NCBI RefSeq assembly: GCF_000293785.1
Contig: NZ_AKZI01000043.1
Location: 1-54,848 of the forward strand
Source of the DNA: Rhodovulum sp. PH10
Lineage (GTDB): Bacteria; Pseudomonadota; Alphaproteobacteria; Rhizobiales; Xanthobacteraceae
Direction: 5' to 3'
Length of the DNA stretch: 54,848 bases
Each line of letters begins with the position of its first letter. The stretch's first letter is position 1. Position numbers and translations under genes: made by a program. Shown here piece after piece: positions 1 to 54,848 of the stretch. Under the pieces are notes generated by a model. The model was not told the origin of the DNA. It searched no databases and saw only the letters and a program-made list of their open reading frames with translations.

Positions 1-18
1 ATGAGGCCCGCACCGTGG

Positions 19-65
19 CCTCGCCCTTCGAGACGCACTCCTGCGGAGCGCTCCTCAGGACGAGG
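19..65. repeat. Extragenic palindromic (REP-like) element, copy 1
   Basis: An imperfect inverted repeat: CCTCG at 19-23 pairs with CGAGG at 61-65, and inside it CCCTTCGAG faces CTCCTCAGG. The same CCTTCGAG / CTCAGG signature recurs at 33.65, 44.62, 46.19 and 46.31 kb, always between genes, so this is a dispersed family and not a single terminator. The first 190 bases hold no gene that I can support. Confidence 0.6.
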
Positions 66-190
66 TCGGTCTCTATCGCCGTTGGTATGAGAGCAAAGGC
101 GGCGCATGCGGCTCCTCCGGAAAGGGGCCGGCGGCGCGGCCGCCGGGCTGGCGGTTGTCGTCGGGCTGGGGCGCTCGGTCGGGCGCCGTG

Positions 191-511
191 TCAGCGGTAA
201 TAGGCGCGCGGCTTCTTGCGCGACGTCTTCACCGGCGCCGGCGGCGGATAGGGGTTCGGGCTGCACGAGCCGCCGACCCCGCGCACCGTCGCGGTGCACT
301 GGGCGAGGTTGGTGTAGACGCACTGCGTCTGCTCGGACAAGCCGTTGTTGAGATCGGCACACCAGGGATACCAGGTGGCCCAGGAGGGCGGCGACCAGAT
401 GCCCCACGGGTCGGCTTTCGCCGTCCCCGATCCGAGCCCGATGGCGACGGCCAGCGCTGCTCCGGCCATCACGGCCTTCAACGGCGCGGCGTTCGACGGC
501 AATGCCCGCAT
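191..511 (-). CDS. DUF3551 family small secreted protein
   Basis: A 106-aa protein with an N-terminal signal peptide: hydrophobic core at about residues 12-27 ending in GTAKAD, a plausible signal peptidase site. The mature part has four cysteines in the spacing typical of DUF3551, including LNNG, QCVYT, AQC and GGSCSPNPY, followed by a Pro-rich and basic tail. This family is almost confined to Hyphomicrobiales; its function is unknown, and the cysteines suggest disulfides in the periplasm. The ATG has GAGGA seven bases upstream. It is monocistronic on the minus strand. Confidence 0.8.
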   Translation of the reverse strand: MRALPSNAAPLKAVMAGAALAVAIGLGSGTAKADPWGIWSPPSWATWYPWCADLNNGLSEQTQCVYTNLAQCTATVRGVGGSCSPNPYPPPAPVKTSRKKPRAYYR

Positions 512-645
512 GTCGGCTTCCTCACGACGATTCTTCGAACCTACTCCACTAACGCGGAAGGATCGAGAATTCGGTAACGCGCTGGTGCAAATCGACGTGT
601 CACGCCTGATGTCGGGCTTGCCGCCGAAGCCGTACGTCGTCCGCC

Positions 646-981
646 TCAGCTCTCCGTCGGCAGGCCGGCCGCCTTCCAGGCGAGCAGGCCGCCGGCGAGA
701 TGCGCGCCATAGGGCAGCCCCGCCGCCTGCGCCTTGCGCGAGGCGGTGACCGAGCGCACGCCGCTGCGGCAGGAAAAGACCACCTCGCGGCCGTGCGGAT
801 CGGGGATCTTTGCCGGGTCGAACTGCGACAGCGGCATCAGCACGGCGCCGGGGATTCGCTCCTGCGCGGTCTCGTTCGGCTCGCGCACGTCGACGAGCAT
901 GATCCTGTCGGCGGCGAGCTCGGCCGCCACCTCCTCGGCCTCGAGGTCCTTCACCGGCGTGCGCGAAAACAGCCCGAACAT
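646..981 (-). CDS. Rhodanese-like domain protein
   Basis: A 111-aa single-domain rhodanese. It contains the family's substrate loop with the persulfide-forming cysteine, CRSGVRS at residues 71-77, preceded by VDVREPNE at 30-37 and followed by the GGLLAWKAAGLP C-terminal helix motif. Such cytoplasmic proteins carry sulfane sulfur from thiosulfate or cysteine desulfurase to acceptors; the physiological partner is not shown by the sequence. It lies 68 bases downstream of the cation exporter gene on the same strand, so co-transcription is possible. A longer open frame upstream is the shadow of the neighbouring gene. Confidence 0.88.
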   Translation of the reverse strand: MFGLFSRTPVKDLEAEEVAAELAADRIMLVDVREPNETAQERIPGAVLMPLSQFDPAKIPDPHGREVVFSCRSGVRSVTASRKAQAAGLPYGAHLAGGLLAWKAAGLPTES

Positions 982-1049
982 CGTGTTCTGTGCTCCTGAT
1001 GAACGATCCGCCTCAGGTAGTGATTGTCGCGCGCTCGGCAAGGCGCCCG

Positions 1050-2006
1050 TCACACCACGTGGTCGGGGGCGAGCGGGCAGGTCGCGCCCTCGCGCTCGAT
1101 TTGCAGCGTGACGTGGCCGATCGCGTGGTGCTCGCGCAACTCGTGGGCAATATGGCGCAGGAAGGCGTCGCCCGGATGCCCGCCGGGCATCACGAGGTGG
1201 GCGGTGAGGGCGATCTCGGTGGTGCTCATCGGCCAGATGTGCAGGTCGTGCACCGCGGCGACGCCCTCCTGCCGGCCGAGAAAGGCGCGCACCGCCTCCG
1301 GGTCGACGCCCGGCGGCACCGCGTCGAGCGACATCGCCACGCTGTCGCGCAGAAGGCCCCAGGTGCCGGCGACGATCACCGCGACGATGACGAGGCTCAT
1401 CACCGGGTCGAGCCACAGCCAGCCGGTCAGCATGATCAGGAGGCCGGCCATCACCACGCCGACCGACACCGCGGCGTCGGCCGCCATGTGCAGATAGGCG
1501 CCCTTGATGTTGAGGTCGCCCTCGCGGCCGGAGAAAAAGAGCCAGGCGGTGATGCCGTTGATCACCACGCCGATGGCGGCGACGACGATGACGGTGAGGC
1601 TCGCGACCGGCTGCGGGTCGAGCAGGCGCAGCACCGATTCCCAGGCGATCGCGCCGACCGCGACCAGCAGAAACACCGCGTTGAACAGCGCCGCCATGAT
1701 CGAGGAGCCGCGCAGGCCGTAGGTGTAGCGGGGCGAGGGCGGCCGCTTCGACAAGACCGCGGCGATCCAGGCGACGACGAGGCCCAGCACGTCGGAAAGA
1801 TTGTGCCCGGCATCCGCCACCAGCGCGACCGAGTTCGACCAGAAGCCGAAGCCGCCCTCGATCAGCACGAAGGCGACATTGAGCGCGATGCCGATCGCGA
1901 ACGCCTTTCCGAAATCCTTCGGGGCGTGGCTGTGGCCCGGCCCGTGGGCATGCGAATGGCCGTGGGAGTGGTCGTGCGCGTGGTGGTCGTGAGCGGAATC
2001 GTGCAT
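1050..2006 (-). CDS. Cation diffusion facilitator (Zn/Co efflux) transporter
   Basis: A 318-aa inner-membrane metal/proton antiporter of the CDF family (CzcD/ZitB type). The first ~30 residues are histidine-rich (repeated HDHSHGHSHAHG), a metal-binding tail. Six membrane segments follow; the metal site residues are visible in TM2 (ALVADAGHNLSD, the HxxxD motif) and TM5 (HMAADAAVS). The cytoplasmic C-terminal domain includes VHDLHIWPMS, the conserved dimer/metal motif, and ends TCPLAPDHVV. The start chosen gives the usual family length; a start further upstream would add Arg-rich sequence unlike any CDF protein. Substrate is probably zinc, not proven. Confidence 0.92.
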   Translation of the reverse strand: MHDSAHDHHAHDHSHGHSHAHGPGHSHAPKDFGKAFAIGIALNVAFVLIEGGFGFWSNSVALVADAGHNLSDVLGLVVAWIAAVLSKRPPSPRYTYGLRGSSIMAALFNAVFLLVAVGAIAWESVLRLLDPQPVASLTVIVVAAIGVVINGITAWLFFSGREGDLNIKGAYLHMAADAAVSVGVVMAGLLIMLTGWLWLDPVMSLVIVAVIVAGTWGLLRDSVAMSLDAVPPGVDPEAVRAFLGRQEGVAAVHDLHIWPMSTTEIALTAHLVMPGGHPGDAFLRHIAHELREHHAIGHVTLQIEREGATCPLAPDHVV

Positions 2007-2160
2007 GCGTCGGGTCCGGCTGGCGGGGGTTTTGCGGGGGGTGGCCGTGTCCGACTCGTGTGGCACGGGGCGCAATCGAAATCCACCGGCGGCGGCCGTT
2101 GCGATTCTTGAAGACCTCCAACGTCCTGCCGAAGACGTAATCGCTGCCGGTCGAATCCGT

Positions 2161-3102
2161 TCACCCGCCGGCTGCGATGGTGGCCTCCGCCGCGGCGAGC
2201 CGCTCCAACCCCTCCGGCGTCGAGACCTCCGGCCGCCAGCCGAGCGCGGCGAGCGCGGAGGTGTCGACCACCAAGGGCTCGGCGAGCCGGCGAAACGTCT
2301 CGGCGCGGCCGCCGAGGGCGAAGCCCGCCCGCAACAGCGGCGTCGGCACCGGAAACAGGCCGGGCGGGCGCGCAAAACCGCGGCGCAGCGCCGCCACCAT
2401 CTCGCCGACCGTCAAGACCTCGCGGTCGGCGACCACGAAGGGCCGCCGCAGGGGGCCGGGCGCGGTGAGGACGGTCGCGACCGCCGCGGACAGATTGTCC
2501 AGCGCCAGCAGGGATCGCCGCGCCGCCAGCGCGCCGAGCGGCAACGGCCACGGCGAGCGCGCGAGTTTTACCAGCTCCGCCATGTTGCCGCGCACGCCGG
2601 GCCCGTAGACCAGCACCGGGCGCAGCGCCACCCAGTCGAGCGCGAGCCCATCCAGCCCCTGCTCGGCGGCGAGCTTGGAGCGCCCATAGGCGCTTTCCGG
2701 CGCTGCCGGCGCGTCTTCGGTCAGCACGGCCGCGGCCGAAGGCCCGGCCTGGGCGCGGATCGAGGAGAGAAACACGAAGCGCTTCGCCCCGGCCCGCTCG
2801 GCCGCCCGGGCGAGCGCCACCGTCGCCTCGGTGTTCATCACCCGGTAGTCGTCCTCCGGCGTGCCGGACAGAAGCCCCGGGGCGAGTGCTGCCGAATGCA
2901 CCACCGCGTCGACGTCGGCGAGCGCCGCCGACATGTTCTGCGGCCGGGCGATGTCGCCGATCACCGCGCTCGCCGCGTCGAGCGGCACGCCAGCCGGCCG
3001 GCGCAGCAGCGCCCGCACCCGAAAGCCGCGCTTCGGCAAGTCCTGCAGCAGATACCGGCCGATGAAGCCGGTCGCGCCCGTCAGGGCGATCAGCGGCGCC
3101 AT
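2161..3102 (-). CDS. NAD-dependent epimerase/dehydratase family protein
   Basis: A 313-aa extended short-chain dehydrogenase. The Rossmann motif TGATGFIG lies at residues 7-14, the catalytic Tyr and Lys are in YGRSKLAAE, and the SALAPG stretch corresponds to the usual active-site region near residue 80. The family acts on nucleotide sugars, quinone-complex cofactors or lipids; substrate is unknown here. I chose the ATG at 3102 because AGGA precedes it by six bases and the Rossmann strand begins at once; an in-frame ATG at 3162 would add 20 unconserved residues. It is divergent from the DUF1015 gene. Confidence 0.85.
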   Translation of the reverse strand: MAPLIALTGATGFIGRYLLQDLPKRGFRVRALLRRPAGVPLDAASAVIGDIARPQNMSAALADVDAVVHSAALAPGLLSGTPEDDYRVMNTEATVALARAAERAGAKRFVFLSSIRAQAGPSAAAVLTEDAPAAPESAYGRSKLAAEQGLDGLALDWVALRPVLVYGPGVRGNMAELVKLARSPWPLPLGALAARRSLLALDNLSAAVATVLTAPGPLRRPFVVADREVLTVGEMVAALRRGFARPPGLFPVPTPLLRAGFALGGRAETFRRLAEPLVVDTSALAALGWRPEVSTPEGLERLAAAEATIAAGG

Positions 3103-3247
3103 ATCGTTCCTCGCCTTCTCGATCTCCGCCTCGCGTGATGCGAAACCCGAGGCCTCGACCATGCAATTTCTGTGGCCGACCCTTCCGTGCCGAGCGGCAA
3201 GTGCTAAACGAGAGCGTTTCCTGGTTCGCTCAAGCGGAGAGCTCCCC

Positions 3248-4483
3248 TTGTCCCTCGTCCATCCGTTCTGCGCGCTGCGCCCCGCGCCGGGCCGCGCCGC
3301 CGAGATTCTCGCTCCCCCCTACGACGTGCTGTCGAGCGCCGAGGCGCGGGTGCGCGCCGCCGGCAAGCCGTGGAGCTTTCTGCACGTCTCCAAGCCCGAG
3401 ATCGACCTCGACCCCGGCATCGACCCCTACGACCCGGCGGTCTATGCCAAGGCCCGCGAAAACCTCGACCGGATGGTCGCCGAAGGCGTTCTGATTCGCG
3501 ACACCGTGCCGAGCTACTACGTCTACCGCCTCACCTGGCGCGACCGGGTGCAGACCGGCCTCGCGGTGGCCGCCTCGGTCGCCGACTACGTCTCCAACCG
3601 CATCCGCAAGCACGAGCTGACCACCCTCGCCAAGGAGGACGACCGCGTCCGCCAGATCGAGGCGGTGAACGCCCAGACCGGCCCGGTGATGCTCGCCTAT
3701 CCCGACCAGCCGGGGCTCGATGCGCTGCTCGCCCAGGTGACGGAGGGCGAGCGCGACGTCGACGTCACCGCCGACGACGGCGTGCGGCACGAGATGTGGG
3801 TGGTGAGCCGGGCCGAGACGGTCGCCCAGCTCACCCGGATGATCGACGCCTTGCCGGTGCTCTACATCGCCGACGGCCATCACCGCTCGGCGGCGGCCGC
3901 GCGGATCGCCGAGGCGCGCGGGGCGGGGGCGGCGGGCGGCGCCGGCGCGCACGACCGCTTTTTGGCGGTGATGTTCCCGCACCACCAGATGACCATCCTC
4001 GACTACAACCGCCTGATGAAAGACCTGAACGGCCGGTCGCCGGACGAGCTGCTGACGGCGCTCGCCGCCGCCGACTTCTCCGTCACGCCGAGCGAGACTG
4101 CGGTGCGGCCGGCGGCACCCAACGAGTTCGGCCTCTACGTCGCCGGGCGCTGGCACGCGCTGACGCTGAACCCCGGCAAAATCCCGGACGACCCGGTCGG
4201 CCGGCTGCCGATCACGCTGCTCACCAAGCACGCGATCGAGCCCTTGTTCGGCATCACCGACCAGCGGCGCGACAAGCGGATCGACTTCGTCGGCGGTGGC
4301 CGCGGCCTCGACGAGCTGGCCCGCCGGGTCTCCTCCGGCGAGGCGGCGGCGGCCTTCTCGCTGTTTCCGACCCGGCTCGAGGATTTGATGGCGGTCGCCG
4401 ACGCCGGCGAGATCATGCCGCCGAAATCGACCTGGTTCGAGCCGAAGCTCGCCGACGGGCTGGTCAGCCACGTGCTCGACTGA
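3248..4483 (+). CDS. DUF1015 family protein
   Basis: A 411-aa soluble protein of the DUF1015 family (PF06245). Family signatures are the N-terminal HPFCALRPAPG and APPYDVLSSAEAR, and the central YIADGHHRSAAA. A TTG start is used: GGAG precedes it and the protein then begins LSLVHPFCALRP, as homologues do; an ATG at 3161 would add 29 unconserved residues. It is 20 bases upstream of serB and almost certainly co-transcribed with it. DUF1015 genes also sit beside serA/serC in other bacteria, so a role in serine metabolism is likely but the reaction is not established. The ADGHHR motif resembles the nucleotide-binding motif of the ParB/SerK fold (my inference). Confidence 0.88.
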   Translation: MSLVHPFCALRPAPGRAAEILAPPYDVLSSAEARVRAAGKPWSFLHVSKPEIDLDPGIDPYDPAVYAKARENLDRMVAEGVLIRDTVPSYYVYRLTWRDRVQTGLAVAASVADYVSNRIRKHELTTLAKEDDRVRQIEAVNAQTGPVMLAYPDQPGLDALLAQVTEGERDVDVTADDGVRHEMWVVSRAETVAQLTRMIDALPVLYIADGHHRSAAAARIAEARGAGAAGGAGAHDRFLAVMFPHHQMTILDYNRLMKDLNGRSPDELLTALAAADFSVTPSETAVRPAAPNEFGLYVAGRWHALTLNPGKIPDDPVGRLPITLLTKHAIEPLFGITDQRRDKRIDFVGGGRGLDELARRVSSGEAAAAFSLFPTRLEDLMAVADAGEIMPPKSTWFEPKLADGLVSHVLD

Positions 4484-4503
4484 CCGGCTGTCTCGGAACC
4501 GAC

Positions 4504-5451
4504 ATGACCCACCCTTCCTCGACCTCCGCCGCCTCGACCTCCGGGCCGGCGACCCACGTCGCCACCGTGATCACCAGCCCGGACGATCCGGTGCTCGACG
4601 GCCGGGCCGCTGCGGCCGCCCGGCTGGTGCTGCCGCGCGGCGGCGTGCCGGACTGGCTCGCCGACGGCATCGCCGTCGACCTGCCGTTCACTCCGTCGGG
4701 CCCGCTCGACGAGCACGCGATCGCCGAATCGGTGCGGTCCGCGGTCGGCGGGCTTCCGGTCGACGTGGTGGTCCAGCCGCTCGCCGGGCGGCGGAAAAAA
4801 CTTCTCCTGGCCGACATGGACTCCACCATGATCCGCCAGGAGTGCATCGACGAGATCGCCGACCTGATCGGCCGCAAGGCGCACATCGCCGCCATCACCG
4901 AGCGGGCGATGCGTGGCGAGATCGCCTTCGAGCCGGCGCTCGCCGAGCGGGTCGGGCTGCTCGCCGGCCTGCCGGTGGAGAAGATCGACGAGGTGATCGC
5001 CCACCGCATCACGCTGACGCGCGGCGGGCCGACGCTGGTGCGCACGATGGCGGCGAGCGGCGCCCACACCTGCCTGGTCTCGGGCGGCTTCACGCTGTTC
5101 ACGGAGAAGATCGCCCGGGCGATCGGCTTTCACGAGCATGTCGGCAACACGCTCGAGATCGGCGCCGACGGCCGCCTGACCGGCCGGCTGGTGCCGCCGA
5201 TCGTCGGCCGCGAGGCCAAGCGCATGACGCTGCACCGGCTGCGCGACGCGCGCGGCCTCGCCCAGGCCGAGACGCTGGTGGTCGGCGACGGGGCGAACGA
5301 CCTCGCGATGATCGACGAGGCCGGGCTCGGTGTCGCCTTCCGGGCAAAGCCCGCGGTCGCCTCGGCGGCCGATGCGCGCATCGACCACGGCGACCTCACC
5401 GCGCTGCTCTACGCGCAGGGCTATCGGCAGAGCGAGTTCGTCACCGGCTGA
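4504..5451 (+). CDS. serB: Phosphoserine phosphatase
   Basis: A 315-aa cytoplasmic enzyme for the last step of the phosphorylated serine pathway, O-phosphoserine to serine. HAD-superfamily motifs are clear: DMDSTMI (nucleophile Asp in motif I, about residue 104), SGGFTLF (motif II), K in the REAKR segment (motif III) and VGDGANDLAMI (motif IV, Mg ligands). The ~95-residue N-terminal extension replaces the ACT-like domain of longer SerB proteins. Its partners SerC and SerA are 40 kb away in this window. It follows the DUF1015 gene by 20 bases. Confidence 0.95.
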   Translation: MTHPSSTSAASTSGPATHVATVITSPDDPVLDGRAAAAARLVLPRGGVPDWLADGIAVDLPFTPSGPLDEHAIAESVRSAVGGLPVDVVVQPLAGRRKKLLLADMDSTMIRQECIDEIADLIGRKAHIAAITERAMRGEIAFEPALAERVGLLAGLPVEKIDEVIAHRITLTRGGPTLVRTMAASGAHTCLVSGGFTLFTEKIARAIGFHEHVGNTLEIGADGRLTGRLVPPIVGREAKRMTLHRLRDARGLAQAETLVVGDGANDLAMIDEAGLGVAFRAKPAVASAADARIDHGDLTALLYAQGYRQSEFVTG

Positions 5452-5459
5452 CCGGCGGG

Positions 5460-5485
5460 GCTGCGGCTGCCGCGGCAGTCGCAGC
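5460..5485. terminator. Hairpin between convergent serB and AsmA-like genes
   Basis: Twelve-base arms GCTGCGGCTGCC and GGCAGTCGCAGC pair with a single G-T wobble in the 42-base gap between two convergent genes. The hairpin could terminate both, but there is no T tract on either side, so this is a weak call. Confidence 0.4.
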
Positions 5486-5493
5486 GGCCGTCC

Positions 5494-8400
5494 TCACTGC
5501 ACGGCGGAGCGGATGTCGGCGGGCGGGGTGACGTGGCCGCCCGACAGGGCGCTCGGGAACTCGAAGAATTTTCGCAGCACGCCCGGCGCCACCGCCGAGA
5601 TCGGGTTGACCCGCAGCATCGGCGCGCCGGGGGTGCCGACCACCTCGTAGGTCACGCCGACCAAGCCTTCCTTGTCGCCGCCGCCGAGGAAGAGGCCGAC
5701 GATCGGGATTTGGCCGAACGCGTTGTTGAGCCCGTAGAGCGGCACGAAGGTGCCGCGCATCCGCACCGCGTTGGCGGCATAGTCGATCGTGCCTTCCAGG
5801 GTGGCGCCGATCACCGGCCCGCGCACCACGCCGTCGCGGATGGTGAGCCGCCCGGCCGACTTCATGAACTCCACCCGCATGCGGCTGAACTCGACCCCAG
5901 GATTGCCGGCGCCCGGCGCGCCCGCCGCCACCCGGTCGAGCGAGGGCTCGCCGCGCACCGCGAAGTCGCGCACGTTCAACAGGCCTTCCTTCGGCTTGGT
6001 GTCGGCGTTCGGCGGGTCCATCGCCACCCACATCTGGCCGCCGAACATGCGGGCATAGGTGTCGGTGAAGCGGAACAGGGCGCCGGCGTCGTTGCTCTCG
6101 AGATAGATCACCTGGCCGCCGCCGCCGACCCGCCCGCGCAGGTCGCCGGTCAGCGTCTGGTCGACGCCGATCTTGGCGGCGAGCTTGAACGCCTCGACCC
6201 GGCCGCGGCGCCGCACGATGTCGAGATCGACCGCGCGCAACGCCTCGCCGTTGAAGCCGGCGAGCGCGCCGATCTTCAGGTCGAGCGAGACGTCGGTCGC
6301 CGCCTCGCGCTGCTTGTGGCCGGTCGAGGAGCCGCCCATCACCGACTTGATCAGCGCCCGCCCGTCATAGACGTCACCGCGGACCGCGACGGTGAGCATG
6401 CCGTCCTGGGCGCGGTCGACCTTGAGCGTCGCCTTGTCGCCGTCGGACAGGCCGAACACCGGAAAGTTCGCCGCGGCGAGGTCGCCCTCGCCGTCGAGCT
6501 CGACGGTGCCCTTGACCGCGGCGCCCGAGCCCTCGATCGCCACGTCCTCGAAGCGGGCGGCCTTGCCGCGGCCGACATAGGTGAAGCCGACCCGGGCCGG
6601 CTTGCCGGCGGGCTTCACCCAGCTCGGCAGCAGGTTGTCGATCTTCGCGTGGGTCAGGTCGGCCTCGACGGCGAAGCGGCTGTCCTCGCCGTCGCCGACC
6701 GGCATGCGGCCGGCGACCCGCACCGGCACCGGGCCGGACAGGCCGCCGTCGGCGGCGAAGCCGAGCTTGTTGCGGGCGGCGTCGTCGATGGTGGCGGTGA
6801 GGCGCACCTCGGCGGCATTCTGGTCGGCGGCCTTGTGGTACTCGACCGCGGCCGGCACCCCGGCGATCCGCACGTTGCCGTCGAGCTGCCAGCCCTGCTT
6901 GTCGGCGGTGACCCGCAGCGTCTGCGCCTCGACCTTCTGCGACATCGCGAACTTGTCCGCGGAGAAGTTGGTGAGGTCGGCGGTCACCTCGTAGCCGAAT
7001 TTTTCCGGCGGCGGGTCGGACTCGAGCGTGGTCGAGACCTGCACCTGGGCGCTGACGGTGCCGCGCACCTGGGTCGGGTCGAGCGGCGCGCCGGCGGTCT
7101 CGCGGATGCCCTCGAGGCCGAGGAACTCGGCGGCGGCCGCGGCCGGGCCGTCGACTTTTGCCCGCACCGTCGCGGCCGGCGGCTTGCCCTGCGAATCCGG
7201 CACCTCGAACACGCCGTTCGACACCGTCATGCGCCGCCCGGACGGCAGCTCGGCGACGCCGTGGCCGAGCCCGACGGTGATCCGCCGCCCGCGCACCCGC
7301 AGGAGCAGGTCGGACTCGCGGACCTCGGGCAGCATGTCGACCAGCCGCACCCGCGTGCCGGTGGTCGCCACCTCGATCGACAGGCCATCGTCAGGCACCG
7401 GCGGGCCGCCGTCGCGCAGCGTCGACATCGGCGCATTGGTGGCGATCTCGATGCGGTCGATCGACCCGCCCGCCATGTTCTTCATCACCCATTCGCGCAC
7501 CGGCGGGTTCACGAAGGGCGGCCACATCCGCTTGAAGGAGGTCGCCGACAGGTTGCGGGCGGCCATGCCGACCGCGAGCTTGGGATCGGCGGTCGCGAAG
7601 TCGACGAAGCCGGACATCGCCACGTTGACGTCGCCGCCGGACGCCTCGCCGTGCTCGATGTCGAGCCGCCGGGTGGTCGGGTCGAACGCGCCGCGAATCA
7701 GCACGCGATTGATCAGCAGCGGCTTGGCGTCCTTGTGCCCGGCGCCGAGCACCACGCTGCCGCCGCGCACGCCGAGCCGCCACGGTGCGCCCGGCTCGCT
7801 CGGCACCTCGGCCTGGGCGATCAGCGTCATCCGGGTCGAGCCGGACACCAGCTGGAACGGCGACAGCACGATGCCGCGCGCGGCGTCCCATTCGAGCGTC
7901 GCCTCGAAGCGGTCGACCGCGATGCGGTTGCGCGGGTCGGCGGTGTCGACGATCTCGCCGGGGCCGACCAGCACTCGGCCGCCGGCCACCTGCGGCGTGC
8001 CGTCGGTGCCGATGTCGGCGCGCAGGCTGGCGGAGACCGGCAGGTCGGTGCGCATCGTCCCCGAATCGGCGCGCGCCGCCATCAAGAGGTCGTGCAGCGC
8101 GACCTTGCGCGCCTCGATCCGCACCGTGCGGGTGCCGTCCGGGGCGGGCTTCACCGCGCCGACCACCACCCACGGCCGCTTCGGGTCCTGCGAGCCGAGC
8201 GTCACCGACAATTCGCCCGGATGCGGGCGGGTCATGCTGAGATGGATGTTCTCGAAGCGCGAATGGCGGCCGCTGCGGGCGTCGTCGACCACCAGGTTGC
8301 CGCTCTTGAGGCCGACCTCGGCGAGCGCGCCGCCGTCCAGCCCGAGCGTGCCGAGGCTGTCGATCCAGGCGAGCAGGGCGGCGACGTTCTCGCCGACCGT

Positions 8401-9231
8401 GCGGGCGTGGGTGGCGGCGGTCGCCGGCGCGCCGGCCGGTGCGGCGCCGAGGGGGGGCGCGGCGGAGGAGGGGGCGCCGGAAGGGGAGGCCGAAGAGGGG
8501 GCGGAGGAGGCGGGGGCGGCGGCGTCCGGTGGCAGCGCCACCGCGGTGTCGGTGTCGGCCGAGGCGATCACCGGGGAGGTCGCGATCGGCCGCTTGTCGG
8601 CGCCGGCGAAGACGCGGACGGTGCCGTCGGTCTCCACCCGCAGCGCGATCTCGGCGCCGACCAGGTTGATGCTTTCCGCCCGCGGGTGGCCGGTCAGGAG
8701 CGAGAAGGCGGTGAAGCCCGCCTCCGCCTTCGGCGCGGTGGCGACCACCGTGCCGTCGGTGTCGCGCACCACCACGTCGCGCACCCGCACCGCCATGCGG
8801 CGGTTCTCGTCGAGCTCGATCACGGTGCCGCCGACCTCGACCTTGTAGCGGTCGCCGAGATTGTCGGCGATCGCCGCGGTCAGCCAGGGGGTGGCGATGT
8901 CGAGCGGGATCGGTCCGCTGCCGAGCCGTAGCCACAGGCCGCCGGCGATCGCCAGCACCGTCAGCGCGGTGCCGCCGCTCGCGAGGAGCCCGATGCGGAC
9001 CGAGCGCCGGCGCAGGAGCCGGGCGGTGGCGCCGTGCAGCCGGAGGGCGCCGACCGCGGCGGTGCGAACGACACGATGGAGACGGGGCTTTCGAGAAGAC
9101 GTCGCCGCACCGGCGGGGGCGCGCTCGCGGGCCGACGCGGCCCGCGCCGCCTCGGCGCAGCGGTGCAGATGGAGGCTCGCTTCCAGGCTCCGCAGGCCCG
9201 CGAGCTTCGGACAGTCTTCCTTGTCCCGCAT
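5494..9231 (-). CDS. AsmA-like / YhdP-type protein with DUF3971 domain
   Basis: A 1245-aa envelope protein anchored by one N-terminal membrane segment (residues about 79-101, after an Arg-rich cytoplasmic stretch), with the rest in the periplasm. Its C-terminal half has the repetitive beta-strand pattern and the LEGTIDYAANAVRMRGTFVPLYGLNN segment (quoted in part: GTIDYAANAVRMRGTFVP) typical of the AsmA/YhdP superfamily, whose E. coli members bridge inner and outer membrane in phospholipid transport. Residues about 234-264 are an Ala/Ser/Pro linker. Start chosen at MRDKEDC; upstream ATGs would overlap the divergent peroxiredoxin gene. A plus-strand open frame of over 1100 codons across this gene is a GC-driven shadow. 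Confidence 0.85.
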   Translation of the reverse strand: MRDKEDCPKLAGLRSLEASLHLHRCAEAARAASARERAPAGAATSSRKPRLHRVVRTAAVGALRLHGATARLLRRRSVRIGLLASGGTALTVLAIAGGLWLRLGSGPIPLDIATPWLTAAIADNLGDRYKVEVGGTVIELDENRRMAVRVRDVVVRDTDGTVVATAPKAEAGFTAFSLLTGHPRAESINLVGAEIALRVETDGTVRVFAGADKRPIATSPVIASADTDTAVALPPDAAAPASSAPSSASPSGAPSSAAPPLGAAPAGAPATAATHARTVGENVAALLAWIDSLGTLGLDGGALAEVGLKSGNLVVDDARSGRHSRFENIHLSMTRPHPGELSVTLGSQDPKRPWVVVGAVKPAPDGTRTVRIEARKVALHDLLMAARADSGTMRTDLPVSASLRADIGTDGTPQVAGGRVLVGPGEIVDTADPRNRIAVDRFEATLEWDAARGIVLSPFQLVSGSTRMTLIAQAEVPSEPGAPWRLGVRGGSVVLGAGHKDAKPLLINRVLIRGAFDPTTRRLDIEHGEASGGDVNVAMSGFVDFATADPKLAVGMAARNLSATSFKRMWPPFVNPPVREWVMKNMAGGSIDRIEIATNAPMSTLRDGGPPVPDDGLSIEVATTGTRVRLVDMLPEVRESDLLLRVRGRRITVGLGHGVAELPSGRRMTVSNGVFEVPDSQGKPPAATVRAKVDGPAAAAAEFLGLEGIRETAGAPLDPTQVRGTVSAQVQVSTTLESDPPPEKFGYEVTADLTNFSADKFAMSQKVEAQTLRVTADKQGWQLDGNVRIAGVPAAVEYHKAADQNAAEVRLTATIDDAARNKLGFAADGGLSGPVPVRVAGRMPVGDGEDSRFAVEADLTHAKIDNLLPSWVKPAGKPARVGFTYVGRGKAARFEDVAIEGSGAAVKGTVELDGEGDLAAANFPVFGLSDGDKATLKVDRAQDGMLTVAVRGDVYDGRALIKSVMGGSSTGHKQREAATDVSLDLKIGALAGFNGEALRAVDLDIVRRRGRVEAFKLAAKIGVDQTLTGDLRGRVGGGGQVIYLESNDAGALFRFTDTYARMFGGQMWVAMDPPNADTKPKEGLLNVRDFAVRGEPSLDRVAAGAPGAGNPGVEFSRMRVEFMKSAGRLTIRDGVVRGPVIGATLEGTIDYAANAVRMRGTFVPLYGLNNAFGQIPIVGLFLGGGDKEGLVGVTYEVVGTPGAPMLRVNPISAVAPGVLRKFFEFPSALSGGHVTPPADIRSAVQ

Positions 9232-9387
9232 GCGATCTGGACGGCCCCGTTCCCTGCCCGCACAATGCCTCGACGCACGATCCGGCGGAGCGGGCGCAGG
9301 CCCGCGTACATCACTCGATCGATCAGAGGCTTGATCCCGGTGTCCCGACTTGGAGAGAGCGCTGCGAAAGCGTCGAAAGGAAGGCAT

Positions 9388-9858
9388 ATGGCCGTGAAAC
9401 CCCGCCCGGGCGAGCCCGCTCCGGACTTCCGCTTACCCCGCGACGACGGTAGCGAGGTCGCCCTCTCGGACTTCGCCGGGCGGGCGCTGGTGGTCTATTT
9501 CTACCCCAAGGCCGACACCCCCGGCTGCACCCGCGAGGCGCGCGCCTTCTCGCTGCTGAAGGACGAATTCGACGCCGCCGGCGCCGCCGTGCTCGGCGTC
9601 TCGGCCGACCCGCCGAAGAAGCAGGACGCGTTTCGCAGGAAGCACGAGCTGACCGTGCCGCTCGCCTCCGACGAGACCCATGCGATGCTCGAGGCGTATG
9701 GCGTGTGGGGCGAGAAGGCGATGTACGGCAAGACGTTTCAGGGGATCACCCGGAGCACGGTGCTGATCGGGCCGGACGGCCGGATCGCCCGGGTGTGGGA
9801 CAAGGTGAAGGTCGACGGCCACGCCGACGAGGTTTTGGCGGCGGTGCGGGCCTCGTAG
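9388..9858 (+). CDS. bcp: Thioredoxin-dependent peroxiredoxin (BCP/PrxQ family)
   Basis: A 156-aa cytoplasmic peroxiredoxin that reduces hydrogen peroxide and alkyl peroxides. The peroxidatic Cys47 is in FYPKADTPGCT; Thr44 and the later Arg in GITRSTVLI complete the active site. The resolving Cys that BCP proteins usually carry five residues on is Arg52 here and no other cysteine is present, so the enzyme should act as a 1-Cys peroxiredoxin. The ATG has AAGGAAGG seven bases upstream. It is divergent from the AsmA-like gene. Confidence 0.93.
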   Translation: MAVKPRPGEPAPDFRLPRDDGSEVALSDFAGRALVVYFYPKADTPGCTREARAFSLLKDEFDAAGAAVLGVSADPPKKQDAFRRKHELTVPLASDETHAMLEAYGVWGEKAMYGKTFQGITRSTVLIGPDGRIARVWDKVKVDGHADEVLAAVRAS

Positions 9859-10054
9859 GCGCCCCGCGACGCCCGGACGACGGCTAGTGGTCGGATGGCG
9901 TCACGAAAACCGCGCTCGGCCACCGGCGAGCCGGCACGACAGGCGAGCGGTGCAAAAAATTTTCGCTCGGCCGTTTGCCGATTCTTTACCATGCGGCGCC
10001 TTCAATCCGTCCCCGTGCATGCCGGAGGTGTCTCCGGGCCGCCGGGGAATGGGA

Positions 10055-12043
10055 ATGTCGCATCGGCCGAATTACGAGCCTGTCAGCCGCGAGACGCCGA
10101 TCCGCGAGCATCCGCTGGCCGCCGCCGTGCAGGCCGCCGCGGCGCGGCTGCAGTCCACGCAACTATCCGCCGCCGGCGCACCGGCCGTCCGCGCCGAGGC
10201 GGCGCCGAGCCGCGCCGCGCCCGTCCGAGCTGCTCCGGCCCGTGTCGCGGCCGTGCGATCCGAGCCCGTGCGATCCGAGCCGCTCTGTCGTGAGCCGCTC
10301 CAGCCCGCCCCGGTCCGGCCTTCCATCGTCCAGCCGGCCCCCGTACGGCCCGCGCCGGTGCGGCCGGTGCACGCCCAGGCGGCCCCGTCCCGCGTCGCCC
10401 CGCACGCCGCCCCGCCTCCGGTCCGGCACGCCGCCTCGGCCGCGGCATCGGCCGCCGCCCCGCCGAGTGCCGCGTCGCGCGCCGCGGGCCATGCGGCGGT
10501 TCAGCATGTCGCGCCCCTCCATGCGGCGCCGCGCGGACCCGCCCCGCATGCCGTGGCTGCCGCCTGGCCCGAGGCACCGCAGTCCGCTGCCCCGTCCGAG
10601 GTGCAGTGCGCCGCCGAGCCGCCCGCCCCATCACGTGCAGCCGAGCCTCGTGCCGCCGCAAATCCTCGTGCCGCAGCAAGTCCCCGCACGTCCGAGCCGC
10701 CCGCCCGTCGGGCCGAGCCGCCGGCCCAGCGGGCGCCCGCACCGCCCAAACCGGCGCCGCGCAAGAAGGCCCCGGCGAGCGCCGCCCTGCCGCGCAAGGC
10801 GCTGACGCTCGCTTATGCCGGCCGCCAGCTCCGGGTCGGGCCGATCGCCTTCTGGACCGTGGTCGGCACCTTGGTGGTCATGGCCGGCTGGTCGGTCGTC
10901 ACCGCGAGCTATTTCGCCTTCCACGACGACGTCGTGACCCGGATGATCGCCCGCCAGGCCGAGGTCGAGGCGGCCTATCAGGACCGCATCGCCGAGATGC
11001 GCGCAAAGGTCGACCGGGTGACCACCCGCCAGCTGCTCGACCAGGAGCAGTTCGAGCAAAAGCTCGAGCAGGTGATCCGCCGGCAGAACATGCTCGACGG
11101 CCGGGCCGGCGCGATCCGCGGCATCGACGACGACGGCCCGGCGACCACCGGCTCGGTGCCGACCCGGGTGCCGCGCCGCTCCTCCTCGCTCGAGCCGCGG
11201 GCCGAGGAGCCGGGCGACGGCTTGCCGAAGCCGACGCCGGTCGGCGACACCGTGGTGTTTCGCGCGCCCTCCGACCGCGAGGCGCGGCTCGAGTCGCGCC
11301 GTCCGGCGCGCATGATGGCGGCCCCCGGCCGCGACATCCGGCCCGGCCTCGAGGGCAAGATCGCCCGTCTCGAAACCGCGCTCGACCGGCTCGAGCAGCG
11401 CCAGGCGCATCGGCTCGGCTCGATCGAGGAGAGCTACGACGGCAAGGTGCGCCGGGTGCGCGCGGTGCTCGCCGATCTCGGGCTCGACCACGCGCTGCCG
11501 CCCGAGCGGCAGATCGGCGGGCCGTTCGTGCCGGTCAAGCTCGCCGGCCCCGCCGCCTTCGAGCGCCGCCTGCAGCGGGTGCGGCTCGCCCGCGCCCAGG
11601 CCGACCGGCTGACCAAGACGCTGTCGGTGATCCCGATCCGCAAGCCGATCACCGGCGAGGTCGATTTCAGCTCCACCTTCGGCGTGCGGCTCGATCCGTT
11701 TCTCGGCCGTCCGGCGATGCACACCGGCGTCGATTTCCGCGGCCATACCGGCGATCCGGTGCGGGTGACCGCCAACGGCACCGTCACCTCGGCCGGCTGG
11801 GCCGGCGGCTACGGCCGCATGGTCGAGGTCGACCACGGCAACGGCCTCGTCACCCGCTACGGCCACATGTCGGAAATTCTGGTGCGGGTCGGGCAGGGGG
11901 TGAAGATCGGCCAGGTGGTCGGCCGGGTCGGCTCGACCGGCCGCTCGACCGGGCCGCACCTGCACTACGAGACGCGGGTGGACGGCGAGCCGGTCGACCC
12001 GCAGAAATTCTTGCGCGCCGGCCTGCGGATCGGCTCGCTGTGA
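10055..12043 (+). CDS. Membrane-anchored M23 family metallopeptidase
   Basis: A 662-aa peptidoglycan endopeptidase of the LytM/M23 family. Residues about 30-245 are extremely Ala/Pro/Arg-rich with degenerate repeats (for example APVRPAPVRP); residues about 260-281 form one membrane helix; a coiled coil follows. The C-terminal M23 domain starts near FGVRLDPFLGRPAMHTGVDF, whose His556 and Asp560 bind zinc, and ends with HLHYE near residue 635. It likely cleaves cross-links at the inner-membrane face of the wall. The second of two near-adjacent ATGs was chosen since GGGGA precedes it at the right distance; an ATG at 10019 is possible. Confidence 0.87.
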   Translation: MSHRPNYEPVSRETPIREHPLAAAVQAAAARLQSTQLSAAGAPAVRAEAAPSRAAPVRAAPARVAAVRSEPVRSEPLCREPLQPAPVRPSIVQPAPVRPAPVRPVHAQAAPSRVAPHAAPPPVRHAASAAASAAAPPSAASRAAGHAAVQHVAPLHAAPRGPAPHAVAAAWPEAPQSAAPSEVQCAAEPPAPSRAAEPRAAANPRAAASPRTSEPPARRAEPPAQRAPAPPKPAPRKKAPASAALPRKALTLAYAGRQLRVGPIAFWTVVGTLVVMAGWSVVTASYFAFHDDVVTRMIARQAEVEAAYQDRIAEMRAKVDRVTTRQLLDQEQFEQKLEQVIRRQNMLDGRAGAIRGIDDDGPATTGSVPTRVPRRSSSLEPRAEEPGDGLPKPTPVGDTVVFRAPSDREARLESRRPARMMAAPGRDIRPGLEGKIARLETALDRLEQRQAHRLGSIEESYDGKVRRVRAVLADLGLDHALPPERQIGGPFVPVKLAGPAAFERRLQRVRLARAQADRLTKTLSVIPIRKPITGEVDFSSTFGVRLDPFLGRPAMHTGVDFRGHTGDPVRVTANGTVTSAGWAGGYGRMVEVDHGNGLVTRYGHMSEILVRVGQGVKIGQVVGRVGSTGRSTGPHLHYETRVDGEPVDPQKFLRAGLRIGSL

Positions 12044-12100
12044 GCGGGCACTGGTCGCGGTGAGGCCGCGACCGTCTCGCGGCACCCGGTTCGAACGAAG

Positions 12101-12130
12101 AAAAAGGCCGGGCGAGTGTCCGGCCTTTTT
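12101..12130. terminator. Bidirectional intrinsic terminator
   Basis: AAAAAGGCCGG at 12101-12111 pairs with CCGGCCTTTTT at 12120-12130 around an eight-base loop. Both sides end in a T run when read outward, so it can terminate the M23 peptidase gene (plus) and the EF-hand gene (minus). Confidence 0.9.
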
Positions 12131-12157
12131 CGTGTCGCGAGGGTGGTGCGACGCGAG

Positions 12158-12745
12158 TTACGCCTGGACCGACATGCTGCCGGTCGGCGCGCTCGCGAGC
12201 GCGTTCTGCATGGTCTGCAACAGCGTGCGCAGGCTGCTCGCCATCTCGGACACCGAGATTTGGTCGTCGCCGTCGCTGTCGAGCGACGAGAGGATCGCGC
12301 TCGCATCGTCGCTGGTGCCGCCGTTCGACGTGGCGAACGAGTCGAGCTCGCTGCTCGAGATCGAACCGTCACCGTCGCTGTCGACCGCGGAGACCAGGCT
12401 CGAGGCCATGTCGTCGATCGACGGCGGCGGGGGCGGCGGCGCACCCCCGCCGATCGCCGACACGCCGGACGTTTCGGAGGCGCCGCTGCTCGTGCTCTCG
12501 GTGCCGCTGCCGCCCGATGCCTGCTGCATCGTCATCAAGAGCGCCATCATGTCGGAGGCGAGGCTGCCGCTTCCGCCGCTGCCGCGCGCCTGCCGCTCGC
12601 CGCCGTCGTCGTCGTCCGGCGGCGGGGGCGGCATGAAGGCGTCCGCGGCGCTGGTGCTCGACGAGCTGCTCGTGCTGCTCGACTGCAGAAGCTGCATCAG
12701 CGACCAGACGCTCGACAGGTCGCTCGAACCGACACTGGAGACCAT
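12158..12745 (-). CDS. EF-hand domain protein with low-complexity N-terminal half
   Basis: A 195-aa protein with two calcium-binding loops, DSDGDGSISSSE at residues 122-133 and DSDGDDQISVSE at 156-167; all the 1, 3, 5 and 12 position ligands are acidic in loop 1, and loop 2 is intact. The first 110 residues are low complexity: poly-Ser (22-31), PPPPPDDDD (39-47) and a second poly-Pro run (103-108). No signal peptide is seen. Function is unknown; a calcium sensor or buffer is the simple reading. The ATG has GGGGGA six bases upstream. The frame stays open upstream into the broken toxin gene, so automatic callers may give a false 348-aa fusion. Confidence 0.82.
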   Translation of the reverse strand: MVSSVGSSDLSSVWSLMQLLQSSSTSSSSSTSAADAFMPPPPPDDDDGGERQARGSGGSGSLASDMMALLMTMQQASGGSGTESTSSGASETSGVSAIGGGAPPPPPPSIDDMASSLVSAVDSDGDGSISSSELDSFATSNGGTSDDASAILSSLDSDGDDQISVSEMASSLRTLLQTMQNALASAPTGSMSVQA

Positions 12746-12890
12746 GTTTTCCCCCGAAAGAAAGCCACGCGCCGACGGTGCCGCCGTGACGGCGGCGCGG
12801 CGCGAGACGCCACGCTCCGGCGTCGTCTGTAGTACGGCCGAGGGTGGGGGAAACGGGCGCAGGAATGGCGGGGGAAGGCAGGGCAGACGT

Positions 12891-13204
12891 TCAGTCGGCG
12901 GCTCCCGGCATCGATGCCGGGTCGCGCGCCGCGTGCCGCACGGCGTGGATGACGATCGTGTCGGACGTGATCTCGTAAAGACGAGATAGGGAAAAGGCGC
13001 CGCCGTGAGCCGGCGGATGGCCGGATCGTCGGTCCGGCTTCCGATCCGGGGATGGCGCGCCACGAGGCCGATCACGGCGCGAAGGCGTGCTTTGACCCGC
13101 TTCGTGCCCTGCGGCGAATGGTGATCGATGTGTGCGAGGGCCGCTTCGAGATCGGCGAGTGCGGGGCGGGTGTAGCGAACCCTCAGAGGCCGTGTCGTCG
13201 CCAC
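12891..13204 (-). pseudogene. RelE/ParE-family toxin, frameshifted
   Basis: The N-terminal part (MATTRPLRVRYTRPALADLEAA and onward to FPYLVF, 76 residues) is a typical ParE/RelE plasmid-stabilisation toxin. The expected C-terminus, YEITSDTIVIHAVRHAARDP, is present in the next frame. Reading one extra T in the TTT at 12977-12979 restores an intact toxin of about 104 aa (quote shortened here to landmarks). So a one-base deletion, or a sequencing error, breaks the gene. Its start overlaps the end of the antitoxin gene by 22 bases, as expected for such operons. Confidence 0.75.
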
Positions 13205-13407
13205 AGCCGCTCGACCTCGTCGTCGGTCGCGAAGTCACCTGCCGCGGCCGCCTGCTTCGAGCGCTCGACCGGCGCCTTTTCATCCTCGGAAAGCACGACC
13301 GCCTCGTCGTCGCCGGAGAAGGCGAGCACGATCCGGGCAATGTCGTCCTGCGCGTCGGGCGGCAGGGTGCGGGCGACGGCGAGAGCTCGATCCAACAGCT
13401 CGGTCAT
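13183..13407 (-). CDS. Antitoxin of a ParE/RelE-type module
   Basis: A 74-aa acidic protein (MTELLDRALAVARTLPPDAQ at the start, ending EVERLWRRHGL). Small size, a helix that could dimerise at the N-terminus, and its position directly upstream of and overlapping the toxin gene identify it as the antitoxin that would bind the toxin and repress the operon. The start overlaps the stop of the upstream hic-like remnant as ATGA. Since the partner toxin is frameshifted, the antitoxin may be an orphan. Confidence 0.8.
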   Translation of the reverse strand: MTELLDRALAVARTLPPDAQDDIARIVLAFSGDDEAVVLSEDEKAPVERSKQAAAAGDFATDDEVERLWRRHGL

Positions 13408-13632
13408 GCCGCGAGCCTATCCTCGACCCGCGAGGGGAACAACGGAGACGTGTTTCGTGGCGGCACGGCGCGGCCGAGCGCACGCGCCTCCGCGACCCAT
13501 GCCTCGATCGCGTCCCGCACCCTGGCGAGCGCGTCCGGTCGGCGGGCTGCAGCGCACGCCGCGCTCGCCGCAGAGCGCCTCGATGGCGGCGATCGTCCAG
13601 TCTCCGCCGGGCTGGATCGCATGCGATCCAGC
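13404..13632 (-). pseudogene. Probable hicA/hicB remnant joined by internal deletion
   Basis: Just after prfB, one frame encodes PGGDWTIAAIEALCGERG, resembling the start of HicA-type toxins, with no start codon of its own in that frame. It breaks off near 13535-13550, and a second frame continues PDALARVRDAIEAWVAEA and then LGRAVPPR, resembling the C-terminal end of HicB antitoxins. The simplest reading is one deletion that removed the end of hicA and the beginning of hicB. The assignment is from family memory, not from an alignment. Its stop overlaps the next antitoxin's ATG. Confidence 0.45.
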
Positions 13633-13633
13633 C
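13610..13633. repeat. Perfect 24-bp palindrome after prfB
   Basis: The 24 bases GGCTGGATCGCATGCGATCC plus AGCC read identically on both strands with no spacer. It begins ten bases after the prfB stop. No T run follows, so it is not a standard terminator; an operator of the adjacent toxin-antitoxin genes or a cruciform or recombination site is possible. Confidence 0.7.
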
Positions 13634-13642
13634 GCCCGCGCG

Positions 13643-14774
13643 TCACTCCACGTCCTCGATCTCGGCCGGGCCGCCGCCGAACGCCTTTTGCGCCAGCGTC
13701 GCCTCCATGAACGGGTCGAGATCGCCGTCCAGCACGCCGCCGGTGTCGGAGGTCTGCACGCCGGTGCGCAGATCCTTCACCATCTGGTACGGCTGCAGCA
13801 CGTAGGACCGGATCTGGTGGCCCCAGCCGATATCGGTCTTGGCCTCGAACTCGGCGGTGGCGGCGGCTTCGCGCTTCTTCAGCTCGATCTCGTAGAGGCG
13901 GGCGCGCAGCATGTTCCAGGCGGTGGCGCGGTTCTTGTGCTGCGAGCGCTCCGCCTGGCACACCACCGCGACGCCGCTCGGGATGTGGGTCAGCCGCACC
14001 GCCGATTCGGTCTTGTTGACGTGCTGGCCGCCGGCGCCGCCCGACCGCATGGTGTCGGTGCGCACGTCCGACTCCTTGATGTCGATGACGATGCGGTCGT
14101 CGACCACCGGATAGACGTCGACGCTGGCGAACGAGGTCTGGCGCCTGGCGTTCGAATCGAACGGCGAGATGCGCACCAGCCGGTGCACGCCGCGCTCGGT
14201 CTTCAGCCAGCCATAGGCGTTGTGGCCCTTGATCTGGATGGTGGCCGACTTGATGCCGGCCTCCTCGCCCTCGGTCTCTTCGAGATACTCGATCTTGTAG
14301 CCGTGCTGCTCGGCCCAGCGGGTGTACATCCGCAGGAGCATCGCGGCCCAGTCCTGGCTCTCGGTGCCGCCGGCGCCGGCATGCACCTCGAGGAAGGTGT
14401 CGTTGGGATCGGCCTCGCCGGAGAGCAGCGCCTCGAGCTGGCGACGGGCGACCTCGGCCTTCAGCTTGTCGAGCGAGGCTTCCGCCTCGGCGACCACCGA
14501 CGCGTCGTTCTCCGCCTCGCCGAGCTCGATCAGCCCGACATTGTCGTCGAGATCCTGCTCGATCCGGCCGATCGCCTCCAGGCTGTCCTCGAGGCCGGTG
14601 CGCTCCTGCATCAGGCGCTGGGCCTGCTGCGGGTCGTTCCACAGCTCGGGGTCCTCGGCGAGCTTGTTCAGCTCCGCCAGGCGTGCACGGGCCCGATCGA
14701 AGTCAAAGATGCCTCCTCAGCAGCCCGACCGACTGCTTGATCTCTTCGACGACCGACTGAGTTTCGGCGCGCAT
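13643..14774 (-). CDS. prfB: Peptide chain release factor 2, with +1 programmed frameshift
   Basis: RF2 (376 aa) terminates translation at UGA and UAA. The 23-codon first frame ([14 protein letters not shown] to RRHL) ends at an in-frame TGA at 14705-14703, and the rest ([19 protein letters not shown] onward) is in the +1 frame. The catalytic GGQ motif is in [14 protein letters not shown], and the tripeptide anticodon region corresponds to the RSQHKNR neighbourhood and domain 2. The join restores the normal family length. Autoregulation is visible in the DNA: low RF2 favours frameshifting and so more RF2. Confidence 0.95.
14702..14717 (-). promoter_or_regulatory. prfB programmed +1 frameshift site
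   Basis: On the minus strand the site reads AGGAGGCATCTTTGAC: an internal Shine-Dalgarno sequence (14717-14712), three bases, then the slippery CTT, the TGA stop and a following C. This matches the E. coli prfB arrangement exactly in order and spacing, so it is functional in autoregulation and not an assembly error. Confidence 0.93.
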
Positions 14775-15289
14775 GATTCCTCGACCCGTGATTCTGCGGG
14801 ATTTTCCGTCTCCCGACCGGCCGCATGTAGCGGCCCGCGCCGGCCGGCGCAACCATCGTGGCGCCGCAGCCGTGGAAAAGGCCACGGGGGGCTGCCGCCG
14901 CTGGGCGGGGCGCCGCAGAGCCGGCCCTCGCTCAGCAGCGCAGGACGGGAGAGGGTCCTTCGCCATTTAAAAGGAATCGCGGGTCATTTCATGGCCGGGT
15001 TCGGCGGTCGCCTTTGTTGCTACACAGCGTCCCGACCGTCGTCGTCTAAGTTAAAAGGGGTGAATTCGAACGTACACGACTTTTCGGAAATCGGCTATTT
15101 TTACGTGAGTGAAGCGCAGAACTTCGCTTCATGGCTGCTGATACGCCTATATTTTCCAAAAATTCATCGATCGGCGTCCGAAGAAGTGGGTTTTTTCCGC
15201 CGCGACATCAATCATATTGAGCCCAACGGACATCGCCGAACGGCACCGACCCGAATTCGTCCGACCGAACCGATACGAAAGAGTGAACA
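14775..15289. other. Gene-free stretch with an AT-rich core
   Basis: No gene is supported here. The half next to prfB is ordinary GC-rich DNA. From about 15040 to 15290 the sequence becomes clearly AT-richer (runs such as CTATTTTTA and ATATTTTCCAAAAATTC), unlike the rest of the window. An inverted repeat, TGAAGCG and CGCTTCA, lies at 15110-15131. The AT-rich block probably carries the promoter of the small gene at 15290, or marks foreign DNA. Confidence 0.5.
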
Positions 15290-15451
15290 ATGTCTCGCAA
15301 CGCTTCGATGAATCGCGACTCCCGTCCGCTCGGCGCGCGCGCCCGTCTGCAGAGCGCCATCGCCTCCTTCCGTGACACCATGCGGAACGTCCGCCGGCTG
15401 CAGGAAGAGGCCAAGCAGAAGTACCCCTATCTTCCTTCGCTCGACATGTGA
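15290..15451 (+). CDS. Small Arg-rich protein, paralogue 1 of 3
   Basis: A 53-aa cytoplasmic protein too short for most gene callers. It shares a C-terminal pattern with the next two small genes: a helix with TMRNVRRLQEEAKQKYP, then an aromatic residue plus Pro, and a final LDM. The N-terminal 20 residues are variable and polar. GAG lies seven to nine bases before the ATG. I do not recognise the family; it is not DUF1127. Conservation of the same C-terminus in three separately spaced genes shows that it is translated. The net positive charge suggests binding to RNA, DNA or an acidic protein. Confidence 0.7.
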   Translation: MSRNASMNRDSRPLGARARLQSAIASFRDTMRNVRRLQEEAKQKYPYLPSLDM

Positions 15452-15858
15452 GGCGACGGAGCTTCGATCGGCTTCGAGACCCTGCGGAAACACGTGTCCC
15501 GACCCGTCGCCCGTCGGCCCGAGCATTTCGGACCGGCGGGCGTCGGCGTTTTCGTCCCCTCTCTCGTCGGTTTGCGCTCCAGGCGGTGTCTTGCGCCCGC
15601 CGCCCGCCGCTCGTAGGCGAGGCCGACCGGCGCTCCGACCGGTCGAAGCGCCGGGATAGGGAGCCGAGCTCGTGACCTGGAGCCGGTGAGCCATGCATAT
15701 GATGCGGGGCTCGACGACGACGGTCTGGTCCGGCGGGGCAACAATCGGTGTCTCAGTTGGTCCCTAATGTCGTGAGCGCCCGCACCCATATCGAGCGCGA
15801 GGACGAAATATCGGTCCCCGGACGGCCTCGCCCCCGGGAGGACAGAAGGAGGAGAGCC
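15452..15858 (+). other. Gene-free spacer between small paralogues 1 and 2
   Basis: About 400 bases with no supported gene on either strand. It ends with the strong ribosome binding site AAGGAGGAGAG before the second small gene. The open frames crossing it have no family resemblance and no ribosome binding sites. Confidence 0.4.
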
Positions 15859-16020
15859 ATGGTTCGAGCCACGACACCGATCGGCGCCGACGATCGCCAC
15901 GCGCGGACCGGCATGCGCAGCGGTTTTGCCCGTGCCGTCGAGACGATGCGCGACATCGTCGGCGAGGTGGGACGGATGCGCCGCGAGGCGCGCCGGCGAT
16001 TTCCGCACCTCGATCTGTGA
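15859..16020 (+). CDS. Small Arg-rich protein, paralogue 2 of 3
   Basis: A 53-aa protein with the shared C-terminus: ETMRDIVGEVGRMRREARRR followed by FPHLDL. AGAAGGAGGAGAG gives it the best ribosome binding site in this pocket, about six bases before the ATG. Same length as paralogue 1, and the alignment is restricted to the last 25 residues. An intrinsic terminator follows 33 bases after the stop, so it is transcribed separately from paralogue 3. Confidence 0.75.
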   Translation: MVRATTPIGADDRHARTGMRSGFARAVETMRDIVGEVGRMRREARRRFPHLDL

Positions 16021-16053
16021 TCCGGTCGCCTGCCGGCGACACTTTTGCGGCGC

Positions 16054-16083
16054 AACGCCCCGGCCTCGGCCGGGGCGTTCTTC
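16054..16083 (+). terminator. Intrinsic terminator after small paralogue 2
   Basis: AACGCCCCGGCC pairs with GGCCGGGGCGTT around a very short loop, followed by CTTC. The stem is strong but the T tract is short. The rest of the spacer to 16331 has no gene; it includes an AT-rich imperfect palindrome, GTGATAATTATTCAC (16171-16185), a likely promoter or operator part for paralogue 3. Confidence 0.7.
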
Positions 16084-16331
16084 GTTGCGTGCAGTGCACC
16101 CGGCCCGCCCGCCGGATTTCAGCCGGGGGATGTTCTTTCCAGGCCGTGCGCGCGGCGCAATTTTCTTCTTGTGATAATTATTCACCAATGCCGATCCTGG
16201 CGCCCCGTTTTTCGCATGGCCCCGGAGGGTCATATTCGGTTCATCGAAACGTTCACCGGCATCCGCGCCGCGACACCGGTCACCGACCGGGTTTTCGACG
16301 GACGCTGCGGAGCCGAAGGGGAGTTGAAACA

Positions 16332-16490
16332 ATGATTCGCACCTTGACCGCCGATCTCGCGCACGACGTCACCGGCTCGACCGAGCCGAACATCCTGGTC
16401 CGCGTCGTCCACGGCGTCGCCGACACGATCCGTCAGGTCCGCCGGATGCGCGAGGATGCACGCCGCCGGTTCCCGGAGCTCGACATCTGA
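16332..16490 (+). CDS. Small Arg-rich protein, paralogue 3 of 3
   Basis: A 52-aa protein sharing the C-terminal ADTIRQVRRMREDARRRFPE and then LDI with paralogues 1 and 2. Its N-terminal half (MIRTLTADLAHDVTG) is unrelated to theirs. The start is preceded by GGGGAG about nine bases upstream. Own upstream AT-rich region and a strong terminator at 16753 suggest a single-gene transcript, possibly with a long 3' end. Function unknown. Confidence 0.72.
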   Translation: MIRTLTADLAHDVTGSTEPNILVRVVHGVADTIRQVRRMREDARRRFPELDI

Positions 16491-16752
16491 TCTTCTGATT
16501 CACTGGTTCCCGCTCGTTCCGGGGCGCCTCGCACCGGTCTCCCCGACTCCCGACGGGGCGACCGCAAGGGCTCGGCGAAGCCCGTGCCGGACGCCTAGTC
16601 ACCGTCCATCGCTGGTGCCCCGGAACGACGGGAGGCTCTTTCCCGAAACCGCCTCCACCCGCAAGCAGTCGCCACCCCGTGGCGGCGCGGCGTGGCTCGG
16701 CCGATATTCATCGCGTCGTCCCCGACCGACATCAGCGGCGCGATCGACGAAG
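16491..16752 (+). other. Gene-free spacer after small paralogue 3
   Basis: No gene is supported between paralogue 3 and the terminator at 16753. With paralogue 3 it could form one transcript carrying a 3' untranslated segment of about 260 bases, which could also harbour a small RNA. No conserved RNA structure is recognised. Confidence 0.35.
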
Positions 16753-16780
16753 AGCCCCGGCCCGGCGGCCGGGGCTTTTT
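16753..16780 (+). terminator. Strong intrinsic terminator
   Basis: AGCCCCGGCC (16753-16762) and GGCCGGGGCT (16767-16776) form a perfect ten-base stem with a four-base loop, followed by TTTTT. It ends plus-strand transcription from the small-gene pocket, before the convergent TetR gene. Confidence 0.9.
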
Positions 16781-16824
16781 CGTGTCCGTGTCCGGTGGCC
16801 GATGAACGGCGCGGCCGTTCGGCG

Positions 16825-17505
16825 TCAGTGCTCGGTCGAGCCGATCCGGCGGGCGCCGAGGCCGGCGAGCGCGAGATGCGTCAGCCGCTCCGCCAGCCGG
16901 TCGATCATTGCCGCGTCGTAGCGCAGGTCGAACGGCGGCCCCGACAGGGTCTCCCGCCCCCGCACGAACGGCGTCGCCTGATTGATCAGCCAGACGGTGG
17001 TGATCGAGACGTCCTCGGGGCTGGTGTCGGGCGGCAGCAGCCGGCGGACGATGGTCGCCGCGGTCGACAGCACCGGCACCTGCTCGGCCGCGAGAAAATC
17101 GCGAAAGGTTCGCGTGGGCGACAAGTCCTCCCAGGCGAACAGGCGGAGATAGCGGCCGATCCGGTTGCGGCGGAGCACCGGCAGCAGCTGGTGGCGGATC
17201 ATCCGGTGCAGCATCGCCTCCGGCGTCGCGTCGTCGTCGGCGATCGCCCGCAGCTCGGCGGTGTCGAACGCCGCGCCGGCCGAGCGCAGCACCTCGTGAT
17301 AGAGCCCTTCCTTGCTGCCGAAATAGTACTTGATCGCCGCCGGGTTGGCGCGCGCCCGCTGGCAGATGCGGCGGACCGAGGAGCCGGCGAAGCCGCGCTC
17401 GGCGAACACTGCGAGGGCGGCGCGCAGCAGCCGCTCGCGGGTCATCGCGTCGCGACGGCGGGGAATCGTCCAGGTGTCGTCGTGCCGCGCTTTTTCCACG
17501 TCCAT
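16825..17505 (-). CDS. TetR/AcrR family transcriptional regulator (CecR-type C-terminus)
   Basis: A 226-aa DNA-binding repressor. The N-terminal helix-turn-helix is canonical: LLRAALAVFAERGFAGSSVR, RICQRA, then AIKYYFGSKEGLYHEVL. The C-terminal ligand domain resembles the DUF1956/CecR group (HRMIRHQLLPVL and the conserved WEDLSPT). Ligand unknown. It is divergent from the RuBisCO-like gene pair 580 bases away and could regulate it, or itself; no operator could be identified with confidence. Confidence 0.9.
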   Translation of the reverse strand: MDVEKARHDDTWTIPRRRDAMTRERLLRAALAVFAERGFAGSSVRRICQRARANPAAIKYYFGSKEGLYHEVLRSAGAAFDTAELRAIADDDATPEAMLHRMIRHQLLPVLRRNRIGRYLRLFAWEDLSPTRTFRDFLAAEQVPVLSTAATIVRRLLPPDTSPEDVSITTVWLINQATPFVRGRETLSGPPFDLRYDAAMIDRLAERLTHLALAGLGARRIGSTEH

Positions 17506-18084
17506 GATGTCACCGTCCGGTCGGGGCCCGCACGAGGCGCGGGCCCGATGGTCGATCCGCGGAGGCGGCGAGGTCCGCCGCCCTCCGCCCGCGATGGCGC
17601 ATGGACCCGCGCTCCGGCCAAGACCGGGGCGGGCGACGGGTGCAGCATCGCGAAGGGTCGGGGATCGATCGGCCGCCGCCGCGGATACGCCACGGCAGGG
17701 CGGACACCGGAGCGCGACGCCGCGGAAGGCGGCATCGCGAAGACGGACGTGGTGGCGTCCGAACGGTGCGGCGGCGCATGGGCCGCCACGAGCCGAAGGA
17801 CCGCTGGTCCTTCTCCCATTCCCGCTCCCCCCGAAAAATCCCCAGGAGACTGCAACAGCCGTTCGTGGCGGAGTTTGGGCTCGGGAGCGTCCGGGAGGCC
17901 CGGCGCGGAAGCTCCAGCGGATTGACGAAGCAGGCGAATTTTTCGCTCTTTTGGCGTGCGAAAGCGCACCGAAGCGGTTATCTCCGTGACGTTTTCCGGA
18001 CGGATCGCAACGCGATAAAGTCGCCGGCCGGGAAAAATGTTTTTTGTCGACGGCTCGGGCAGCGAGTGGGCGAGCGAGGTCCGC
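17506..18084. other. Gene-free divergent intergenic region
   Basis: About 580 bases between the TetR gene (minus) and the RuBisCO-like gene (plus). Open frames here have no start signals or recognisable products. It must contain both promoters, but I cannot point to a clear -35/-10 pair or inverted repeat operator. Confidence 0.4.
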
Positions 18085-19197
18085 GTGGCGTCACGTCTTA
18101 CGGTCACCTACCGGGTTCGCGCCGAGCCCGCCGCCATCGAGGCGCGCGCCGTTGCGCTCGCGGTCGAGCAGAGCGTCGAGATGCCGGTTTCGGCGATCGA
18201 CGATCCGTCGGTGCGGGACGGCATCGTCGGGCGGGTCGAGGCGATCTCGCCGATCGACGAGGCGCTGTTCGAGGTGCGGATCGGGCTCGCCGGGGCGACG
18301 GTCGGCAACGACGCCGGCCAGCTTCTCTCGATGCTGTTCGGCAACTCCTCGCTGCACGACGACGTGGTGCTCGCCGATGTCGAGCTGCCGGAGGAGGTCG
18401 CGACGGCATTCGGCGGGCCGCATCACGGAATTGCCGGGCTGCGCACGCGCCTCTCGGCGTTCGGGCGGGCGCTCACCTGCACCGCGCTCAAGCCGCAGGG
18501 CTTGCGGCCGAAGGCGCTCGCAAATCTCGCGAAACAATTCGCCGAGGGCGGGGTCGACATCGTCAAGGACGACCACGGCCTCGCCGATCAAGCCTATTCG
18601 CCGTTCGCGGAGCGGGTCGCGGCGGTCGCCGAGGCCTTGCAGGAGGTGGCGGCGCGCCGTGGCCGACACATCCTCTATGCGCCGAGCCTGTCGGGCGATC
18701 TCGACCGCTTGCGCACGCAGGTCGCGTGCGCCCGGAAGGCCGGGCTCACGACCGTGATGGTGGCGCCGATGGTGCTCGGCGTCGCCAATGTCCACACGCT
18801 GGTCGCGGAAAACCCGGACATCGCCGTGCTCGCCCATCCGAGCCTGGGCGGGGCCGCGCGGATCGCGCCGCCGCTGCTGTTCGGCAAGCTGTTTCGCCTG
18901 TTCGGTGCCGATGCGGTGGTGTTTCCGAACGCTGGTGGCCGGTTCGGCTATTCGCGCGAGACGTGCCTCGAATTGGCCGATGCGGCGCGGGGGCCGTGGC
19001 AAGACCTCAGGCCGAGCTTTCCGGTGCCGGCCGGCGGCATGACGCAGGCGCGGGTGCCGGAGCTGCTCGACACTTATGGCGCCGATGTCGTGCTGCTGAT
19101 CGGCGGAGCCTTGCTCGCGGCCGGGCCGCGGCTGGTCGCGGAGACCGAAGCCTTCGTGGCGCGGGTGCACGGCCATCACTATAAAGGTGTGCCGTAA
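18085..19197 (+). CDS. RuBisCO-like protein (form IV, DeepYkr-like)
   Basis: A 370-aa RuBisCO superfamily protein without carboxylase function. The KPQGLRP loop keeps the lysine equivalent to K175 but replaces the next active-site Lys by Gln. GGVDIVKDDHGLADQ matches the carbamylated-Lys and Mg motif, with His in place of the carboxylase Glu. KDDHG is characteristic of the DeepYkr clade, whose Rhodospirillum rubrum member isomerises 5-methylthioribulose 1-phosphate to methylthioxylulose 5-phosphate in the MTA-isoprenoid shunt. A GTG start with GAGG five bases upstream was preferred; an ATG at 18037 adds 16 residues. A cupin gene follows at 9 bases, as expected for that pathway. Confidence 0.88.
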   Translation: MASRLTVTYRVRAEPAAIEARAVALAVEQSVEMPVSAIDDPSVRDGIVGRVEAISPIDEALFEVRIGLAGATVGNDAGQLLSMLFGNSSLHDDVVLADVELPEEVATAFGGPHHGIAGLRTRLSAFGRALTCTALKPQGLRPKALANLAKQFAEGGVDIVKDDHGLADQAYSPFAERVAAVAEALQEVAARRGRHILYAPSLSGDLDRLRTQVACARKAGLTTVMVAPMVLGVANVHTLVAENPDIAVLAHPSLGGAARIAPPLLFGKLFRLFGADAVVFPNAGGRFGYSRETCLELADAARGPWQDLRPSFPVPAGGMTQARVPELLDTYGADVVLLIGGALLAAGPRLVAETEAFVARVHGHHYKGVP

Positions 19198-19206
19198 AGG
19201 TGAGCC

Positions 19207-19695
19207 ATGAGCGAACACGACACTTCGAAAAGCCCGTCTGCCTTCCGCACGGCCGAGCCGGATTACCGGTGGCAGGGCGTCGAATGCCGTCCCTACAAGG
19301 AGGACGACCGCGCGCTGTTCAAGGCGGTCACGCGGCAGGTGCTGTTCTCCGACCAGAACCTCGCCGGCGAGCTGCGCTATTTCGAGGTGGCGCCGGGCGG
19401 CTTCTCGACGCTCGAGCGGCACGCGCACGTGCACGGGGTGATGATCTTTCGCGGCGCCGGGCACTGCCTGGTGGGCGACGAGGTGCGGGCGGTCGGCGAG
19501 CGCGATCTCGTGTCGATCCCGCCGATGACCTGGCACCAGTTCCGCGCGACCGGCGCCTCGCCGCTGGGCTTTCTCTGCCTGGTCGATGCCGTGCGCGATC
19601 GGCCGCAGCTGCCGACCGCCGACGATCTCGCGGCGCTCGAGGCCGATCCGGCGATCGCCGCTTTTCTGCGGGGCGCGCCGGCGCCGGCCGGCTGA
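19207..19695 (+). CDS. Cupin domain protein, probable methylthioxylulose-5-phosphate methylsulfurylase
   Basis: A 162-aa single-domain cupin with metal-binding motifs LERHAHVHGVMIFRG (three His) and a later MTWHQFRA His. In R. rubrum the cupin paired with the RuBisCO-like protein releases methanethiol from methylthioxylulose 5-phosphate and yields 1-deoxyxylulose 5-phosphate, the isoprenoid precursor. Here the 9-base spacing to the RuBisCO-like gene and the AGGTGAG ribosome binding site support a shared operon. The enzymatic assignment rests on that gene pairing; the upstream genes mtnP/mtnA are not in this window. Confidence 0.82.
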   Translation: MSEHDTSKSPSAFRTAEPDYRWQGVECRPYKEDDRALFKAVTRQVLFSDQNLAGELRYFEVAPGGFSTLERHAHVHGVMIFRGAGHCLVGDEVRAVGERDLVSIPPMTWHQFRATGASPLGFLCLVDAVRDRPQLPTADDLAALEADPAIAAFLRGAPAPAG

Positions 19696-20583
19696 TCAGC
19701 GGCACACCGCGCGGGTGACGTGATATTCGGTGCCGCAGGCGCGGCTCGCCGAGCCGGTCGCGATCAGAGCTTGCGCCGAGCAGCTTCGGCTCGTCTCGGT
19801 GTCGACGCTGCTGCCGTCCTGGTAGCCCTTGGCCTTGCACAGGATCGTCGCGGCGGCCGCGCAGTCCGGCGCGCCGTTCGCGCCCGGCCGGCATTTCTCC
19901 CGCCCCTTCACCGTGGTGCCCGCCATCCGGCCCACCCCGATCGCCGACGCCGCGGAGCCGATCCCGTCGGCCAGCCCGGCGGCCGCCTCGAGCAGGCTTT
20001 TGCCCGGCGCCTCGGTTTTTTGCGGAGCTTGCTCGGGCACCGCCGCTGCGGTGCTTGCCGGATCGGGGACGGCGGGGGAGGGGGCTGCCGCCTCGCTCGC
20101 CGGTTCCGCCGGAGCGGGCGTCTCGCTCGCGGCGGAACGGCTCGGCCACGGCAGGCTCGGCAGAGCGAGGTTTGGCCAGGACAAAGACGGCGTCGGCAGG
20201 CTCGGTGACGGCAGGCCGTCGGTCGCGTCGCGCACCGCGTCCTGGGCGGCCCTGGTGCCGGCCTCGAGCGACTTCAGCCCGGAGCCGAACCAGCCGCCGA
20301 CCTCGTCGAACAGGCCCGGCCGCCGGCTCGGCATCCCCTGCTGCGGCGCCTCTTGCGGCGGCGCCTCTTGCGGCGGCGCGGCGTAAGGCGCGGCGGGCTC
20401 GCTCGGTCCGCCGAGCGGCGCCGTCGCCGTCGCCGGCGGCACGCTTTGCGCGAAACCGCTGGTGGCGAGAGCGAGCGACGTCACCAGTCCTGCGAGGCTC
20501 GCAGTACCCGCACGGCCCGCCGGGTGGGCGATCGATCGGGCCGGCAGCAGCGCGGCGCCGGGTGGCAGAAGGCGAAAGGGCAT
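19696..20583 (-). CDS. Secreted protein of unknown function, Pro/Ala-rich
   Basis: A 295-aa protein with an Ala-rich signal peptide (about residues 27-47, ending near SGFAQS). Residues 55-85 carry the short repeat QEAPPQEAPQQ; the middle has LPSPSLPTPSLSWPNLALPS; the C-terminal ~70 residues are more ordered, with five cysteines in CRPGANGAPDCAAAATILCK, CSAQ and CGTEY, which may form disulfides. It is convergent with the cupin gene. I do not recognise the family; a periplasmic or surface role is inferred only from the signal peptide. Confidence 0.7.
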   Translation of the reverse strand: MPFRLLPPGAALLPARSIAHPAGRAGTASLAGLVTSLALATSGFAQSVPPATATAPLGGPSEPAAPYAAPPQEAPPQEAPQQGMPSRRPGLFDEVGGWFGSGLKSLEAGTRAAQDAVRDATDGLPSPSLPTPSLSWPNLALPSLPWPSRSAASETPAPAEPASEAAAPSPAVPDPASTAAAVPEQAPQKTEAPGKSLLEAAAGLADGIGSAASAIGVGRMAGTTVKGREKCRPGANGAPDCAAAATILCKAKGYQDGSSVDTETSRSCSAQALIATGSASRACGTEYHVTRAVCR

Positions 20584-20720
20584 GGAGCGGCCGTCGAGAT
20601 GGTTTCGGTTCGGATGCGTTGCCGGACGTTTGGCGGCACTGTGCCCGCGGGATTTGGCGAAAACGCGATTCCCGCAAAAAACCCGTGCTCTTCCGAAGGG
20701 CGCGGCGTGCGCGCCGCGGC

Positions 20721-21302
20721 TCACATCACATAGAGCGCGGCGACCAGCCCGCCGATCGCCACCACGAGCAGCACCCCGAACCACAGGCCGAGCCGCTTCT
20801 CGATCGCCTCGCGCGCCTGCGGCCCGTAGCGGTTCAACAGGAACGCGCTGAGGAAGAAGCGGGCGCCGCGGGTGATGCAGGAGAACAGCAGGAACAGCCA
20901 GAAATTGTAGCCGGCGAAGCCCGAGGTGATCGTCACGATCTTGTAGGGGATCGGCGTCACGCCCTTGATCAAAATGATCAGGCTACCCCATTCGGCATAG
21001 GCTTCGCGGAACGCCTCGACCTTGTTGCCGTAGCCGTAGAGCGAGATCAGCCACAGCCCGACCGAGTCGTAGAGCAGCGCGCCGATCGCATAGCCGAGAA
21101 TGCCGCCCGCGACCGAGGTGAGCGTGCAGACCAGCGCGTAGTGATACGCCCGGTCCGGCCGCGCCAGCGACATCGGGATCAGCATCGTGTCGGGGGGGAT
21201 CGGGAAGAACGAGCTTTCCGCGAACGAGATTCCGCCGAGGAGCCAGGAGGCGTGGGGCTTGCCGGCCGCCTGAATGCACCAGTCGTAGGTTTTCCGCAGC
21301 AT
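20721..21302 (-). CDS. YqaA/DedA-superfamily membrane protein
   Basis: A 193-aa inner-membrane protein with four or five hydrophobic segments. SFFPIPPDTML and the ITRGARFF segment are typical of the YqaA (SNARE-associated/VTT) branch, which is related to DedA flippase-like proteins. The VTT domain group moves phospholipids or polyprenyl phosphates across membranes; the substrate here is not known. It starts at the ATG giving MLRKTYDWCIQ, the family's usual N-terminus; longer open frames upstream are not conserved. Confidence 0.87.
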   Translation of the reverse strand: MLRKTYDWCIQAAGKPHASWLLGGISFAESSFFPIPPDTMLIPMSLARPDRAYHYALVCTLTSVAGGILGYAIGALLYDSVGLWLISLYGYGNKVEAFREAYAEWGSLIILIKGVTPIPYKIVTITSGFAGYNFWLFLLFSCITRGARFFLSAFLLNRYGPQAREAIEKRLGLWFGVLLVVAIGGLVAALYVM

Positions 21303-21566
21303 CGATGCCTGCTTTCCGGCCGCCGCCGGCCTCCCCGTGCCGTCCGCGCGCGACCCGCGGCCCCGCGCCCGAGCATCCTGCGGGAGCAGGTCCGGGCGGG
21401 CCATCGTCCAAGCCTCTCTTCGCCGAAAAAGTCGATGGCCGGCGAGCCCGGCCATCGAAAGGAAGAGTCGGTCGATTCCGTGGGGCTGCTCTTAGCCGCG
21501 CCGGGCCGGCTTGTCCATGCGGCGAATTTTTCGCACGAGGCGCCGCGTGTCGCCGGGGCGGGCGGA

Positions 21567-21971
21567 TCAGCCGCGCCGGCTCTCGCGGGCGGCCTCGCGC
21601 GGATCGCGGTCGGCCCGGCCGTTGCGGCCGTTGCGCTTGCGGGTCGACTTCACCATCGCGTTCTTGGCGAGCTTTTCCGCGATCCCGTACAGCCGCTCGC
21701 GCCGCTCCATCTCGGCCCACACCTCGGCCGGCTTCACCCCGACCGACGCCCACAGGACGGTGAGGTTGTAGACGAGATCGGCGCTCTCGCGGACGATGTT
21801 GTCGTGATGATCGGTCATCGCCTCGATCACCACCTCGGCCGCCTCCTCGGCGACCTTCTTGGCGATCTTTCCACGCCCGGACCGAAGCAGCCGTGCGGTG
21901 CGCGATCCGGTCGGATCGGCGTCACGGGTTGCCAGCACGGCCTTGTGGAGGCGGTCGATCGAATCAGCCAT
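21567..21971 (-). CDS. hisE: Phosphoribosyl-ATP diphosphatase
   Basis: A 134-aa MazG-like all-alpha pyrophosphatase that converts phosphoribosyl-ATP to phosphoribosyl-AMP, step two of histidine synthesis. Motifs: TARLLRSGRGKIAKKVAEEA with the Mg-binding EEAAEVVIE, and ESADLVYNLTVLW further on. The last 30 residues are a basic tail (STRKRNGRNGR) absent from most HisE proteins. It is not beside other his genes, so it may be a dispersed or second copy; substrate could differ. Confidence 0.82.
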   Translation of the reverse strand: MADSIDRLHKAVLATRDADPTGSRTARLLRSGRGKIAKKVAEEAAEVVIEAMTDHHDNIVRESADLVYNLTVLWASVGVKPAEVWAEMERRERLYGIAEKLAKNAMVKSTRKRNGRNGRADRDPREAARESRRG

Positions 21972-22261
21972 GGCCCACCATACCGAACGATGCCGAGGTG
22001 AAAACCGTCGCGTGTTTCCGAAGGACGAAAAAACGTCGTCCCGGGCAGGATGCCCGACCTTCGTGAACGGACCGTCGCCGCGCCTCGTCACACGTGGCTT
22101 CACGGATGCCGGAGCGGCGTGCCGCCGGGTGGTGCCGCGACGTCGTGCCAAGTCGAGGCGAAAGGTCCTGCAATTCTGCCGACCGTCCATTCGCTCTTGG
22201 AGCTTGTAACGCCGCGGCGCTGCCTCGAATGTCGAGGCGGACAACAGCCGAGGAGTCTGGA

Positions 22262-22567
22262 ATGCCTGCCTATTGGGTCGCCCGCTCGAAGATCAACGAT
22301 CCTGTCGAATACAAGAAGTACACCGATCAGGTGCCGGGCATCATCGCGAAATTCGGCGGCAAGGTTCTCGCGCGCGGCGGGCGTTTCGAGATCATGGAGG
22401 GCCCGGACAAGTTCCAGCGGTTCGTGGTGATCGAGTTCCCGACCTTCGAGCAGGGCGTCGCCTGCTTCCGCTCGCCGGAATACGACGCCGCGGCGAAATT
22501 CCGCCGGCAGAACGGGGTGGGCGAGGTCGAGACGATCATGGTCGACGCCGGCGACGCCACCAAGTGA
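22262..22567 (+). CDS. DUF1330 domain protein
   Basis: A 101-aa protein of the DUF1330 family, a small ferredoxin-like fold of the dimeric alpha/beta barrel group. Family landmarks are MPAYWVARSKINDP at the start, GGKVLARGG and FRSPEYDAA. The family is abundant in soil alphaproteobacteria and has no known reaction. It has its own terminator and no operon partner. Confidence 0.87.
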   Translation: MPAYWVARSKINDPVEYKKYTDQVPGIIAKFGGKVLARGGRFEIMEGPDKFQRFVVIEFPTFEQGVACFRSPEYDAAAKFRRQNGVGEVETIMVDAGDATK

Positions 22568-22628
22568 TGCGCGCGAACGATGCGCCGATGGTCGGCTCCG
22601 GCCGTCGCCGGCCGCCCGGTCGCGCAAG

Positions 22629-22652
22629 AGCCCGCGTTCGCGCGGGCTTTTT
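22629..22652 (+). terminator. Intrinsic terminator after the DUF1330 gene
   Basis: AGCCCGCG and CGCGGGCT form a perfect eight-base stem with a TTCG tetraloop, followed by TTTTT. A textbook terminator. Confidence 0.93.
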
Positions 22653-22790
22653 CGTCCGTGCACGGGAGGCCGGCGGCACCAGGACGCGCGGCAGGACGCG
22701 ACGCGCGGCGCCGAGAGGCCGTCACAATTTCGCGGCAGCCGTCATCGCGCGGTCATGACAGGATCATTGCGTTTTCGCGACACCGAACGC

Positions 22791-22829
22791 CGAGCCGTCG
22801 CACCGAGCCGTCGCACCAAGTCGTCGCAT
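22791..22829. repeat. 13-bp tandem repeat, three copies
   Basis: CGAGCCGTCGCAC occurs twice in tandem, followed by a diverged third copy CAAGTCGTCGCAT. It lies between the DUF1330 and mntR genes. Just beyond, GTGTGAC and GTCACAC (22853-22867) form an inverted repeat across the mntR stop codon. Confidence 0.75.
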
Positions 22830-22861
22830 CGGGACGGCCGCGCCTGACGGTCGTGTGACCG

Positions 22862-23374
22862 TCACACGCGCCCGGCGCGGCGGGTGCGGGACTTGGGCGC
22901 CGCCGTCGCCGCCGCCGGCTCGTCTTGCCCTGCGGCCTCCGCCGCCGCCTTCTCCGCGCGGGCGGTGAAGCGCTTCATCGCGGCCAGCGTCTCGTCGCTG
23001 ACATGGTGCTCGATCCCCTCCGAATCGAGCCGCGCCGTCTTCGGGCTCACGCCGAGCGCGCAGAGGAACGCCTCGACTACAGCGTGGCGCGCCCGCGAGC
23101 GGCGGGCCAGCGCCTCGCCGGCCGGGGTGAGAAACACGCCGCGATAGGGGCGCTGCTGCACCAAGCCCTCTTCCGCGAGGCGCTTCAGCATCTTGGCGAC
23201 CGTCGGCTGGGCCACCCCGAGGCGCGCCGCGATGTCGACCTGGCGGGCCTCGCCGCCCCCGCGGATCAGGTCGCCGATCAGCTCGACATAGTCTTCCGAC
23301 AGCTCGACCCGGCGCGCCCGGCGGGCCTGCTCGAACCCTTGCGCCCGCGCATCGGGAGAGGGGGTGGTCGTCAT
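22862..23374 (-). CDS. mntR: Manganese-dependent transcriptional regulator MntR
   Basis: A 170-aa DtxR-family repressor that senses cytoplasmic manganese and shuts off uptake. The winged helix includes [20 protein letters not shown]; the metal and dimer domain has [15 protein letters not shown], with the conserved EGxEH(H/A) ligand motif. The Ala/Lys tail after residue 145 is a low-complexity extension. It is divergently transcribed from mntH, with a candidate operator between them. Confidence 0.93.
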
Positions 23375-23554
23375 GCGAGGCCTCCGGACACGTCGTTCGC
23401 TCGCGGCAAAGGGGCCGGCGGCGGCGATGCCGCGCCAGGGCCCCGGGATTCGGTCGCCCGCATTCTAGTCGGTGACCGCGCCGACTTCACCCCGTGCCGG
23501 CCGATCCGCGAAAAATCGCGGAGCACCTCTGCACGGGCGGCGGTTCCGTCCCCA

Positions 23555-23570
23555 TATAGCCACTGCTATA
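23555..23570. promoter_or_regulatory. Candidate MntR operator upstream of mntH
   Basis: A perfect inverted repeat, TATAGC-CACT-GCTATA, 28 bases before the mntH start and overlapping the AT-rich region where its -10 element should be. It is the only such AT-rich dyad in the mntR-mntH gap. MntR boxes of alphaproteobacteria are AT-rich dyads of this size, so repression at high Mn is inferred. Confidence 0.65.
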
Positions 23571-23597
23571 AAGTCGGGCATGGGGTAAATCACGCAG

Positions 23598-24935
23598 ATG
23601 GCCATGAACCTGCCGCTCACCGAGACCTCCGCCACCGAGACCTCCGCCAAGGAGGACGCGCCGTCCGATCGGACCACCGAGGCGATCCGCAGGGTGCTGG
23701 CGGGCGGGCGCCGTGGGCGCTGGACCTTCTTGTTGTTCGCCGGGCCGGCGGTGATCTCCTCGATCGCCTACATGGACCCCGGCAACTTCGCCACCAACAT
23801 TCAGGCGGGCTCGAAATACGGCTACACGCTGCTGTGGGTGGTGCTGCTCGCCAATCTGGTGGCGATGGTGTTCCAGGGCCTGTCGGCCAAGCTCGGCATC
23901 GTCACCAACCAGAACCTCGCCGAGGTGTGCCGCGACAACTTCCCGAAGCCCGTGGTGTGGGGCATGTGGGTGGTCGGCGAAATCTCCGCAATGGCCACCG
24001 ACCTCGCCGAGTTTCTCGGCGGTGCGATCGGCCTGTCGATCCTGTTCGGCCTGCCGCTGATCGTCGGCATGGCGATCACCGCCGTCGTCACCTACGCCAT
24101 TCTGCTGTTCGAGCGCGCCGGTTATCGCGCCATGGAGCTGATCATCGGCGCCATGGTGGGCATCATCGGCCTGTGCTACCTGATCGAGGTGTTCGTCGCG
24201 CCGGTCGACTGGAGCGCCGCCTTTCTCGGCATGATCACGCCGCGTCTGCCGGACGCCGAGGCGCTGACCATCTCGGTCGGCATCATCGGCGCGACGGTGA
24301 TGCCGCACGCGATCTATCTCCATTCCGGCCTCACCCAGCACCGCGCCAGCGCCCGCAATGCCCGCGAGCGGCGCATCCTGCTGCGCTACTCGAACCGCGA
24401 GGTGGTGATCGCGCTCGCCGTCGCCGGCCTCGTCAACATGGCGATGGTGATGATGGCGTCGGCCGCCTTCCACCAGGGCCACAGCGACGTCGGCGAGATC
24501 GAGCAGGCCTACAAGACGCTGATCCCGCTGCTCGGGGTGGGCGCGGCGTGGGTGTTTCTGGTGTCGCTGATCGCGTCCGGCATCTCGAGCTCGGTGGTCG
24601 GCACCATGGCCGGCCAGCTGATCATGCAGGGCTTCGTCGGCTTCCGGATCCCGTTGTGGGTGCGGCGCGCCATCACCATGGTGCCGGCCTTCGCGGTGGT
24701 GGCGGTCGGCGCCAACGCGACCGAGGCCCTGGTGATCAGCCAGGTGATCCTCAGCCTCGCGCTGCCGGTGCCGATGATCGCGCTCGTGTGGTTCACCGGC
24801 CGGCGCGACATCATGGGCGAGCACGCCAACGGCAAGGTGCTGCAGAGCTTCGCGATCGCCGGCGCGGTGGTGGTCTCGGTGCTCAACGTCGTGCTGCTGA
24901 TGCAGACCTTCGGCATGCTGAACGGCTGGGCGTGA
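23598..24935 (+). CDS. mntH: Nramp-family manganese transporter MntH
   Basis: A 445-aa proton-coupled divalent metal importer of the inner membrane with eleven predicted helices. TM1 has the metal-binding DPGNFATN motif and TM6 the MPHAIYLHS motif; GQ-type loop GLSAKLGI is also typical. The first ~35 residues are a polar extension containing the short repeat TETSATETSA. Mn(II) is the likely substrate because the neighbouring regulator is MntR. Confidence 0.95.
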   Translation: MAMNLPLTETSATETSAKEDAPSDRTTEAIRRVLAGGRRGRWTFLLFAGPAVISSIAYMDPGNFATNIQAGSKYGYTLLWVVLLANLVAMVFQGLSAKLGIVTNQNLAEVCRDNFPKPVVWGMWVVGEISAMATDLAEFLGGAIGLSILFGLPLIVGMAITAVVTYAILLFERAGYRAMELIIGAMVGIIGLCYLIEVFVAPVDWSAAFLGMITPRLPDAEALTISVGIIGATVMPHAIYLHSGLTQHRASARNARERRILLRYSNREVVIALAVAGLVNMAMVMMASAAFHQGHSDVGEIEQAYKTLIPLLGVGAAWVFLVSLIASGISSSVVGTMAGQLIMQGFVGFRIPLWVRRAITMVPAFAVVAVGANATEALVISQVILSLALPVPMIALVWFTGRRDIMGEHANGKVLQSFAIAGAVVVSVLNVVLLMQTFGMLNGWA

Positions 24936-24946
24936 TTTTCTCGGTC

Positions 24947-24980
24947 GCCCCGCTCTCGGGCGGTCGCTGGAGAGCGGGGC
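24947..24980. terminator. Hairpin between convergent mntH and livF
   Basis: GCCCCGCTCTC and GAGAGCGGGGC form a perfect eleven-base stem with a twelve-base loop, in the 51-base gap between two convergent genes. No T run, so it may act as a barrier rather than a classical terminator. Confidence 0.55.
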
Positions 24981-24986
24981 CGGCCG

Positions 24987-25718
24987 TCAGATCCCGAGAT
25001 AGAATTTCTTGATCAAATCGTTGTCGTTCAGCTCGGCCGCCGACCGTCCCTCGAAGGCGATGCGGCCGTGAACGATCACGTAGCCGCGGTCGGCGATGCG
25101 CAGCGCCTGCGGAAAGTTCTGCTCGGCCATCAGCACCGTCAGGCCGTAGCGCTCCTTCAGCTCGCCGATCTTGTCGATCGTCCGCCCGACCAGGATCGGC
25201 GCGAGCCCCACCGAAGGCTCGTCGACCAGCAGAATCTTCGGCGCCAGCATCAGCGCTCGGGCGAGCGCCAGCATCTGCTGCTCGCCGCCGCTCATCGAGC
25301 CGGCGAGCTGGCGGCGCCGCTCGGCGAGCCGCGGGAACGCCTCGTAGCAGAAGGCGAGGTTCTCCTTCATCGCCGCCCGCGCCTTCGGCCGGAAGGCGCC
25401 GAGCAGCAAGTTCTCCTCGACCGTGAGACGGGGAAACAGCCGCCGCCCCTCCGGCACCAGCGCGATCCCGAGATCGACGATGTCGACGGTGTCGCGGCCG
25501 CAGAGATCGTGCGCCTCGCCGTCGATCTCGGCGACGATGCGGCCGGCCCGCGGCGCCAGCAGCCCCATGATGCACTTGATCAGCGTGCTCTTGCCGTTGC
25601 CGTTGGTGCCGAGCAGCACCACGGTCTCGCCGGGCGCGACGGTGATCGACACCTGCTCCAGCACGCGCACCGACCCGTAGGCCGCGTCGACCTGCTCGAT
25701 CCGGAGGCTACTGGCCAA
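24987..25718 (-). CDS. livF: Branched-chain-type ABC transporter ATPase LivF
   Basis: A 243-aa ATP-binding subunit. Walker A is GTNGNGKST, the signature is SGGEQQMLALARAL (about residues 145-158), Walker B is ILLVDEPSVGL. The short length and MIRLAE-like LivF landmarks (RRLFPRLTVEENL) distinguish it from LivG. It overlaps livG by 11 bases. It powers the LivH/LivM permease for branched-chain amino acids, amides, or aromatic or dicarboxylic acids; the substrate cannot be told without a binding protein, which is absent here. Confidence 0.9.
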   Translation of the reverse strand: MASSLRIEQVDAAYGSVRVLEQVSITVAPGETVVLLGTNGNGKSTLIKCIMGLLAPRAGRIVAEIDGEAHDLCGRDTVDIVDLGIALVPEGRRLFPRLTVEENLLLGAFRPKARAAMKENLAFCYEAFPRLAERRRQLAGSMSGGEQQMLALARALMLAPKILLVDEPSVGLAPILVGRTIDKIGELKERYGLTVLMAEQNFPQALRIADRGYVIVHGRIAFEGRSAAELNDNDLIKKFYLGI

Positions 25719-26442
25719 GATACGCCCTCTCCACCTCGGGATTGCGCATCACCTCGACCGGGTCGCCGTCGGCGATCTTGCGGCCCGACACCAGCACCAC
25801 GAGACGCTGCGAGAAGCGCATCACCGCGCTCATGATGTGCTCGATCAGGATGACGGTGATGCCCGCCTCGACCAGCCGGATCAGCAGCGCGACGATGTCG
25901 TCCACTTCCGATTGCGACAGGCCGGCCATCGCCTCGTCGGCGATCAGCAGGCGCGGCTCGGCGGCCAGCGCACGGGCGAGCTCGAGCTTGCGCATGTCGA
26001 CCTGTGTCAGATCGCGCGGAAAACTTCTCGCACGCTCGGTGAGCGCCATGCTCTCCAGAACCGCGGCGACGCGCTCGCCGATCTCGCGCTCGGAGAGGCG
26101 CCGCCCGCGCCGCGACCCGGCGGCATAGAGCAGCGGCACGCGCACATTGTCGGCCACCGTCATGCTGGCGAACGGGCGCGGCAGCTGAAAGCTGCGGGCG
26201 AGGCCGAGCCGCGTGCGCTGGTGCGGGCCGAGGCCGGCGAGATCGCGGCCGGCGAAGCGCACCGTGCCGGTCTCGTGCACCAGCGTGCCGGAGAGGCAGT
26301 TCACCAGCGTGCTCTTGCCGGAGCCGTTCGGCCCGATCAGGCCGACCCGCTCGCCGGCGGCGATCGTCAGGCCGACCGCGTCGAGCGCGATGAATCCGCC
26401 GAACCGCTTGCCGACCTGGTCGACCTCGAGAAGCGTCTCCAT
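25708..26442 (-). CDS. livG: Branched-chain-type ABC transporter ATPase LivG
   Basis: A 244-aa ATP-binding subunit. Walker A is GPNGSGKST; the LivG-type ABC signature region is FPRDLTQVDMRKLELARAL, in which the usual LSYGQ is replaced by LTQVD, an unusual signature; Walker B is LLIADEAMAGL, with Ala-Met in place of the more common PxA. The start METLLEVDQ matches the family; it lies 76 bases inside the end of livM. The weak signature might lower ATPase efficiency. Confidence 0.88.
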   Translation of the reverse strand: METLLEVDQVGKRFGGFIALDAVGLTIAAGERVGLIGPNGSGKSTLVNCLSGTLVHETGTVRFAGRDLAGLGPHQRTRLGLARSFQLPRPFASMTVADNVRVPLLYAAGSRRGRRLSEREIGERVAAVLESMALTERARSFPRDLTQVDMRKLELARALAAEPRLLIADEAMAGLSQSEVDDIVALLIRLVEAGITVILIEHIMSAVMRFSQRLVVLVSGRKIADGDPVEVMRNPEVERAYLGQ

Positions 26443-27395
26443 CCCTGTCCGTCCCGACCGAAGAGCGATTGCCACAGGCCGACGATGCCGTTCGGGGCGA
26501 CGATCACGAACCCGACCAGCAACAGGCCGACGATGAGGAGATTGACCGCCGAGGAGATGGTGACGGTCGCGATCTGCTGCAGCGAGCCGAGCAGCACGGC
26601 GCCGATCAGCGGCCCGGCCCAGTGGGTGGTGCCGCCGATCATCGGCATCGCGATGGCGTTGACGGCATAGGGCAGGCCGAACGCCGAGTGCGGCTCGATA
26701 TAGCCGATGTAATAAGGAAACGGCGCGCCGGCCATGCCCATCAGGGCGCCCGACAGCGTGGTGGCGATCAGCTTGAGTCTCAGCGTCGGCACACCGACCG
26801 ATTCGGCGGCGACCTCGTCGTCGCGGATCGCGGCGAGCCCGGTGCCGAGCTTGGAGCGCTCGATCGTCCGTGCGGCGATCAGCGCGCCGGCGGCCAGCAC
26901 CAGCATCACCAGCACCAGATACTGAATGTAAGTGAGGCCGGGGATCGGCGCGAGCGCCGGGCGGATGATGTAGGCGCCGCGCGAACCGCCGAGAAAATGC
27001 CAGTTCACTACGACGGTCTGCAGCACCACGGCGAGCGCCAGCGTGGCGATCGAGAAGAAGGCGCCGCGCAGCCGCAACGTGAGATAGCCCATGCCGAGCC
27101 CGAGCAGCCCGGCGACCACCGCGGCGATCATCACCAGCACCGGGATCGGCAGCGGATAGGCCTTGTGAAAGAACACCGAGGTGTAGGCGCCGACCGCGAA
27201 GAACGCCGCACTGCCGAAATTCACGTAGCCGGTGTAGCCGCCGAGGATGTTCCAGGCGGTGGCGAGCACGACGAACTGCAGCACCGTGTAGCCGGCGAAC
27301 AGGAGATAATCGCTGCCGGATGCCACCGCGAGTGCGAACAGCGCGGCTGCGACGGCGGCGACGAGCGTGACGAACAGCGAGGTGCGCATCGTCAC
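26367..27395 (-). CDS. livM: Branched-chain-type ABC transporter permease LivM
   Basis: A 342-aa inner-membrane permease with about ten hydrophobic segments; GGYTGYVNFGSAAFFAVGAY is the family hallmark, and the EAA-like loop IRDDEVAAESVGV is present. After the normal C-terminus (WQSLFGRDGQGW) the frame continues for ~22 Ser/Arg-rich residues (RSTRSASGSADSSRSTRSA) that are only the out-of-frame reading of livG, so the stop seems to have been lost or shifted. It overlaps livH by four bases. Confidence 0.9.
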   Translation of the reverse strand: MTMRTSLFVTLVAAVAAALFALAVASGSDYLLFAGYTVLQFVVLATAWNILGGYTGYVNFGSAAFFAVGAYTSVFFHKAYPLPIPVLVMIAAVVAGLLGLGMGYLTLRLRGAFFSIATLALAVVLQTVVVNWHFLGGSRGAYIIRPALAPIPGLTYIQYLVLVMLVLAAGALIAARTIERSKLGTGLAAIRDDEVAAESVGVPTLRLKLIATTLSGALMGMAGAPFPYYIGYIEPHSAFGLPYAVNAIAMPMIGGTTHWAGPLIGAVLLGSLQQIATVTISSAVNLLIVGLLLVGFVIVAPNGIVGLWQSLFGRDGQGWRRFSRSTRSASGSADSSRSTRSA

Positions 27396-28264
27396 CGTCC
27401 GAACAGGCCGGCGGGCCGCACGGCGAGCGTGATCAGCAACAGGCCGAAGGCGATCGCCGGCGCCCAGGAGGGACCGTAAAAGGTGGAGGTGAAGCTCTCG
27501 ACGACGCCGAGCAGCACGGCGGCGGCGAGCGTGCCGGGCAGGCTGCCGAGCCCGCCGAGCACGCAGATCGCAAACACGCGGCCGATATATTCACGCCCGA
27601 TCGACGGCTCGATCGGCTGGATCACGATGAGGAAGGCACCGGCCATCGCGCAGGTGGCGACCGACACCGCGAAGGCGATGCGGCGCACCCGCACCGGATC
27701 GATCGCCAACAGCTTCAACGCCAGCGGATCCTGCGCCACCGCCATCACCGCGCGGCCGAGAAAGGTGCGCGAGAGCAGGAGCTGAAGCGCGGCGAGCATG
27801 GCGAGCGAGACCAGGAACGGCACCAGCATGCGCAGCGGAAGCTGCACCGGCCCGAGATCGATCGAGCCTTCGCCATAGGCCGCGTCGACGGTGCGATAGT
27901 CGACGCCGAAGCCGAGGATCAGCCCGACCTCGGCGATGAACAAAAGGCCGAAGAAGAAGGCGAGGCCGCGCAGCGAATCCTCTCCGCGCCGCTCGAACGA
28001 CGCATAATAGACCTGGTAGACGAGGGCGCCGAGCGCATAGAAGGCCGGCAGCACCAGCACGCCGGCGAGGATCGGGTCGAGGCCGAACGCGGTGTTGAGG
28101 GTGTAGGCGGCGTAGGAGCCGAGAATCACGAAGGCCGGGTGGGCGATGTTGACGATGTCGAGAATCCCGAACGAGATCGAGATGCCGGCCGTCACCGCGG
28201 CATAGAAGCCGCCGAGCAGCAGCCCGGCGGTCAGCGCGTTCAGGACCAGATCGAGCGACGGCAT
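27392..28264 (-). CDS. livH: Branched-chain-type ABC transporter permease LivH
   Basis: A 290-aa inner-membrane permease, first gene of livHMGF. ISISFGILDIVNIAHPAF and the loop AVAQDPLALKLLAIDPVRV are typical of LivH. GAGGTG precedes the chosen ATG by five bases; a longer reading from 28303 is less likely. Order livH-livM-livG-livF with overlaps of 4, 76 and 11 bases indicates one operon. The usual periplasmic binding protein gene is not in or next to the operon. Confidence 0.92.
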   Translation of the reverse strand: MPSLDLVLNALTAGLLLGGFYAAVTAGISISFGILDIVNIAHPAFVILGSYAAYTLNTAFGLDPILAGVLVLPAFYALGALVYQVYYASFERRGEDSLRGLAFFFGLLFIAEVGLILGFGVDYRTVDAAYGEGSIDLGPVQLPLRMLVPFLVSLAMLAALQLLLSRTFLGRAVMAVAQDPLALKLLAIDPVRVRRIAFAVSVATCAMAGAFLIVIQPIEPSIGREYIGRVFAICVLGGLGSLPGTLAAAVLLGVVESFTSTFYGPSWAPAIAFGLLLITLAVRPAGLFGR

Positions 28265-28620
28265 GCCCACCTCGCGGCGACGAGCGACGATCGCCGGGCG
28301 CACGACCGAGCGGTCGCGGCGCGGCGGACGTGATGCTGGCGAACGGATGTCGTGCCGGGCCGGTGTGCGGTCCGCCTCGCCTCTCCGAACGTTTCCTCGG
28401 GTCGCGCCGGCTTGTCAGGTCGGTCGCGACGTTATGATGTCCCCGCTCGTTATCGGCAGGGATTGTCGTATCGTGAGAAGGAGTGTGCAGGAACGGATGC
28501 GGCTTGGCTAGAGCAGATTTGCATGCAAGGCGACGTCGACGTGTTTGCGCGCCGCACGTCGCACGTCCCACCTCGCAAGTCGCTCGGCGCCGAGGGCCTC
28601 GCGGCTCGGCGACGGCCGTG
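28265..28620. other. Gene-free region upstream of livHMGF
   Basis: About 355 bases with no supported gene. It should contain the livH promoter (minus strand). Short perfect palindromes are present, TTGCATGCAA and ACGTCGACGT near 28517-28541, candidate regulator sites but not assignable to a known protein. Confidence 0.4.
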
Positions 28621-29142
28621 TCAGGCCGCCGCTCCCTGGCGCGTCTCGGGCAGCGGCAGCGGCGGATTGGCGCTGCGCTTGCGCTCGATCGTGAGAAACA
28701 CCAGATCGGCGTCGCCGATGTTCTGCAGGTCGTGCACCTTGGAGGCGCCGGCGGCATAGGTCTCGTGCCGCGTCTCGCCGGCCTCGTAGCCGTACTCCGC
28801 CGTGGTGCCGTCCATGATGTGCTGGCGTCCGTGGCCGCCGGTCACCGAGGTCCAGGAATAGTCGAGCACGTGGCGGTGGAAGCCGACCCGCTCGCCGGGC
28901 GCGAGCTTGATCATCCAGATGCGCAGCCCGTCGGTCTCGGCGAGCAGATACTGGCCGACCCGCCCGTCCGGCTGTCGCGCCTCCTGCTCGAACTCGCGCC
29001 GGATCGCGTCCGGCCACGGGCTGCGGTCGATCCGGTCGGTCGGCTTCTCGAGCATCGTCTGCCGGTCGTTCGCGTTGCTCGCATACGTTGTATTCACGGA
29101 CGGCGTGTTCGTGGACGTCGTGTTCGCGGACGATGTGTTCAT
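28621..29142 (-). CDS. Cupin-fold protein with Asn/Thr-rich N-terminus
   Basis: A 173-aa protein. The cupin core runs from about residue 60: LAPGERVGFHRHVLDYSWTS carries the metal His pair, with HGRQH and ETRHETY further on. The first ~25 residues are a low-complexity Asn/Thr/Ser stretch (NTTSTNTPSVNTTYASNAND) encoded by degenerate repeats of GTGTTCGTGGACG type. GGAGG six bases before the ATG supports this start. Substrate unknown. Gene order suggests involvement with the neighbouring acid-metabolising enzymes. Confidence 0.78.
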   Translation of the reverse strand: MNTSSANTTSTNTPSVNTTYASNANDRQTMLEKPTDRIDRSPWPDAIRREFEQEARQPDGRVGQYLLAETDGLRIWMIKLAPGERVGFHRHVLDYSWTSVTGGHGRQHIMDGTTAEYGYEAGETRHETYAAGASKVHDLQNIGDADLVFLTIERKRSANPPLPLPETRQGAAA

Positions 29143-29338
29143 GGGCGACCTCCAGCGTCGAGCCGGTCCCCGTGCCCCATGGGTTCGATATAGGAACGAA
29201 CGACGGAGAAAAAACGACGGCGCCGACCCGTCGGTTTTTTTCGCGACGGGCCGGCGCGGATGTCGTGCGGCGATGCAACGGGTGAAGCGCCCCACGGGCG
29301 CCGTTCGGACAGCCGTGCGGCGCTGCTGGAGAAAAGGC

Positions 29339-30346
29339 TCAGGCTTTCGCGGACTTGCGCCGACCCTTGCCGGCCGCTGTGCCGGACGATTTGGCTCCGG
29401 AAGTGCTTGCGGCGGACGATGTGGCAGCGGCCTTGCGGCCCTTGCGGGCGGCCGGCGTCCGCGTCACCCCCGCGAGCTTTTCGAGCACCGTGCACACCGC
29501 GGCGGTGTCCTGCAGGCCGAGCCCCATCGAGCGGGCGGCGGCATAGATCGGCAGGGTCGCGGTGAAGGTCGGGGCCGCCACGCCGAGCGTCTCGACGAAC
29601 TGGCCGATCACGTCCATGTCCTTCTTGAAGAGCTGGATCTTCATGGTGGCCGGCTCGTAGCTGTCGGCCGCCATCATCGGCGCGCGCACCTCGAACATGC
29701 GCGACGTGCCGGCCCCGGCCTTGATCACGTCGCACACCATCTTCGGGTCGAGCCCGGCCTTCATGCCGAGCACCATCGCCTCCGCGCTCACCACGTTGTG
29801 CACCGCGACGAGCAGATTGGCGATGTACTTCATGCGGCTGCCGTTGCCGAACGCGCCGAGGTCGTACATCTCGCGGGCGAAGCCGAGAAACACCGGCTTC
29901 ATCTTGGCGATCGCCTTGCTGTCGCCGGAGGCCAGCACGACCAGATCCTTCACCGCCGCCTGCGCGCCGGTGCCGCTCATCGGCGTGTCGAGCAGCGTGT
30001 GGCCGGCCTCGTGCAGCGCCGCTTCCGCCGCCGCCTTGTCCTCCAGCGTGAAGGTCGAGGCCTCGGCGATCACCCTCGGCGGCAGCTCGGCTGCGACGAT
30101 CGCGGCGACCACGTCCTGCAGCGCCTTCGGGCTCGGCAGGCTGGTGATCAGCATCGGCGCGGCCTCCGCCACCGCGGCGATCTCGCTCACCGTGGTGACG
30201 CCGGCCCGCGCCAGCGCGCGCCGCCGGGCGGGATCGATGTCGAAGCCGACCACCTCGAAGCCGGAGCCGACCAAATTCTTGGCGAACGCGCCGCCCATGA
30301 TGCCGAGGCCGATCACCCCGACCGCGCTTTTCGCCCGACCCGCCAT
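29339..30346 (-). CDS. Beta-hydroxyacid dehydrogenase family (NAD(P)-dependent)
   Basis: A 335-aa enzyme of the 3-hydroxyisobutyrate / tartronate semialdehyde reductase family. The N-terminal Rossmann motif is GVIGLGIMGGAFAKNL; the substrate loop is DTPMSGTGAQAAVKD; the catalytic Lys lies in GNGSRMKYIANLL. It should oxidise a beta-hydroxyacid (or reduce the semialdehyde). The last ~40 residues are a Lys/Ala/Ser-rich tail not found in the family core (KGRKAAATSSAAS and so on), resembling histone H1-like tails. Divergent from the GlcG-like gene. Confidence 0.9.
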   Translation of the reverse strand: MAGRAKSAVGVIGLGIMGGAFAKNLVGSGFEVVGFDIDPARRRALARAGVTTVSEIAAVAEAAPMLITSLPSPKALQDVVAAIVAAELPPRVIAEASTFTLEDKAAAEAALHEAGHTLLDTPMSGTGAQAAVKDLVVLASGDSKAIAKMKPVFLGFAREMYDLGAFGNGSRMKYIANLLVAVHNVVSAEAMVLGMKAGLDPKMVCDVIKAGAGTSRMFEVRAPMMAADSYEPATMKIQLFKKDMDVIGQFVETLGVAAPTFTATLPIYAAARSMGLGLQDTAAVCTVLEKLAGVTRTPAARKGRKAAATSSAASTSGAKSSGTAAGKGRRKSAKA

Positions 30347-30489
30347 GTGATGCTCCGTTGCTGCAGGATTTGCGACGAGATTGTGGTTCCTCGACGCTAT
30401 ACGGCGACTCGTCCGGCTTTCAAGGGTGCTTTCTATGCGTGAGGCGATCGCCTAACGTGCTGCATGCTCAAGGCACGGGAGAGGACACC

Positions 30490-30933
30490 ATGACATCCGT
30501 CACGCTGGCGCAGGCGAGCATCATCGTCGACGCGGCTCTCGCCGAGGGACGCAGGACGAAGTGCGATCCGCTCACCGTCGTCGTGCTCGATGCGGGCGGC
30601 CACGTGGTGGCGGCCAAGCGCGAGGACGGTGCCGGCATCATGCGGTTCGAGGTGGCGTTCGGCAAGGCGTGGGGCGCGCTCGGCATGGGGTTCGGCTCGC
30701 GCGAATATCTGGAGCGGTCGAAGGTCAATCCGTCGTTCGTCGCGGCGCTGATGGCGGCGAGCGGCGGGCGGGTGGTGCCGGTGCCGTCCGGCGTGCTGAT
30801 CCGCGACGCGGCGGGCGCGGTGATCGGCGCGGTCGGCATCTCGGGCGACACCTCCGATCGCGACGAGGCGTGCGCGATCCCGGCGGTGACGGCGGCCGGC
30901 CTGACGCCCGATCCGGGCGGCGCCCCGCGCTGA
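30490..30933 (+). CDS. GlcG/HbpS family heme-degrading-like protein
   Basis: A 147-aa protein of the GlcG/HbpS/DUF336 family. Landmarks: LTVVVLDAGGHVVAAKREDG near the start, the central KAWGALGMG, and GGRVVPVPSGVLIRD. Members sit in glycolate and other hydroxyacid loci (glcG) and as binding accessory proteins; enzymatic activity is unproven. The open frame upstream is not conserved and the ATG is preceded by GGGAGAGGA. It neighbours the hydroxyacid dehydrogenases, which fits a supporting role there. Confidence 0.88.
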   Translation: MTSVTLAQASIIVDAALAEGRRTKCDPLTVVVLDAGGHVVAAKREDGAGIMRFEVAFGKAWGALGMGFGSREYLERSKVNPSFVAALMAASGGRVVPVPSGVLIRDAAGAVIGAVGISGDTSDRDEACAIPAVTAAGLTPDPGGAPR

Positions 30934-31446
30934 CCGGCTCGCGCGAGCGCGAGCACGAACACGAGCGTGCGACGCTGCGCGTGCGGAGCTCCGGCGCCGC
31001 CGCGCACTTTCGCTTCTTCCTCTTCTTTGTCTCTTTATCTTCTTTGTCGCTTTTTTATCTGAAGGCGGGATCGCTGCGCCGCGGCATCCGCGGCGGCGCG
31101 GAAATCGTCGACAGTGCTGCTGCACCGTCGACATGCCCGCCTCCGCCCGCCTCCCCACCGCGTCGCCGGTACGGGGTGCACGATGCGGTTGCCGGTTGCC
31201 GCAGGGCGGTCTCCGGCCGGCATCGTCGCTGTGCAGTTGCGAAAGAAATCGAGCGGGGCCGGTCGGGCACCTCGTGCGGGGCGTTGCGTTTCGCAGGGGA
31301 GGCATATGCCGGAACGGGCCTTCAATTCACTTTGACGGGTGCTAGAGTTCCCCCGCTTCTCGCCGAGCGCGGCGGCTCGCTCCGGCCCGTCCGCATTGTC
31401 TCCGAAGTCCCTTCCCGGCGTCGTCGCCTTTGCAATGGAACATCGC
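30934..31446 (+). other. Gene-free region with a polypyrimidine tract
   Basis: About 510 bases with no supported gene. Positions 31008-31060 are almost pure pyrimidine (CTTCTTCCTCTTCTTTGTCT and so on), striking in GC-rich, mixed DNA. The remainder is ordinary, and the promoter of the dehydrogenase that follows should be in it. Confidence 0.5.
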
Positions 31447-32430
31447 ATGCGCCCGCGGATCTTCGTCACACAACCCATCGCTCCGCACGGCCTCGACCGG
31501 ATGCGTGCCGTCGCCGACGTGGAGGTTCATCCCGATGCCACCGCGCCGATCGCCAAGGCGTCGATGATCGAGGGGGTCAAGCGGGCGGACTATCTGGTCT
31601 GCCTGATGCACGACAAGGTGGATGCCGAGACGATCGCCGCCAACCCGAATCTCAAGGGCGTGATCAGCATGGCGATCCATCCGCAGCTGATCGACGTGAA
31701 GGCGCTGGAGGCGCGCAACATCCCGCTCACGGTGATCCCGCCGATGGTGAGCGAGGCGACCGCCGACATGGCGATGGCGCTGATCCTCGCCTGCGGGCGG
31801 CGCGTGCTGGAAGGCGACCGCTTGCTGCGCTCGGGCATCTATCCGGGCGGCCAGTCGAACTATCTCGCCGGCCTCGGCATCACCGGCAAGACGATCGGCC
31901 TGATCGGCGGCGGCGGCCGCATCGGCAAGCTGGTGGCCAAGCGCTGCAACGGCTTCGACATGAAGGTTTTGTACTCGACGCCGCGGCGGAAGTCGGAGGC
32001 CGAGGAGCGCGAGGCCGGCATCACCTACGCGACCATCGACGACCTGCTGCGCCAGTCCGACATCGTATCGATGCACTCGCCGCTGCGCGACGACACCTAT
32101 CATCAGATCGGCGATCGCGAGTTCGGCCTGATGAAGCCGACCGCCTATTTCGTCAACACCTCGCGCGGTCCGATCGTCGACGAGACGGCGCTGGTGCGCG
32201 CGCTGCAGAACAAGACGATCGCCGGCGCCGGCCTCGACGTGTTCGAGCACGAGCCGAACGTGCCGCCGGCGCTGCTGGTGATGCCGAACGTCGTTCTGAC
32301 GCCGCACCTCGGCAGCGCGGTGCTCGATCTGCGCATCGAGATGGCGGAAATCGTCGCGAGCAACGCGATCGCGCTGATCGAGGGCAGGACCCCGCCGAAC
32401 CTGTTCGACTTCGCGGGGCCGGTCACCTGA
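31447..32430 (+). CDS. D-2-hydroxyacid dehydrogenase family protein (1)
   Basis: A 327-aa NAD-dependent enzyme. Rossmann motif GLIGGGGRIGKLVAK; catalytic Arg in NTSRGPIVDE; the Glu in HEPNVPP; the catalytic His in LTPHLGSAV. The GGGGRIG form of the dinucleotide motif is intact. It reduces 2-oxoacids or oxidises D-2-hydroxyacids; substrate not evident. The ATG of MRPRIFVTQ is preceded by GGA; MEHRMRP at 31435 is an alternative start. It is followed after 116 bases by a second, different 2-hydroxyacid dehydrogenase gene on the same strand. Confidence 0.9.
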   Translation: MRPRIFVTQPIAPHGLDRMRAVADVEVHPDATAPIAKASMIEGVKRADYLVCLMHDKVDAETIAANPNLKGVISMAIHPQLIDVKALEARNIPLTVIPPMVSEATADMAMALILACGRRVLEGDRLLRSGIYPGGQSNYLAGLGITGKTIGLIGGGGRIGKLVAKRCNGFDMKVLYSTPRRKSEAEEREAGITYATIDDLLRQSDIVSMHSPLRDDTYHQIGDREFGLMKPTAYFVNTSRGPIVDETALVRALQNKTIAGAGLDVFEHEPNVPPALLVMPNVVLTPHLGSAVLDLRIEMAEIVASNAIALIEGRTPPNLFDFAGPVT

Positions 32431-32546
32431 GGCCGGCCCGGCCGGCCGCTCGGCACCCGCCGCGGCCGGTCTCCTGAAGCTCGAGACGCCCGGCTCGTGT
32501 CTTCCGGGCAAGCGGCCGAGCGGCCGTTCAATCCGGAGCCGATCTC

Positions 32547-33506
32547 ATGAGCAAGACCCTGATCGTCGTCACCGACAGCCCGTTTCCCTCGCTCGATCCC
32601 GCCAAGGAGGCGCTCGCCCGCCTCGATGCCGAGGTCGTGCAGGCGAAAAGCCCGTCGGCCGAGGACATTCTCGCCGTCGCCCGCGACGCGGACGGCATCC
32701 TCGTGACCTATGCCAAGCTGACCGGCGACCTTTTGCGCCAGTGCAAGAAGCTGAAGGTGATCGGCCGGTTCGGCCTCGGCGTCGACAATATCGACACCGC
32801 GACGGCGAAGGAGCTCGGCATCGTCGTCACCTATGTGCCGGACTACTGCCTGCACGAGGTGTCCGACCACGCCGCCGCGCTGATGCTGACGCTCGCGCGA
32901 AAAATCCCGATCGCCAATGCGCGCGTGCAGTCCGGCCACTGGGAGATGCCGGTGGTGGTGCCGCTGCGCCGCTTCAACACGCAGACGGTCGGCTTGATCG
33001 GCTTCGGCGGCATTCCGCGCAACGTCGCGCCGAAGATGCAGGCGTTCGGCTTCGAGGTGATCGCCAACGATCCCTTCCTGCCGAAGGAGGTGTTCGAGAA
33101 GGCGAACGTCGAGAGCGTCTCGCTCGACGAGCTGTATGCCCGCGCCGACCTGATCTCGGTACACGCGCCGCTGCTGCCGGCGACCCGCGGTCTGGTCAAC
33201 GACGACGCCTTCGCCAAGATGAAGGACGGCGTGATGATCGTGAACACCGCGCGTGGCCCGCTGATCGACGAGGCGGCGCTGGTGCGCGCGCTCGATTCCG
33301 GCAAGGTCGCGGCCGCCGGCCTCGACGTCGTCACCACCGAGCCGCTGCCGAAGGATTCGCCGCTGCTCGGCCGCCCGAACGTCGTGCTGACGCCGCACAC
33401 CGGCTTCTATTCGGTCGAGGCGCTGCTCGAGCTCGAGACCAAGTGCGCCAAGGACGTCGCCTCGGTGCTCGCCGGCGAGAAGCCGGTCTATCCCGTCAAG
33501 ATGTGA
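32547..33506 (+). CDS. D-2-hydroxyacid dehydrogenase family protein (2), CtBP-like
   Basis: A 319-aa protein closest in pattern to the CtBP/PGDH group. The catalytic Arg is in NTARGPLIDE, the Glu in TTEPLPK and the His in LTPHTGFYS. The dinucleotide motif is GLIGFGGIPRNVAPK: the third glycine of GxGxxG has become proline, which should disturb NAD binding. Either cofactor binding has altered or the protein has lost activity. SD-like GGAG precedes the ATG. Co-directional with the previous gene. Confidence 0.88.
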   Translation: MSKTLIVVTDSPFPSLDPAKEALARLDAEVVQAKSPSAEDILAVARDADGILVTYAKLTGDLLRQCKKLKVIGRFGLGVDNIDTATAKELGIVVTYVPDYCLHEVSDHAAALMLTLARKIPIANARVQSGHWEMPVVVPLRRFNTQTVGLIGFGGIPRNVAPKMQAFGFEVIANDPFLPKEVFEKANVESVSLDELYARADLISVHAPLLPATRGLVNDDAFAKMKDGVMIVNTARGPLIDEAALVRALDSGKVAAAGLDVVTTEPLPKDSPLLGRPNVVLTPHTGFYSVEALLELETKCAKDVASVLAGEKPVYPVKM

Positions 33507-33540
33507 GTCCACCTCTCAGCCATGGGTGACTCCTCCCGCT

Positions 33541-33565
33541 CGTGCCCGGCCTCGCGCCGGGCACG
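33541..33565 (+). terminator. Hairpin after the second hydroxyacid dehydrogenase
   Basis: CGTGCCCGGC and GCCGGGCACG are perfect ten-base arms with a five-base loop, 34 bases after the stop. It lacks a T tract. Just beyond, GGGACTCGTCCC occurs twice (a short dyad), the second followed by TGCTTTT. Confidence 0.5.
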
Positions 33566-33652
33566 ATGCGTTTCGGGGGGACTCGTCCCCGAGGGACTCG
33601 TCCCTGCTTTTCGCGTACGGCGATGCGGATTCGCCGTGCGTTCGTCCGGCCT

Positions 33653-33689
33653 CATGGTGAGGTGCGAGCGCAGCGAGCCTCGAACCATG
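33653..33689. repeat. Extragenic palindromic (REP-like) element, copy 2
   Basis: CATGGTGAGG faces CCTCGAACCATG across GTGCGAGCGCAGCGAG, whose inner GCGAGCGC/GCGCAGCGAG pairs as well. Variant of the same element as at 19-65, with CATGGT arms. Confidence 0.6.
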
Positions 33690-33717
33690 GGGACGCCAGG
33701 ACCAGGACGAAACCGGA

Positions 33718-34500
33718 TCAGTCCGCCGTCCAGCCGCCGTCGAGCATCAAGGCGGAGCCGGTCATCAGCGCCGAGGCGTCGGAGGCGAGAAACAGGATGG
33801 CGCCGGTCACGTCGTCGAGCGTGCCGATGCGGCGCAGCTTGATCTTTTTCAGCACCTCGTCACGAAAGGCGCCGTCGCTCCAGAACGATTCCGTCATCGG
33901 CGTCTCGAGAAAGGTCGGGCCGATCGAGTTGACGCGCACGCCGTGCGGACCGAGCTCGACCGCCATCGCCTTGGTGAAGCCCTCCACCGCGTGCTTGCTC
34001 GCGCAATAGACCGAGCGGCGCGCGGCGCCGACGTGACCCATCTGCGAGGAGAGGTTTATGATCGAGCCGCGCCGCTTCTCGGCGACCAGCCGCAGCCCGA
34101 CCTCGCGGGCGAGGAAGAAGGCCGCGCGCACATTGAGCGAAAAAATCTGGTCGAAGTCCTCGACCGTGACGTCCTCGAGCAGCGCCGGCCGGTTCCTGCC
34201 GGCATTGTTGATCAGCACGTCGAACACCTCGCGCGCCGCGAGCGCGCGCTTCGTCGCGTCGAGGTCGGTGACGTCGAGCACCAGCGCCTCCGCCGATTGT
34301 CCGCGCTCGCAGATGGCGGCGGCCGCCGCCTCGATCTCGCCGGCGGTGCGGGCGACCAGCGTCACGTGGGCGCCGGCCTCGGCGAGCACCGAAGCGGCCG
34401 CGAGCCCGATGCCGCGCCCGGCGCCGGTGATCAGCGCGCGCTTGCCGTCGACGCGAAAGGAGGGAAGGGGAAGCAGCGGGAGGTCGGACGCGCGGGTCAT
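33718..34500 (-). CDS. Short-chain dehydrogenase/reductase (3-oxoacyl reductase-like)
   Basis: A 260-aa classical SDR. Cofactor motif TGAGRGIG near residue 25; NNAG in VLINNAGRN; catalytic Ser in NLSSQMG, Tyr and Lys in YCASK; the LDGGWTAD terminus is typical. NADP preference is suggested by Arg in VARTAGE. Substrate unknown; a sugar acid or hydroxyacid is plausible from context. Divergent from nothing: the cyclase gene lies behind it on the same strand, 308 bases upstream. Confidence 0.9.
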   Translation of the reverse strand: MTRASDLPLLPLPSFRVDGKRALITGAGRGIGLAAASVLAEAGAHVTLVARTAGEIEAAAAAICERGQSAEALVLDVTDLDATKRALAAREVFDVLINNAGRNRPALLEDVTVEDFDQIFSLNVRAAFFLAREVGLRLVAEKRRGSIINLSSQMGHVGAARRSVYCASKHAVEGFTKAMAVELGPHGVRVNSIGPTFLETPMTESFWSDGAFRDEVLKKIKLRRIGTLDDVTGAILFLASDASALMTGSALMLDGGWTAD

Positions 34501-34532
34501 GGTTTGTGGTTCGGATCGGTCGTTCGGGACGT

Positions 34533-34584
34533 TGTCGGTGCCGGGTTTCGGTGCCGGGTTTCGGTGCCGGATTTCGGCGCCGTG
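34533..34584. repeat. 13-bp tandem repeat, four copies
   Basis: TTTCGGTGCCGGG-type units follow one another four times (two exact or nearly exact, the last two with changes). It lies in the 308-base gene-free gap between the SDR and the cyclase genes, in the leader of the SDR gene. No other signal is seen in the gap. Confidence 0.85.
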
Positions 34585-34808
34585 TCGGCCCGTCCGCGGA
34601 CCGAACGGGCGCTTCGGCGGTGCCGTCGTCACGACGAAGCACACCACACCGGCACACCGCACGGGCCGGAGGGGCCGACCGCTCCAGGGGCTCGACGTTT
34701 GCCCGGAGCGGCCGCGATCGACGGCGCGCTCCGAGCTTCCATCATATGAAACGACGCAAGGCCCGCGGCAAGCGCGGGCACCACGGAGCAGGGTGGCGCT
34801 GCGCGCGT

Positions 34809-35765
34809 CTACTTGATCGCCTGCGGGTTGATCGGCGAGCCGGTGCCGCCGGTGATCACCAGTGGCGGGCCGCAGAAGAAGAACTCGTGCACGCCGTCGG
34901 CGGCGCAGTCGGCGGCGAGGTCCTTCAGGTAGAACATCTCGCCCATGGTCAGGCCCATCGCCGGGATCACCACCCAGTGCCACGGCTGGTTCGCTTCCGT
35001 CGTCTCGTTCGGCCGCACCTCGACGCCCCAGGTGTCCGAGCAGATCGCGGCGATCTGCCGGTCCTGGCACCAGTAGCAGTTCTCGAATTTCACCCCCGGC
35101 GCGTCGCCGCCGGCATAGCCGCCCCAGGCGCCCTGCGCCAGGCAGCGCTCCATCTGGCCGGTGCGGATCAGCACGAAGTCGCCGCGGCCGATCGTGACGT
35201 TCTGCGCCTTCGCGCAGGCATCGAGGTCGTCGTTGGAGATTGCCACCCCGTCGTCCAGCCAGTCGACGCCCTTGAAGCGGGCGACGTCGAGCAGCACGCC
35301 GCGGCCGACCATGCGGTTCTTGGTGTGCTCGATGCCGAGCAGGCCGACGCCGCCGGAATCGACGTTGCGGGCGTCGAAGCCGTTGTACATGCGGTCGCCG
35401 TAGAACACGTGGCCGAGCGAGTCCCAATGGGTCGCGCACTGCACCGGCATGTTGATGGCGTCGTCGGCGTAGCGGATGTTCGGCACCTCGTCCTGGCGCT
35501 CCGCCACCGCGTCGGTGCCGGTCGCGAGCATCGTGTGGATCGGGTTCCAGCGGCCGCCGAACAGTCCGGTTTGCGGGCCCGAGCGGTCGAGCGGAATGCC
35601 GAGCGCAAAAACCTTTCCGGTGCGCACCAGCGAGGCGGCGCGCACGATGTCCTCGGGCTGCACGTGATTGAGCGTGCCGATGCGGTCGTCCTTGCCCCAC
35701 CGGCCCCAGTTGCCGAGCGTTCGCGAGGCCTCGGCGATCGCCTGCTTGCCGACCTTGATGTCCAT
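34809..35765 (-). CDS. Cyclase family protein (kynurenine formamidase-like metal hydrolase)
   Basis: A 318-aa protein of PF04199. The metal-binding motif is CATHWDSLGH (H, D and H ligands), and other family landmarks are GRWNPIHTM, GRGVLLDVARFKG and DFVLIRTGQM. The family includes kynurenine formamidase and hydrolases for cyclic amides, esters and isatin. This longer version resembles those found near aromatic or furanone degradation genes. The start is supported by absence of any other in-frame start and by the MDIKVGKQA N-terminus. Substrate unknown. Confidence 0.87.
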   Translation of the reverse strand: MDIKVGKQAIAEASRTLGNWGRWGKDDRIGTLNHVQPEDIVRAASLVRTGKVFALGIPLDRSGPQTGLFGGRWNPIHTMLATGTDAVAERQDEVPNIRYADDAINMPVQCATHWDSLGHVFYGDRMYNGFDARNVDSGGVGLLGIEHTKNRMVGRGVLLDVARFKGVDWLDDGVAISNDDLDACAKAQNVTIGRGDFVLIRTGQMERCLAQGAWGGYAGGDAPGVKFENCYWCQDRQIAAICSDTWGVEVRPNETTEANQPWHWVVIPAMGLTMGEMFYLKDLAADCAADGVHEFFFCGPPLVITGGTGSPINPQAIK

Positions 35766-36010
35766 TTGCGTGTCCTCGGTGTTCCTCCGGGCGGCGGCTC
35801 GTCGCGGCCACCGTCCCGTCTTCGGGCGCCGTCGGGGGAGGTGCGCCCGTTGTTGCGTCGCACACGGTTTTTCACGGGAGACGGGCGCGACGGGCGAGGA
35901 GCTTACACGTTTTTCTCACATGTCGAGACATGCGATGGTCGGACGGACTCACGGGCGGGGGATGTTCTCGAAGGGCACTCGTGCCGGGCACTCGAGCCGG
36001 GCGCGCGCGC

Positions 36011-37117
36011 CTATTCGGCGGCGCGATTGGTGAAGCGGGCATTGCCGAGCCCGGTGCCGATGGTGAACACGCCCCAGCGCTCGACCTCGGTGGTGAACGG
36101 CACCTGGCTCAAGCCCTGCACGACGGCGTCGTTGTGCATCACGATGGTCGTCTCGTAGGCGCCGATCTTGGGGATCTCGGCGACGATCGCGGCGGGCAGG
36201 TGAAAGCGCGAGCTCTCCCAGTTGCCCGGCAGGTTCTGCGCACCGCGCTCGATCGAGCCGTCCGGGGCGATCCGTCCCGGGCAGCCGATGCCGATGAACG
36301 GGGCGAGCCGCAGCCCGCCCTTCTCGGCGCGGGAAATCAGCTTGCGCAACATGGCGATCAGTCCTTCCACCGCCTCCTCGCGGCTCGGCCGGTCGTCGGC
36401 ATGGCGCCACAGCTCGATCTTCCACACGTCGGCGCGGGCGAGGTCGGAGGCCTTGTCGAGCCTCGGCCGCACCACGCCGGCGCGGATGTTGGTGCCGCCG
36501 ATGTCGACCGCGAGGATCGCGTCGTGGCCGTGAAAGATCCAGGCGGGCGCCAGATGCGCGGCGCCGATCAGCCCGGCGTCGTCCGGCGCGTGGCGGATCA
36601 TCGCGATGTCGATCGCCACCTTCTCGGCCTTGAGGAGCACGGCGGCGCGGCCGATCGCCAGCTCGCCGACCCGGCTCTCGCGAAGGCCGCCGCCGATCAC
36701 CAGCCGCTCGGTGTCGCGCCAGGCTTTTTGGGCGAGGAAGCGCTTCACCACGTCGGCCAGCGTGTGGGCGAACTCCTCCACCGCGCCCTGCACCACGCCG
36801 GCCGCCTCGGGATGGCCTTCGGCCATCAGCTCGTCGAGCGACTTCTTGCCGAGCTTGTCGCTCGGCTCGTCGCCGAACGGGTCGTCGCCGAGCGCCCGCA
36901 AGGGCTTGCGCCACTGCTCGATCAGCGCGCGGAAGGCGCCCTTGCTGGCGCGGTCGCCGAGGAAGCCGTCGCCGTCCGAAAGCTCGAGATTGTAGCTGTC
37001 GACCCGCACGCTCGGCAGAATCTCCGCGCCGTGCGCGGCGGGGGCGCTGCGCGCCGGCTCGTTCTTCGCGGGGCTCTTGGTCTTGGATTTGGTCTTGGTG
37101 TCTGCCGCCGTGGCCAT
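36011..37117 (-). CDS. ROK-family-like protein with N-terminal extension
   Basis: A 368-aa protein. Residues 1-30 are a Lys-rich low-complexity tail; residues about 31-155 form a domain without known homology to me (LELSDGDGFLGDRASKGAF); from about 175 the ROK sugar-kinase fold begins: AVDIGGTNIRAGVV, GIGCPGRIAPDG, NLPGNW, HNDAVVQG and FTIGTGLGNA. The phosphate loop and the catalytic Asp in HNDAV are present, but the CxCGxxGCxE zinc site of true ROK kinases is missing. It could be a glucokinase-like enzyme or a ROK-derived regulator. Convergent with nothing; 110 bases downstream of the dehydrogenase gene. Confidence 0.75.
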   Translation of the reverse strand: MATAADTKTKSKTKSPAKNEPARSAPAAHGAEILPSVRVDSYNLELSDGDGFLGDRASKGAFRALIEQWRKPLRALGDDPFGDEPSDKLGKKSLDELMAEGHPEAAGVVQGAVEEFAHTLADVVKRFLAQKAWRDTERLVIGGGLRESRVGELAIGRAAVLLKAEKVAIDIAMIRHAPDDAGLIGAAHLAPAWIFHGHDAILAVDIGGTNIRAGVVRPRLDKASDLARADVWKIELWRHADDRPSREEAVEGLIAMLRKLISRAEKGGLRLAPFIGIGCPGRIAPDGSIERGAQNLPGNWESSRFHLPAAIVAEIPKIGAYETTIVMHNDAVVQGLSQVPFTTEVERWGVFTIGTGLGNARFTNRAAE

Positions 37118-37227
37118 GTTCGTCCTTCGCGCCGGCCGGCCGGCGGAAGCCGGGGAACCCGACGAGGCCCCCCGACAACCGGCCATGCGACGAAAGGTTT
37201 CATGCCCGACGCATGTGGAACGTGGCC

Positions 37228-38142
37228 TCAGCGCGCCGGCGCGGCCGAAATGGTTCGCACGATGTCGATCGCCCGCCGCAGCAGCTCCTCGGAGGCTTCG
37301 GGCGTGCGGAAGGCGGCATGCGCCGTCAGCGTCACGCCCTCGAGGCGGGCGAGCGGGTGATCGGCGCGCAGCGGCTCGGCGTGAAACACGTCGAGCGCCG
37401 CACGGATGCGGCCGTGCGTCAGCTCGGCGATCAGCGCCGCCTCGTCGACCAGCGCGGCGCGCGCGGTGTTGATCAGGAGCGCGCCGTCCTTCATCCGCGC
37501 GAGCTTTTCCGCCCCGATCATGCCGCGGGTGTCGTCGTTCAGCCCGAGATTGAGCGACACCACGTCGGCGGTGGAAAGCAGCGTGTCGAGATCGACCTCC
37601 GGCACGCCGGCGTCGGGCCGCGGCGTCCGGTTCCAGGCGACCACCCGCATGCCGAGCCCGGCGCCGAGCCGGGCCACCTCGCGGCCGATCCCGCCGAGCC
37701 CGACCACCCCCAAAACCTTGCCCTCGAGCTGCATCCCTTCGAGCGGCCGCCAGATGCCCGCGCGAATCGCCCGGTCCATCCGGGCGACGTCGCGCGCGCA
37801 GGCGACCATCAGCGCGATGGTGTGCTCGGCGACCGCCGTGTTCGCATAACCACGGATGGTGTGGACGGTGACGCCGAGCGCCTCCAGCGCCGAAATATCC
37901 ATGTAGCTCGACGCGCCGGTGCCGAGAAACACCACGTGCCGCAGATCCGTGCAGGCGGCGATCTGCTCGGTCGGCAGGTAGGAATGGTCGTCGATGCACA
38001 CCGCGCAGCCGGCCAAGAGGTGCGGCAGATCGGCGCTCGTGAACGGGGCGGCGTTCACCGCGATCGGCGGATCGTCCGGCCCGTGCACCCGCGCAAAAAT
38101 CGGGGCGAGCTGGTGGTTGCAGTCGATGAACAGGGTTTTCAT
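37228..38142 (-). CDS. D-2-hydroxyacid dehydrogenase family protein (3)
   Basis: A 304-aa NAD-dependent enzyme. Rossmann motif GVVGLGGIGREVARLG; catalytic Arg in NTARAALVDE; Glu in HAEPLRAD; His in LTAHAAFRT, where the HxA pattern is retained. NAD preference is likely from the Asn-Arg (WNRTP) at the end of the second strand, which would instead fit NADP. The start MKTLFIDCNHQL is where the family begins. Upstream, 233 bases separate it from the divergent FAH gene. Confidence 0.9.
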   Translation of the reverse strand: MKTLFIDCNHQLAPIFARVHGPDDPPIAVNAAPFTSADLPHLLAGCAVCIDDHSYLPTEQIAACTDLRHVVFLGTGASSYMDISALEALGVTVHTIRGYANTAVAEHTIALMVACARDVARMDRAIRAGIWRPLEGMQLEGKVLGVVGLGGIGREVARLGAGLGMRVVAWNRTPRPDAGVPEVDLDTLLSTADVVSLNLGLNDDTRGMIGAEKLARMKDGALLINTARAALVDEAALIAELTHGRIRAALDVFHAEPLRADHPLARLEGVTLTAHAAFRTPEASEELLRRAIDIVRTISAAPAR

Positions 38143-38375
38143 GCGGGCGACACCGGCGGTTTGGCGGGAGCGATCCCTCTGGATACCGCGAAACGCGAGA
38201 ACGCCGAAGCGCCCCCGTCCGCCGCCGCTCGCCGGCCGAGCCCGCGTGTCGCAACCCGGACATGCCACCGCGACGCGGACCGGCCGGGGATAGCCGGGGC
38301 GGGGGGGAACCGCCAACCTTGCGCGGAGGCCACAGGCGGTGTTGTGTGCCTCCAATCGAATCGGGGGACGAGGGC

Positions 38376-39236
38376 ATGCGACTTGCGAGCTATGTCACCC
38401 ACGGCCGTGCCGGGTTCGGGGCGGTCGTCGGGACCGGGGTGGTCGACATGCGGCTGCGGATGGGGCCGCGCTTCCCGACCCTGCTCGACGTGTTGCGCGA
38501 AGGCGCGCTCGACGAGCTGCGGGAGAAGGCGACCGGTGTGCGCACCGACTACCCGCTGAGCGACATCACCTTCCTGCCGCCGGTGGTCGGCCCGGAGAAG
38601 ATCATCGGGGTCGGCGTCAACTATGTCGGGCGGCCCGGCGAGTACAAGGACCCGGTCGAGGAGACCAAGTATCCGAGCCTGTTCTTCCGCGCGCCGGGGT
38701 CGCTGGTCGGCCACCTGCAGCCGCTGCTGGTGCCGCACGAATCCGAGCAGCTCGACTACGAGGGCGAGATCGCGCTGGTGATCGGCAAGAAGGGCCGCCG
38801 CATCCCGCGCGAGGCGGCGCTCGACCACCTCGCCGGCATGACCCTGTGCAACGACGGCACGGTGCGCGACTGGCTGCGCCACGGCGCGCGCAACGTCACC
38901 CAGGGCAAGAACTTCGACGCCTCCGGCAGCATCGGCCCGTGGATCGTCACGCTCGACGAGTTCGACGCGAGCGCGCCCTTGCGCCTCACCACCCGGGTGA
39001 ACGGCGAGCTGCGGCAGGACGACACCACCGCCAACATGCTGTTCGGCTTCGCCGATCTGATCGCCTATATCAGCCTCTTCACCACCTTGACGCCGGGCGA
39101 CGTGATCGTCACCGGAACGCCGGTCGGCGCCGGCGTGCGGTTCGAGCCGCCGCGCTGGCTGCGGCCGGGCGACGTCGTCGAGGTGGCCGTCCCCGAGCTC
39201 GGGGTTCTGTGCAACGAAGTGATCGAGGAGCCATGA
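38376..39236 (+). CDS. Fumarylacetoacetate hydrolase family protein
   Basis: A 286-aa FAH-fold hydrolase or decarboxylase of the fumarylpyruvate/2-hydroxyhepta-diene type. Metal ligands: Glu in DYEGEIALVIGK and Asp in CNDGTVRDW neighbourhood; the substrate loop is GVGVNYVGRPGEY; the C-terminal motif is VIVTGTPVGAG. It hydrolyses C-C bonds in 3-oxo or dioxo acids, or decarboxylates oxaloacetate. GGGGGACGAGGG precedes the ATG. It overlaps aroE by ATGA, so the two are translated together. Confidence 0.9.
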   Translation: MRLASYVTHGRAGFGAVVGTGVVDMRLRMGPRFPTLLDVLREGALDELREKATGVRTDYPLSDITFLPPVVGPEKIIGVGVNYVGRPGEYKDPVEETKYPSLFFRAPGSLVGHLQPLLVPHESEQLDYEGEIALVIGKKGRRIPREAALDHLAGMTLCNDGTVRDWLRHGARNVTQGKNFDASGSIGPWIVTLDEFDASAPLRLTTRVNGELRQDDTTANMLFGFADLIAYISLFTTLTPGDVIVTGTPVGAGVRFEPPRWLRPGDVVEVAVPELGVLCNEVIEEP

Positions 39237-40114
39237 CCGACGCGGCTTCGGGCATGCGTGCCGCATGCGTCATCGGCTGGCCGGCCGCACATTCGCGGTC
39301 GCCGCTGATTCACCGCCACTGGCTGGAGGTTTACGAGATCGCCGGCGACTACCGCCTCGAGGCGGTGCCGCCGGCCGAGCTCGAGGCGTTCGTCGGCGAT
39401 CTCGCCGGCCACGGCTATGTCGGCGCCAATGTCACGCTGCCCCACAAGGAGGCGGTGCTGGCGCTGACCGCGCCCGACGAGCGCGCCCGCGCGATCGGCG
39501 CCGCCAACACGCTGTGGCTGGAGAACGGCCGGCTGCGCTCGACCAACACCGACGCCGAGGGTTTCATCGCCAATCTCGACGCCTCCGCGCCGAAATGGGA
39601 CCGCGGCATCGAGACCGCCCTGGTGCTCGGCGCCGGCGGGGCGGCGCGGGCAGTCGTCTACGGGCTGATCGAGCGCGGCGTGCCGCGCATCTATGTCGCC
39701 AACCGGACACCCGGCCGCGCCGAGACGATCGCCAACCGGTTCGGCTCGGCGGTGCATCCGATCCAGTGGGACGAGGCGCGCGGCCTGTTCGGCGCCACCC
39801 AGCTTCTCGTCAACACCACCACGCTCGGCATGTGCGGCCAGCCGCCGCTCGATTTCGGGCTCGGCCGCCTGCCCGCCAATGCGGTGGTGGCCGACATCGT
39901 CTACTCGCCGCTCGAGACCTGCCTGCTCGCCGCCGCCAAGGAGCGCGGCCTGCGCCGCGCCGACGGGCTCGGCATGCTGCTGCACCAGGCGGTGCGCGGC
40001 TTCGAGCTGTGGTTCGGGGTGAAGCCGGAGGTGACGCCGACGCTGCGCGCGCTGGTGGAGGCCGACCTCGCCTCCGGGGTCGCGGTGCCGGCGGTCGACG
40101 GCTCGGTGGCGTAA
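39233..40114 (+). CDS. aroE: Shikimate dehydrogenase
   Basis: A 293-aa NADP-dependent dehydroshikimate reductase. Substrate residues: SRSPLIH near the N-terminus, catalytic Lys in NVTLPHKE, Asp in NTDAEGF. NADP site GAGGAARAVVYGL with NRTPGRAE. Gln in LLHQAVRGFELW. All catalytic positions are present, so it is active. Its overlap with an FAH hydrolase and closeness to lutABC suggest a catabolic (quinate/shikimate or related) role as an alternative to aromatic amino acid biosynthesis. Confidence 0.9.
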   Translation: MTDAASGMRAACVIGWPAAHSRSPLIHRHWLEVYEIAGDYRLEAVPPAELEAFVGDLAGHGYVGANVTLPHKEAVLALTAPDERARAIGAANTLWLENGRLRSTNTDAEGFIANLDASAPKWDRGIETALVLGAGGAARAVVYGLIERGVPRIYVANRTPGRAETIANRFGSAVHPIQWDEARGLFGATQLLVNTTTLGMCGQPPLDFGLGRLPANAVVADIVYSPLETCLLAAAKERGLRRADGLGMLLHQAVRGFELWFGVKPEVTPTLRALVEADLASGVAVPAVDGSVA

Positions 40115-40166
40115 GAGCTCGCTGCCGGACGCTCGCGCCCCCGCTCTCGGCGGCCGCGGCGGGGAC

Positions 40167-40187
40167 CCCGGAACCACCGGTTCCGGG
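40167..40187 (+). terminator. Hairpin between aroE and lutA
   Basis: CCCGGAACC and GGTTCCGGG form a perfect nine-base stem with a three-base loop. No T tract. It may end the FAH-aroE transcript or act as an RNA processing or stabilising element. Confidence 0.5.
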
Positions 40188-40273
40188 CTCTCGCGGGCTC
40201 GGGCGTGGCGGCGTCCGGGTTGCGGAAGCGAATCCTTTTCGCCATCCTGGCTCCCCGCACCGAGGAGCCGCGA

Positions 40274-41137
40274 ATGGCCGCATCGAAACGCGTCGGCCTG
40301 TTGGTGACCTGCCTGGTCGACCTGTTTCGGCCGAGCGTCGGCTTCGCCGCCGCGACGCTGTTGGAGGACGCCGGCTGCACCGTCGAGGTGCCGTCGCAGA
40401 CCTGCTGCGGCCAGCCCGCCTTCAATTCCGGCGACCGGGCGACCGCGCGAGAGATCGCCGAGCAGGTGATCGCCGCCTTCGAGCCGTTCGACTATGTGGT
40501 GGCGCCGTCCGGCTCGTGCGCCGGGCAGGTGCGGGTGCATTATCCCGAGCTGTTCGCCGGCGATCCCGCCTGGCAGCCGCGCGCCGATGCGCTCGCCGCA
40601 AAGACCTACGAGCTGACACAGTTTCTGGTCGACGTGCTGGAGGTGAAAACGCTCGCCGCCCGCTGCGAGGCGACCACGACCTTCCACGACTCCTGCTCGT
40701 GCCTGCGCGAGCTCGGTGTACGGACTGCGCCGCGTGCGCTGCTCGCCTCGGTGGACGGCCTGACCCTCACCGAGATCGCCGACGGCGAGGCCTGCTGCGG
40801 GTTCGGCGGCACTTTTGCGATCAAGTATCCGGCGATCTCGAACGCGATGGTCGCCAAGAAAGCCGACGCGGTTTCCGCCACCGGCGCGAGCCTGCTGCTC
40901 TCCGCCGATCTCGGCTGCCTGATGAACATCGTCGGCAAGCTGCAGCGTGAAGGCCGGCCGGTCGCCGCGCGTCACGTCGCCGAGGTGTTGGCGGGCGCGC
41001 TCGACCAGCCGCCGATCGGCATGCCGGCAGCATCCGAAACGCCCTCCGACGCGAAGGCGGACGCCGAGCCGCCGGCGGAAAAGCCGCAGGCGGGCGGCGA
41101 GCGGGCCGACGTGAACACCGCCGAGGCGCAGCCGTGA
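40274..41137 (+). CDS. lutA: Lactate oxidation Fe-S protein LutA
   Basis: A 287-aa member of the CCG-domain family. Two cysteine-rich motifs are present: QTCCGQPAFNSG and EACCGFGGTFAIK. With LutB and LutC it forms the membrane-linked complex that oxidises L-lactate to pyruvate, feeding electrons to the respiratory chain. The start at MAASKRVGLL has GAGGAG seven bases upstream. The C-terminal ~45 residues are a Pro/Ala/Glu-rich tail unusual for LutA. It overlaps lutB by four bases. Confidence 0.92.
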   Translation: MAASKRVGLLVTCLVDLFRPSVGFAAATLLEDAGCTVEVPSQTCCGQPAFNSGDRATAREIAEQVIAAFEPFDYVVAPSGSCAGQVRVHYPELFAGDPAWQPRADALAAKTYELTQFLVDVLEVKTLAARCEATTTFHDSCSCLRELGVRTAPRALLASVDGLTLTEIADGEACCGFGGTFAIKYPAISNAMVAKKADAVSATGASLLLSADLGCLMNIVGKLQREGRPVAARHVAEVLAGALDQPPIGMPAASETPSDAKADAEPPAEKPQAGGERADVNTAEAQP

Positions 41138-42561
41138 GCCGGCCGCCGTCCTCGCCGACATTCAAGGAGAACGCCGCCGCGGCGCTCGCCGACCCGGCGC
41201 TGCAAGGCGCGCTGCATTTCGTCGAGACCAATTTTCCCGCCCGCCGCCGCGCGGCGGTGGAGGCGCTGCCCGAGTTCGACGCGCTGCGCGACTCCGCCCG
41301 CGCCATCAAGGACCACACGCTCGCGCATCTCGACCTCTATCTCGAGGCGTTCGAGCAGAAGGTGATCGAGAACGGCGGCCACGTGCATTTCGCGCCGACC
41401 GCGGCCGACGCCAACCGCATCGTCGTGGAGATCTGCCGCGCGAAGAATGCCCGCCTCGTCACCAAGGGAAAATCGATGGTGGGCGAGGAGATCGGCCTCA
41501 ACGCCCATCTCGAGGCGGCCGGCATCCGCCCGGTCGAGACCGATCTCGGCGAGTACATCGTGCAGATCCGCGACGAGCTGCCGTCGCACATCATCATGCC
41601 GGCGGTGCATCTGAACAAGGCGCAGGTCGCCGACGATTTTCGCCGCGTCCACACCGATCTGCCGAGGGATCGCGACCTCTCCGAGCCGACCGCGCTGTTG
41701 GCCGAAGCCCGCGCGACGCTGCGCGAAAAATACTTCGAAGCCGATGTCGGCATCACCGGCGCCAATTTTCTGGTCGCCGAGACCGGCACGGCGGTGATCG
41801 TCACCAACGAGGGCAATGGCGATCTCACCGCGACGCTGCCGAAGGTGCACGTCGTGATCACGTCGATCGAGAAGCTGGTGCCGACCCTCGAGGATCTCTC
41901 TCAGCTCCTGCGCGTGCTGGCCCGCTCGGCGACCGCGCAGGAGATGTCGGTCTACACCACGCTGTTCACCGGCCCGCGCCGCAGCGACGATCCCGACGGG
42001 CCCGAAGAGTTTCACGTCGTGCTGCTCGACAACGGCCGCTCGGCGATGCTCGCCGGCGCGTTTCACGACATGCTCCGCTGCATCCGCTGCGGCGCCTGCC
42101 TCAATCACTGCCCGGTCTATCACGCGGTCGGTGGCCACGCTTATGGCTGGGTCTATCCGGGGCCGATGGGCGCGGTTCTGACGCCCGCGCTGATCGGCGT
42201 CGATCAGGCCGGGCATTTGCCGAACGCGTCGAGCTTTTGCGGGCGTTGCGAGGAGGTGTGTCCCGTCAAGATTCCGCTGCCGCGGCTGATGCGCACCTGG
42301 CGCGAGCGCGCTTTTTCACGGCACATTTCGCCGAAAACCGAGCGTGCCGGCCTCGGCCTGTGGGCGTTCTTCGCAAAACGTCCAAAACTTTACCGATTGG
42401 CGTTCGGCCTCGGCATGCGTCTGCTCGCCCGGCTCGGCCGCACGCGGGGGCGGTTCTCGTGGCTGCCGCTCGCGTCGGGCTGGACGGCGCATCGTGATCT
42501 CGCCGCGCCCCAGGGCGCGACCTTTCAGGCGCAATGGCGCAAGGCGAGGCGAAACGCATGA
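41134..42561 (+). CDS. lutB: Lactate oxidation Fe-S protein LutB
   Basis: A 475-aa protein starting with GTG in the overlap GTGA. Domain order: LUD domain (about residues 60-290, with VTKGKSMVGEEIGLN and GANFLVAETGTAVIVTNEG), then two 4Fe-4S motifs, CIRCGACLNHCPVY and CGRCEEVCPVKIPLP, then a C-terminal DUF3390 region. Part of the LutABC lactate dehydrogenase complex. Confidence 0.94.
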   Translation: MSRPPSSPTFKENAAAALADPALQGALHFVETNFPARRRAAVEALPEFDALRDSARAIKDHTLAHLDLYLEAFEQKVIENGGHVHFAPTAADANRIVVEICRAKNARLVTKGKSMVGEEIGLNAHLEAAGIRPVETDLGEYIVQIRDELPSHIIMPAVHLNKAQVADDFRRVHTDLPRDRDLSEPTALLAEARATLREKYFEADVGITGANFLVAETGTAVIVTNEGNGDLTATLPKVHVVITSIEKLVPTLEDLSQLLRVLARSATAQEMSVYTTLFTGPRRSDDPDGPEEFHVVLLDNGRSAMLAGAFHDMLRCIRCGACLNHCPVYHAVGGHAYGWVYPGPMGAVLTPALIGVDQAGHLPNASSFCGRCEEVCPVKIPLPRLMRTWRERAFSRHISPKTERAGLGLWAFFAKRPKLYRLAFGLGMRLLARLGRTRGRFSWLPLASGWTAHRDLAAPQGATFQAQWRKARRNA

Positions 42562-43325
42562 GCGCGCGCGAGCAAGTTTTCTCCGCGATCCGCCGCGGGC
42601 TCGGCGTCACCGGTGACGAGGCGCCGCGGCGAAAGATCGTCGCCGATCGGCTCGCCGATCATCCGACCGGCGTGGTGCCGTCGCGCGGAAAGCTCGAGGG
42701 CGACGAGCGCATCGGCCTGTTTCTGCGGATGATCGAGCGCGCCGCCGGCACCGCGATGCGGCTCGCCGGACCCGACGAGCTGCCGGGCGCGGTGCTCGAC
42801 TATCTAAAGCGCGCAGGCCTGCCGCCCGCGCTCCGCCGCGGCGAGGACGCCTATCTCGCCGGCGTGCCGTGGAACCGGACGCCCGATCTCGTGATCACGA
42901 TCGGGCCGTCGGACGGCCACGATCTGGTCGCGATCTCGCACGCGGTCGCCGGCATCGCCGAGACCGGCACCCTGATGCTGACGTCCGGCTCCGAGAACCC
43001 GACCACGCTGAATTTTTTGCCCGACCATCACCTCGTGGTGGTCGAGGCCGACACCGTGGTCGGCGACCTCGAGGCGGCGTTCGCGCGGCTGCGCGAGCGC
43101 GAAGGGGCCGAGCATGGGATGCCGCGCTCGGTCGATCTGATCACCGGCCCGTCGCGCTCCGCCGACATCGAGCAGACGCTGATTCTCGGCGCACACGGGC
43201 CGCGTCGGCTGCACGTGATCGTAATCGGCGATCCGCGCAAGCTGCGTGCTTCGCCCGCCGCCCGCAAGCGCCGCGCCAAGGCGGCCGCCGCCGCCGCGGA
43301 AACCTCTCCGCCCGTTGCGCGTTGA
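42558..43325 (+). CDS. lutC: Lactate utilization protein LutC
   Basis: A 255-aa LUD-domain protein, third subunit of the lactate-oxidising complex. Family motifs: VPWNRTPDLVITIG, AETGTLMLTSG, LNFLPDHHLVVVE and ADIEQTLILGAHGPRRLHV. The last ~25 residues are a Lys/Ala-rich tail. It overlaps lutB by ATGA, so lutABC is translationally coupled. No lactate permease or LutR-type regulator follows in this window. Confidence 0.93.
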   Translation: MSAREQVFSAIRRGLGVTGDEAPRRKIVADRLADHPTGVVPSRGKLEGDERIGLFLRMIERAAGTAMRLAGPDELPGAVLDYLKRAGLPPALRRGEDAYLAGVPWNRTPDLVITIGPSDGHDLVAISHAVAGIAETGTLMLTSGSENPTTLNFLPDHHLVVVEADTVVGDLEAAFARLREREGAEHGMPRSVDLITGPSRSADIEQTLILGAHGPRRLHVIVIGDPRKLRASPAARKRRAKAAAAAAETSPPVAR

Positions 43326-43403
43326 AGCGTGCGAACCCGGCCGTCCCCGGCCGGCGAGGGAGCCGTGCGCCATGGTTCCCTCGAGCTGCGAGCGGAGGTT
43401 TTC

Positions 43404-43607
43404 ATGACGACCGAGACCAGGACCACCGAGCGGAAAGAAGGCGGCGAGACGGTCGAGAAGAAGACCGTAACGGTGAAGCATCAGGAGGCGACCAAGGAGG
43501 AGAAGCGCGAGCTCGATCAGAAGCTCGACGAGGCCTTGGAAGAAAGCTTTCCGGGCTCCGATCCGGTGTCGATCAGCCAGCCGACCCGGCACGAACCGAA
43601 GACGTGA
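43404..43607 (+). CDS. Small acidic/basic protein with ESFPGSDP motif
   Basis: A 67-aa, highly charged protein (MTTETRTTERKEGGETVEKK at the start). The C-terminal third has LDEALEESFPGSDPVSISQP, a motif common in short proteobacterial proteins of unknown function that appear under stress regulation. GGAGG lies seven bases before the ATG. It lies 78 bases after lutC but has its own ribosome binding site; it need not belong to that operon. Confidence 0.75.
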   Translation: MTTETRTTERKEGGETVEKKTVTVKHQEATKEEKRELDQKLDEALEESFPGSDPVSISQPTRHEPKT

Positions 43608-43664
43608 GCATCTTGCCGAAGCAAAGCCCTGCAACCGCGAGGGGCATTTCGGTGTGCCAGTAAC

Positions 43665-43686
43665 CCGGCATTAAGGTTAATGCCGG
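43665..43686. repeat. Perfect inverted repeat upstream of the outer-membrane protein gene
   Basis: CCGGCATTAA and TTAATGCCGG are perfect ten-base arms with a GG spacer, 54 bases before the omp start. The AT centre is unlike a terminator stem; it looks like a regulator site or could close the transcript of the small upstream gene. Confidence 0.65.
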
Positions 43687-43740
43687 ATCATCTCGACCGG
43701 TCGCGCAGTTCCCGCGCGACCCGGATCGAGGATGCGTCCC

Positions 43741-44592
43741 ATGCGTTTCGCCGGATTTCGTTTTGCCGGTCTTTGCGGGCTGTGTGGATTGGTCGTCGCC
43801 CTCGCCACGCCCGCATTCGGCGCCGACATGCCGTTCCTGCGCGGCTCGCGGGGATTCCTTCCGAGCACGCCGCATTATTTCGACTGGGGCGGCGTGTATG
43901 TCGGCGGGCAGGGCGGCTACTCCTCCGGCAGCGCCGATTTCTCACAAGGCACCGGCGATCTGGTCTCCTACATCCTGCGCAACACGACCATCGAGAACGA
44001 GGCACAGGTGTCGTCCTGGACGACGCTGCCGACCAAGAACGGCATGACCAGCACGAGCTGGGGCGGCTTCGTCGGATTCAACGCGCAGTTCGACGATGCG
44101 GTGATCGGCATCGAGGCGAACTATAGCCGCGTCGACATGCAGGCCGTGGCGAGCGATTCCCTCGAACGTTCCTATCAGACGTCGGATCAGTATTTTTATA
44201 ACGTCGCGCTCGGCAGCACCGCCGGCGTCAAGCTCTCCGATATCGGCACGTTGCGTGCGCGTGGTGGCTGGGCGGCGTCCTGGTACATGCCGTACGCGTT
44301 CGGTGGCCTCGCGGTCGCACGGGCCGACGTGGAGCGGTCGGCGACGGTGGAGCTGCAGGCGGTCGATCTGTCGGGCACCGGTCGACCGAATCTCGGGCTC
44401 GGCCCGGTGACGCGGATCGACAATCGCTCGGACGTCTACGCCTTCGGCTGGACGGTCGGCGCCGGTATCGACGTCGCGCTGATGGCCAATCTGTTTCTTC
44501 GCGCGGAGTACGAGTATGTGCGCTTCGGCGACATCGAAGGCACGGAAGTGTCGATCAACTCGGTGCGCGGCGGCCTCGGCCTGAAGTTCTGA
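43741..44592 (+). CDS. Outer-membrane beta-barrel protein
   Basis: A 283-aa protein with a signal peptide (GLCGLVVALATPAFGADM) and an eight-strand porin-like barrel pattern (WGGVYVGGQGGYSSGSADF, WGGFVGFNAQFDD, FLRAEYEYVRFGD), ending in the C-terminal Phe (GLGLKF) that the BAM machinery recognises. It resembles the Omp25/31-like surface proteins of Hyphomicrobiales. Two starts are nine bases apart; MRFAGFRF (43741) is chosen since GAGG is placed best for it. Confidence 0.9.
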   Translation: MRFAGFRFAGLCGLCGLVVALATPAFGADMPFLRGSRGFLPSTPHYFDWGGVYVGGQGGYSSGSADFSQGTGDLVSYILRNTTIENEAQVSSWTTLPTKNGMTSTSWGGFVGFNAQFDDAVIGIEANYSRVDMQAVASDSLERSYQTSDQYFYNVALGSTAGVKLSDIGTLRARGGWAASWYMPYAFGGLAVARADVERSATVELQAVDLSGTGRPNLGLGPVTRIDNRSDVYAFGWTVGAGIDVALMANLFLRAEYEYVRFGDIEGTEVSINSVRGGLGLKF

Positions 44593-44617
44593 TACCAACG
44601 GCGGATGACTTTGATCC

Positions 44618-44660
44618 GTCATCCTTCGAGGCCCGGCTTCGCCGGGCGCCTCAGGGTGAC
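44618..44660. repeat. Extragenic palindromic (REP-like) element, copy 3
   Basis: GTCATCCTTCGAGGC faces GCCTCAGGGTGAC, with an inner stem CCCGGC-TTC-GCCGGG. It is the clearest full-length copy, downstream of the outer-membrane gene. The remainder of the 400-base gap to serC has no gene. Confidence 0.75.
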
Positions 44661-44766
44661 GGGGAGAGTCGCTTTCAGCACCGTTGATATGATTTGTTTC
44701 CGCCGAACGCTCGGCCGGCGGTCCGGCTTTCGAACAAACAAACGGATGTCGCTTTCGACGTGATGG

Positions 44767-44790
44767 ATGCGCGGGTCGAAGCCCGCGCAT
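44767..44790. repeat. Inverted repeat, nine-base arms
   Basis: ATGCGCGGG and CCCGCGCAT are perfect arms with TCGAAG between, flanked by GTGATGG and GACGGAC. This belongs to a second class of intergenic hairpin; it may be the terminator of the outer-membrane gene. Confidence 0.5.
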
Positions 44791-44956
44791 GACGGACGGA
44801 AGCCGCCCCGGCTCCGCCGGTCGCTCCCCGGTCGCCACCCGTCGCCGTGTCTGTTCCCGCCTCGTCCGCCACCCGTCATCCGAAAAATTTTCAGCGCTCA
44901 TTGTCCACCGAGGGTTGACTCGGAACCCGCACTCTCATATTGCCGCGGACGGGACA

Positions 44957-45001
44957 CCCCTCCCCACCGAGGGGCGCCTATCTGAAAGGGTAGATACAAT
45001 G
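44957..45001 (+). promoter_or_regulatory. Candidate serC RNA motif (leader of serC)
   Basis: Two hairpins stand right before the start codon: CCCCTC-CCCACC-GAGGGG, then TATCT-GAAAGGGT-AGATA, whose loop holds the ribosome binding site AAAGGG two bases before the closing arm and seven from ATG. The serC motif of alphaproteobacteria (Rfam serC) has just this location and two-stem organisation. It probably controls serC translation; the ligand or protein is not known. Confidence 0.6.
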
Positions 45002-46168
45002 AGCGATATTCCCGCCGCGCGTCCGCGCGTGCCGCATTTTTCTTCCGGCCCCTGCGCCAAGCGCCCGGGCTGGACCCTCGAAAACCTGAAGGACGCGGCG
45101 CTCGGCCGCTCGCATCGCGCCAAGCTCGGCAAGGCCAAGCTGGAGCGGGCGATCACGCTCACGCGTGAGATCCTCCAAATCCCTGCCGACTATCGCATCG
45201 GCATCGTCCCGGCCTCCGATACCGGCGCGGTCGAGATGGCGATGTGGTCGCTGCTCGGCGCCCGCCCGGTCACCATGCTGGCCTGGGAGTCGTTCGGCGA
45301 AGGCTGGGTGACCGACGTCACCAAGCAGCTGAAGCTGCCGAACGTCACGGCGATGACCGCCGCCTATGGCGAGCTGCCCGATCTCACGAAGGTCGACTGG
45401 TCGAACGACGTGGTGTTCACCTGGAACGGCACGACCTCGGGCGTGCGCGTGCCGAACGCCGACTGGATCGCCGCCGACCGTGAAGGTCTTTCGATCTGCG
45501 ACGCCACCTCGGCGGCGTTCGCGCAAGCGCTCGACTGGCAAAAGCTCGATGTCGTCACCTACTCCTGGCAGAAGGTGTTGGGCGGCGAGGCGGCGCACGG
45601 CATGCTGATCCTGTCGCCGCGCGCGGTCGAGCGCCTCGAGACCTACAAGCCGGCCTGGCCGCTGCCGAAGATCTTCCGGCTCACCAAGGGCGGCAAGCTG
45701 ATCGAGGGCATCTTCAAGGGCGAGACGATCAACACCCCGTCGATGCTGTGCGTCGAGGATTACATCGACGCGCTCGAATGGGCGGGCTCGATCGGCGGGC
45801 TCGGCGCGCTGATGGCGCGGGCCGACGCCAATGCGGCGGCGATCGCCGAATGGGTGGCGCGCACGCCGTGGATCGATTTCCTCGCCGCCGATCCGGCGAT
45901 CCGCTCCAACACCTCGGTGTGCCTGAAGGTGGTCGACTCCGACGTGACGGCGCTGCCGGCCGACCAGCAGGCGGCGTTCGCGAAAGCGCTCGCCTCGGCG
46001 GTCGAGAAGGAAGGCGCCGGCTACGACATCGGCTCGTATCGCGATGCCCCTCCGGGCCTGCGCATCTGGTGCGGCGCCACCGTCGATACCGAGGACGTCG
46101 TGCTGCTGACGCAGTGGCTCGACTGGGCGTTTGCAAAGGCCAAGGCGGCACTGCCCAAGGCGGCGTGA
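44999..46168 (+). CDS. serC: Phosphoserine transaminase
   Basis: A 389-aa PLP enzyme for step two of serine synthesis, 3-phosphohydroxypyruvate to phosphoserine. The PLP lysine is in [10 protein letters not shown]. The N-terminal [16 protein letters not shown] marks the Methanosarcina-type SerC branch common in alphaproteobacteria. Translation begins within the second hairpin's shadow, two bases after its closing arm. serA follows on the same strand after 201 bases holding two REP elements. Confidence 0.95.
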
Positions 46169-46187
46169 ACCTCGCCCGCGGCATCGA

Positions 46188-46236
46188 CCCGTCACCCTGA
46201 GGTGGCCGCCGTAGGCGGCCCTCGAAGGGCGACGGG
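46188..46236. repeat. Extragenic palindromic (REP-like) element, copy 4
   Basis: CCCGTCACCCTGAGG faces CCTCGAAGGGCGACGGG, inner stem GGCCGCC-GTA-GGCGGCC. It follows the serC stop by 19 bases and is in the opposite orientation to copy 5. Confidence 0.72.
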
Positions 46237-46304
46237 CCCCGACCTCGATGGTTCGAGATCGTCGTAAAGATTCGTTTCAATCGGCAGACGCCGGCATCGG
46301 CCGT

Positions 46305-46343
46305 TCATCCTTCGAGGCTCGCTACGCTCGCACCTCAGGATGA
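46305..46343. repeat. Extragenic palindromic (REP-like) element, copy 5
   Basis: TCATCCTTCGAGG faces CCTCAGGATGA, inner stem around CTCGCTACGCTCG. It ends 26 bases before the serA start. With copy 4 in inverse orientation it makes a pair (BIME-like) in the serC-serA gap, which could lower read-through into serA. Confidence 0.75.
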
Positions 46344-46369
46344 CGGTTCACCGTCACAGGACACTCACC

Positions 46370-47956
46370 ATGGCTCCCCGCGTTCTCATTTCCGACGCGC
46401 TGTCTCCCGCCGCCGTGCAGATCTTCAAGGATCGCGGCATCGAGGTCGACTTCCAGCCGGCGCTCGGCAAGGACAAGGACAAGCTCGCCGAGATCATCGG
46501 CGACTATGACGGCCTCGCCATCCGCTCGGCCACCAAGGTGACGCCGAAGATCATCGAGAAGGCGAAGAACCTGAAGGTGATCGGCCGCGCCGGTATCGGC
46601 GTCGACAATGTCGACATTCCGGCCGCGACCGCCAAGGGCATCATCGTGATGAACACGCCCTTCGGCAACTCGATCACCACCGCCGAGCACGCGATCACCA
46701 TGATGCTCTCGCTCGCGCGTGAAATCCCGCAGGCCGATGCCTCCACGCAAGCCGGCAAGTGGGAGAAGAACCGCTTCATGGGCGTCGAGATCACCGGCAA
46801 GACGCTCGGCATCATCGGCTGCGGCAATATCGGCTCGATCGTCGCCGACCGCGGCCACGGCCTGAAGATGAAGGTGATCGCCTTCGATCCGTTCCTCTCG
46901 CCGGATCGCGCGGTGGCGCTCGGGGTGGAGAAGGTCGAGCTGCCGGAGCTGTTTCGCCGCGCCGACTTCATCACGCTGCACACGCCGCTCACCGACAAGA
47001 CGCGCAACATCGTCAATGCCGAGGCGATCGCCTCGATGAAGAAGGGCGTGCGCATCATCAACTGCGCGCGTGGCGGGCTGGTCGACGAGCAGGCGCTGCG
47101 GGCGGCGCTCGATTCCGGTCACGTCGCGGGCGCGGCGTTCGACGTGTTCACCGAGGAGCCGGCCACCAAGAACGTCTTGTTCGGCCATCCGCACGTGATC
47201 TGCACGCCGCATCTCGGCGCCTCCACCACGGAAGCGCAGGAGAACGTCGCGCTGCAGGTCGCCGAGCAGATGTCGGACTATCTGCTCGCGGGCGCCATCT
47301 CCAACGCGGTCAACTTCCCGTCGATCAGCGCCGAGGAGGCGCCTAAGCTCAAGCCGATGGTCGAGCTCGCGGAAAAGCTCGGCTCGTTCGCCGGCCAGCT
47401 GACCGAGACCGGGCTCGTGAAGGTGCAGCTGATCTACGAGGGTCAGGTCGCCAACATGAACACCAAGGCGCTCACCTCCGCCGCGGTCGCCGGCCTGCTG
47501 CGGCCGATGCTGCAGGACGTCAACTTCGTCTCGGCGCCGGTGATGGCCAAGGAACGCGGCATCGTCATCGAGGAGGTCACCCGCGAGGCGGAGACCGACT
47601 ACGAGAGTTTGATCACCGTCACCGTGGTGACCGAGCGGCGCGAGCGCAGCGTGTCCGGCACGGTGTTCGCCGACGGCCGCCCGCGCATCGTCAACATCAA
47701 GGGCATGCGGGTCGACGCCGAGTTCGGCAAGTCGATGCTGTACGTGACGAACTTCGACAAGCCCGGCTTCATCGGCCGGTTCGCGTCGCTGCTCGGCGAG
47801 GCCGGCATCAACATCGCGACCTTCAATCTCGGCCGTGACGAGCTGGGCGGCAACGCCATCGCGCTGGTCGAGGTCGACGGCCCGGTGCCGCAGGATCTGC
47901 TCGACAAGGTGCAGGCGCTGCCGAACGTCCAGCAGGCGCGCCCGCTGAAGTTCTGA
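46370..47956 (+). CDS. serA: D-3-phosphoglycerate dehydrogenase
   Basis: A 528-aa first enzyme of the serine pathway, oxidising 3-phosphoglycerate. N-terminal catalytic half with Rossmann motif GIIGCGNIG (about residues 148-155), catalytic Arg in NCARGGLVDE, His in TPHLGAST. Then the allosteric substrate-binding segment (TSAAVAGLLRPML), and a C-terminal ACT domain near residues 450-528 (LGEAGINIATFNLGR), the place of serine feedback. The start at MAPRVLIS matches the family; an ATG 30 bases upstream gives an unconserved extension. Second gene of serCA. Confidence 0.95.
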   Translation: MAPRVLISDALSPAAVQIFKDRGIEVDFQPALGKDKDKLAEIIGDYDGLAIRSATKVTPKIIEKAKNLKVIGRAGIGVDNVDIPAATAKGIIVMNTPFGNSITTAEHAITMMLSLAREIPQADASTQAGKWEKNRFMGVEITGKTLGIIGCGNIGSIVADRGHGLKMKVIAFDPFLSPDRAVALGVEKVELPELFRRADFITLHTPLTDKTRNIVNAEAIASMKKGVRIINCARGGLVDEQALRAALDSGHVAGAAFDVFTEEPATKNVLFGHPHVICTPHLGASTTEAQENVALQVAEQMSDYLLAGAISNAVNFPSISAEEAPKLKPMVELAEKLGSFAGQLTETGLVKVQLIYEGQVANMNTKALTSAAVAGLLRPMLQDVNFVSAPVMAKERGIVIEEVTREAETDYESLITVTVVTERRERSVSGTVFADGRPRIVNIKGMRVDAEFGKSMLYVTNFDKPGFIGRFASLLGEAGINIATFNLGRDELGGNAIALVEVDGPVPQDLLDKVQALPNVQQARPLKF

Positions 47957-47992
47957 GGACGTCGCGAGCGCCGGTCCGGGGCCCCGTGCTTC

Positions 47993-48053
47993 GGGCCGGT
48001 GCGCCTCCGGCGCGGGGGGCCGGTGCGCCTCCGGCGCGGGGGGCCGGTGCGCC
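47993..48053. repeat. 24-bp tandem repeat, about 2.5 copies
   Basis: GGGCCGGTGCGCCTCCGGCG plus CGGG is repeated exactly, then a third partial copy reaches GGGCCGGTGCGCC. The spacer lies between serA and the chemoreceptor gene. A GC-rich hairpin-capable array, with an AT-rich stretch and the chemoreceptor promoter following. Confidence 0.8.
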
Positions 48054-48202
48054 GGACGGCGAAGCAGGTGCGCCGGGCGGCGCGGGCATGCGCACTCGCG
48101 CTTACCGTTTTAGTCGCCGAAATTCACCATTCGAAAATTCATTGCGAATTATATCCGGTGGGGAAAGCTCTGCTTAAGCGTCCCCGGTCCGGAGAATATC
48201 AG

Positions 48203-49705
48203 ATGTTTCCCTTCACCCGCTCGAGTGCGTCGGCCGCTACGCTCGCAGCGATCGATCGTTCGCACGCCGTCATCGAGTTTCAGATGGACGGCACGGTGAT
48301 CACGGCCAACCAGAACTTTCTAAATCTGATGGGCTATGATCTGGCGGAGGTGAAGGGACGTCACCACCGCATGTTCGTCGATCCGGCCTTCGCCGAGAGC
48401 CCCGCCTATCGCGAGTTCTGGACGAAGCTCGCGGGCGGCGAGCCGCAGACCGGGCAGTTCGAGCGGATCGGCAAGGGCGGCCGCGAGGTGTGGCTCGAGG
48501 CCTCCTACGATCCGGTGCTCGGCGCCGGCGGCAAGCCGATGAAGGTGGTGAAGATCGCCACCGACATCACCGCGCCCAAGAGGGAGCATGCCGAGCTGCT
48601 CGCCAAGGTGAACGCCATCCAGCGCTCGCAGGCGACGATCGAGTTCGCCCTCGACGGCACGGTGATCACGGCCAACGAGAACTTCCTGAAGGTCCTGGGC
48701 TATTCGCTCGGCGAGATCGTCGGCAAGCACCATTCGATGTTCGTCGAGGAGGCCTATCGGGCGAGCGCGGACTACAGGGAGTTCTGGGCGGCGCTCAATC
48801 GCGGCGAGTACCGCGCGGCGCAGTATCTGCGGATCGGCAAGGGCGGCCGCGAGGTGTGGATCGAGGCGTCCTACAACCCGATCTTCGACACCAAGGGGCG
48901 GCCCTACAAGGTCGTCAAGTTCGCCACCGACCTGTCCGCCCGCAAGGCCGCCAACGCGAAACTCGCCGACGACTTCGAGACCGGCGTCAAGGCGCTGGTC
49001 GATCGCGTCGCGGCGGCCGCGAGCGGCATGCAGCAGGCGGCGCAATCGCTCGCCGCCTCCGCCGAGGAGACCAACGCGCAGTCCTCCACCATGGCGGCGG
49101 CGTCGGAGGAGCTGACCTGCTCGGTCGGCGAGATCTCGCGCCAGCTCGGCGAGGCGACGAAGATCATCGCCGTCGCGGTCGACGAGGCGTCGAAGTCCGA
49201 TCGCACGGTCGGCGAGCTGGTGCAGGCGGCCGAGACGGTCGGCGAGGTGACCCAGACGATCGCCCAGATCGCCGCCCAGACCAACCTGCTGGCGTTGAAC
49301 GCCACCATCGAGGCGGCCAGGGCCGGCGAGGCCGGCAAGGGGTTTGCCGTGGTGGCGCAGGAGGTGAAGCAGCTCGCCACCCAGACCGCGACCGCCACCG
49401 GCGAGATCGAGCAGCAGATCCACGGCATCCAGGATTCGAGCAAGACCACCGCCTCGGCGATCCAGGAGATCGCCCGCGTGATCGCCCGGATCAGCGAGGT
49501 GAACGGCTCGATCTCCGGCGCCATCCAGGAGCAGTCGTCGGCCACCCGCGAGGTCTCGGCGAACATCGGCGGCGTCCAGCAGGCGGCCGAGGAGACCGGG
49601 CGCTCGTCGGCCACGCTGCTCGAGGAATCGACCGTTCTGCGCACCCGCGCGGCCGAGCTCGGCGAGCGGGTGGACGATTTTCTGCACGCCGTCCGGGCGA
49701 TGTAG
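48203..49705 (+). CDS. Soluble chemoreceptor with two PAS domains
   Basis: A 500-aa methyl-accepting chemotaxis protein without membrane segments: PAS1 (about 15-120), PAS2 (137-242), and the MCP signalling domain (260-500) with hairpin tip [20 protein letters not shown]. The PAS domains are near-identical duplicates: [12 protein letters not shown] and MDGTVITAN in both, and 24 identical bases, 366 bases apart. It binds CheA/CheW in the cytoplasm; the PAS ligand may be FAD or heme, or none. GGAG precedes the ATG. No che genes are near. Confidence 0.92.
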
Positions 49706-49741
49706 CCGTCCCGGCGGTTCTCTTCCGGGTGGCGCCCCGGC

Positions 49742-50347
49742 TCACGGGTCGGGGCGGGGCCGGAAGGTGACCACCCGGTAGAGATAGAGGACGGCGAGGG
49801 CGGCGAGGACGGCGCTGGTGACCGGATCGAGCCAGGCCGCGACCGCCCCGTAGCGCGCGCCGAGCAGATAGCCGGCGGCGGCGAGCAGCGCCGACCACAG
49901 CCCGGTCCCGATCGCCGAGAAGGCGAGGAAGCGCGGCAGCGGCATCGCCGCGATGCCGGCCGGCACCGAGATCAGCGTCCGCACCGTCGGCACCAGCCGG
50001 CCGATCAGAACGGCCTGGCCGCAATGGCGGCGGAACCACCGGGTCGCCGCGTCGATCTCGTGCGGCGCCACCGTCAGCCATCGGCCGTGCCGGGCGGCGA
50101 GCCGCTTCAGCCGGTCCTCCCCGAGCCACCGCCCGGCAAAATACCAGACCAGCGCGCCGGCGACCGAGCCCACCGTGCCGGCCGCCACCACGCCGGCGAG
50201 GCCGAGCTCGCCGCGCGCCGCCGCAAAACCCGCGAGCGGCATGATCAGCTCGGACGGGATCGGCGGAAACACGTTCTCGAGCAGCATCAGCAGCGCGATG
50301 CCGAGATAGCCGGTGTCGCCCACGAAGGTCTCGATCCAGTCGAACAC
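49742..50347 (-). CDS. DedA family membrane protein
   Basis: A 201-aa inner-membrane protein of the DedA/SNARE-associated family. Landmarks: FVGDTGYLGIALLMLLENVFPPIPSE (LENVFPPIPSE is the family hallmark), the GRLVPTVRTLISVPAG motif, and AAGYLLGARYG. DedA proteins flip undecaprenyl phosphate or phospholipids. A GTG start was chosen, with GGGAGG eight bases upstream; an ATG at 50383 would give an Arg-rich extension. It is convergent with the soluble chemoreceptor gene. Confidence 0.9.
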   Translation of the reverse strand: MFDWIETFVGDTGYLGIALLMLLENVFPPIPSELIMPLAGFAAARGELGLAGVVAAGTVGSVAGALVWYFAGRWLGEDRLKRLAARHGRWLTVAPHEIDAATRWFRRHCGQAVLIGRLVPTVRTLISVPAGIAAMPLPRFLAFSAIGTGLWSALLAAAGYLLGARYGAVAAWLDPVTSAVLAALAVLYLYRVVTFRPRPDP

Positions 50348-50516
50348 GGCGCACCTCCCGTCGTGTCCGGGAGCAACGCGCACGGCGGCCGAACGATCGA
50401 GGCGGCGCGAAAGCGCCGCAGGCGGCGGGATCGTGCGCGCGGGACGGGGAGGGCGCGGCGCGGGGCGCGGACCGCGAAAGGGACGGGCGGACGGGAAAGG
50501 CGCTCGCCCCCGCCCG

Positions 50517-52667
50517 TCATCCGGCCCGGACGGACCGCAGAAACGTCCCGACCTCGGTCTTGAGCCGGCTGCTTTCGCCCGACAGCGAGCGGGCGGCGTG
50601 GAGCACGTGGCTCGAGGCCGCGCCGGTGTCGCTGGCGCCGCGCTCGACCTCGGCGATGTTGCTGCTCACCTCGACGGTTCCGCGGGCGGCGCCCTGGACG
50701 TTGCGCGAAATCTCCATCGTCGCCGCGCTCTGCTGCTGCACCGCGGCGGCGATGCTCGACGAGATCTCCGACAGGCGGCCGATGGTGCCGACGATCGCCT
50801 TGATGGCGTCGACCGAGTCGCGGGTCGCCGCCTGCATGCCGGAGATCTGGGCGGCGATCTCGCCGGTCGCCTTGCCGGTCTGGGCGGCGAGCGCCTTCAC
50901 CTCCTGCGCCACCACCGCAAAGCCCTTTCCCGCTTCCCCGGCCCTGGCCGCCTCGATGGTGGCGTTCAAGGCCAACAAGTTGGTCTGCTCGGCGACCGCG
51001 GTGATCAACTGCACGACGTCGCCGATCCGCTGGGCGGCGAGCGACAGCTCGGCGACCCGCGCATTGGTGCCGTGGGCCTGCTCGACCGCGCCTTCGGCGA
51101 TGCGGGCGGACTCCTGCACCTGCCGGCCGATCTCGTCGATCGAGGAGGTCATCTCCTCGCTCGCCGAGGCGACCGACTGGACGTTGCCGGAGGCCCGCTC
51201 GGCGGCGGCCACCACCACCTTGGTGACGTCCTGCGACCGCTCGGCGGTTTCTGCGAGCGTGTGGGCGGCGGCCTCGAGCTCGGCTGCGGCGGCGGAGACG
51301 GTCTCGATCACCTCGCCGAGCGTGCCCTCGAAGTCGGTCGCGATCTTGTTCATCTCGCGCTTGCGCTGCTGGGTGACGCGGCGTTCCGTGTCCTCCTGCC
51401 GCTCCCGCTCGAAGCCGAGCTTCGACTGCATCGCCAGGATGTTGCGCAACGCTTGGCCGATCTCGTCGTCGCGCTTGATGACGATCCGTCCGGTCAAGTC
51501 GGCACGGGCGATCCGGTCCATCGCGGCGTTGAGGCGGGCGAGCGGGCGCAGCGTCGCCTGGATGGTGCGCAGGCCGAGCCAGCCACCATAGCCGAGGCCG
51601 GCGAGCAGCAGCACCACGACGGTGACGAGGGCGGCGCCGAATTCCTGCCGCGACGCGTCGTACTGGACCTTCGCCTCCTTCCTCTGGATCGCCACCAGCG
51701 TGTCGAGGTCCGTCTTGGCGGCGGCGAACAGCTCGGCCGCCGGGCTGGTCAGCAGCGCGGCGAGGTCGTCCCATCGCTTCGCATCCGCCAGAGCGAGGCC
51801 GGGCCTTATCGCCTGCTCGACATAGGCGGTGCGGCGCGCCGCGAAGGCGTCGGCGGTCGTCTTCTCCTCGGGGGTGAGATAAGTCAGCAGGTACTCGTTC
51901 CACACCGCGGTGATGCCGGCGATGTTGCCATCGATTCGCTCGCGCAACGACGACACCGGCTTGCCGGCGCGCCCGTCGGCGAGCGCCGTGTGGAGGGCGA
52001 TCGCGCTGTCGCGCATACGGTCGTCGATCTCGTACAGCTGGCCGAGCGGCACCACCCGGTCCTCGAAGATCGACTTCATTCGAACATTGTTGGCCCAGCC
52101 GGCCCAGAGGGTGGTGGCGCCGACCATCAGGATGACGGTGGCCAGCATCACCACGAGCGTGGTGAGGCGCGCCTTCAGCGAGCGGGTGAAGAAGGAGAGC
52201 CGGTCGAACACCGAGCGCTCGCGCAGGATGCCGCCGGTCAGCGTGTAGCCGTGCGGCTCGCCGGCGTTCATTTTCGCATAGACGCGCTCCGCCTCCTCGC
52301 GCTGCTCGGCGGCGAGCCTGGTGCGGATCGACATGTAGCCGGTGATCTCGCCGTTCGCCCAGACCGGCGTCACGCTGGCGAGCACCCAATAATAGTCGCC
52401 GTTCTTGCGGCGGTTCTTCACCGCGCCGGCCCACGGCTTGCCGGCCTTCAGCGTGTCCCACAGATCGGCGAACGCCGCCGGCGGCATGTCGGGATGGCGC
52501 ACGATGTTGTGCGGCTGGCCGGTCAGCTCCTCCTCGGAGAAGCCGGAGACCTCGACGAAAGTTTCGTTGAAATAGACGAGCTTGCCCTGGGTGTCGGTCC
52601 GCGAGACGATCAGCACGTCGTCGGCGATCGGGTACTCGATGGACGTCACCGGCAGATTCTTGCGCAT
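50517..52667 (-). CDS. Aer-like chemoreceptor with PAS, HAMP and MCP domains
   Basis: A 716-aa receptor. An N-terminal PAS domain of Aer type (about 15-120: [29 protein letters not shown]) precedes TM1 (168-190), a periplasmic four-helix-type sensor region, TM2 (about 342-364), HAMP (to about 417) and the MCP tail with [19 protein letters not shown]. Aer binds FAD and reports redox or oxygen. The extracytoplasmic domain between TM1 and TM2 makes it a hybrid of energy and ligand sensing. Divergent from purA by 360 bases. Confidence 0.93.
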
Positions 52668-53027
52668 GGTCGTTTCCGTCTGGCTTCGGGCACCTGTGGC
52701 CGGGGAGGGAGAGCGGCACGCGGTGGCCCGCCGGAACGCCGAGGCGGCGCCGGCTCGCTCGACTGTGCGGGGCGTCGCTGTCGTTTGCGTTAATTTGATT
52801 AAACGGCACGCGTAAGTAGTAACACCTCGGCGGGCGGTCGCCGCGCCATCGCGATACCGGCCGCGGCCGGGCGGTGTTTCCCGCGGCGCAAGCGCGCGCG
52901 AACGGGGCGCAAATCCGGGCCGTCCTTGCCTCCCACCGATTCCTCGAGTAAGCCGGAGGCCGATTGCCGATTGCGCCGATCCCCCGGGCGCCGAGACGTC
53001 GGCAGCGACCGTCGGACAAGGAATCTC
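52668..53027. other. Divergent intergenic region between chemoreceptor and purA
   Basis: No gene in 360 bases. An AT-rich dyad TTAAT-TTG-ATTAA at 52790-52802 sits in a short AT-rich stretch (GTTTGCGTTAATTTGATTAA), a likely promoter element or regulator site for the receptor gene. The purA start has AAGGAA six bases upstream. Confidence 0.45.
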
Positions 53028-54320
<1,293 letters not shown>

Positions 54321-54521
54321 TGATCCGGGTCCGACATTCGCCTCCCGTCGCCGCCTTCTCGGGGGCGGATGTCGGCCTCGCAGGACCGCTGGCACCCGGA
54401 GAGTCCGAGTGGAGCTTCGAAGTCGACGGGCGAGATCTTCCGGGCGGCCGGCCAGAGCTCGACGGTCGAATTCGCTCGACGAGCGTGAGGGCGACGCGCG
54501 GCGCACTGACGGCGGGAGCCG

Positions 54522-54848
54522 ATGGCTGATTATTACCCTCTGATCGCCAAGGCCGTCGACGGCCTCGAGAAGAACACGGGCGAAGCCCGGCGCACGCTCT
54601 ACGAGCGCGCTCGCAACGCCCTGGTGACGCAGCTGCGCAGCGTCAGCCCGGCCTTGAGCGAATCCGACATCACCCGCGAGCGGCTGGCGCTCGAGGAGGC
54701 GATCCGCCGGGTCGAGGCGGATGCCGCCCGCAAGGCGCGCGCCGCCGCGCCGCCGTCGCGTCCGCCGCGACCCGAGCGGCCGAGCCTCGCCGGCCGGCTC
54801 GATCGGCCCGATCGTCCCGACCGGCCGGGGCCCCCGGGCCGGGCCCGC
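54522..54848 (+). CDS. Conserved protein downstream of purA (partial, runs off window)
   Basis: The first 109 codons of a protein beginning [20 protein letters not shown], then [17 protein letters not shown]-like helix. This N-terminus is widely conserved directly behind purA in Hyphomicrobiales. Beyond residue 75 it becomes Arg/Pro-rich (RPDRPDRPG), probably a linker before a membrane or C-terminal segment outside the window. GGAG precedes the ATG. The function is unknown. Confidence 0.8.

Follow-up and report, generated by a model that had tools for sequence, protein, structure and literature searches.

A small helical protein family beside prfB in an alphaproteobacterial genome and its predicted ties to the PhaR regulon

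The window examined here is the whole stretch of 54,848 nucleotides from contig NZ_AKZI01000043.1 of Rhodovulum sp. PH10. It carries three tandem open reading frames, here called A, B and C, which lie on the plus strand beside the divergent prfB and encode 53, 53 and 52 residues, just as an initial annotation made from the sequence alone had described them (Table 1). All three begin with ATG, each start is preceded by a purine-rich stretch, and a hairpin with a T-run follows each gene within 300 bp 3' of the stop. The initial annotation had recognized the terminator of B, correctly, but had assigned one to that gene only. Upstream of A and C, a T-run is followed after 16–18 bp by CATATT, a layout that recurs at a single gene in each of four other species; aligned by eye, ATAT is found in all six of these A/C-type layouts and a clear T-run precedes it in four of the six. 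A sigma-70 consensus scan of the locus detected no promoter. An RNA family at the locus was considered and rejected: the three matches were weak, all under the gathering score, and the best of them, to sX6 (E 0.0055), is the terminator of gene B.

Table 1. Features of the locus in the window (promoter-like layouts are an inference from alignment; boxes are PhaR-type by pattern).
Feature	Position	Strand	Basis or remark
Gene A, 53-aa family small protein	15290..15451	+	ORF list, whole-genome search, HMM
Gene B, 53-aa family small protein	15859..16020	+	ORF list, whole-genome search, HMM
Gene C, 52-aa family small protein, AlphaFold helix at residues 21-46	16332..16490	+	
prfB, main frame	13643..14611	-	divergent from genes A-C
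Promoter-like T-run/CATATT layout upstream of gene A, common to gene C and relatives	15191..15218	+	alignment
Promoter-like T-run/CATATT layout upstream of gene C	16208..16236	+	alignment
Terminator-like hairpin 3' of gene A	15504..15546	+	
Terminator-like hairpin 3' of gene B	16054..16079	+	
Terminator-like hairpin downstream of gene C	16757..16783 (about)	+	
PhaR-type box TGCGGCGCA (core of TTGCGGCGCAA), between B and C	16046..16054	.	-286 from C
PhaR-type box TGCAGTGCA, between B and C	16090..16098	.	-242 from C

Two further observations, both made by eye, concern the minus strand. Within prfB, CTTTGAC follows AGGAGG (14702–14717), which we take to be the usual programmed frameshift site of release factor 2 and ordinary. 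At 12158–13407, an antitoxin-like ORF (13183–13407) adjoins an ORF with a start resembling ParE/RelE-type toxins, which continues with no intervening stop codon as a serine-rich protein that contains EF-hand-like stretches; in the related genome G009, the serine-rich EF-hand-like protein stands alone.

With protein C as query, the whole genome (4.83 Mb in 272 contigs) yielded B (E 2.1e-4) and A (E 0.042), the next matches (E 0.66 and 1.0) both lying within long frames. Profile HMMs built without the window proteins, although in a retrospective test for which members had been gathered using seeds that included them, placed A, B and C at ranks 1–3 among 873 stop-to-stop segments of the window. 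This held for HMMs from 36 non-window members (B 2.2e-10, C 7.8e-7, A 8.2e-7; next segment 0.73), from nine members in other species of the window's genus (1.4e-11, 8.9e-11 and 3.2e-5; next 1.1) and from 27 members outside that genus (B 1.7e-6, A 1.6e-4, C just 0.062; next 0.65). Because the gap in E-value exceeds four orders of magnitude in two of the three versions, chance similarity is untenable, and it was ruled out by the genome search together with the HMM ranking. Identity among the three pairs reaches 38–54% over the last 24 codons as opposed to 19–38% elsewhere, which bears out the conserved C-terminus and variable N-terminus originally described. Judged from their sequences, A, B and C are paralogues of a real, unnamed alphaproteobacterial family with proteins of 38–59 residues.

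The absence of a name, already remarked on by the initial annotation, holds in both Pfam and NCBIfam, where no model fits and single members at best are matched (lowest E 0.0084). PADLOC anti-phage defence models returned no families for A, B and C at E 1, and the literature searched contained no paper recognised as describing the family, nothing wider being claimed. Homologues in other genomes, which the initial annotation had made a test of its reading, were found in the window's genus, in Pseudolabrys and in a few other genera. With a profile of the window proteins and two relatives, members were identified in five of six genomes of the window's genus, the sixth being 58% complete; the window's genome and G009 have three copies each, and G053, G079 and G100 two each. 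Across the wider taxonomic family, matches at E 1e-3 came from 39 of the 391 genomes, of which 26 belong to Pseudolabrys (g34), five to the window's genus and eight to eight other genera, with 37 of the 47 rows read; the lack of a family gene in the other 352 genomes at the sensitivity used is weak evidence of absence, since 17–23 first-look candidates were scored per genome in the large searches. At the level of the order, four of 297 genomes match, namely the window's and three of a single genus, and the gene lies near typA in both non-window loci read. At the level of the class, two of 289 genomes match at E 1e-4, the window's and G691 (locus unread). Matches at L022 and L025–L028 in the genus search and at L041 in one of the large searches were judged to be chance, most lying inside long unrelated frames, and the weak matches L023, L024 and L029–L032 were left unread. 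Spread on plasmids was rejected, two queries finding no match in 72,556 records. The working set comprises 39 members (three of the window, nine others of its genus, 21 of Pseudolabrys and six others) and leaves aside G042 (no clear start), G034, G038 and G027; alignment A4 omits G318, G282, G244 and G459 of the 39.

In the comparison of synteny suggested at the outset, prfB neighbours the family genes in all five family-bearing genomes of the window's genus. In G009, G053, G079 and G100, the family genes lie between prfB and the PBP1A-family gene mrcA, on the strand opposite both, while mrcA does not adjoin them in the window. From 16825 on, the window departs from its relatives: the place of mrcA is occupied by a TetR-like regulator together with a RuBisCO-like protein, each label falling under the NCBIfam cut-offs.

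Close Pseudolabrys pairs are under purifying selection. In four disjoint pairs (206 codons), changes at codon positions 1, 2 and 3 number 34, 27 and 94, and dN/dS is 0.11–0.22. Over 15 pairs, the ratio ranges from 0.11 to 0.96, with 0.32–0.96 in pairs of the window's genus; as one of these, G100a/G079a, is near 1 (0.96), selection is better shown for Pseudolabrys than for the window's genus. A ratio near 1 in relatives, which would have counted against the initial annotation, is absent from the close Pseudolabrys pairs but approached by that one pair of the window's genus.

The AlphaFold2 model of protein C, computed from an eight-row alignment (mean pLDDT 68.5, pTM 0.33), exhibits no helix of note in residues 1–20 (pLDDT near 50) and one helix in residues 21–46 (near 80). 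The helix typically ends in R/K-F/Y-P and is followed by a short tail, and the majority consensus of the C-terminal end is EA....R.A..RYPF. Pseudolabrys members have a helix with a hydrophobic first half, some means reaching up to 0.66 over 18 residues, and the most hydrophobic 18-residue stretches of the window proteins reach just -0.08, 0.08 and 0.27. By a shuffle test, the helix is amphipathic in A and C (p 0.010 and 0.047; B 0.13). Because just 10 of the 39 members have a hydrophobic moment that exceeds shuffled sequences at p < 0.05, amphipathy is no general proof; net charge is positive in 33 of the 39. A family member would have an N-terminal part under weak constraint and, after it, a single helix of amphipathic to hydrophobic character. 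The initial annotation had suggested a common partner and different specificities from the uneven conservation; such a partner is hypothetical, and the divergence of the N-termini may reflect weak constraint rather than specificity.

The repressor PhaR (AniA) has both DNA and PHB as ligands, and the prefix "bsr" in gene names used below denotes a small ORF. Within 400 bp upstream of the family genes (15,449 bp of DNA), the palindrome TGCRNYGCA occurs in 36 copies, distributed over 24 of the 39 genes. The reversed pattern yields no copies, five further shape-matched palindromes 1, 1, 0, 8 and 2, and spacer variants none (one base longer) and five (one base shorter). Density is 2.33 per kb upstream as opposed to 0.13 per kb in the remainder of the 30 loci, mostly coding (14 boxes in 107 kb), an 18-fold difference. 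By group, boxes precede 18 of the 21 Pseudolabrys genes, five of the 12 genes of the window's genus and one of the six others, with TATATTGCANTGCAACA as the majority consensus for the core and its flanks. Box-less genes comprise the remaining seven of the window's genus, G250, G300 (295 bp available), G128, G008, G014 and three members of another taxonomic family (G613, G494 and G459). Neither the boxes nor the small companion gene of other genera described below figured in the initial annotation.

The box equals the core of the PhaR consensus published for Bradyrhizobium: B. diazoefficiens PhaR binds TGCRNYGCASMA, as deduced from footprints and gel-shifted promoters (PMC6201568). According to the same study, loss of phaR raises the box-bearing bsr4236, bsr4726 and bsr5273 by factors of 11.2, 8.9 and 4.9, other boxed small ORFs such as bsr4431 and bsr4834 go down, and phasins with a box rise, two phasin genes being the most strongly derepressed rows in the table (PMC6201568). 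Within the literature searched, bsr4236 turned up in a single paper. A similar palindrome is given for S. meliloti PhaR in a second study, where two small site-bearing proteins of no assigned role increase in the absence of PhaR (PMC12542648). In 12 of the genomes studied here, a box lies within 350 bp of a phasin domain at 19 of 30 phasin loci (controls 0 and 1), including two of the three loci examined in the window's genome, and the pattern is for this reason taken as a PhaR box. phaR itself is present in 15 of 16 genomes tested (window genome E 5.6e-30); G190 has boxes and no phaR match. Conversely, G012 and G013 have phaR and no family match, which, together with the 352 genomes without the gene, argues that the family is not core PHB machinery.

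The window contains six strict boxes. Two of them, spaced by 44 bp and with GC-rich arms, fall into the 311-bp stretch that separates B from C; none was found upstream of A or B. The extended pattern TTGCRNYGCAN{1,2}AA gives 25 among the matches listed for the window's genome as opposed to six for the reversed control; among these 25, two rows overlap, one lies at the family locus and three lie at phasin loci. The box pair and this match list make PhaR control of gene C possible as a prediction. Such control is not indicated for A and B, which may have left the regulon, given that the locus has boxes in the B–C gap alone. All four other near-complete species of the genus have one copy with TGCGCCGCA at -96 to -105 and YGCATYGCA 53–54 bp further up, and one other copy in each bears the A/C-type T-run/ATAT layout instead. 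Between prfB and the box-bearing copy, an ORF for a small hydrophobic protein is present in G009 (L009 5248–5490) and G053 (L010 5901–6149); a stretch resembling it is visible in G079, and none was seen in the window.

In Pseudolabrys, 19 of the 21 family genes are preceded within 400 bp by a companion gene of about 70–80 aa with a product ending in GGKFTDEAEREIERRF or similar. The box lies at least 300 bp upstream in 16 of the 21, consistent with the start of the gene pair. G259 and G190, the only two without a companion, have boxes 86–110 bp from the family gene and are also the only Pseudolabrys genes with a box closer than 150 bp; the box therefore stays with the start of the transcription unit, far when the companion is present and near when it is missing. 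Companion and family gene are also paired in G014, G201 and G027, and no companion was found in the five genomes of the window's genus at E 1e-3. Aligned with the family by hhalign, the companion scores P 0.012 (probability 3.6%), and the two members scanned have no Pfam match. With PhaR boxes upstream of it in five of 13 loci read (among L043, L054, L056 and L144–L156), the companion may itself form an unnamed family of PhaR targets. In the g24 genomes G106 and G123 (L149 and L151), the companion is followed by an overlapping or abutting, faintly family-like 40-aa ORF (MITLI...HEAQRLRRLLPGPTEE) with no PhaR box, perhaps a diverged family member.

The best-supported reading of the DNA sites is that the Pseudolabrys members and one copy in the window's genus belong to the predicted PhaR regulon, which suggests work in the PHB-storing state. 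We infer that PhaR would bind these sites and that PHB accumulation would switch the family genes on together with the phasins, membership in the PhaR (AniA) regulon being the putative ancestral condition. From sequence and modelling, the family is read as one of PHB-responsive helical microproteins. To the fuller statement, that A, B and C are paralogues of an unnamed family, ancestrally in the PhaR regulon, of small helical accessory proteins of the PHB state, we give roughly even credence. As to molecular contact, our guess is that the conserved helix might dock either to the surface of the granule or to a protein partner common to the paralogues, with an accessory role in the carbon-storage state.

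Alternatively, the products could be general stress or growth-phase proteins without a PHB role, in which case the Pseudolabrys boxes would be the companion's and the family gene a passenger. The distant boxes and the prevalence of the companion in Pseudolabrys would fit, as would the seven box-less genes of the window's genus and the differing promoter layout of A and C. This is nevertheless unlikely in view of the boxes close to the companion-less G259 and G190, and of the window's genus, which has no companion and yet keeps a box at one copy in all four other species.

If control by PhaR is accepted, the helix could lie flat on the PHB granule or the inner membrane and tune granule number or PhaR release. 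Boxes common to phasins and family, the strong derepression of two phasin genes in the Bradyrhizobium study (PMC6201568) and a hydrophobic or amphipathic helix with a basic end point in this direction, while the missing sequence relation to Phasin_2, the low hydrophobicity of the window proteins and the few significant moments point away from it, leaving the proposal tentative. PhaR might instead merely time the expression of DUF1127-like adaptors in the cytoplasm, whose conserved C-terminal helix would contact a sensor kinase or an enzyme and whose N-termini would be unconstrained. Size, positive charge, a single helix and redundant paralogues recall the three DUF1127 proteins of Agrobacterium; no DUF1127 match was obtained for 35 members at E 0.1, the partner is hypothetical, and the hydrophobic helix half of some Pseudolabrys members fits a purely soluble adaptor poorly. 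Such adaptors are likewise a doubtful proposition, and we rate the granule-surface helix and the adaptor about equally likely. A more specific version, which we find rather improbable, holds that the family comprises PhaR-controlled microproteins of the PHB granule or PHB state, unrelated to phasins, in which a common docking helix is combined with N-termini diverged for different clients or timing, some paralogues having moved to another promoter.

Small proteins are difficult to detect, and assigning them a role is more difficult still. On the preferred reading of PHB-responsive microproteins, DNA sites link a family without a name to an established metabolic switch and thereby provide its first testable role, one that can be tested directly. 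Should its members act on granules, they would be, to our knowledge, the smallest accessory proteins of bacterial bioplastic storage. PhaR studies list small genes of no assigned role among the derepressed, which the family could begin to explain (PMC6201568; PMC12542648).

Among known systems, phasins of the Phasin_2 type (PF09361) have the same PhaR-type boxes upstream in the same genomes. They measure 100 aa or more, whereas family proteins have about 50 aa and one helix; a phasin homologue was rejected, since hhalign against 19 phasin domains gave a probability of 0.1%, and no Phasin_2 entry appears in the Pfam matches of 35 members at E 0.1. The DUF1127 small proteins, presumably PF06568, resemble the family in being about 50 aa long, often basic, alphaproteobacterial and present as several paralogues per genome. 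They differ in their conserved motif, and the Pfam model matched neither the 35 members at E 0.1 nor A, B and C at E 10. Three small DUF1127 proteins of Agrobacterium are reported to bind PhoR (PMC12501420), a partner not thereby implied for the family. Other proteins are likened to the family by their sites rather than by sequence: bsr4236, bsr4726 and bsr5273 of B. diazoefficiens, which are likewise proteins of no assigned role under PhaR boxes (PMC6201568), and SMc03998 and SMc02051 of S. meliloti, small proteins with a PhaR site that increase when PhaR is missing (PMC12542648).
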